Source: Bacillota bacterium (lineage in GTDB: Bacteria; Bacillota; SHA-98; Ch115; JABLXJ01). From it: a DNA stretch of 32,847 nucleotides. Location: positions 1-32,847 of the forward strand of contig DUMQ01000054.1 of NCBI GenBank assembly GCA_012839815.1, read 5' to 3'. The translations under genes and the position numbers were made by a program. The notes beneath the pieces were generated by a model. That model was given only the letters and a program-made list of their open reading frames with translations, was not told the origin of the DNA and did not search any database. Shown here piece by piece: positions 1 through 32,847 of the stretch (position 1 is its first letter; every line of letters begins with the position of its first letter).

Positions 1-150
1 ATTAGCTTACCACTTCAGCGTGTAAAGTGGAAGAATACTTACCACCCCGGCATAGGAAGTGGAAAGATACTTTCCAGCCTGACGCTCAGCTGGCAAATAT
101 GTTACCATCCCGGCGTGAGAAGTGGGAAGATACTTGCCGGCTAGCCAGCT
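1..150. repeat. Imperfect tandem array, ~32-bp unit, about 4.5 copies
   Basis: Four head-to-tail units begin near 25, 57, 88 and 120. Each starts AAGTGG or a close variant, has ATACTT or ATATGTT about ten bases in, and three of them end in a CCGGC-type segment. Positions 1-24 match the second half of a unit, so the array probably continues left of the window. Units are 31-32 bp and diverged, with no unique spacers between them, so this is not a CRISPR array. No function can be assigned. Confidence 0.65.
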
Positions 151-347
151 AAGTGTAGGTTTCTTGATTTGTGCCAGTTTACCAGCACGTCCCAGGTGTT
201 GCCGGTGTTACGTTCCGGGGACGGCGCGCTTGCGGCGCGCCTCCGTTGAAATTTGGCGCGAGGGCCCTGCCAAATTTCAAGAGGCCCCGTCACGCAAGCA
301 CCGGCAACCCATGGGAAAACGTCAGTAATCTTCGAACTTACACTTAG
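149..347. repeat. ~200-bp imperfect palindrome with nested hairpin
   Basis: The outer arms CTAAGTGTA (149-157) and TACACTTAG (339-347) are exact complements. Inside them GTTGCCGGTG (198-207) pairs with 299-308, and a perfect 12-bp stem TTGAAATTTGGC (246-257) pairs with 269-280 around an 11-base loop. The left arm also holds its own 7-bp hairpin, GGCGCGC (223-229) with GCGCGCC (235-241), which the right arm lacks. Open frames on both strands here follow from the symmetry and resemble no protein. A MITE-like or otherwise structured element is inferred; no transposase or clear target duplication was seen. Confidence 0.6.
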
Positions 348-349
348 GC

Positions 350-860
350 ATATCACCACGGATGATCAAATCGGTGAAGACATGGTCGCAAGATAGTGAC
401 GTAATTTGACAATGAACATAGGTACTGCAAGGGTTCCAGCGCTCAGAGTGCGGAAGTTAAGCTAATAAAATTTTGCTTGATTAGATGGATTTAGTAAGGG
501 CCTCAAATTCCTCAAATTAGAACATGAATTACGCCACCATATTGACGGGCAAAATCAGCACCTGAGAAGCATTGAACTCAGCGTTGAATTCTGTCATAGT
601 TTATTTGAAGTTTTCTGCTATATAGTGGTTGGTAAAGCTACTGATCAGGGTTACGGCCATGCATGCATTCCAGCAGACGAAACGGGTTGCGTATGATAGC
701 AGAAAGGAAGCATGAGGATGGAGCTTGAGGTATATAGCGCAGGGTGTGGTGGGGCATATGGGGGAGTACGGGGTTCTTGTTAAACTTGTTAAATTAGTAA
801 CTTTGTCGTAGTATTTATAGTAGCATTTCCGTATTCCTCGAGGTGTTCGCTAAGTGGGTA
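350..860. other. Gene-free, relatively AT-rich region
   Basis: No convincing gene lies between the palindrome and the deoR upstream region. An open frame of about 70 codons on the + strand (roughly 483-693) lacks a standard start codon and a ribosome binding site, and I do not recognise its product. Base composition is clearly more AT-rich than in the coding regions. This could be decayed or acquired DNA, but no mobile-element remnant could be named. Confidence 0.4.
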
Positions 861-979
861 ATATGGAGACTGTTGATCTTCTCTATATTTTAGCAGCTCC
901 GTTTGGTAACATCCCAGAATACCGTCGTTGCGCGTGGGTAAATTGGTAGCTGGTTGGGAAAGGTCAACAGTCTCAATAT
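861..979. repeat. 20-bp inverted repeat enclosing ~80 bp
   Basis: The arm at 861-880 (core GAGACTGTTGATCTT) and the arm at 960-979 (core AAGGTCAACAGTCTC) are reverse complements at 18 of 20 positions. The enclosed 79 bp has no gene. The layout resembles a very small MITE or a long-looped RNA stem upstream of the DeoR-type gene. No flanking target-site duplication is obvious. Confidence 0.55.
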
Positions 980-993
980 GATGCTGATAGTGT

Positions 994-1046
994 ATAACAT
1001 GCGTGAAGTATGAGTATAGCATGGGTATAGCATGAATATAACATGA
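994..1046 (+). promoter_or_regulatory. Iterated TATARCATG motif upstream of deoR-type gene
   Basis: The motif TATAGCATG or TATAACATG occurs four times between about 994 and 1046. The last three copies are spaced about 11 bp apart, close to one helical turn. The block ends some 35 bp before the start of the DeoR-family regulator. Iterons just upstream of a regulator gene suggest an autoregulatory operator. This is inferred from position and spacing only. Confidence 0.35.
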
Positions 1047-1082
1047 CAGGTAAGTGAACGGGGTAGGTGGGGAGAAACTACT

Positions 1083-1853
1083 ATGCTTGGATCTGCCAGG
1101 CGCCTGGCGATTATCGATATACTGGAGCAGAGGGGATTCGTCACCGTCGACGAACTGGCGCGCGAGTTCTCCGTGTCAAAGGAGACTATCCGGCGGGATT
1201 TCAGGGCGTTGAGGAGGCAGGGGCTCCTGGAAAAGGTATACGGCGGGGCTACTGTGAGCGCAAAGACAGCGAAAGAGTATACCTTCGCAGACCGCGAGAC
1301 GCGACGCCTCGCAGAGAAGCAGGCGATCGCAAAGGCTGCTCTCGAGCTTATACGGCCCGGCGACGCGGTGATGATGGATGCATCGAGCACCGTCCTCCAA
1401 CTTGCAAAGATCATCCCGCCGGACATGGAGATAAGCGTCATAACCAATGCCCTGCCCGTCATTGAGGAACTGGCCTCAAGGCCTAACGTCGCCATCACCT
1501 CCACAGGCGGCTCCCTGCGCAGGACGTCTTATTCCTTCGTAGGGCCGGCCGCCGAAGGGAACCTGGCCAGATTCAGGGCCAATAAGGCGTTCATATCAGC
1601 CAAGGGCGTCTCGGTTGAGCATGGTCTCACGGATGCTAACCCTTATGAGGGTAGGATAAAGGAGTTAATGGTCAACAACGCCTCCGAGGTTATCCTCCTG
1701 GCTGACTCGAGCAAACTCGACCGATTGGCCCTTGTGCAGTTTGCGCCCATAGAGCGGGCTAATGTCGTGATAACCGATAATGCCGCCCCCGCGGAAGTTG
1801 TGTCGAAGCTCGAGAGGAGCGGGGTGCGGGTGGTGATTGCTGGGAAAGTATGA
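1083..1853 (+). CDS. DeoR/GlpR-family transcriptional regulator
   Basis: The 256-residue product is a cytoplasmic repressor of the DeoR family. Residues 5-60 form the N-terminal winged helix-turn-helix (VTVDELAREFSVSKETIRRD). The rest has the layout of the sugar-phosphate-binding DeoRC domain, including DASSTVLQLAKIIP and ITNALPVIEELA and the conserved late segment LLADSSKLDR. Length matches the family norm of 250-260. ATG 1083 is preceded by GTGGGGAG at 1067-1074. Members usually respond to phosphorylated sugars and control adjacent catabolic operons, but no such operon lies next to this one. The nearest sugar genes are galT and glgA, about 1.3 kb away on the opposite strand. Its target and ligand are therefore unknown. 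Confidence 0.93.
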   Translation: MLGSARRLAIIDILEQRGFVTVDELAREFSVSKETIRRDFRALRRQGLLEKVYGGATVSAKTAKEYTFADRETRRLAEKQAIAKAALELIRPGDAVMMDASSTVLQLAKIIPPDMEISVITNALPVIEELASRPNVAITSTGGSLRRTSYSFVGPAAEGNLARFRANKAFISAKGVSVEHGLTDANPYEGRIKELMVNNASEVILLADSSKLDRLALVQFAPIERANVVITDNAAPAEVVSKLERSGVRVVIAGKV

Positions 1854-1863
1854 TTTCCATGAT

Positions 1864-1881
1864 TTCCTGTTTTGGCAGGAA
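1864..1881 (+). terminator. Weak hairpin after the DeoR-type gene
   Basis: TTCCTG (1864-1869) pairs with CAGGAA (1876-1881) around a six-base loop, starting 11 bp after the stop codon. There is no real U-tract behind it, so termination is only a suggestion. A second 6-bp stem with a T-rich loop lies at 1958-1982, nearer the next gene. Confidence 0.3.
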
Positions 1882-2025
1882 TCCCTTCCACCGCGTAGAA
1901 ATTAGGTAGACGTGGTATATTAAGGGCAATAAGGATTTAAGGATCAAGGATGAGTTTCGGGTCTTTGTCTTTTCTTGACCCGGGACCAAGCCGTGATCAG
2001 CGTCTAACGCCGGGGAGGGGCTGCC

Positions 2026-3102
2026 GTGGGCGCGACTATAGATATAGATAAGCTGGACAGGGAGCCAAATAATGAAAAGAGGGCGCAGGACACGACGTCG
2101 GCGTCGTGCAAGACGCCGGAGAGGCTGTGCGTGGTCGACCTGAGGGTCGGACAGGTGGTCAGGGGGCCCTTCATGGCAAAGGACAAGCAGCTAGGGGACT
2201 TTTCTACAAAGCCCGGGCGCTTCTTGCTCCTGACCCTCGCGGACAAGACTGGAGAAATCAGAGCCGTTGCCTGGTGCAATGGCGAAGACCTGTATTCCGC
2301 ATTTGAGGACGGGGATATCGTATGGATCGAGGGGCAGGTAAGGACTTACAAGGGCAACCTCCAGGTGAATGTCAACGTCCTCAGGAGGTGTGAGCGATCC
2401 CTCTACGACCTAGCAGATTTCTTGCCACGCACGAAGAAGGATATAAATACCCTGCTGGCCAAGATTCGCGAGGCTGCTGCATCCTCGCGCGATCCGTTTA
2501 TTTGGAGCCTCCTGTTTAGCTTTTTGGAGGATGATGAGTGGGTCGAGCTATTCACTACTGCGCCCGCAGCTAAATCCGTCCACCACGCTTATATCGGCGG
2601 CCTCATCGAACATACTACAAACGTTCTTGACATCTGCATAACCATGACAAGAATCTATCCCATTATAGACCGTGATCTCCTTGTCGCCGGCGCGATCCTG
2701 CATGATATAGGTAAGATATGGGAGTACAGGTATGACGGTCTTATAGACATAACAGACGAGGGCAGGCTCATAGGCCATATAGTCCTGGGGGAGATGATGC
2801 TCGTCGACAGAATCCGAACGATTGAGGGATTCCCCGTGGAGCTTGCCATGCGCCTCCGTCACATGATCCTCAGCCACCACGGCGAGTACGAGTTTGGATC
2901 GCCGAGGCGCCCGAAGTTTATCGAGGCGTGCGTGCTTCACTACGCCGACAATCTCGACGCGCAATCGGCCAGGTTCGCCCAGATCACTCAAAGCGCGCTT
3001 GCGGCCGGGGCGAGATGGAGTGCATATGATTCCATCCTTGGAAGGCCCATCTATGTCGCCCCAACCACCCCCGAGGCCGCGGCCAGCAAGGATACTGGCT
3101 AA
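2026..3102 (+). CDS. yhaM: YhaM-family 3'-5' exoribonuclease (OB fold plus HD domain)
   Basis: The 358-residue protein joins an N-terminal OB-fold nucleic-acid-binding domain (about 35-125, with GRFLLLTLADKTGEIRAVAW) to an HD phosphohydrolase domain (about 160-345). HD metal ligands are visible as HHAY at 186-187, His196 in LIEHT, the HD pair at 226-227 in ILHDIGK, and later LSHHGEYEFGSP. This order and length match Bacillus YhaM, a metal-dependent 3'-5' exonuclease acting on RNA and single-stranded DNA. The start is GTG 2026, supported by a strong GGGGAGGGG at 2012-2020. The first ~30 residues are variable and polar. It stands alone after the regulator and converges on glgA. Confidence is high for the architecture and slightly lower for substrate. 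Confidence 0.9.
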   Translation: MGATIDIDKLDREPNNEKRAQDTTSASCKTPERLCVVDLRVGQVVRGPFMAKDKQLGDFSTKPGRFLLLTLADKTGEIRAVAWCNGEDLYSAFEDGDIVWIEGQVRTYKGNLQVNVNVLRRCERSLYDLADFLPRTKKDINTLLAKIREAAASSRDPFIWSLLFSFLEDDEWVELFTTAPAAKSVHHAYIGGLIEHTTNVLDICITMTRIYPIIDRDLLVAGAILHDIGKIWEYRYDGLIDITDEGRLIGHIVLGEMMLVDRIRTIEGFPVELAMRLRHMILSHHGEYEFGSPRRPKFIEACVLHYADNLDAQSARFAQITQSALAAGARWSAYDSILGRPIYVAPTTPEAAASKDTG

Positions 3103-3131
3103 GCAGTCTATGCACCATGCAGTCGAGTCTT

Positions 3132-4625
3132 CTATACAGTTGCGGCCGCAACCATGCCGTGCTTGCTTCGCGCAGCCATGTAGACCCCCATATACTCCAC
3201 GGCAGACTTGTTCCACGAAAAATCAGACCGCATAGCGGATTGCATCAGGCGCAGCCAGCGCTCGGGCTGTCTGTATACATCCAGAGCCCTCTTTAGCGCC
3301 AGGAGCAGTTGTCCTGACGAGTAGTCTTTGAACGTGAAGCCGTTCCCGCTTTCCGTTCGAGGATCGTAATCCTTTATTGTGTCGGCCAGCCCGCCGGTCG
3401 CTCTCACAATGGGTATAGTTCCATATCTCAGGCTTATAAGCTGCCCCAGGCCGCACGGTTCGAAAAGCGAGGGCATCAAATACATGTCGCTCCCGGCGTA
3501 TATGCGCTGGGCCAGGACCGCATTGAATCCAATGTAGACTCCCACCCGGTCAGGATGCCTGGCCTGGGCGTCGCGGAGAAGGTTTTCGTAGTAATCCTCT
3601 CCGGTCCCCAGTATGACGAGCTGGACGCCCGACGCCACGATGGCATCGAGGGCCTCTGAGATGAGGTCAAGCCCTTTTTGGGCCACGAGGCGCGAGACGA
3701 TCCCAATGACCGGGACGTCCGAGACCGGGAGGCTCATCTCCTTTTGAAGCTCGTATTTGTTTTCTTTTTTCTCGCTGAGATTATTAAGCCCGTAATTCCG
3801 GTAGATCCGCGGGTCTGTCTCCGGGTTAAACTCGTGGTAATTGATGCCGTTTACTATGCCGTAAAGGTCTTTGGCCCTGCTCCGGAGCACCCCGTCCATG
3901 CGTTCCCCCCGCTCGGGCGTCTGGATCTCCTGGGCATATGTCTTGCTCACAGTATTTATAACGTCGGCGTATAGAAGCCCTGCCTTCATAAAGCTCATAT
4001 CGCCGTAAAATTCCAGCCGCTCGGGGCGGAAATAGCTGTCATCGAGACCGAGAAGCTTGAGACAGTCTCTGGGAAAGTTCCCCTGGTACTGGAGGTTGTG
4101 AATGGTAAATAAGGTCGCAATCTGGGCGTAGAACGGGTCCCTGCTGTACTGGTCCTTGAGGAGCAGGGGGATGGGCCCTGTCTGCCAGTCGTTGCAGTGG
4201 ATGATATCGGGCTGGAAGTTTATGACTTTTAACATCTCCAGTACGGCCCTTGAGAAGAAGCTGAAGCGTTCGGCTTCGTCGAAGAAACCGTAAAGCCGAT
4301 CCCGGTCAAAGTACTGGTAGTTGTCGATCAAGTACACGGGAACAAGCTTCTCCACCTCGTCCAGCTTGGCTCTGATCTGGGATTGACGCAAGATCGCAGT
4401 GCATTTCCTCCAGTCCACCCATACAGGGAAGTCCGCTATTGTTGTTACGTTATTTATTCCGCGGTAGCGGGGCAGCACCACCCTTACATCGTTTCCCAGC
4501 ATGGCGAGGGCCTTCGGCAGGGATCCTGCTACATCTGCAAGACCACCTGTTTTTGCGAACGGCGATACCTCGGGGGATACGATCAATATTTTATATGTCT
4601 CCTCGAGTTCCTGCTGTTTCAGCAT
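3132..4625 (-). CDS. glgA: Glycogen synthase (ADP-glucose type)
   Basis: The enzyme transfers glucose from ADP-glucose to the growing alpha-1,4-glucan chain. The 497-residue protein has the GT5 signature KTGGLADV at residues 25-32, VLPRY shortly after, IHCNDWQT and TIHNLQYQG in the first Rossmann domain. The second domain has GIVSRLVAQKGLDL and the acceptor/nucleotide motif PSLFEPCGLGQL. It is about 20 residues longer than typical bacterial GlgA, mostly in a non-conserved tail. The start is ATG with GAGGTGA a few bases upstream. It follows galT by 78 bp on the same strand, suggesting co-transcription. No glgB, glgC or glgP is present in the window. Confidence 0.96.
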   Translation of the reverse strand: MLKQQELEETYKILIVSPEVSPFAKTGGLADVAGSLPKALAMLGNDVRVVLPRYRGINNVTTIADFPVWVDWRKCTAILRQSQIRAKLDEVEKLVPVYLIDNYQYFDRDRLYGFFDEAERFSFFSRAVLEMLKVINFQPDIIHCNDWQTGPIPLLLKDQYSRDPFYAQIATLFTIHNLQYQGNFPRDCLKLLGLDDSYFRPERLEFYGDMSFMKAGLLYADVINTVSKTYAQEIQTPERGERMDGVLRSRAKDLYGIVNGINYHEFNPETDPRIYRNYGLNNLSEKKENKYELQKEMSLPVSDVPVIGIVSRLVAQKGLDLISEALDAIVASGVQLVILGTGEDYYENLLRDAQARHPDRVGVYIGFNAVLAQRIYAGSDMYLMPSLFEPCGLGQLISLRYGTIPIVRATGGLADTIKDYDPRTESGNGFTFKDYSSGQLLLALKRALDVYRQPERWLRLMQSAMRSDFSWNKSAVEYMGVYMAARSKHGMVAAATV

Positions 4626-4703
4626 GCCAGTTGTTCACCTCAGCTTCAGAATCTTTCAGAAATCCATGTTCTCGATTAATCTAAGCCTTTCTTGTCGTTT
4701 ACT

Positions 4704-5717
4704 CTATGCATCTCTTATCGTTGGTGCCGCGAGCTCGGGCGCCGTCGGATTGATGTAATAGCCTGTGCCCAGCTCAAACCCGGCGATGATTGTCAGCCTG
4801 GGAAGGATCTCAATGTGCCAGTGAAAACTTGTCCCGTTCATATCGCCCCACGGCGCCGTATGAAGGACGAGGTTGTAGGGTAAAAAGATGAATGCCCTTT
4901 CCAGCTTTGCGAAGGTGGTGCGCAGGCCATGGGCGATATCCCTGATTATCTCGTCCGGAGTCTCTTCGAACCTCGCTATGTGTTTCTTTGGAACTATCCA
5001 GGTTTCGTATGGAAATCGCGAAGCATAGGGGCAGAATATCAGGGAATGCCCTGTTTCCGCTACGACCCGCCTGCCCCTTGCTAGCTCATCCTCTACCATG
5101 GCGCAAAATACGCATTTACCCTCATGTTCATAGAATTCGCGTGTGGCATTGAGCTCCTCCCTCACCACCGCAGGGATCGACGGGGTAGCTATTAGCTGGC
5201 AGTGAGTGTGCTCAAGGGATGCTCCTGCTATCCTCCCGCTGTTCTTGAAAAACTGGGGGTATTTGAGCCTGTCATCCCGGTGGAGCTCCATGAACCGCAA
5301 GATCACAGCCTTGAGGATAGTCTCCATCTGTTCCTGGGAGTGGGTCCCAAACGTCCCGTCATGGTCCGGCGACTCGATCAAAACCTCATGGGCGCCGATG
5401 CCCGGGGAATGCACGTATAACTCGCCATGCTCAGGTTCGACGTCGTGGCCCGCATTGTGGCCGGCTGCGTGGGGGCTGAGGGCAGGAAACTTGTTGGGGA
5501 CAACCCGGACCTTCCAGCCAGGCTCATTGGCGCCCCCCGTCTCACGACCCAGGGCAAGAACTTCGGGCGGGGTTTGAGACTCATTCCCATAACAAAAAGG
5601 GCATGTTGTGGCCTTTTTCTCCACGGGAGGGATATTAAAATCATGGGGCCGCTTGCCTCGTTCGCTGGCTATAACGACCCAGGAATTGGATGTTGGGTCC
5701 TTTCTTAGCTCTGACAT
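4704..5717 (-). CDS. galT: Galactose-1-phosphate uridylyltransferase
   Basis: This Leloir-pathway enzyme exchanges UMP between UDP-glucose and galactose-1-phosphate. The 337-residue protein has the zinc pair Cys39/Cys42 (CPFC), a candidate third ligand His119 (ESPDHDGTF), and the HIT-type active site HTHCQ at 170-174. By family comparison His172 is the UMP-accepting nucleophile. Here the canonical HPHxQ is HTHxQ. AAGGAG stands nine bases before the ATG. galT and glgA on one transcript would link galactose-derived hexose phosphate to glycogen, but galK and galE are not in the window. In such bacteria the enzyme may also act on other hexose-1-phosphates; this cannot be read from the sequence. 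Confidence 0.95.
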   Translation of the reverse strand: MSELRKDPTSNSWVVIASERGKRPHDFNIPPVEKKATTCPFCYGNESQTPPEVLALGRETGGANEPGWKVRVVPNKFPALSPHAAGHNAGHDVEPEHGELYVHSPGIGAHEVLIESPDHDGTFGTHSQEQMETILKAVILRFMELHRDDRLKYPQFFKNSGRIAGASLEHTHCQLIATPSIPAVVREELNATREFYEHEGKCVFCAMVEDELARGRRVVAETGHSLIFCPYASRFPYETWIVPKKHIARFEETPDEIIRDIAHGLRTTFAKLERAFIFLPYNLVLHTAPWGDMNGTSFHWHIEILPRLTIIAGFELGTGYYINPTAPELAAPTIRDA

Positions 5718-5758
5718 GAGCTGCGCTCCTTTATCTACCTGATTCTCAGCTATCTGCT

Positions 5759-5808
5759 TAAGTTAGTGCGCAGCGGAGCCAAAGATTTATGCGATGCGCA
5801 CTAACTTA
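5759..5808. repeat. Perfect 14-bp inverted repeat, minimal copy of the palindromic family
   Basis: TAAGTTAGTGCGCA (5759-5772) and TGCGCACTAACTTA (5795-5808) are exact reverse complements around a 22-base loop. The same arm bounds the large element at 9741-9971 and adjoins the core hairpin at 24353-24393. Here the arms stand without the inner modules. The element lies between the 3' end of the penicillin-binding protein gene and the start of galT, so it could act as a hairpin in either transcript. Confidence 0.7.
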
Positions 5809-5953
5809 CTTGACTTGCGATTTTTCATGTCGTGTCTCCCGACTTCTAAACTTTAACTTCTGGCAGGAGGGGCCTTTTTATGCATCCGACCAGCCGGGAA
5901 TCGGGTTTTTCAAAAGATCTTTCGAAGATTACATTACCTTGTTGGGAAAGATC

Positions 5954-7969
5954 TTATGGGAAATGCCATGTGCATCGACGGGCCGGCCGCATGTCGGCCC
6001 TGAAGATCTCCGTCTTCGTCCAGGGGCAGTATTCGGTGGGAAGCATCCCTGATTCGCCGCACACGACGATCGACCTTATGCCAGGCGGGCGGGGGAAATC
6101 CTCCTGCGGCCTGCTGTCGAGGATCTTTTTCATAAAATGTGCCCATATCGGGGCGCATACAGTCCCGCCGGGCTTGCCGAGGGGCTTTGAGGGATCGTCG
6201 TTTGCCACATACACGCATGTGACGAGGTGCGGTGTATACCCTACAAACCAGGCGTCAGTAAAGAGGTCCGTTGAGCCGGTCTTCCCAGCGGCGGGCCATG
6301 TGACGATATCTGATACGGTCTCTGCGGTGCCGCCGGGCCTTAAGACCCCTTTAAGTATATCCGTCACGATATAGGCGGTCCTGGGGTCGAGAACGCGCCT
6401 TTTGCGCACCCTGTTTAGCTCTATTATCCTTCCTTTTTTATCTTCTATCCGCGTTACGAAGACCGGGCGAACCCGGAACCCGCCGTTTGCCAGGGGCGCG
6501 AAGCCTATAGCCATTTCGAGCGGTGAGACCTCAGACGTGCCGAGGACGAGCGAGAGGTTGGGGCCGATGTAGCTCTCGATGCCCATCGCTCTGGCGTACC
6601 GGGCCGCGAATTCCGGGCCTATCTCGGATATCAGCTTTACCGAAACGACGTTGCACGATACGACCAGGGCGTCTCTGAGGGATAGCACCCTGTAATGGTA
6701 TTTGGCCGGGCCATAGTCGGTGGGGCTGTAGAGCGTCCGGCCCGTGGGGATGTAAATTGGCTCGCACATGAATGGCCAGGCGGCCGTATAGCCGTTATCT
6801 ATGGCGGCTGCATACACGAAGGGCTTGAATGCCGAGCCGGGCTGCCGCCTGGCGTGGATGGCGCGGTTGAACTCGGTTGCGCTGAAGCTTCTCCCTCCGA
6901 TTAGAGCGTTTACGTAACCCGTTGCGGGGTCAATGGCCACGAGCGCCCCTTGGGGCTGGAGCAGGGCCGGTGGTTTGGTTTTTTCGCCCCCGGGGCCCCG
7001 GAGTTGGGGAGGTGTGACGGCATCGAGGCCTGCCGCGAATGCTTCCTCGGCCGCCCGCTGTAGCTCGAGGTCGAGCGTGGTGTATATCTTCAGCCCTCCG
7101 GCGTGGAGGAGGTTGCCGTCGTTGCTGTGGCGCCTCAATATTTGGTCAGTTATATAGTCAATGAAGTACGGCGCGGCACGGTACTCCCGGCGCTGGAGCC
7201 CTGCGAGCCTTAGAGGCTTGGAATCAGCTTCCCTGGCCTGATCCTTTGTGATATAGCCGAGCTCATGCATCCTGTTTAGCACTACGGCTCGCCTCTCGAG
7301 GGCGGCTTGCATATTTATGTAGGGTGAGTAATAGTATGGACCCCTGATGAGGCCTGCGAGGAGTGCGCTCTCGGCGAGCGTGAGGTCCCTGGCGCTCTTG
7401 CTAAAATAGACCCGCGCGCCTGCCTCGACCCCGTAGGCCCCGTGGCCGAGGTAGACCAGGTTGAGATATCGTCTTAAAATCTCCGGTTTAGAGAACTTCA
7501 TCTCCAGGTAAAAGGTGAGCAAGAGCTCCCTTACCTTCCTCCAGAGCGTGCGTTCAGGCGGGAGAAACATGTTCTTGGCGAGCTGCTGGGTTATGGTGCT
7601 CCCGCCGGCGACGATCCTGCGTGCCCGGATGTTTTCGACAATCGCCCGCATGATGCCGAAGGGGTCAATACCGAAGTGTTTGTAAAATCTGGAATCCTCG
7701 ATGGCGATTACGGCATTTTGCAGGTCCTGCGGTATCTGGGATAAGGGTATTTCTATCCTGTTGGCCGTCGCCGTGGTCGTGATCACCCTGCCATGGATGT
7801 CGTAAAAGGTGCTGACTAGGGTTTGCCCGGGGAGCGGCGTGAGGCGGGCCATGATTGGGACGAGCATAAGGATGATCGCGCTTGCGAGGGCGATTGCATA
7901 CAGGAGGCGCGATGGCGTCCACAGGGGGCCCCGCATGCTATGTTCACGTTGCTTACGCCCATCATTCAT
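5954..7969 (-). CDS. Class A penicillin-binding protein (PBP1A type)
   Basis: This bifunctional peptidoglycan synthase polymerises lipid II and cross-links stem peptides outside the membrane. The 671-residue protein has one membrane segment near 20-40. A GT51 glycosyltransferase domain follows with catalytic Glu91 in EDSRFYKHFG, plus STITQQLAKN and YLNLVYLGHGAYG. The transpeptidase domain shows SxxK as Ser379-Lys382 (GSAFKP), SxN as Ser438-Asn440 (SCN), and KTG at 563-565. No long C-terminal extension is present. I chose ATG 7969 (MNDGRKQ) because GGAGG lies about 12 bases upstream and the residues ahead of it look non-native; an in-frame start at 8059 would add 30 residues. It is divergent from the phosphoglycerate mutase gene. 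Confidence 0.94.
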   Translation of the reverse strand: MNDGRKQREHSMRGPLWTPSRLLYAIALASAIILMLVPIMARLTPLPGQTLVSTFYDIHGRVITTTATANRIEIPLSQIPQDLQNAVIAIEDSRFYKHFGIDPFGIMRAIVENIRARRIVAGGSTITQQLAKNMFLPPERTLWRKVRELLLTFYLEMKFSKPEILRRYLNLVYLGHGAYGVEAGARVYFSKSARDLTLAESALLAGLIRGPYYYSPYINMQAALERRAVVLNRMHELGYITKDQAREADSKPLRLAGLQRREYRAAPYFIDYITDQILRRHSNDGNLLHAGGLKIYTTLDLELQRAAEEAFAAGLDAVTPPQLRGPGGEKTKPPALLQPQGALVAIDPATGYVNALIGGRSFSATEFNRAIHARRQPGSAFKPFVYAAAIDNGYTAAWPFMCEPIYIPTGRTLYSPTDYGPAKYHYRVLSLRDALVVSCNVVSVKLISEIGPEFAARYARAMGIESYIGPNLSLVLGTSEVSPLEMAIGFAPLANGGFRVRPVFVTRIEDKKGRIIELNRVRKRRVLDPRTAYIVTDILKGVLRPGGTAETVSDIVTWPAAGKTGSTDLFTDAWFVGYTPHLVTCVYVANDDPSKPLGKPGGTVCAPIWAHFMKKILDSRPQEDFPRPPGIRSIVVCGESGMLPTEYCPWTKTEIFRADMRPARRCTWHFP

Positions 7970-8093
7970 ACCTCTACCACTCCTCCCACGTAACCTTACG
8001 CGGCATGGCATAACCCGCAGACCACTTGATGGTAACATTCTTATCACTACTGTGACCAATCGATGATAGTGGTAAGTATCTTAAGTATCTTAT

Positions 8094-8149
8094 CACCCCT
8101 CCGGCATGACCTGGTCGTTTTCCCGCCGGTCCACCCCGACAGAGGGGTG
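8094..8149. repeat. 8-bp inverted repeat with nested small stems
   Basis: CACCCCTC (8094-8101) pairs with GAGGGGTG (8142-8149). Short complementary pieces such as GACC/GGTC lie within the loop. The preceding 20 bases hold the direct repeat AAGTATCTT twice. The position, between divergent genes, could be a leader structure or an operator. No known riboswitch was recognised. Confidence 0.35.
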
Positions 8150-8160
8150 CAGGATGCCTT

Positions 8161-8223
8161 AGAGATTACGGAGCGACCCGCTTCCTGGCCGCGTCCGCTG
8201 GGCGAAGAGAGGCGCGCCCGCCC
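8161..8223 (-). repeat. Palindromic-family copy: core hairpin plus GC-rich module
   Basis: Read on the minus strand, 8161-8196 matches 9812-9847 of the large element at 32 of 36 positions. The adjoining 23 bases at 8201-8223 recur exactly, as reverse complement, at 32811-32833 at the right end of the window. This copy therefore links two otherwise separate repeat modules. It lies between the divergent PBP and phosphoglycerate mutase genes. No terminal TTAGTGCGC arm was seen at its edges. Confidence 0.65.
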
Positions 8224-8318
8224 AGCGAACGTATTCCCCTGGCGCCTGGCGGAACCTTGCTAACGGAACTTAGTATATCCATTTATCCCGCCCCGCTATA
8301 TACCCTGCTCCGGGCAGG

Positions 8319-8345
8319 CCGGCCCGGGCATGCACGCCGGGCCGG
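8319..8345. repeat. Strong GC-rich hairpin upstream of phosphoglycerate mutase
   Basis: CCGGCCCGG (8319-8327) pairs perfectly with CCGGGCCGG (8337-8345) around a nine-base loop. No U-tract follows on either strand, so a rho-independent terminator is unlikely. It sits about 185 bp before the gene and may be a 5' leader structure or a further palindromic repeat. The rest of 8060-8529 holds only the repeats listed here. The in-frame extension upstream of the gene looks non-coding. Confidence 0.5.
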
Positions 8346-8529
8346 AATAGAATTTCGCCAAAACATAACAAATTATGATCATTTCAGGAAGGATAACCGC
8401 AACCTGTATAGAATCAAAGGGCGGAGGGAAACTTCTCTTGGGCCATCGCGAAGAAACCTCTCGCACAAACCCTTCGCGGAACCATTTCGCTGTAACTTAA
8501 CGAATCAATGTAACAGGGGGCATGGTATC

Positions 8530-9735
8530 GTGATAAACATGGGAGTAATAAGCAAGCTCGCCATGAAGACGGACACCAAGATCGTCATGGTGGTCGTCGA
8601 CGGCCTCGGGGGGCTGCCTGATCCCGAGACAAACCTCACGGAGCTGGAGTCGGCCCGGAAACCCAATATTGACGCCTTGATGAAGAAGTCTGTGTGCGGG
8701 CTCATAGATCCTGTAGGCCTCGGCATAACCCCCGGGAGCGGGCCATCACACCTCGCGCTCTTCGGATACAACCCGCTCGAACATGAAATCGGGCGGGGCG
8801 TCCTCGAGGCCCTGGGCATAGGGTTTGACCTGGAGCGGACGGATGTGGCTGCGCGCGGCAACTTCTGCACCGTCGACAGCGAGGGCAGGGTCATCGACAG
8901 GCGCGCCGGGCGGATCGAGACCGAGAAGACGAAGGAGCTCTGCAAGCTCCTGGAGGATATAAAGGTTGACGGCGCAGAGGTTATCATAAAGCCGGGCAAG
9001 ATCCACAGGTTTGTTGTAATCTTCAGGGGTGAAGGCCTATCCGGCAACGTGACGGATTCGGATCCCCAGAAGGAGGGGAAATTCCCCAAGACGGTCGAGG
9101 CCCTCACGCCGGATGCTGAGAAGACCGCCCGCTGCGTGAACGAATTCATAGCTAAGGCAAAGGCCATCCTGGCGGACAAGCACCCCGCCAATATGTTGTT
9201 GCTGCGCGGGTTTGCAAAGCATCCCAACATCCCCACCATGGGCGAGATCTTCAAATTGACGCCGGCCGCGATCGCTACCTATCCAATGTACCGCGGTGTA
9301 GCGAGGCTTGTAGGCATGGATGTCATCCCGACGGGCACGACGATCGAGGACGAGTTCCGGACCCTGGAGGAGAACTACGGCCGCTATGACTTCTTCTACG
9401 TCCACGTGAAGGAGACGGACAGCTCGGGCGAGGACGGCAAATTCCAGCGCCGCGTCGAGATCATAGAGGAACTCGACAGGTCCATCCCTCGCCTTACAGC
9501 GCTCGACCCGGATGTCATAATCATAACGGGCGATCACTCGACGCCGGCGAGACTAAAGGCGCACAGCTGGCATCCCGTCCCGATCCTGCTCTACTCGAGG
9601 TGGTGCCGGCCTGACGGAATATCGAGCTTTGGTGAGCGCGAGTGCCGCCTTGGGAGCCTCGGGAGGTTCCCCAGTCTCGGCGTCATGCCGCTTGCGATGG
9701 CGAATGCGCTCAAGCTCATGAAGTACGGTGCCTAG
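8530..9735 (+). CDS. apgM: Archaeal-type cofactor-independent phosphoglycerate mutase (ApgM family)
   Basis: The product of about 400 residues belongs to the alkaline-phosphatase superfamily and should interconvert 3- and 2-phosphoglycerate. It opens with KIVMVVVDGLGGLPDPE (metal-binding Asp in VDG), followed by GITPGSGPSHLALFGYNP with the presumed active-site Ser in the GSGPSH segment. Later metal-site segments are HVKETDSSGEDGKF and ITGDHSTP. GTG 8530 has AGGGGG at 8514-8519 about ten bases before it; ATG 8539 is the alternative but is poorly spaced. Length agrees with ApgM (about 400), not with the 510-residue GpmI family. Some relatives have been proposed to act as homoserine kinases, so substrate is not fully certain. 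It is monocistronic and flanked by palindromic elements. Confidence 0.88.
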   Translation: MINMGVISKLAMKTDTKIVMVVVDGLGGLPDPETNLTELESARKPNIDALMKKSVCGLIDPVGLGITPGSGPSHLALFGYNPLEHEIGRGVLEALGIGFDLERTDVAARGNFCTVDSEGRVIDRRAGRIETEKTKELCKLLEDIKVDGAEVIIKPGKIHRFVVIFRGEGLSGNVTDSDPQKEGKFPKTVEALTPDAEKTARCVNEFIAKAKAILADKHPANMLLLRGFAKHPNIPTMGEIFKLTPAAIATYPMYRGVARLVGMDVIPTGTTIEDEFRTLEENYGRYDFFYVHVKETDSSGEDGKFQRRVEIIEELDRSIPRLTALDPDVIIITGDHSTPARLKAHSWHPVPILLYSRWCRPDGISSFGERECRLGSLGRFPSLGVMPLAMANALKLMKYGA

Positions 9736-9740
9736 GTCTA

Positions 9741-9971
9741 CTAAGTTAGTGCGCAAGAACATCTGCCCTTCTTGGCACTAACATAGGGGGTCTCGCATCT
9801 CTCCGCCCGGCGGACGCGGCCAGGGAGCAGGCCGCTCCGTAATCTCCGGCCGGGGGCTGTTAGGCCGGAGATTAAGGCCGCCTGGCGGAGAGATGCGAGA
9901 CCCCCGGCCACTGTGCGGCACCGGTAGCTGTTACCTGCGAAAGGTCGGGGTATTTTTGCGCACTAATTTAG
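9741..9971. repeat. Large multi-hairpin palindromic element
   Basis: The terminal arms CTAAGTTAGTGCGCA (9741-9755) and TGCGCACTAATTTAG (9957-9971) pair at 14 of 15 positions. Inside them a 28-bp stem (9786-9813 with 9878-9905) matches at 27 of 28. Within that stem are two side-by-side hairpins: GCGGCC (9816-9821) with GGCCGC (9830-9835), and a perfect 12-bp TAATCTCCGGCC (9840-9851) with 9863-9874. A further hairpin in the left end pairs GTTAGTGC..AAGAA with TTCTT..GCACTAAC, ending near 9783. The whole folds like a branched cloverleaf. It fills the gap between the phosphoglycerate mutase gene and cdaA. No protein is encoded. Confidence 0.8.
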
Positions 9972-10099
9972 AATAGAAGTTCATACCAAGTTCATGCCAG
10001 GCACTTGCGCGCCCAGCTAAAGAGGGGTATGATAGAATCGTCCGGTGAAAGCCTGATGGTATGAAGGCCCGGGTGTTCAGGAGTTCAGGGGGGCGGGCA

Positions 10100-10954
10100 A
10101 TGCCTGTTAGTTTGGACTTCGCCAGGTTGAGGGATATATTGCTGCACATGAACGCGGCCAGGGCCGTAGCCGTGGTGGCCGATATCCTGATCGTTGCGTA
10201 TGTCATCTACCGGATCCTCGTGCTGATAAGGGGCACGAGGGCCGTATCGCTCATAAAGGGACTGGCGGTGTTGTTCATTGCCAATCTCGTGAGCAGGATA
10301 CTCGGGCTCACCACGGTCTACTGGCTGCTCCAGCGAGCCATCACCATGGTCTTCGTTGCCCTGCCCATTGTTTTCATGCCCGAGCTTCGGCGTGCCCTCG
10401 AACAGATCGGCAGGGGGAGGCTTTTCGGCGCAGGTTTCGATCTTTTTTCGCGCGAGGATGCGGCCCGCTCTATAGGGGAAATCGCAAGAGCAGCTTCCCT
10501 TCTTTCGGCTCAAAAAATTGGGGCCCTGATAATCATCGAGCGTGATACAGGCTTGCAGGATTTTGTCGAAACGGGCGTCAGGATGGATGCCGTAGTATCC
10601 GCCGAGCTTCTTATGAATATATTTATACCGAACACCCCGCTTCACGACGGGTCAGTAATCATCCGCGGCGATAGAATCGCCGCGGCCAGTTGTTATTTGC
10701 CTCTAACCGAGAACCCCAATCTAAGTAAGCGGCTGGGGACCCGCCACAGGGCAGCCCTGGGCATTTCCGAGCAGACTGACGCGGTGGCGGTGATTGTATC
10801 TGAGGAGACAGGGGCGATCTCTATAGCCTCTGCTGGGAGATTGACCCGTCACCTCGATGAGACCAGCCTGAAGCAAAAGCTCACCACTCTTCTAACTCCT
10901 GCAGCCAGGAGGAAATCCGGCTTTTGGGAATGGGTTAGGGGTGAGGCCCGGTGA
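10100..10954 (+). CDS. cdaA: Diadenylate cyclase CdaA (c-di-AMP synthase)
   Basis: The enzyme condenses two ATP into c-di-AMP at the membrane. The 284-residue protein has three predicted membrane segments within about 22-95 (AVAVVADILIVAYVIYRILV, LIKGLAVLFIANLVSRILGL, ITMVFVALPIVFM) and then the DAC domain. The RHR motif is at 215-217 (GTRHRAALG). The usual DGA motif reads DGS at 183-185 (LHDGSVII). ATG 10100 is preferred because AGGGGGG lies about seven bases upstream and the product then matches CdaA length. The in-frame ATG 10061 has a weak site and would add 13 residues. It overlaps cdaR by 4 bp, so the two are translationally coupled. Confidence 0.95.
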   Translation: MPVSLDFARLRDILLHMNAARAVAVVADILIVAYVIYRILVLIRGTRAVSLIKGLAVLFIANLVSRILGLTTVYWLLQRAITMVFVALPIVFMPELRRALEQIGRGRLFGAGFDLFSREDAARSIGEIARAASLLSAQKIGALIIIERDTGLQDFVETGVRMDAVVSAELLMNIFIPNTPLHDGSVIIRGDRIAAASCYLPLTENPNLSKRLGTRHRAALGISEQTDAVAVIVSEETGAISIASAGRLTRHLDETSLKQKLTTLLTPAARRKSGFWEWVRGEAR

Positions 10955-11709
10955 AAAGGCTTTTCGACCAGGATTTCTCAACCAGGCTTCTCGCCTTGTT
11001 TCTTGCCATCGTGATATGGTTTGTCGTAGCCGCTGACACGAACCCCAGGGTGGTAAGGAAACCAACGCCCGACCAGCCACAGGTCGAGGTGGAAGCGGAG
11101 CGCCTCATGGATACCCCTGTGGAGATGAGGGACCTGGGTAAGGGATTTGTTGCGATTCCTCAACCAACATCTGTGATGTTGACCGTGCGGGGTTCCAGGA
11201 CGAGAATCCGAGAGGCTGCCTCGCAGGTGAAGGCCTATGTCTCCCTCTCGGGCCTGCCTGAAGGCCGCCATATCCTGCGTGTTGGGGTCCAACACCCTCC
11301 CGGGCTCTTCATCGAGGGGATCGACCCTCCTGAGGTCGCGGTGGAGCTACAGAGGGTGATCTCGAAGACTGTCCCCATCACCATTGCCATCTTCGAGTTC
11401 CCGGGAAGGGGCTTTCTGGTCTCTGAGCCGGTGGCGGAGCCCGGCCAGGTGACCGTGACGGGGCCTTCAGGTCGCGTTGGAAGGGTTCAATCCGCTGTTG
11501 CCAGGATCGATCTGGCCAGCAAGGTTGGGACTTTTGAACAGGTTGTAGAGCCACGTGCTGTAGACGCTTCGGGGGCGCCGGTGGAGGGTGTGACGATATA
11601 CCCGTCAACTGTAAGGGTGAGGGCGGAGATTGCGGGTTTCACAAGGGATTCGGGGTATCCCCCTCGAGATATTCGGGGGTATTCTGCCGTAGATATTTCA
11701 GAGCCGTAG
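10951..11709 (+). CDS. cdaR: CdaR/YbbR-domain regulator of diadenylate cyclase
   Basis: The 252-residue protein is an extracytoplasmic partner of CdaA. It begins with a short cytoplasmic stretch and one membrane segment (LLALFLAIVIWFVVAA, about 10-28). Beta-rich YbbR repeats follow, each built around strands like VAIPQPTSVMLTVRGSRTRI and VTVTGPSGRVGRVQSAVARIDL. About two to three repeats fit, fewer than the four in some homologues. The GTG start overlaps the cdaA stop in GTGA, with AGGGGTGAGG just upstream. In Bacillota CdaR modulates CdaA activity, and GlmM binds the same complex, consistent with the order cdaA-cdaR-glmM here. Confidence 0.92.
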   Translation: MKRLFDQDFSTRLLALFLAIVIWFVVAADTNPRVVRKPTPDQPQVEVEAERLMDTPVEMRDLGKGFVAIPQPTSVMLTVRGSRTRIREAASQVKAYVSLSGLPEGRHILRVGVQHPPGLFIEGIDPPEVAVELQRVISKTVPITIAIFEFPGRGFLVSEPVAEPGQVTVTGPSGRVGRVQSAVARIDLASKVGTFEQVVEPRAVDASGAPVEGVTIYPSTVRVRAEIAGFTRDSGYPPRDIRGYSAVDISEP

Positions 11710-11727
11710 ATATTTCGGAGGTGGGTT

Positions 11728-13086
11728 TTGATAGAGATGGGCAGGCTTTTCGGGACCGACGGGGTCAGGGATGTGGCGAATGCGGGGCTCTCGCCGGAGC
11801 TTGCGTTTAAATTGGGCCGGGCCGGTGCAGCTCTGTTGTTGCGAAAGGGTTTTGAACGCCCGAGGATGGTGCTGGGGCGGGATACTCGGATCTCAGGGGA
11901 TATGCTGGAGGCTGCCCTGGTTGCGGGCATGACGTCCTGCGGGGCCGAGGTTTTGAAGGTTGGCGTGATCCCAACGCCGGGAGTTGCTTTTTTGACGAGG
12001 GAACTCAAGGCCCAGGCCGGGGTCGTTATCTCGGCATCTCATAATCCCGTAGAATACAACGGGATAAAGTTTTTCTCGTCAGATGGCTTCAAACTCCTTG
12101 ATGAGGATGAGGAACTAATCGAGCGGCTGGTCCTAGATGGCCAGTCCTACGATGACATCCCGCGGCCGACGGGTGGTCAAATAGGCACGGTGCGGACCAT
12201 TGCGGACGCCGGGGATCTATATGCTCGCTATATTATGAGGACTGTTGAGATAGACCTCACGGGTTACAAGATAGTGATCGACTGCGCTCACGGCGCGGCT
12301 TACCGGGTTGCGCCCCGCGTCCTGTCGGAGCTTGGGGCGACGGTCATCCCCATCAACGTCGAGCCAAACGGGGTGAATATAAATGTGGATTGCGGGTCCA
12401 CGCATCCCGAGCGGGCTGCGGAGGCCGTCAGGGAGCACGGGGCGGATGTGGGGTTGGCACACGACGGCGATGCCGACAGGCTTATAGCCATTGATGAGAA
12501 TGGCCGTGTCGTGAATGGTGACCACATCATGGCCATCTGCGGTCTCGAAAGGCTCCGGAACGGCTCCCTGCCTAAAAGAACAATCGTCGCAACCGTCTAC
12601 AGCAACCTCGGGCTCGTGCGCGCCTTTGAGCGAGAGGGCGGCCAGGTCGTCATGGCCAGGGCCGGTGATCGGTACGTGCTTGAGGAGATGCTCAGACGCG
12701 GGGTTGTGCTGGGCGGGGAGCAATCAGGCCATGTAATATTCCTCGATTATAATACGACCGGTGACGGCCTTATAACCGCCCTCCAGCTGCTTTCGGTCAT
12801 GAAAAGGACCGGCAAGCGCCTCTCGGAGCTTGCGGCCGTTATGGAGATATACCCCCAGGTACTTGTGAATGTGCGGGTTCGCAATAAAAGCGGACTCGAA
12901 AGCAATAGCCGGATAGTGGAGGCTATAAGGGCTGCAGAGGAGAGGCTTTCACGTGAGGGGCGCATCTTTGTGAGGTGCTCGGGCACGGAGCCTTTGGTCA
13001 GGATCCTTGGTGAAGGGCCTGAGGCGTCAATCGTCGAGAGCGTAGTAAACGATGTCGCACGCGTCATCGAGGAGGAATTGTCGTAA
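11728..13086 (+). CDS. glmM: Phosphoglucosamine mutase
   Basis: GlmM converts glucosamine-6-phosphate to glucosamine-1-phosphate for UDP-GlcNAc synthesis. The protein shows the opening GRLFGTDGVRD and the phosphoserine loop ISASHNPVEYNG (catalytic Ser104 from the TTG start, 101 from the ATG). It also has the metal loop DGDADR, the sugar loop GGEQSGH and the phosphate-binding loop RCSGTEPLVRI. Length is 452 from TTG 11728 or 449 from ATG 11737. GGAGG at 11717-11721 is ideally spaced for the TTG, whereas the family usually begins at MGRLFG, so the start is open. A Gly common after GVR is Asp here. GlmM of Bacillota also binds and inhibits CdaA, linking wall precursor supply with c-di-AMP. Confidence 0.96.
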   Translation: MIEMGRLFGTDGVRDVANAGLSPELAFKLGRAGAALLLRKGFERPRMVLGRDTRISGDMLEAALVAGMTSCGAEVLKVGVIPTPGVAFLTRELKAQAGVVISASHNPVEYNGIKFFSSDGFKLLDEDEELIERLVLDGQSYDDIPRPTGGQIGTVRTIADAGDLYARYIMRTVEIDLTGYKIVIDCAHGAAYRVAPRVLSELGATVIPINVEPNGVNINVDCGSTHPERAAEAVREHGADVGLAHDGDADRLIAIDENGRVVNGDHIMAICGLERLRNGSLPKRTIVATVYSNLGLVRAFEREGGQVVMARAGDRYVLEEMLRRGVVLGGEQSGHVIFLDYNTTGDGLITALQLLSVMKRTGKRLSELAAVMEIYPQVLVNVRVRNKSGLESNSRIVEAIRAAEERLSREGRIFVRCSGTEPLVRILGEGPEASIVESVVNDVARVIEEELS

Positions 13087-13130
13087 GATCTCAGGTCCGA
13101 GAAGCACTGAGAAGGGAGAAAGGGACAGGG

Positions 13131-14978
13131 ATGTGTGGGATAGTAGGGTACATCGGCGATAAAGAGGCAGCGCCGATTCTCCTGGAGAACCTTAAGAAAC
13201 TGGAATACCGGGGCTACGATTCGGCTGGTCTGGCGGTTTACAATCGTGATAAAATAGAGGTGCGAAAGGCCGAGGGTAGGATCTCGCGCCTCGAGGAGAT
13301 CCTGAAGGGCGAGGAGCCCAAGGGTTCGGCCGGTATAGGTCATACGCGCTGGGCGACTCACGGTCGTCCTTCTGACATAAACGCCCACCCGCATGCGGAC
13401 TGCTCCGGCGAGTTTGTCGTGGTCCACAACGGCATCATAGAAAACTACCTTGAATTAAAGGAATGGCTCGAATCCAGGGGGCACACCTTCAGGTCAGAGA
13501 CGGATACCGAGGTGCTGCCGCACCTTGTGGAGGAGTTTTATAAAGGAAACTCAAGCAATGGCGGCTTTGAACTGGCTGTCCGGGAAGCCATAGGGCGGGC
13601 CGAGGGCTCATTCGCCGTTGCCATTATGAGCCAGCGCGAACCGGATAGGATCATCGTTGCGCGGAAGAATAGCCCCCTCATCATCGGCCTCGGGGATGGC
13701 GAGAACTTCTTTGCATCTGATATACCTGCTCTTCTCGCCTGGACCAAGAAGGTGATAGTGCTGGATGACGGGGAGATGGCCATCTTGACGAGGGATGGGG
13801 TCAGGGTGTCAACCTTTGACGGGGACCTGGTAACAAAGGATATCCTCGATATCAAGTGGGGGCCGGGTTTGATCGAAAAGGGTGGGTACGAACATTTCAT
13901 GCTGAAGGAGATCCACGAGGAGCCCCGGGCCATCCGCGATACGCTTGCAGGCCGCATAAATGGCAGGACCGGCGAGGTTACCCTCGAGGAATTTGAGCTC
14001 GATGCCGACTACATCCGCCAGTTGAAAAAGATCAGTATAGTGGCATGCGGGACGGCCTACCATGCCGGGCTTGTCGGCAAGAGGGTCATTGAGAAGCTGG
14101 CCCGCGTGCCTGTGGAAGTTGAGCTTGCTTCGGAGTTCAGGTATAGCGACCCGATGGTTGGACCTGATGTGCTCACCATTGTTATAAGCCAGTCAGGGGA
14201 GACGGCGGATACGCTTGCCGGCCTGCGCGAGGCCAAGGCCCGGGGCTCGCGTGTGCTCGCCATAACAAACGTAGTTGGTAGCTCCGTTGCGCGCGAGGCG
14301 GATGATGTGATCTACACGTGGGCAGGACCGGAGATAGCGGTTGCGTCCACGAAGGCTTATGTGGCGCAGCTCGTGAGCCTTTACCTGTTTGGGATCTACC
14401 TGGGCAGGCGAACAGGCACGCTCAACGCCTCCGATAGCAAGCGCCTTGTGGAGGAGATCAGGCAACTGCCCCAGCATGTCGACATGCTGTTTGGGCGTCA
14501 CGAGGAACGGGTCAGGGATTTTGCGAAAGAGTTCGCAGGGTGCGAGGATGTCTTCTTTATCGGGAGGGGCCTCGACTATGCGGTATCTATGGAGGGCAGC
14601 CTCAAACTGAAGGAGGTTTCATATATCCGCGCGGAGGCCTACGCCGCGGGCGAGCTGAAGCACGGGACCCTCGCGCTTATCATCCGGGGGGTGCCGGTGT
14701 TTGCCCTTGCCACACAGCTTGATGTGTATGAAAAAATGTTGAGCAATATAAAGGAGGTAAAGGCGAGGGACGCGACTGTAATTGCCCTGGCCTTCGAGGG
14801 TGATGAAACCATCGGGAAGCTCGTTGATTATGTAATTCATATCCCAAGGGTGGACTCCCTGCTCACCCCCGTGCTTTCCGTTGTCCCGCTCCAGCTTTTT
14901 GCCTACTACGCTGCCGTGGCGCGCGGGTGCGATGTGGATAAACCTAGAAACCTGGCGAAGAGCGTGACTGTGGAATGA
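13131..14978 (+). CDS. glmS: Glutamine--fructose-6-phosphate aminotransferase (isomerising)
   Basis: GlmS makes glucosamine-6-phosphate from fructose-6-phosphate and glutamine, the first step towards UDP-GlcNAc. The 615-residue protein starts with the nucleophile Cys2 (MCGIVGYIG). Its class II glutaminase domain includes GHTRWATHG and NGIIENY. Two SIS isomerase domains follow, with SQSGETADTL, STKAYVAQL and a GRGLDYAVSMEGSLKLKE segment. The tail KPRNLAKSVTVE carries the conserved catalytic Lys610. Length matches the family (about 600-610). Only 44 bp separate it from glmM, so co-transcription is likely and there is no room for the glmS ribozyme common in Bacillota. Confidence 0.98.
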   Translation: MCGIVGYIGDKEAAPILLENLKKLEYRGYDSAGLAVYNRDKIEVRKAEGRISRLEEILKGEEPKGSAGIGHTRWATHGRPSDINAHPHADCSGEFVVVHNGIIENYLELKEWLESRGHTFRSETDTEVLPHLVEEFYKGNSSNGGFELAVREAIGRAEGSFAVAIMSQREPDRIIVARKNSPLIIGLGDGENFFASDIPALLAWTKKVIVLDDGEMAILTRDGVRVSTFDGDLVTKDILDIKWGPGLIEKGGYEHFMLKEIHEEPRAIRDTLAGRINGRTGEVTLEEFELDADYIRQLKKISIVACGTAYHAGLVGKRVIEKLARVPVEVELASEFRYSDPMVGPDVLTIVISQSGETADTLAGLREAKARGSRVLAITNVVGSSVAREADDVIYTWAGPEIAVASTKAYVAQLVSLYLFGIYLGRRTGTLNASDSKRLVEEIRQLPQHVDMLFGRHEERVRDFAKEFAGCEDVFFIGRGLDYAVSMEGSLKLKEVSYIRAEAYAAGELKHGTLALIIRGVPVFALATQLDVYEKMLSNIKEVKARDATVIALAFEGDETIGKLVDYVIHIPRVDSLLTPVLSVVPLQLFAYYAAVARGCDVDKPRNLAKSVTVE

Positions 14979-15019
14979 GAGCGTGATAAGGTTACTGATG
15001 AGGGGCTGATGAGGAAGGA

Positions 15020-15481
15020 TTGAGCGAGCAAGAGCGAGGGGCGTGTACGATAAAGGGCATCGGTGTGGACATGATCGAAATAAGGCGCATAGCCGAGCTG
15101 ATGCTCCGCAAGGGGGACAGGCTCAGTAAGAGCGTATTTACCCCGCGGGAACTTGAATGCACCAAGGGCGGCCGTTACGAGGGCCTCGCTGCCCGTTTTG
15201 CGGCAAAAGAAGCGGTTGCAAAGGCCCTGGGGACCGGTATAAAGGGGTTCGGTTGGAACGATATCGAGATAACCGAGAGCCCTTCGGGAGCGCCCGCAGT
15301 CGTCCTGCACAGGGGGGCGATGGACGTTGCCAGGCGCCTCGGGGTCGGCCAGGTGTTTGTCAGCCTGTCTCATTGCGGTAGCTATGCGATCGCCTTTGCC
15401 ATCGCAGTTGGGGGTGACCATATATCTCATGAAGGTTGTGACTGCCGAGGAAATGAGGGAGATCGACCGCAGGACAATTGA
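15020..15481 (+). CDS. acpS: Holo-[acyl-carrier-protein] synthase
   Basis: AcpS transfers 4'-phosphopantetheine from CoA to acyl carrier protein. The 153-residue product has both signature blocks: GIGVDMIEIRRI near residue 14 (metal-binding Asp) and ARFAAKEAVAKALGTGI (Glu of the FAAKEA motif). It ends with VSLSHCGSYAIAFAIA. No ATG precedes GIGVD in frame; TTG 15020 with GAGG five bases upstream is the best start. The last ~25 residues (beyond AFAIAVGG) are unlike the family and come from read-through over the start of the next gene, giving a 53-bp overlap. The order acpS, nnrDE, alr is common in Gram-positives. Confidence 0.93.
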   Translation: MSEQERGACTIKGIGVDMIEIRRIAELMLRKGDRLSKSVFTPRELECTKGGRYEGLAARFAAKEAVAKALGTGIKGFGWNDIEITESPSGAPAVVLHRGAMDVARRLGVGQVFVSLSHCGSYAIAFAIAVGGDHISHEGCDCRGNEGDRPQDN

Positions 15482-17075
15482 AGGCATGGGGATCCCGGGG
15501 ATCGTGTTGATGGAGAATGCCGGTCGCGCCGTTGCGGATGCCGCCGGCAGGGTGCTTGGCGGTCATGGCAGTGCCGGCTGCGGGGCCGGCCGTGGGACCG
15601 GCCGGGAGGTCGTGGGTGTGGCCTGGGGCGCGGCCGGGGATGGAGACCCGATCAGGGGCGTCTCCGGCCGGCGGGTTTGCATCTTTGCAGGCAAAGGGAA
15701 TAACGGCGGAGACGGGTTTGTCGCGGCCCGCTACCTGGCAAACAGGGGAGCGCGGGTGAAGACCTTCCTCCTAGGTAAGAAGGAGGAGGTCAGGGGGGAC
15801 GCCGCAATCAACCTCGCGACGCTTGCCCGAATGGGGCTTGAGGTGGAGGAGCTGTCTCAGGATGAATTGCACAAGGCGCGGGTGGCTATATCCGTCTCCG
15901 ATATCGTAATCGATGCGATTTTTGGCACGGGTTTCAAAGGCGAAGTGAGCGGGCTCGCAGCTCTTGTCATCGAGGCGATAAACGATTCCTCCCGACCTGT
16001 TATTTCCGTAGATATACCGTCCGGCGTTGACGCGGATACCGGCGGGGTGGCCGGGAGATGCGTCAGGGCGTCGCACACCGTAACGATGGGTCTGCCCAAG
16101 GTGGGCCTCATGCTCTACCCCGGGGTGCTCTATGCGGGGAAAATTGTTGTCGCCGAGATTGGCATACCTTCCGCTTTCATTTCCGATGAGAGGCTGCGCT
16201 TTAATGTATCAACGCCTGACTATGTAAGGCGATTGTTGCCTGCCCGGCATCCGGACGCCCATAAGGGAGATTTTGGAAGGGTCCTCGTGATCGCCGGTTC
16301 CGAGGGGATGACCGGGGCTGCTGCCCTAACTTGCCTTGCGGCTTTGCGCATCGGAGCGGGCCTTGTCACTCTCGGCATTGCCCGGAGCCTTCATGATTTG
16401 ATGGAAATAAAGCTTACGGAGGTTATAACAAAACCACTTCCCGAAACGGAGGCCCGCTCTTTGAGCATCGCCGCGCAGGGCATGATCGAAAGCACCGCAA
16501 AGAGGGCAGATGTGCTTGCTATAGGGCCGGGGCTTTCCACAAATAGCGAAACGGCCCAGCTCGTCAGGAATTTGCTTATATCCCTCAACATGCCGGCTGT
16601 TGTAGACGCCGATGCCCTCAATGCTGTAGCCCAGGACATCTCCGTGCTCCGGGCCGCGAGAGCCCCTCTCGTCCTGACCCCTCACGGGGGAGAGATGGCG
16701 AGGCTCCTCGGAGTTGATGTTGATGAGGTGAAGCGAGACAGGCTCGCGATAGCCTGCAGGGCGGCCAGGCAGTGGGGCAAGGTGGTTGTCCTCAAGGGCG
16801 CGCGGACGATCATCGCCGATCCATCGGGAGCCGCATATATAAACCCGACCGGCAACCCGGGGATGGCCACGGCAGGCAGCGGCGACGTGTTGACGGGGGC
16901 GATAGCCGGCTTGATGGCCCAGGGACTGCCCCCATTTGAGGCAGCCATTGCCGGCGTTTATATTCACGGGCTCGCAGGGGACCTGGCGGGTGAAGACAGA
17001 GGAGAGGATGGTCTCCTGGCCGGGGACATCCTTGAGAGGTTGCCGCTGGCGGAGAAGCGCCTCAGGAGGGGTTGA
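15429..17075 (+). CDS. nnr: Bifunctional NAD(P)HX epimerase / ADP-dependent NAD(P)HX dehydratase
   Basis: The fused enzyme repairs hydrated NADH and NADPH. The N-terminal epimerase domain (about 1-235) has GKGNNGGDGFVAARYL, DAIFGTGFKGEVSG and SVDIPSGVDADTGG. The C-terminal kinase-like dehydratase domain has AGSEGMTGAAALTC, LTPHGGEMARLLG and NPGMATAGSGDVLTGAIAG. ATG 15429 begins the conserved MKVVTAEEMREID and lies inside the 3' end of acpS. At 548 residues it is longer than usual because of a Gly/Ala-rich insertion of roughly 30-35 residues (about 45-79) between NAGRAVADA and the GNNGGDG loop. The DNA of this insertion is rich in GGCCGG palindromes. Both catalytic signatures remain intact. 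Confidence 0.95.
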   Translation: MKVVTAEEMREIDRRTIEGMGIPGIVLMENAGRAVADAAGRVLGGHGSAGCGAGRGTGREVVGVAWGAAGDGDPIRGVSGRRVCIFAGKGNNGGDGFVAARYLANRGARVKTFLLGKKEEVRGDAAINLATLARMGLEVEELSQDELHKARVAISVSDIVIDAIFGTGFKGEVSGLAALVIEAINDSSRPVISVDIPSGVDADTGGVAGRCVRASHTVTMGLPKVGLMLYPGVLYAGKIVVAEIGIPSAFISDERLRFNVSTPDYVRRLLPARHPDAHKGDFGRVLVIAGSEGMTGAAALTCLAALRIGAGLVTLGIARSLHDLMEIKLTEVITKPLPETEARSLSIAAQGMIESTAKRADVLAIGPGLSTNSETAQLVRNLLISLNMPAVVDADALNAVAQDISVLRAARAPLVLTPHGGEMARLLGVDVDEVKRDRLAIACRAARQWGKVVVLKGARTIIADPSGAAYINPTGNPGMATAGSGDVLTGAIAGLMAQGLPPFEAAIAGVYIHGLAGDLAGEDRGEDGLLAGDILERLPLAEKRLRRG

Positions 17076-17112
17076 TAAGGACCCTATTAGGGTGGGACGA
17101 GGTGGGACTTAA

Positions 17113-18288
17113 GTGTGGGATTACATGCTGGATAGGCCGACGCGGGCGGAGATCAATCTGGAGAATATAGCCCATAATATGCGGGAGATCCGTAAGAGGA
17201 TAGGCCCGGGCCCGGAGATAATGGCCGTTGTAAAGGCCGATGCGTATGGTCACGGGGCCGAAAGGGTCTCGGCCACCGTGCTGGGGAACGGCGCGACCTG
17301 GTTGGGCGTGGCAACTGTGGAAGAGGGGGTTCTCCTGCGTAAGAGCGGAATTATAGCGCCCATCCTGATATTGGGCACGATCTTCCCTGCACAGGCCAGG
17401 AGGGCCTTACGGTATGGGCTGACGGTTACCGTGTCGGATTATGAATTCGCGGAGGCCCTGGCTTTATGCGCAACCCAGGAGGGGAGAAAGGCCAAGGTTC
17501 ACGTAAAGGTGGATACGGGGATGGGTCGGATCGGCGTCACCCCTGAAGATACCGTAGCATTCGTAAAGAGGCTCACCGCGTTGCCAAATATTGAAGTCGA
17601 GGGGATTTTTACGCACTTTGCAACGGCAGATAGCGACCTCGGTTTTGCCCGGGTCCAGCTTCACAGGTTTAACAAGGTCATCACCAGCCTTCTGGAGAGC
17701 GGCATTAAGATCCCGATCCGCCATGCTGCCAACAGTGCCGCGATCCTTAACCTGCCAGAGAGCTATTTTAATATGGTGAGGGCCGGGATCATCATATACG
17801 GGCTTTCTCCATTCGGATCAAGGCGGGGGATGCCTTTACGTACGGGTCCGGGCTCGAGCTCGAGCCACGACCCCGTGATGGATCTCCGGCCCGCCCTCAG
17901 CCTGAAGACCCGTGTAGCCTATGTCAAGAGGGTCCCGGCCGGGACACCTGTAAGCTACGGGTCTACCTACGTAACGAATCGCGCAACGACCATCGCCACG
18001 CTCCCGGTCGGGTATGCCGATGGCCTGCTGAGAGCGCTTTCCAATAAGGCGCATGTGCTGATAAGGGGAGGGCGCTATCCTGTAGCCGGCACGATATGTA
18101 TGGATGCGTGTATGGTGGATGTTGGAGATCTCGAGGTGGAGGTTGGGGATGAGGCTGTCCTTATCGGCAGGCAGGGAAATGAGGAGATAAGCGCGGAGGA
18201 AGTGGCGGAGGCCGCAGGTACGATCAACTACGAGATCGTGTGCGCCATAAGCAAGAGAGTTCCCCGCGTTTATTCACAGGATAACTGA
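17113..18288 (+). CDS. alr: Alanine racemase
   Basis: This PLP enzyme interconverts L- and D-alanine and supplies D-Ala to peptidoglycan. The 391-residue protein has the PLP lysine at Lys41 in VVKADAYGHGA, the TIM-barrel segment VKVDTGMGRIGV, and IEGIFTHFATAD. In the C-terminal beta domain are the active-site tyrosine segment SYGSTYVT, LPVGYADGLLR and GTICMDACMVDVG. GTG 17113 has AGGTGGG about seven bases upstream; ATG 17125 (MLDRPTRAEI) is the alternative. A short polar loop (SRRGMPLRTGPGSSSSHDP) is longer than in many homologues. It follows nnr closely and precedes the toxin-antitoxin pair, with lpdA in between. Confidence 0.97.
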   Translation: MWDYMLDRPTRAEINLENIAHNMREIRKRIGPGPEIMAVVKADAYGHGAERVSATVLGNGATWLGVATVEEGVLLRKSGIIAPILILGTIFPAQARRALRYGLTVTVSDYEFAEALALCATQEGRKAKVHVKVDTGMGRIGVTPEDTVAFVKRLTALPNIEVEGIFTHFATADSDLGFARVQLHRFNKVITSLLESGIKIPIRHAANSAAILNLPESYFNMVRAGIIIYGLSPFGSRRGMPLRTGPGSSSSHDPVMDLRPALSLKTRVAYVKRVPAGTPVSYGSTYVTNRATTIATLPVGYADGLLRALSNKAHVLIRGGRYPVAGTICMDACMVDVGDLEVEVGDEAVLIGRQGNEEISAEEVAEAAGTINYEIVCAISKRVPRVYSQDN

Positions 18289-18338
18289 AACCGCGATGCA
18301 GGAAATCTACTATGGAGTGCTATGGAGGGCTTTCACAA

Positions 18339-19781
18339 ATGAACAATGAGAATGCCAGTATAAGTAGCAGGCCAGACGATTCTAGCAACGAATTTGATGT
18401 TGTTGTAATCGGTGGAGGGCCTGGCGGGTATGTCGCCGCGATCCGGGCGGCGCAGCTTGGCGCCAGGGCCGGGGCCAGGGTCTGCCTGGTCGAAGAGGCC
18501 GAACTCGGCGGAACATGTCTCAACCGCGGGTGCATCCCGACGAAGGCGCTGGTTGCAAGCGCTTCTGCGCTTGAATTCGCGAAAAGGCTTGGCGACTTCG
18601 GGGTGCGTGCCGGGGAGGCTTCCTATGATTTTGGTATGATGATGGATCGGAAAGATAAGATCGTGGAGCGTTTGCGGGGCGGCGTGGCATTTTTACTCAA
18701 GAGACATAAGGTGACCGTCATCAAGGGAAGGGCACGGCTCGCGGGAGCAGGATCAATCGAGGTCGAGCCGGACGGCCAGCAGGCCATGGTGCTCAATGCC
18801 AGGAACATCATCATCGCGACCGGGTCGCGTCCCGTTATATTCCCGGGCTTCGAGCATGACGGGGAGATCATCCTTACAAGCGACGAGGTTTTGAATCTCA
18901 GGGAGGTTCCTGCTACCCTTCTTATTGTTGGCGGCGGCGTTATCGGCTGCGAGTTCGCTTGCATCTTCTCGGCGCTGGGGACTAAAGTTACCATAATAGA
19001 ACTTATGTCGTCGATCCTCCCATCCGAGGACAGGGATGTGCAAAAGCTTCTGTCGGCCGCCTTGCGAAAGCGCGGCGTGCAGGTGAAAACCGGCGTCAGG
19101 ATTCAGTCAATCGCCAGGGTCGATGGCAGGGCCACAGCGACCCTCGAGTCTGGCGAGACTGTAGTGTGCGATAAAGCGCTTCTCTCTGTCGGGAGGGCGT
19201 GTAACTCGGACGGTATAGGGTTGGAGGCGGTCGGGGTCAATGTGGGCCCCAAGGGTGAGATAATCGTTGATGATAGGATGGCCACCAATGTGCCGGGAAT
19301 TTACGCAATTGGCGATGTGACCGGCAAGACCCTACTCGCTCACGTTGCCTCGGCTCAGGGCATTGTAGCAGCACATAACATCATGGGTGAAGAGAAACGG
19401 ATGAATTACGATGCCGTGCCGGCTTGCATCTTCACAGCGCCCGAGATTGCGAGCGTGGGCTTGACCGCAGACAGGGCGCAGGAGCGTGGGATCGAGGTCG
19501 TCACCGGCAGGTTCCCGTTTGCAGCGAGCGGCAAGGCAGTCAGCATGGGCGAGCCCGATGGTTTCGTTAAGATGGTGGCCGATAAGAGCACTGACAGGCT
19601 GCTCGGGGTCCAGATAATCGGGCCGCATGCAACGGAGCTTATAGCCGAGGCTACGCTTGCTGTGAGGTCTTCGATAACGGCACGCGAATTCGCCGAGACG
19701 ATTCATGCTCATCCAACGCTTGCAGAGGCGTTGATGGAGGCGGCCGAGGCTGTGCACGGGCTGTCCATTCATAGTGCTTGA
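18339..19781 (+). CDS. lpdA: Dihydrolipoamide dehydrogenase
   Basis: This FAD-dependent disulfide oxidoreductase reoxidises protein-bound dihydrolipoamide with NAD+. The 480-residue protein has the FAD dinucleotide fold GGGPGG at 25-30 and the redox disulfide Cys60/Cys65 in GGTCLNRGCIPTKAL. It also has the NAD-binding IVGGGVIGCEFA, the second FAD motif YAIGDVTGKTLLAHVA, and the C-terminal dyad HPTLAE (His458/Glu463). ATG 18339 has GGAGGG nine bases upstream; ATG 18312 is an alternative adding nine residues. No E1, E2, glycine-cleavage or lipoylation genes are adjacent, so its partner complex is unknown. A small duplication-like insertion (GARAGARV) lies between the first FAD strand-helix and strand 2. 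Confidence 0.93.
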   Translation: MNNENASISSRPDDSSNEFDVVVIGGGPGGYVAAIRAAQLGARAGARVCLVEEAELGGTCLNRGCIPTKALVASASALEFAKRLGDFGVRAGEASYDFGMMMDRKDKIVERLRGGVAFLLKRHKVTVIKGRARLAGAGSIEVEPDGQQAMVLNARNIIIATGSRPVIFPGFEHDGEIILTSDEVLNLREVPATLLIVGGGVIGCEFACIFSALGTKVTIIELMSSILPSEDRDVQKLLSAALRKRGVQVKTGVRIQSIARVDGRATATLESGETVVCDKALLSVGRACNSDGIGLEAVGVNVGPKGEIIVDDRMATNVPGIYAIGDVTGKTLLAHVASAQGIVAAHNIMGEEKRMNYDAVPACIFTAPEIASVGLTADRAQERGIEVVTGRFPFAASGKAVSMGEPDGFVKMVADKSTDRLLGVQIIGPHATELIAEATLAVRSSITAREFAETIHAHPTLAEALMEAAEAVHGLSIHSA

Positions 19782-19826
19782 TCACTGTCATAGCACATAA
19801 TCACAAATCATACGACCAGTCATACG

Positions 19827-19852
19827 ACCGGGCGGTCACGCGGTCGCCCGGT
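19827..19852 (+). terminator. GC-rich hairpin after lpdA
   Basis: ACCGGGCG (19827-19834) pairs exactly with CGCCCGGT (19845-19852), about 45 bp after the lpdA stop. No T-run follows, so intrinsic termination is only possible. Just before it CATACGACC is repeated twice in tandem. The hairpin separates lpdA from the toxin-antitoxin promoter region. Confidence 0.4.
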
Positions 19853-19911
19853 GCGGCGCTGGCGTGATATCTTCATGAGATGTATTCATGGTTTATAGAT
19901 AATTCATGATA

Positions 19912-19942
19912 TATAATAGTAGTATAGAACCGAGTATATACT
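19912..19942 (+). promoter_or_regulatory. Candidate -10 box and palindromic operator for the toxin-antitoxin pair
   Basis: TATAAT stands at 19912-19917 in an AT-rich stretch. The perfect palindrome AGTATATACT follows at 19933-19942. No good -35 hexamer is seen 17 bp upstream. Ribbon-helix-helix antitoxins usually bind short palindromes at their own promoter, so autoregulation here is a reasonable inference. Confidence 0.4.
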
Positions 19943-19987
19943 ATATGCGAGCGAGCAGAATGAGAAATGCGAACGAACAGGATAAAG

Positions 19988-20296
19988 ATGTCACGTGGGG
20001 GTGCTGGGGTGGGTGAGGTCAAGAGGATCATGATATGCCTGCCAGATACTTTGCTGGCGGAGGTGGACGGCATTGTCAGGAAGGAGAAACGCAACAGGAG
20101 CGAATTCATCCGGGAGGCAATGCGCCGCTATATTGAGGAAAGGCGGAAAGCCGAGATGCGCGTGCGGATGAAGGAGGGCTACCTGAAAATGGCAAGCCTG
20201 AACCGGGAGCTCGCCGAGGGCGCCCTCGCTGTTGATGCTCACGTCCTGGACGATTACGAGGCGTACCTTGTCGGGGGTGAAGAGCCCGGGGGATGA
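19988..20296 (+). CDS. ndoAI: Ribbon-helix-helix antitoxin (EndoAI/MazE type)
   Basis: The 102-residue protein has an N-terminal ribbon-helix-helix fold (about 12-50: [19 protein letters not shown] then [17 protein letters not shown]) like CopG and Bacillus EndoAI. Its helical tail resembles the EndoAI region that docks on the toxin. ATG 19988 is chosen because AGGA lies five bases upstream; ATG 19967 would add seven residues. The stop overlaps the toxin start in ATGA, giving tight coupling. Its position downstream of alr matches the alr-ndoAI-ndoA arrangement of Bacillus. It should neutralise the following RNase and probably repress the pair. Confidence 0.9.
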
Positions 20297-20652
20297 TAAT
20301 TAGGAGGGGTGATATCTACTACGCCGACCTCAATCCTGTCATCGGTTCGGAGCAGGGCGGCATCCGCCCTGTAATTATCTTGCAGAATGATATAGGGAAC
20401 CGGTATAGCCCCACCACTATAGTCGCGGCTGTAACATCAAGAATAAAGCGGGCCAAGCTTCCTACCCATGTTGAATTGTCCGCAGCCAAAAGCAAGTTGG
20501 ATGTGGATTCAGTTGCGTTGCTCGAACAGATTCGCACCCTTGATACGCGCAGGTTGAAGGAAAAGGTGTCGCACCTGGACCTGCGGACCATGGAGAAGAT
20601 CAACAGGGCGCTGGAGATCAGCCTGGGGCTGGATGATTTGAATGATTTGTGA
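20293..20652 (+). CDS. ndoA: EndoA/MazF-type mRNA interferase toxin
   Basis: The 119-residue protein is a sequence-specific single-stranded endoribonuclease of the PemK/MazF family. It starts [20 protein letters not shown] and continues with the conserved [21 protein letters not shown] and LLEQIRTLD. These include the active-site Arg of GIRPV and the Thr-Ser of the VTS segment. Length and sequence are typical of EndoA (116 residues in Bacillus). It overlaps its antitoxin by 4 bp. In Bacillus EndoA cuts within UACAU; the recognition site here cannot be inferred. No sigma-B regulators follow, unlike in Bacillus. Confidence 0.96.
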
Positions 20653-20719
20653 TGCAACCTCATAAATCATGTAATGGGCGGAGACTTAATATAGCACATA
20701 TATAGCGGGGGAGTGCCGT

Positions 20720-21946
20720 ATGTCATCTCAGTGCGTGTTGCTGGAAAACGCGAGGCGGATCGAGCCCAGGCTCATCGAGATTAGGCGCGCGATTCACATG
20801 AACCCGGAGTTAGGCGGGATGGAGTTTAAAACATCCCGCCTTGTTGCTCAAGTACTGCGAGAATTAGGGATAGAGGTTGTCGAGAACATCGCGGGAACAG
20901 GGGTTCTCGGCCTCTTAAAAGGCGCTGCCGGGGTCGCAGGGTCCAGGATGAGAACAGTGGCTATCAGAGCCGACATGGATGCCTTGCCGATTCAGGATAA
21001 AAAGGACGTCCCATACCGGTCGAGGGTCCCCGGCGTCATGCATGCATGCGGCCATGACGGTCACGTGGCCATGGTACTCGGGGCTGCTATGATCCTGGCT
21101 GGCGTCAGGGGTGAAAACAAGCTTCCCGGCAATGTGAAGTTTATCTTCCAGCCGGCCGAGGAGGGACCTGGAGGGGCAAAGCCGATGATCGAGGCCGGGG
21201 TTCTTGAAAACCCCGGAGTCGATATGATATTAGGGGCGCACATCTGGCCCGAAATCCCTGTTGGCAGGGTGGCTATTAAAAGCGGTGCAGCCCTCGCGTC
21301 GACTGATGAAATACGGATAGTGATTAAAGGCGAGGGAGGGCATGGCGCGGCTCCTCACAGGGCGGTGGATGCCATAGTCGTCGCCGCGCAGGTTATAAAT
21401 GCCTTGCAGACTATAGTGAGTCGCGAAGTGAGCCCCACAAGCCCTGTGGTTTTGACCATAGGAACGATCCAGGGGGGCTACCGCCACAACGTCATAGCCG
21501 ATGAGGTAACCATGACAGGTACGCTCAGGACCCTGAACCCCGTAGTGAGGATGGAACTTCCGGGGAAGATAGACCGTCTCTTGCGCGGTATAGCAGGCGG
21601 TATGGGGGCCTCTGTGGAATTCACCCATATCCCGGGATACCCTCCTACTGTTAATGATAGCCGCATCGCGGAACTTGCATCGCGCTCGGCCGCCAAGGTC
21701 ATAGGGGGGGCCAATGTAATCCGCGAGATCGAACCATCCCTGGGCGGCGAGGATTTCTCCTACTTCCTTGAACGCGTCCCCGGAGCCTTCATCATGGTGG
21801 GCGCCGGCAATCCGGAAGCCGGGATCACCTTCCCATCACACCACCCGCGGTTTGACTTTGATGAACGCGCCCTCGCCACCGGCGCTGCCATATTGAGCCA
21901 GGCTGCGTTCGATTATCTTTCGGAGTCCAGCGACTTCCTGCCTTAG
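20720..21946 (+). CDS. M20D amidohydrolase (N-acyl-L-amino-acid / hippurate hydrolase type)
   Basis: The 408-residue cytoplasmic metallohydrolase should cleave an amide bond in N-acyl amino acids or related conjugates. Metal-binding and catalytic residues are visible: HACGHDGH (Cys110, His112), QPAEEGPGG (Glu147/Glu148), GAHIWPEIPVG (His174) and FPSHHPRFDFDE near the C-terminus. A dimerisation or lid domain lies around 190-310. Length fits M20D (about 390-400). GGGGGAG precedes the ATG by several bases. Substrates vary widely in the family (hippurate, N-acetyl-diaminopimelate, IAA-amino acids), so the exact substrate is unknown. The next gene encodes a D-aminoacylase-type enzyme, suggesting a shared role in acyl-amino-acid salvage. 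Confidence 0.9.
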   Translation: MSSQCVLLENARRIEPRLIEIRRAIHMNPELGGMEFKTSRLVAQVLRELGIEVVENIAGTGVLGLLKGAAGVAGSRMRTVAIRADMDALPIQDKKDVPYRSRVPGVMHACGHDGHVAMVLGAAMILAGVRGENKLPGNVKFIFQPAEEGPGGAKPMIEAGVLENPGVDMILGAHIWPEIPVGRVAIKSGAALASTDEIRIVIKGEGGHGAAPHRAVDAIVVAAQVINALQTIVSREVSPTSPVVLTIGTIQGGYRHNVIADEVTMTGTLRTLNPVVRMELPGKIDRLLRGIAGGMGASVEFTHIPGYPPTVNDSRIAELASRSAAKVIGGANVIREIEPSLGGEDFSYFLERVPGAFIMVGAGNPEAGITFPSHHPRFDFDERALATGAAILSQAAFDYLSESSDFLP

Positions 21947-22038
21947 CAGAGGTATGATGAATCCGCCATACAGGTCCCACATGCACAGTCCGCATGCGCA
22001 ATCAATCACATAAAAGGGTCGCGTCGCATATCTCTTAT

Positions 22039-22076
22039 ATAGCCATCTCCGAATAACATCTTCCAATAGCCATCTC
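22039..22076. repeat. Short direct repeat upstream of D-aminoacylase
   Basis: ATAGCCATCTC occurs at 22039-22049 and again at 22066-22076, spaced 27 bp. The first lies in an AT-rich stretch about 95 bp before the gene. It may be a paired operator site. The remainder of the 187-bp gap holds nothing I recognise. Confidence 0.3.
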
Positions 22077-22133
22077 TTATTCTCCTGTAATCATCCCCCT
22101 TGAAACCTATAGAGAGAGGAAGAGGATGCCAGG

Positions 22134-23759
22134 GTGATCGATCTCATCATCAAGAACGGTTTGATCGTGGATGGGACTGGAAATCCCCCCTTTACCGGGG
22201 ATGTTGTGGTGAGCCGGGATTATATCATAGACGTGTTACGGTCAGGTGTGCCGCAGTCAGATATCATGCAGTCGAAATGCCCCGGGGAATTCAGGGATAT
22301 TCCCGCCGCACACATTATCGATGCAAGCGGAATGGTAGTGGCGCCAGGGTTCATAGATATCCACTCTCATTCAGATGAGAACCTGCTGGCTGACCCGAGG
22401 GCGGAAAGCAAGATCAGGCAGGGTATTACCACCGAGGTGGTGGGCAACTGCGGGTCATCCCTTGCACCGCTGGCGGGGGCCGTAGAGCATGAAGTGCGCC
22501 GGGGGCTTGAGGCCTTGGGCATCAAGCTGACCTGGCGGGGATTTGGTGAGTACCTGGAGGCATTAAGCCGGCGGAAGACCGCGGTCAATGTAGCCGCGCT
22601 TGTCGGCCACGGCACCATCAGGTCTGCCATCATGGGGTTCGAAAGCCGCACCCCGAGTCCCGGCGAGTTAAAGGCGATGAAGGATCTGATAATAGGGGCA
22701 ATGGATGAAGGGGCGTGGGGATTGTCGACGGGACTCATATATCCTCCTTCGAGTTATGCATCCCTCGATGAGCTTGTGGAGCTGGCAAGGGTTGTTGGGC
22801 GACGGGGCGGTATTTACGCAAGCCATATTCGCAACGAGGATTATCATGTTGTCGAGGCAACCCGGGAGGCGATAAGCATCGGCGAGATGGCGGGCATACC
22901 CGTTCAGATTTCACACCACAAGGCAAGCTCCCGGGCAAATTGGGGGAAGGTCGCCATCACCCTCGCCATGATGGATGAGGCGAGGGAGAAGGGGAACGAT
23001 GTCACGTGCGACGTTTACCCCTACACCGCATCATCGACGGGCTTGTCGGTGGTGTTGCCGCAATGGCTCTTCGAAGGTGGCCGCGAGAGGCTGCTCGAGC
23101 GCCTGCGAGATAGGCATGTGCTGGATGCCATCAGGGATGAGGTGGAGAAGCGCGAGGGGCAGGACTTCGGGTGGGAGAATGTAGTCGTCTCAACCGTTTC
23201 CCTGGAGAAGAACAAGGCGCTCGAGGGCAAGAGCATCCTGGATATCGCAAGGGAGCGGGGCCGGGAGCCTTTTGATACCGTTATAGAGTTATTGCTTGAG
23301 GAAGGCGGAGAGGTCCAGACGGTGAGGTTTGGCATGTGCGAGGAGGATGTTACCGCGGTCCTGTGCCATCCCGAGAGCATGATCGGGACCGATGCCGGAG
23401 CCAGGGCGCAGGATGGCCCCCTGAGCAAGGGTAAGCCCCACCCGCGGAGTTACGGCGCGTTTCCCCGCGTGCTGGCCAGGTACGTGCGGGAAATGGGGGC
23501 CCTCACGCTGGAGGAGGCTGTGCGCAAGATGACCTTTGCCCCTGCGCGCAAGATCGGGCTAAAGAGAAGGGGAGTCCTCGCAAAGGGGATGTTTGCCGAT
23601 ATAACAATCTTCGATCCAGCCAGGGTCGCCGATTGTGCGACGTATTCAGAGCCGCACCAGTATGCTGCAGGGGTTGAGTATGTAATCGTAAATGGCGTGA
23701 TCGTAGTTGAAAAGGGGCGAAGCTCCGGTCGTTTCCCCGGGAGAAGCCTTGCCATGTGA
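22134..23759 (+). CDS. N-acyl-D-amino-acid deacylase (D-aminoacylase family)
   Basis: The 541-residue protein belongs to the amidohydrolase superfamily and should release D-amino acids from N-acyl-D-amino acids. It has the family signatures DIHSHSDENLLADP (His77/His79), TTEVVGNCGSS (metal-bridging Cys106), GLSTGLIYPPSSYAS and YASHIRNE. It also has QISHHKAS, DVYPYTASSTGL and MIGTDAG, and ends with LTLEEAVRKMT..PARKIGL and GMFADITIFDP. An insertion of about 20 residues (SGVPQSDIMQSKCPGEFRD) lies in the N-terminal beta-sandwich. GTG 22134 follows a purine-rich site GAGGAAGAGG. Some relatives act on dipeptides or D-Glu derivatives, so side-chain preference is unknown. It could salvage D-amino acids from wall turnover. 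Confidence 0.9.
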   Translation: MIDLIIKNGLIVDGTGNPPFTGDVVVSRDYIIDVLRSGVPQSDIMQSKCPGEFRDIPAAHIIDASGMVVAPGFIDIHSHSDENLLADPRAESKIRQGITTEVVGNCGSSLAPLAGAVEHEVRRGLEALGIKLTWRGFGEYLEALSRRKTAVNVAALVGHGTIRSAIMGFESRTPSPGELKAMKDLIIGAMDEGAWGLSTGLIYPPSSYASLDELVELARVVGRRGGIYASHIRNEDYHVVEATREAISIGEMAGIPVQISHHKASSRANWGKVAITLAMMDEAREKGNDVTCDVYPYTASSTGLSVVLPQWLFEGGRERLLERLRDRHVLDAIRDEVEKREGQDFGWENVVVSTVSLEKNKALEGKSILDIARERGREPFDTVIELLLEEGGEVQTVRFGMCEEDVTAVLCHPESMIGTDAGARAQDGPLSKGKPHPRSYGAFPRVLARYVREMGALTLEEAVRKMTFAPARKIGLKRRGVLAKGMFADITIFDPARVADCATYSEPHQYAAGVEYVIVNGVIVVEKGRSSGRFPGRSLAM

Positions 23760-24033
23760 AGCCGGCGAGTTTCCCTCGAACCCACCGTGAGAGGAAGCCA
23801 GAAGTGATAAAAAAATCTTGAAAATACCTTGATTAAAATAGAGGAAAACGAAGAAGAATGTCGAAGTAAAGTTCAGGGTAGATATGAAGGAAACCCGGAA
23901 TATCTGGATGATAACGGAAGTAGTGTATTGCACAGTGTATATCGTGCGATGAATTGATGAATTTCGGAGAATTTCAGGGATGAAGGCTCCAGCATGGTAT
24001 CTGGTTAATACGACATCTCAGGGAGGGCCTAAG

Positions 24034-24213
24034 ATGGGACCGGGACTTGACATGCTCTTTTGCGAGATCGAGGTTCTCCGCGCCAGGCTCCGGCATCTTG
24101 CCGGTGAATGCGGGGGTGTGCTCTCCTCCGAGGAGATGTGCAAAATAAGTGAGGAGCTGGACAGGCTTATAGTGAAATACATGGGGTTGAAGGCATCCAC
24201 AGGAGGTGACTGA
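24034..24213 (+). CDS. Spo0E-like aspartyl-phosphate phosphatase
   Basis: This small 59-residue protein carries the Spo0E signature at 38-49 (ISEELDRLIVKY) on the second of two predicted helices. The first helix is EIEVLRARLRHLAGE. In Bacillus such proteins dephosphorylate Spo0A~P and restrain sporulation. ATG 24034 is chosen over an upstream in-frame ATG at 23980 because GGGAGG (24021-24026) lies seven bases before it and the resulting length fits the family. It is monocistronic with a good terminator downstream. The short AT-rich upstream gap (23760-24033) contains no other gene. The assignment rests on a short motif and so is less certain than for the larger genes. Confidence 0.75.
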   Translation: MGPGLDMLFCEIEVLRARLRHLAGECGGVLSSEEMCKISEELDRLIVKYMGLKASTGGD

Positions 24214-24296
24214 GCTTTATATCCCTCAGTCCCCCATATCGATATTGGATGCCCGTGCCGTTGATGGCGCATAATAAATTGTAGAGCATCGCCAGG

Positions 24297-24336
24297 AAGC
24301 CCGCCTGTTTATCGAGTAAAAGGTGGGCTTTTGTTT
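24297..24336 (+). terminator. Rho-independent terminator after the Spo0E-like gene
   Basis: AAGCCCGCCT (24297-24306) pairs with AGGTGGGCTT (24321-24330) as a 10-bp stem with one G-U pair and a 14-base loop, followed by TTGTTT. It lies 84 bp after the stop codon. The intervening stretch has a weak TGGCG/CGCCA stem but no known riboswitch. Confidence 0.7.
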
Positions 24337-24352
24337 CCCTTCTCAACGAGGC

Positions 24353-24393
24353 GACGCGGCCAGGAGGCAGGCCGCTCCTGCGCACTAACTCAG
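24353..24393. repeat. Palindromic-family copy: core hairpin joined to terminal arm
   Basis: Bases 24353-24378 match the core hairpin of the 9741-9971 element at 24 of 26 positions (GACGCGGCCAGG..GCAGGCCGCTCC). They run directly into TGCGCACTAACTCAG (24379-24393), a variant of the terminal arm. A possible degenerate partner arm, CTAAGTTGGTGTG, lies near 24525. This copy joins two modules that are more than 100 bp apart in the large element. Confidence 0.65.
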
Positions 24394-24490
24394 CATGGGT
24401 AGCATGGGTGGGGGCAGGAGAGTGGCAGGATGCCTTATCATATGCGTGGATGGGGTGCGAGTGTACTGTGCGCGGGGCCCGGGACCGGGC

Positions 24491-24519
24491 TTGCTACATG
24501 CAGATAAATATATTATAAT
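24491..24519 (+). promoter_or_regulatory. Sigma-A-type promoter for the tsa operon
   Basis: A -35 box TTGCTA (24491-24496), a 17-bp spacer and a perfect -10 box TATAAT (24514-24519) stand upstream of tsaE. A palindrome GCCCGG-GA-CCGGGC (24477-24490) abuts the -35 box and may be an operator. Transcription would start near 24526. Confidence 0.7.
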
Positions 24520-24536
24520 CGACACTAAGTTGGTGT

Positions 24537-24559
24537 GAAAAAGCTCGCCGGGCTTTTTC
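24537..24559 (+). promoter_or_regulatory. Terminator-like hairpin in the tsaE leader
   Basis: GAAAAAGC (24537-24544) pairs perfectly with GCTTTTTC (24552-24559) around a 7-base loop. It would form within the first ~35 nt of the transcript from the TATAAT promoter and resembles a small intrinsic terminator. An attenuator is possible, as is the end of a short upstream transcript. A GTG at 24535 would lie against this hairpin, which argues against it as the tsaE start. Confidence 0.45.
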
Positions 24560-24597
24560 AGACAGCTAATGGTCTCCACAGAGATGGAAGAAGTGGG

Positions 24598-25125
24598 GTG
24601 GGCCATTTGGCTAAGCTTATCGAGGCAAGCTTTATGACGTACGCGCCGGGGGAAACCAGGGAACTTGGCGAGCTTCTTGGGCGGCTCTTGAAGGCTGGCG
24701 ACGTGATCTGCCTCATGGGAGGGCTCGGTAGCGGGAAAACATGTTTCGCCCAGGGTATAGGGCGAGGACTTGGGGTAAAGGAGCCCGTGACCAGCCCTAC
24801 GTTTACTATTATTCACGAGTACCGGGGCACAGGGGTGCCCTTTTATCATATTGATGTTTACAGGCTCGAGGACAGCGGGGAAATTGAGTGTATAGGATAT
24901 GACGATTACGTTTACGGAGAGGGCGCAACCGTTATAGAATGGGCCGATAAGATCCAGGATATATTGCCATGCGAGAGACTTGATGTTTTCCTGGACGCGG
25001 TTGAGGCCAATGAGGACGGGCTCGCAGGGGCGGGAGATGCGCGGCGCATTAGGTTTGTGCCGCGTGGGGCGAGATTTAGAATCCTGGTTGAGGAGCTGGT
25101 AAGAGATGCGCGTGCTCGCCTTTGA
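24598..25125 (+). CDS. tsaE: tRNA t6A biosynthesis ATPase TsaE
   Basis: TsaE is the P-loop ATPase that works with TsaB and TsaD to install threonylcarbamoyl on A37 of ANN-decoding tRNAs. The conserved body starts at APGETRELGELLGRLL, then Walker A GGLGSGKTCFAQ, SPTFTIIHEY, the HIDVYRL segment and VIEWADKI. I place the start at GTG 24598 (175 residues), with TTG 24607 equally plausible behind GTGGGGTGGG. The upstream GTG 24535 would put the leader hairpin in the coding region. The C-terminus extends about 25 residues past the usual end and overlaps tsaB by 20 bp. A sigma-A-like promoter precedes the gene, so it probably heads the operon tsaE-tsaB-rimI-tsaD. Confidence 0.92.
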   Translation: MGHLAKLIEASFMTYAPGETRELGELLGRLLKAGDVICLMGGLGSGKTCFAQGIGRGLGVKEPVTSPTFTIIHEYRGTGVPFYHIDVYRLEDSGEIECIGYDDYVYGEGATVIEWADKIQDILPCERLDVFLDAVEANEDGLAGAGDARRIRFVPRGARFRILVEELVRDARARL

Positions 25126-25849
25126 CACCTCGGCTTCTATGGGGAGTGTGGCGGTGGCCGACGAGTCCGGCCCTGTCGGGGAGGTATTTTTTGTCGTGAC
25201 GCGGGCAAGGTCGGAGGAGACCATGGCCATCTGCGGGCACCTCCTGGATGACCTGGGCTTGAAGCTAAGAGACATAGAGGGTGTCGGCGTTGGTCTCGGC
25301 CCGGGCTCCTTCACGGGGGTCCGGATAGCCGTCACCATGGCCAAGACCCTTTCTTACATGCTTAAGATCCCGCTTGCCGGGGTCTTGACGCTGGACGCCC
25401 TGGCGCATGGGCTGGCGTTTTGGCCGGGCATGATCTGCCCCATGATCGCCGCCCGGCGTAGACAGGTGTATACAGCCAGTTACAGCTATTCTGGTGAAGC
25501 GGGCGAGCGCTTAACCTGCAGCAGGCGTCTGAGCCAGCCTGCCATTATGGACCTGGATATTTTGCTCGATGCCATGGTAAGCTCAGGGGAGGATGTCTTA
25601 TTTACAGGTGATGGCGCGTCCAAATACCGCTCCGAGATCGAGAGGGCTTTCGAAAGGGCAGGCGGAAGGGCCCGGGTGCATGTGGCTTCAGGGATTCAGG
25701 CTGCGGTACATGCCTCAAGTATTGCGGAGATCGCGAGAAGCAAGATTCAGGCGGGGGATGTAGACAACCCCTTTACCCTGACACCATTCTATTTACGAAA
25801 GTCTGGGGCTGAGCTCATATGGGAACAAAGGTCTGCGAGATCCGTTTGA
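25106..25849 (+). CDS. tsaB: tRNA t6A biosynthesis protein TsaB
   Basis: TsaB is the inactive ASKHA-fold partner that dimerises with TsaD. The 247-residue protein starts MRVLAFDTSASMGSVAV and carries the conserved GVGLGPGSFTGVRIAVTMAKTL and the later MIAARRRQVYTASY. Family members are about 230 residues. The ATG has GAGGAG about 11 bases upstream and lies inside the end of tsaE. Its own 3' end overlaps rimI by 31 bp. The compact overlapping arrangement is usual for this operon and indicates translational coupling. Confidence 0.95.
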   Translation: MRVLAFDTSASMGSVAVADESGPVGEVFFVVTRARSEETMAICGHLLDDLGLKLRDIEGVGVGLGPGSFTGVRIAVTMAKTLSYMLKIPLAGVLTLDALAHGLAFWPGMICPMIAARRRQVYTASYSYSGEAGERLTCSRRLSQPAIMDLDILLDAMVSSGEDVLFTGDGASKYRSEIERAFERAGGRARVHVASGIQAAVHASSIAEIARSKIQAGDVDNPFTLTPFYLRKSGAELIWEQRSARSV

Positions 25850-26277
25850 TGCAATATGATGACCTCGACCATGTCGTTGAGATAGAATCAATTTCATTCC
25901 CTACGCCATGGTCGAGGAATGCGTTTGCCTCTGAGCTTTTTCATAATAGCAGGGCGTGCTATCTTGTGGCGAGCGTTGACGGGCGCGTCGTGGGGTATGT
26001 GGGGACATGGTTGATCCTGGATGAAGCCCATGTGACGAACATAGCCGTCCACCCGGACTATCGCCGGCAGGGAATCGGGGAGAAGCTCCTCCGCTCGATG
26101 ATGGCGCTGGCGGGCTCCCGGGGGGCCAAGAGGATGACGCTTGAGGTGCGAGTCTCCAACAAGCCGGCCCAGAGGCTCTACGAAAAGCTGGGGTTCGTCC
26201 GGATCGGCCTCCGGAGGGGCTACTATCACGATAACAACGAGGATGCTATAATAATGTGGAAGGAGGGGCTTATGTGA
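25819..26277 (+). CDS. rimI: Ribosomal-protein-alanine N-acetyltransferase (RimI family)
   Basis: This 152-residue GNAT acetyltransferase probably acetylates the N-terminal alanine of ribosomal protein S18 with acetyl-CoA. It shows FPTPWSRNAFASEL, HVTNIAVHPDYRRQGIGEKLL (acetyl-CoA-binding R/Q-x-x-G-x-G/A motif), LEVRVSNKPAQRLYEKLGF and YYHDNNEDAIIMWKE, all typical of RimI. The ATG lies within tsaB. Its stop overlaps the preferred tsaD start in GTGA. The location between tsaB and tsaD is widely conserved in Gram-positives. Substrate identity is inferred from family and context. Confidence 0.94.
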   Translation: MGTKVCEIRLMQYDDLDHVVEIESISFPTPWSRNAFASELFHNSRACYLVASVDGRVVGYVGTWLILDEAHVTNIAVHPDYRRQGIGEKLLRSMMALAGSRGAKRMTLEVRVSNKPAQRLYEKLGFVRIGLRRGYYHDNNEDAIIMWKEGLM

Positions 26278-27320
26278 GCGTACAGGGGGGCGGGGATGTA
26301 GTCATCCTGGCGTTTGAAACGTCATGCGATGAGACATCATGCGCGGTCGTGGTCGGCGATGGCTCTCTGAGGGTCGCATCCAATATCGTTGCCTCCCAGG
26401 TTGAGCTTCACCAGAGGTTTGGCGGCGTGGTCCCTGAGATCGCCTCGAGAAGCCATGTTGAAGCGATCATCCCGGTGCTCGACCGTGCCTTTGGGGATGC
26501 GGGTATTGAGCCGCACCAGGTGGACGCTGTGGCGGTGACATTTGGGCCCGGGCTTGTGGGTAGTCTCCTGGTGGGGCTGTCAGCCGCCAAGGCAGCCGCC
26601 TCTGCGCTTGGAGTGCCCCTCATTGGCATTAACCATATTGAGGCGCATATATATGCCAATTTCCTCGAGCATCCTGACCTTGCCCCGCCCCTTGTATGCC
26701 TGACCGTATCCGGCGGCCATACGGACCTGGTATATTTCCGGAACCACGGCGATTATGATGTGATTGGGCGGACTCGCGATGATGCTGCCGGGGAGGCCTT
26801 TGACAAGGTGGCTCGAATACTAGGGTTGGGATATCCCGGCGGGCCGGCTATAGATCGCCTGGCTGCATCGGGCGATCCTGCGGCGGTGACCCTCCCGCGC
26901 GCATACCTGGAGGAGGGGAGCTACGATTTCAGCTTCAGCGGGATCAAGACGGCGGTCCTGAATTACGTCAACGGGCTCAGGCAAAAGGGTCTGGAGATTC
27001 CGGTCCGGGACCTCGCGGCGAGCTTTCAGGCCGCCGTGATTGAGGTGCTGGCCGAAAAGGCGATACGAGCGGCTACTGCCACCGGGGTCGGGCGTCTTGC
27101 TCTCTCTGGCGGAGTTGCGGCCAACAGGGGCCTCAGGAGACTGCTTGAGGATAGGTGTAGGGATGAAGGTCTGGAGCTCTACTACCCGTCGCCATCGCTT
27201 TGCACCGATAATGCAGCAATGGTTGGGTGCGCAGGGTATTATCATTACATCAGGGGCAGCAGCGGGGAGGGCCCGGTTAATGCTGTTCCGGGGGTTTCTC
27301 TAAGCCAACCGGGATCCTGA
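26274..27320 (+). CDS. tsaD: tRNA N6-adenosine threonylcarbamoyltransferase TsaD
   Basis: TsaD (Kae1/Gcp family) transfers threonylcarbamoyl from TC-AMP to A37 of tRNA. The 348-residue protein has AFETSCDETS, the metal-binding HIEAH at His121 and His125, SGGHTDLVYF, DDAAGEAFDKVARILGLGYPGGP, FSFSGIKTAV and the C-terminal nucleotide loop LSGGVAANRGLR. I chose GTG 26274 because AGGAGGGG (26261-26268) is five bases upstream and it overlaps the rimI stop by 4 bp. An upstream GTG 26256 would add six residues. It closes the tsaE-tsaB-rimI-tsaD operon and is followed by the DnaA-box region. Confidence 0.97.
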   Translation: MSVQGGGDVVILAFETSCDETSCAVVVGDGSLRVASNIVASQVELHQRFGGVVPEIASRSHVEAIIPVLDRAFGDAGIEPHQVDAVAVTFGPGLVGSLLVGLSAAKAAASALGVPLIGINHIEAHIYANFLEHPDLAPPLVCLTVSGGHTDLVYFRNHGDYDVIGRTRDDAAGEAFDKVARILGLGYPGGPAIDRLAASGDPAAVTLPRAYLEEGSYDFSFSGIKTAVLNYVNGLRQKGLEIPVRDLAASFQAAVIEVLAEKAIRAATATGVGRLALSGGVAANRGLRRLLEDRCRDEGLELYYPSPSLCTDNAAMVGCAGYYHYIRGSSGEGPVNAVPGVSLSQPGS

Positions 27321-27754
27321 GGAGTTGTAAGGTTAAAATCATAAGGAGCTGTAAAGTTGAAAAGTTAAGAGTTATTCAGGGGATTATCAGGTTATTCACA
27401 GATGTGTGGGAATGTGTATGTGGATAATGTGAAAAAGGATTTGTACATGGCTGAAACCACGAGGGCAACTGTGGATAACCCTGTGGATAGTGTGGATTAA
27501 GGTTAATTTTGGGATGTAAGGATATCCACGGTATAGTTATATATGCACTGGTAACAGAGTTTATGACAAGAAGTCTTGGAAGGAAAAAGAGAATAACCTG
27601 TCGAATAATGCAATCGTGTCTCTACCCGGGGCTCTACCGGGTATCTTATAGGGGACTATTGTGATTAATTGAGGCGCCATGATTCAATCAGCGCTTCGCA
27701 CTGTCAATCGGGTTTCATAGTTGGGTTTGGCAAGATGAATCGGAGGGAGAGTCT
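27321..27754. other. Intergenic region with clustered DnaA-box sequences
   Basis: No gene is present in these 434 bp. A perfect TTATTCACA (27392-27400) and two perfect TGTGGATAA boxes (27419-27427, 27470-27478) occur. They are followed by one-mismatch boxes TGTGGATAG (27482-27490) and TGTGGATTA (27491-27499). Weaker matches lie at 27372-27380 and 27522-27530. The flanks are AT-rich. Such clusters occur at oriC and at DnaA-titrating or DnaA-controlled sites. There is no dnaA or dnaN nearby in the window, so origin function is only a possibility. Confidence 0.7.
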
Positions 27755-28693
27755 TTGAGGACGGTTGAATATGATTACAAGCTCGGCACCGCCCTCGGTC
27801 TGAGGAGGCCGAGGACCAGCAGGAGGGCGCGGAGGAGGGTATTTAGTCTGATAATCCTCACTCTTTGCCTTCTCCTGGCCATCGGGCTCGCCATCGGGTG
27901 GACTATATTTTGCCGGACTGTTGATATCTCAACAGCATTTGCCATTACGGACAGGCCAATAAATATCGTGATACTTGGTAACGATGTCACTTACACGGAG
28001 GATGGGCGTCCCGTTGAGGCTGCCACCAGGGCTGACACTATTTTATTTCTAAGTATGAATCCCAAGACCGGATCAGCTCACCTTATCTCCATCCCAAGGG
28101 ATACAAGGGTGCGCATCCCCGGACACGGGACGGGGAAGATAAACAGCGCACATGCCATTGGCGGCCCATCTTTGATCATGGAGACTGTTGAGGAGCTCCT
28201 CGGGCTCCCTGTGGATCGCTATGTAGAGACGGATTTCAGAGGGTTTTCAAAGCTCATCGATATGGTGGGCGGGGTGACCGTGAATGTAGAAAAGGATATG
28301 CATTATGTAGATACATGGGGTAAGCTATCAATTGACTTGAAGCAGGGCGTGCAGAAGCTGGATGGCAATAAGGCCCTGCAATATGTGAGGTTTCGTAACG
28401 ATGCCCTCGGTGATATCGGTCGCGTGAGGAGGCAACAGGAGCTGGCCAAGGCTTTTGCGCACCAGGTCCTTCAACCTGCAAACATCGCCAGGGCCCCGCA
28501 GATGATAGAGACCGCCATGAAATATGTAAAAACCGACATGACCTCGCGGGAGATACTGGCTACAGGTTGGTTTATGGGTAAGGTAGCAAGCGGCCATATA
28601 GAGACTAATACGCTGCCCGGCAATTTTGCCCCGCGCTATTGGATGCCTGACGAGGAGGGCATAAAAGAGCTGGTAGCAAGCATGGTACACTAA
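27755..28693 (+). CDS. LytR-CpsA-Psr family cell-wall polymer transferase
   Basis: LCP proteins attach teichoic acids or capsular glycans from a lipid carrier to peptidoglycan. The 312-residue protein has a basic N-terminus (RRPRTSRRARRR), one membrane segment at about 30-52 and an extracellular LCP domain. Typical motifs are NIVILGNDV, TRADTILFLSMNP, LISIPRDTRVRIPGHGTGKINSAHAIGG, VDRYVETDFRGF, VGGVTVNVEKDM and ALQYVRFRNDALGDIGRVRRQQ. The conserved Arg and Asp residues of the pyrophosphate pocket are present. The start is TTG 27755 with GGAGGGA about six bases upstream. It stands alone after the DnaA-box region. Confidence 0.94.
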   Translation: MRTVEYDYKLGTALGLRRPRTSRRARRRVFSLIILTLCLLLAIGLAIGWTIFCRTVDISTAFAITDRPINIVILGNDVTYTEDGRPVEAATRADTILFLSMNPKTGSAHLISIPRDTRVRIPGHGTGKINSAHAIGGPSLIMETVEELLGLPVDRYVETDFRGFSKLIDMVGGVTVNVEKDMHYVDTWGKLSIDLKQGVQKLDGNKALQYVRFRNDALGDIGRVRRQQELAKAFAHQVLQPANIARAPQMIETAMKYVKTDMTSREILATGWFMGKVASGHIETNTLPGNFAPRYWMPDEEGIKELVASMVH

Positions 28694-28777
28694 GCCAGCG
28701 TGCGGTAGGGGTGGTGCCGCCACGGGCAGCCACAGGCCGAACTGACGTAGGGGGAAGAAGTAAGGAGGCGTGCCCTG

Positions 28778-29512
28778 ATGAGGGTAGATGTTATCTTTCT
28801 GCCGCAGGAACTCGAGACCAGGAGTCTGGACCAGGCGGTTGCCGTTATTATTGATGTGCTGCGGGCGAGCAGCACCATTGCTACGGCTCTTGCCAACGGT
28901 TGTGAGGAGTTAATCCCGACCCAGACCGTTGAGGAGGCGGTCGAGATGGCCAGGAGCTATGGCAGGGGTGATTTCCTCCTGGGAGGGGAGAGGAAGGGGA
29001 ATAAGATCGAGGGATTCGACCTCGGAAACTCTCCCGCAGAGTATGTTCCCGACCGGGTAAAGGGGAAGAAGATCATTTTCACCACGACAAACGGGACGGC
29101 AGTCATAAAGGCCGCAAAGGGAGCGAGCGCAATACTCATTGGTTCATTTTTGAATCTCGAGGCTATAACACAGTATGCCCTTGGGCTCGGCAGGGATATC
29201 GTCTTTGTCTGCGCCGGTGACGGGAGGAGATTTGCCCTCGAGGATGCAGTCTGCGCCGGCATGATGTGTGATTATGTCTGCCGGGTTGGCGACAATGTGG
29301 TTGAGTCCGATAGCTGCATAGCCGCGCGGAAGATCTATGATGGCTTCAATGGGAGGATATCGGATGCCCTTGCCATGAGTGAGCACGGTCGATACCTCGA
29401 GCACATAGGGCTAGGGGCCGATCTCGGGCTTTGCGGGCAAACCAACGTCCTCGATGTCATACCGTGTATGAGTGAGGGCCATATAGTCAGGAGGGCACCT
29501 CAGACACCATAA
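28778..29512 (+). CDS. comB: 2-phosphosulfolactate phosphatase family (ComB)
   Basis: The 244-residue protein matches the ComB family, Mg-dependent phosphatases that release sulfolactate from phosphosulfolactate. Recognisable segments are VIIDVLRASSTIATALANG, LLGGERKGNKIEGFDLGNSPAEY, IIFTTTNGTAVIKAAKGA, VFVCAGDGRRFALEDAVCAG and a final GLGADLGLCGQTNVLDVIP. AAGGAGG lies roughly nine bases before the ATG. In methanogens the reaction leads to coenzyme M. In bacteria ComB homologues occur without that pathway, and sulfolactate is known in Bacillus spores. No comA or comC homologue is in the window, so its role here is unclear. Confidence 0.9.
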   Translation: MRVDVIFLPQELETRSLDQAVAVIIDVLRASSTIATALANGCEELIPTQTVEEAVEMARSYGRGDFLLGGERKGNKIEGFDLGNSPAEYVPDRVKGKKIIFTTTNGTAVIKAAKGASAILIGSFLNLEAITQYALGLGRDIVFVCAGDGRRFALEDAVCAGMMCDYVCRVGDNVVESDSCIAARKIYDGFNGRISDALAMSEHGRYLEHIGLGADLGLCGQTNVLDVIPCMSEGHIVRRAPQTP

Positions 29513-29556
29513 TTCAATTAAGGCCGGGTGGGCTCGGGGAGAGAGGGTGAGGCTCC

Positions 29557-30444
29557 GTGAATGCAAGATCAGTGTCAGCCGTCACTCTTGGGGCCGTGGC
29601 TGTCATTCTTGTGATCTTCCTTGCAGCTTTTCCGGTGGGGAGGGCCAGGCTTGTAAGGATTTTTGAGGCGGTTGGGGGAAAAGCGGCGGCAGCCCGGGTT
29701 GACCAGGCAATAAAGTCGACACTCGCCCTCAAAGGGGTAAGGATAACGGAGAAGGTCTCTTTCCCATCGTCAGATAAGCTTCTCAGCGTCAAGGATGCGC
29801 GGAAGCTCGGCACGGGCCTTTGGGAGAGGTCGATAGAGCTCAAGGTATCGCCAGCAAATCCGGCTACTTCAGCGACGCCGGGAATCAACCTGCACTATAG
29901 CTCGATCTCGGAGGATGCCAATTTTGAGGCATACCGGGAGGGGTCTAAAATTTTTTTGAGATCCGGTGCTGTGGATAACCAGGTTGGAGAGGTTAAGTGG
30001 ATTGAGATCGATGCTGGCGACCTACCCCATGTTGGAGATGCCCTTGACGAGGGATCGAGGGCGGAGATAGCCTGGATGATGTCTGTTAAGGGCGTGGATT
30101 CGTTCCTGCCCGAGGGCATCGGAGAGGCAACCCGTGTTATCGCCTCACGGGAGAAAAGCCTGGATGGTATAAGGTATATAGTGGCTGATATCAGGACGTC
30201 GAAGCTCGATGCGAAGTTCGCGGAGGCGGCAGGGAAGGGTGCGGATGCGGTAGACTCTGGCCCGGAGCCCCTGCGCTATGAAGTGCGCGTCTGGGTCCCC
30301 GAAACGGGGGATGCTTACATAGCCAGGCTTGAAGAGACATACATTTACAGGACGAAAGAACAGGAGACCTATGATTACGTCATAAGCCTCAAGACGTTTG
30401 AGCCAGACGAGAAGCTCGTAATCAAGCCGCCGAGGGCCGGATAG
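29557..30444 (+). CDS. Unrecognised membrane-anchored extracytoplasmic protein
   Basis: I do not recognise this 295-residue protein. It has an N-terminal hydrophobic segment at about 8-26 (AVTLGAVAVILVIFLAAF) without a lipobox Cys. A largely polar, probably beta-rich extracytoplasmic domain follows with strands such as INLHYSSISEDANFEAYREG and YEVRVWVPETGDAYIARLEE. A segment resembling a substrate-protecting sheet, as in LolA/LppX-like lipoprotein-fold proteins, is a possible reading but not demonstrable. GTG 29557 has GGGTGAGG upstream. Only 44 bp separate it from comB and hpt follows closely, so it may share a transcript with them. The alternative is a lineage-specific secreted protein. A perfect TGTGGATAA occurs within the gene at 29970-29978. 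Confidence 0.8.
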   Translation: MNARSVSAVTLGAVAVILVIFLAAFPVGRARLVRIFEAVGGKAAAARVDQAIKSTLALKGVRITEKVSFPSSDKLLSVKDARKLGTGLWERSIELKVSPANPATSATPGINLHYSSISEDANFEAYREGSKIFLRSGAVDNQVGEVKWIEIDAGDLPHVGDALDEGSRAEIAWMMSVKGVDSFLPEGIGEATRVIASREKSLDGIRYIVADIRTSKLDAKFAEAAGKGADAVDSGPEPLRYEVRVWVPETGDAYIARLEETYIYRTKEQETYDYVISLKTFEPDEKLVIKPPRAG

Positions 30445-30518
30445 GCCTGGTATGTATAGAGTTGGAAGGCCGGCGAGATATTCTTTTCTCTGGCTCTCAA
30501 GGGAAGGGGAAGAGAACT

Positions 30519-31124
30519 TTGGAGGAGTTAAACCCGCTGCTTGGCGACCTGGAGGAAGTCCTGCTTCACGAGGACGAGATAAAAAAGCGCGTGAAAGAGC
30601 TGGGTGAGCAGATAGCCTGCGACTATCGTGGGAAGGAACTTGTGGTGGTGGGAATCCTGAAAGGTGCGCTTGTATTCATGGCTGACCTGGTAAGGCACCT
30701 CTCAATTCCCGTGATTATTGATTTTGTGGCTATATCGAGCTATGGAGCGGCGACCAAGTCATCAGGAGCGGTGAGGATACTCAAGGACCTGGATGCCCCC
30801 ATAGAAAACAAGCATGTTCTAATTGTGGAGGATATCATAGACACCGGCCTCACGCTGAGCTACCTGGCGGAGAATCTTAGAGCCAGGAAGCCCCTTTCTG
30901 TGAAGATCTGTACGCTGCTTGATAAGCCGGATAGACGGAAAATCGATATAAGACCCGATTACAATGGATTTCAGATACCTGATAAGTTTGTTGTCGGTTA
31001 CGGGCTCGATTACAGCGAGAAATACAGAAACCTCCCTTGTGTTGCGGTTTTAAAGCCCCATATTTACCAGAACCAGGGTCGTAAAGGCAGTTTGCCTAAC
31101 GGTTATGATAATGGTAATAAATAG
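30519..31124 (+). CDS. hpt: Hypoxanthine phosphoribosyltransferase
   Basis: The enzyme salvages hypoxanthine and guanine with PRPP to IMP and GMP. The protein shows VGILKGALVFMADLVRH, FVAISSYG, the PRPP-binding loop VLIVEDIIDTGLTLSYL, and IPDKFVVGYGLDYSEKYRNLPCVAVL, all typical of bacterial Hpt. I place the start at TTG 30519 (201 residues) behind GGGAAGGGGAAG. TTG 30462 would give 220 residues with a non-conserved N-terminus and a poor binding site. The C-terminal tail after LKPHIYQN is Gly/Asn/Lys-rich and longer than usual. It precedes guaA by 70 bp, and both feed the guanine nucleotide pool. Confidence 0.94.
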   Translation: MEELNPLLGDLEEVLLHEDEIKKRVKELGEQIACDYRGKELVVVGILKGALVFMADLVRHLSIPVIIDFVAISSYGAATKSSGAVRILKDLDAPIENKHVLIVEDIIDTGLTLSYLAENLRARKPLSVKICTLLDKPDRRKIDIRPDYNGFQIPDKFVVGYGLDYSEKYRNLPCVAVLKPHIYQNQGRKGSLPNGYDNGNK

Positions 31125-31194
31125 TAATAAATAATGGAAACAGGAGATAGTGAGAAGATTGAGATATAGTGAGAGGTAGGGAATAGATAGGGAA

Positions 31195-32745
31195 GTGGAA
31201 GGGCGAGACCAAATAGTTTTAGTATTAGATTTCGGCTCTCAATATAGTATGCTCATAGCCCGCAAGGTCAGGGAGTGCAACGTTTATTGCGAGATAGTGC
31301 GTCATGATATCCCCGCAAGTGAGATCGCGCGGCTTGTACCCAGGGGGATCATCCTGTCCGGCGGGCCTTCAAGCGTCTACGATGATGGGGCGCCCAGGTG
31401 CGATCCTGGTATATTCTCTCTTGGCATCCCCATTCTCGGTATTTGTTACGGCATGCAGTTGATGGCCAGGATGCTGGGGGGCGATGTGGGACGGGCTGAC
31501 CGGCGTGAGTATGGCAAGGCCGAGCTGGCCATCGATGATGATTCCGACCTTTTCGCGGGCCTCGGCGGATCGACGACGTGCTGGATGAGCCATGGCGATT
31601 CCGTCACGGTAGTTCCGCCAGGGTTTACGACCATCGCGCATACGTATAATACGCCGATTGCGGCTATGCGCGACGAGACGAGGCGCCTGTTCGGGATACA
31701 GTTTCACCCTGAGGTAGCCCATACGCCCAGAGGAAAGGAGATCTTGCAGAATTTCCTTTATAGGATCTGCGGGTGTTCACCATCCTGGACCGCTGCAGCC
31801 TTTGTGGAGGAGAGCACCAGGCGCATAAGGGACCACGTTGGGGATGAAGGCAGGGCCGTATGCGCCCTTAGCGGCGGTGTCGATTCTTCCACTGCGGCCG
31901 TGCTTGTGCACAGGGCCATTGGCCGGAGGCTTACGTGCATCTTCGTGAATAACGGCGTACTCCGGAAGGGAGAGCCCGAGAGGGTTCTTTCCACATTCAG
32001 GGATCATTTTAAGCTCGATGTGGTTTATGTGGATGCGACCGAACGCTTCTTGGCCGCGCTTCGCGGTGTGCGCGATCCGGAGGAGAAGCGCAAGAGGATT
32101 GGCCATGAGTTCATCCGCATATTTGAGGAGGAGGCCAGGAAACTCGGGAATGTTGAGTTTCTTGTCCAGGGAACGCTTTATCCAGATGTAATCGAAAGCA
32201 GGGCATCGGACACAGGTCCCGCTGCGCGTATCAAGAGCCACCATAATGTGGGCGGCCTGCCTGAAGATATGGAGCTGAAGCTAATTGAGCCCCTGCGTTA
32301 CCTCTTCAAGGATGAGGTGCGCGTTGTCGCGCGTGAGCTGGGTCTGCCTGAGGAGATAGTAGGTCGCCACCCGTTCCCGGGCCCGGGGCTCGCTGTGCGC
32401 GTCATCGGGGAGGTCACCAGGGAGCGGCTCGACATCCTGCGCGAGGCCGATGCGATCGTCGAGGAGGAGATCCGCAGGGCGGGGCTCTACGATGAGCTCT
32501 GGCAGGCCTTTGCGGTGTTGCCTGCCATCCGGAGCGTGGGCGTCATGGGCGATGAGAGGACTTACGCTTACCCGGTAGCCTTGCGCGCGGTCACGAGCCA
32601 GGATGGTATGACGGCTGACTGGGCCAGGCTCCCATATGACGTGCTTGAACGCATCTCTAACAGGATCATCAACGAGGTGCACGGGGTCAACCGCGTTGTG
32701 TATGATATAAGCTCCAAGCCGCCGTCGACGATCGAGTGGGAGTAG
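31195..32745 (+). CDS. guaA: GMP synthase (glutamine-hydrolysing)
   Basis: GuaA aminates XMP to GMP with ATP and glutamine. The 516-residue protein has a class I glutaminase domain with Cys84 (GICYGMQLM) and His171/Glu173 ([11 protein letters not shown]). The ATP-pyrophosphatase loop LSGGVDSS is at 225-232, and the C-terminal dimerisation domain ends with PPSTIEWE. Length is normal for the family. GTG 31195 is the best start, with GATAGGGA just upstream; the site is not strong. The 70-bp gap after hpt is too short for a purine riboswitch, and none was seen. A long GC-rich hairpin follows at the window edge. Confidence 0.98.
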
Positions 32746-32810
32746 GGGAGGTTAGCAAGACTCTCTGCCACGTCATACACGTTACTCGCGACGCAGGAAG
32801 TGACATGTAA

Positions 32811-32847
32811 GGGCGGGCGCGCCTCTCTTCGCCAGGCGCGCCCGCCC
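32811..32847. repeat. Perfect 14-bp-stem hairpin at the window edge; palindromic-family module
   Basis: GGGCGGGCGCGCCT (32811-32824) pairs exactly with AGGCGCGCCCGCCC (32834-32847) around a nine-base loop, 65 bp after guaA. Bases 32811-32833 are the exact reverse complement of 8201-8223. It might terminate the guaA transcript, but the sequence stops at the window edge so any U-tract or further modules cannot be seen. Confidence 0.65.

Follow-up and report, generated by a model that had tools for sequence, protein, structure and literature searches.

Introduction

Several families of bacterial MITEs duplicate a TA dinucleotide on insertion, among them RUP of S. pneumoniae, Correia/NEMIS and ERIC (PMC2229807, PMC10969869), and insertion of such elements into one another has been reported for BOX, RUP and SPRITE (PMC2229807, PMC10969869). 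TA duplication is the signature of IS630/Tc1-mariner transposases and has been shown in vitro for ISY100 (PMC2170065); the reference list of that paper also cites work on the preference of IS630 for the TA in CTAG (Tenzen and Ohtsubo 1991). Palindromic extragenic REPs are 20-40 bp single hairpins without long terminal repeats, tagged either with GTAG, for which a transposase is known, or with CGTC, for which none is (PMC3733652).

Here we analyse a repeat element at positions 9741-9971 of a 32,847-nucleotide stretch of DNA (the window) from a Bacillota genome of 2.80 Mb. Like RUP, Correia/NEMIS and ERIC it falls within 100-450 bp, is non-coding, intergenic and strongly folding, and has terminal inverted repeats and a TA duplication, but it differs from them in being G+C-rich, in having at its core a branched three-way junction with covariation between genera, in carrying a nested element that entered at one CTAG and was amplified with its host element, and in its frequent stem-bounded flips. 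With IS630/Tc1-mariner elements such as ISY100 (PMC2170065) it shares the TA duplication and the preference for CTAG that is cited there for IS630, but it has no transposase gene, and no such gene with these ends was found among the end places listed. A CGTC string 3' of inner hairpin 2 recalls the CGTC-tagged REPs; here, however, that string is part of the junction, the stems have another consensus and the loops other sizes, and there is no REP-associated tyrosine transposase (RAYT). The pneumococcal BOX element is likewise structured and modular, with constant ends and a variable middle, but its sequence is different, and for the element here both a duplication and empty sites can be demonstrated. 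We conclude that the element is very probably a non-autonomous DNA transposon, a MITE mobilised in trans by a TA-duplicating, CTAG-preferring transposase that was most likely of the IS630/Tc1-mariner kind.

Results

Anatomy of the element

The element is flanked by cdaA and by an apgM-type phosphoglycerate mutase gene whose stop codon is at 9733-9735. The gene order CdaA-YbbR-GlmM-GlmS of the window, together with a raiA RNA elsewhere in the genome, would fit a G+C-rich bacterium of the Bacillota. The TTG start of the mutase open reading frame (8257-9735) is probably too early, since residue 92 is the first to align with homologues in two other genomes (G002 and G003). Positions 9741-9971 form a strongly folded palindrome made up of terminal arms, a stem of 28 bp and a pair of inner hairpins, just as an earlier note on this DNA had read it, and the fold is far better than that of shuffled sequences, whether computed as RNA (-144.7 kcal/mol, z -10.5) or as DNA (-80.6, z -11.0); no shuffle was equally good in either case. 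The terminal arms span 19 nt at 9741-9759 and 9953-9971, with 89% pairing. Judged from the junction comparisons given below, the outermost letters (CTA at 9741-9743 and TAG at 9969-9971) belong to the target, leaving a palindromic, MITE-like element proper of 225 bp at 9744-9968, its core sense on the minus strand, with copies found genome-wide by blastn and by covariance model. The two copies of the duplicated TA are 9742-9743, preceded by the target C at 9741, and 9969-9970, followed by the target G at 9971.

From the outside inward, the terminal inverted repeats, recognised by arm pairing, are AGTTAGTGCGCAAGAA at 9744-9759 on the plus strand and its counterpart at 9953-9968 on the minus strand. 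The main stem, P1, pairs 9786-9813 with 9878-9905 (28 nt, 96% complementary) and encloses two hairpins read on the minus strand: hairpin 2 (9814-9836), in which GCGGCC at 9816-9821 pairs with GGCCGC at 9830-9835 and whose loop is the insertion site of a nested element in many other copies, and hairpin 1 (9837-9877), whose 15-nt arms CCGTAATCTCCGGCC and GGCCGGAGATTAAGG (9837-9851 and 9863-9877) are 93% complementary, with a conserved T.C mismatch near the base. Outside the stem, the right (P) arm at 9906-9952, on the minus strand, contains small hairpins and is conserved in other copies. The left (Q) arm at 9745-9782, on the plus strand, folds here into one more hairpin, a mimic of the terminal repeat. 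This is the hairpin that the earlier note had placed within the left end; it is real but private to the copy at 9741, which reads GGCACTAACAT where others read GGCACTCGCAT, and the consensus of the other copies lacks CACTAA, the string that makes the hairpin.

Copy number and variety behind shared ends

The family is large, and its ends are sharp (AGTTAGTGCGCA...TGCGCACTAACT). Dozens of copies appear among the blastn matches listed for the genome, and the core covariance model gives at least 54 matches. The 15-base end CTAAGTTAGTGCGCA, allowing up to 2 mismatches, matches 197 times (106 + 91) against 1 match for a reversed control, which corresponds to roughly 100 elements plus fragments. The genome thus contains far more than the few copies that would have refuted the earlier note. 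Immediately outside 129 distinct ends stands CTA in 96 cases, ATA in 7 and TTA in 3, and from position -4 outward the sequence is random; conservation inside the end pattern is partly by construction, since that pattern was used to find the ends, but the search does not account for the sharp drop in similarity beyond it. Contigs in this assembly often break at these repeats, and at least 47 of the contig ends inspected lie inside a copy.

Several interiors occur behind the same ends: the 231/232-bp form represented by the copy at 9741, a form of roughly 430 bp, a 141-bp family, and minis of 52 and 69 bp. The 141-bp family begins CTAAGTTAGTGCGCAAGAGACTGTTG and has a different interior, CTAAGTTAGTGCGCAAGAGACTGTTGACC...; one member spans L067 888-1028, and ends of others were seen in L037, L055, L079, L089, L138 and L206. 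At L209 443-466 and L202 1412-1450 two terminal repeats are fused back to back (ATAAGCTGGTGCGCACTAACTTAG), possibly as deletion remnants or excision scars. The earlier description of the family as modular is apt, one reason being that a hairpin loop of the first element houses a second one built to the same design.

The three pieces noted earlier at 5759-5808, 8161-8223 and 24353-24393 also belong here. At 5758-5809 a 22-nt spacer separates two terminal repeats, making a mini-element that is absent at the orthologous place in the sister species. At 8111-8213, on the plus strand, is a degenerate core copy (hairpin 2 and P1; cmsearch E 4.6e-4) of an older subfamily, to which a fragment in the sister species is related; 8162-8222 is 85% complementary to 9786-9846. 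At 24353-24393, on the minus strand, hairpin 2 is joined directly to one terminal repeat, with 92% identity over 26 nt; the core model scores it weakly (E 0.11). The contig ends in a further palindrome, at 32811-32847, which is related to 8187-8223. The string GCAGGATGCCTTA adjoins GAGATTACGGAGCGGCC both in this genome (8142-8195) and in the sister species, so the two species share an older subfamily of the core that has a flank of its own; places with these strings are 8142-8161 and 24418-24437 in the window, L058 near 1490, and L132.

Where do the copies lie? They are mostly intergenic, often just after stop codons; by simple and hence approximate open-reading-frame calls they occur in all gene arrangements and in both orientations. 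Near some copies are a raiA RNA (L012 862-1044), an FMN riboswitch (L007 1261-1390) and a cobalamin riboswitch (L081 1968-2240).

Target site, TA duplication and empty sites

Three independent tests place the junction after CTA. First, where flank alignments reach the junction, the sister species (G001, same genus) reads CTAG (L063, L075), ATAC (L065) or CTGA (L094), and the copy at L065 begins ATAA where G001 reads ATAC. Second, the copy at L004 interrupts a tandem repeat, and removing the element with one TA restores three units at 20-bp spacing. Third, what distinguishes the long form from the short is an additional element, AGTGTAGGTTC...ACACT, lodged in the hairpin 2 loop; 3 copies retain the vacant site, GCTCGACTAGCCGCG, and others are occupied and read GCTCGACTA[AGTGTAGG...ACACT]TAGCCGCG. 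These comparisons show that both the outer and the nested element insert at CTAG and duplicate TA, the duplication being the IS630/Tc1-mariner signature. With the boundary set at CTAAG no duplication of 2-10 bp is seen, because in targets of the CTAG type the TA is concealed within what looks like the repeat. The nested element entered at one CTAG, and the composite was then amplified.

The orthologous gap between apgM and cdaA in G001 has flanks 85-88% identical and no element, and the other orthologous places recovered in that same-genus genome are likewise empty; exact junctions are comparable at four of them, intergenic sequence having diverged elsewhere. The insertion polymorphism that the earlier note had asked for is thus present. 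The end pattern has no match in G001 or G002 and two one-mismatch matches in G003 (a different family of the same order), a background level, so that none of G001-G003 rises above background. The roughly 100 copies have thus spread recently through this genome, the sister species having none.

A REP/BIME-type repeat, moved as a single-stranded hairpin by a RAYT, would also be palindromic, intergenic, modular and high in copy number, and the earlier note had suggested looking for such an enzyme. A Y1_Tnp search found none in G000 (this genome) through G003, while control genomes gave matches; the TA duplication at CTAG is unlike the IS200/IS605 pattern, and the terminal repeats are long. With Y1 transposases absent, the element is not a REP/BIME system, and we consider movement by a RAYT barely credible. 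The ends of the element also lack the 20-40 nt hairpin with GTAG at its base, and a CGTC-tagged REP was set aside as well, the element being a branched structure of 225-430 bp rather than a single 20-40 bp hairpin with a CCA tail (PMC3733652). Also rejected were an IS110-family derivative, as neither of the two IS110 genes in this genome is flanked by these ends, and integron attC-like ends, as the R-box consensus, on reading by eye, is not matched.

The branched core across families

In the core, the stem is followed by two pairs and a T, then by hairpin 1 with a C and two pairs behind it; an A separates these from hairpin 2, after which GT leads back into the stem. G003 harbours a distinct repeat family with 36 core-model matches, and its cores adopt this three-way junction as well; G001 and G002 have one match each. 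In an alignment of 16 sequences from G000 and G003 (97% of cells pair), 14 of the 27 core pairs are changed on both sides, against a mean of 6.6 for shuffled and at most 2 for slid pairings, and the covariation score is 0.326, against 0.150 shuffled and at most 0.078 slid; the junction letters T, C, A and G are invariant and the remaining T nearly so across these copies of two genera. The core thus covaries with repeats from another family of the order, whereas the earlier note would have been refuted by a lack of covariation and of insertion polymorphism in relatives. The nested element has almost the same junction, TT replacing T, as read by inspection from its own fold, since a MAFFT alignment with the cores misaligned it. 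Under strict filters, a 300-genome sample of the phylum yielded core-model matches in this order only; a scan of named organisms with the core pattern gave only two chance matches, both in coding sequence, and plasmids, phages and IMG/VR gave none. The G003 repeats (L103, L105, L122) have outer layers repeating the same half-motifs, GGCGGCATTGATCCGAGGCC ... GCTGCGTCCGACGGGAGGAGTATCC, in a Russian-doll arrangement. A G003-type core copy also lies on a small G001 contig (G001:C30:725-808; L101, L156), through either horizontal transfer or contamination.

Could the core be a functional structured RNA, such as a cis-regulator, a protector of mRNA ends or a small RNA, with RNA selection keeping the junction and mobility secondary? 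The double-sided changes between genomes, a covariation score above phylogenetic and shifted controls, the near-invariant junction letters, the nearly identical junction of the nested element and the mostly intergenic position of copies, often just 3' of stop codons, all speak for it. We nevertheless think it improbable: the core occurs in both orientations relative to genes, its segments flip within copies, and the element showed no Rfam match at gathering scores (sub-threshold chance matches only), no intrinsic terminator and no promoter. Template switching, moreover, needs no selection to homogenise arms and invert spacers (PMC8604942; PMC8794818 for RNA hairpins) and, yielding the same compensatory changes, is an alternative cause of the covariation, which alone is therefore no proof of RNA function. 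Of the earlier alternatives, a non-autonomous mobile element or a structured RNA, the first is thus supported, given the non-coding sequence and varied interiors, and a functional RNA is improbable.

The persistence of the branched core across families that do not share these ends, together with the nearly unchanged junction of nested copies, might instead suggest that the element spreads as folded single-stranded DNA, its junction recognised by an unknown recombinase and its terminal repeats incidental. But the 141-bp family and the 52-bp and 69-bp minis, which have an unrelated core or none, share the ends and are inserted, so it is the ends, not the core, that move, and we regard spread through the junction as very improbable.

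Flipped segments and template switching

Stem-bounded segments are inverted in about 26-31% of copies. By approximate counts, the core is oriented one way relative to the outer arms in 56 cases and the other way in 20, and the core of the nested element divides 48 to 22. The entire nested element, by contrast, has only short and imperfect repeats at its ends and divides 67 to 4. In the complete copies L076 and L065 the flip is visible on both sides. Among copies in this genome the main stem carries double compensated changes, which fit template switching between inverted repeats; only main-stem counts were used, because lenient scans of the small hairpins double-count palindromes and catch chance hairpins. 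Some flips deep in the long form could be assembly chimeras, since many contigs end within copies, and flips in complete copies with unique flanking sequence are safer.

Discussion

The element is short and non-coding, with near-identical terminal inverted repeats, high copy number, sharp boundaries, a TA target-site duplication at CTAG and empty orthologous sites, all of which are hallmarks of a MITE. What moves it? On the MITE reading, a TA-duplicating transposase supplied in trans would carry the element into CTAG. It weighs against this reading that the cores in G003 lack these ends and that no transposase with these ends appears among the ends listed and the open reading frames sampled. 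Among 100 listed end places (of about 197) there is no opposed pair 0.8-3 kb apart, and eight open reading frames beside four atypical single ends are housekeeping genes.

Once inserted, copies may be reshaped by template switching during replication between the arms of a stem, which would keep the palindromes perfect and flip the segments between them. The three-way-junction core would stay recognisable across two families either through selection or through descent combined with template-switch repair. We also entertain, as a rather unlikely reading, that selection acts on the core itself, a parasite defined by its structure, which nests in its own kind and persists across families while ends, stems and sequence turn over, its folded DNA or RNA being recognised by a host or transposon factor. 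For the host, most likely, the element has no role beyond occasional effects on mRNA ends.

The repeats at 9741-9971 and elsewhere in this genome thus form a new and structurally unusual MITE family, though not a new category, set apart by its flips, by a branched core kept in more than one family, and by a nested insertion at a single CTAG whose composite product was then amplified. Small gene-less repeats are usually described one genome at a time, whereas here one lineage offers about 100 recent copies, a sister species with empty sites, and a distant family in which other letters spell the same fold. This makes it testable whether the folds of palindromes are kept by selection or by replication template switching, for which the flips could serve as an internal clock, and whether the core of a MITE can outlive its transposase by changing its ends.
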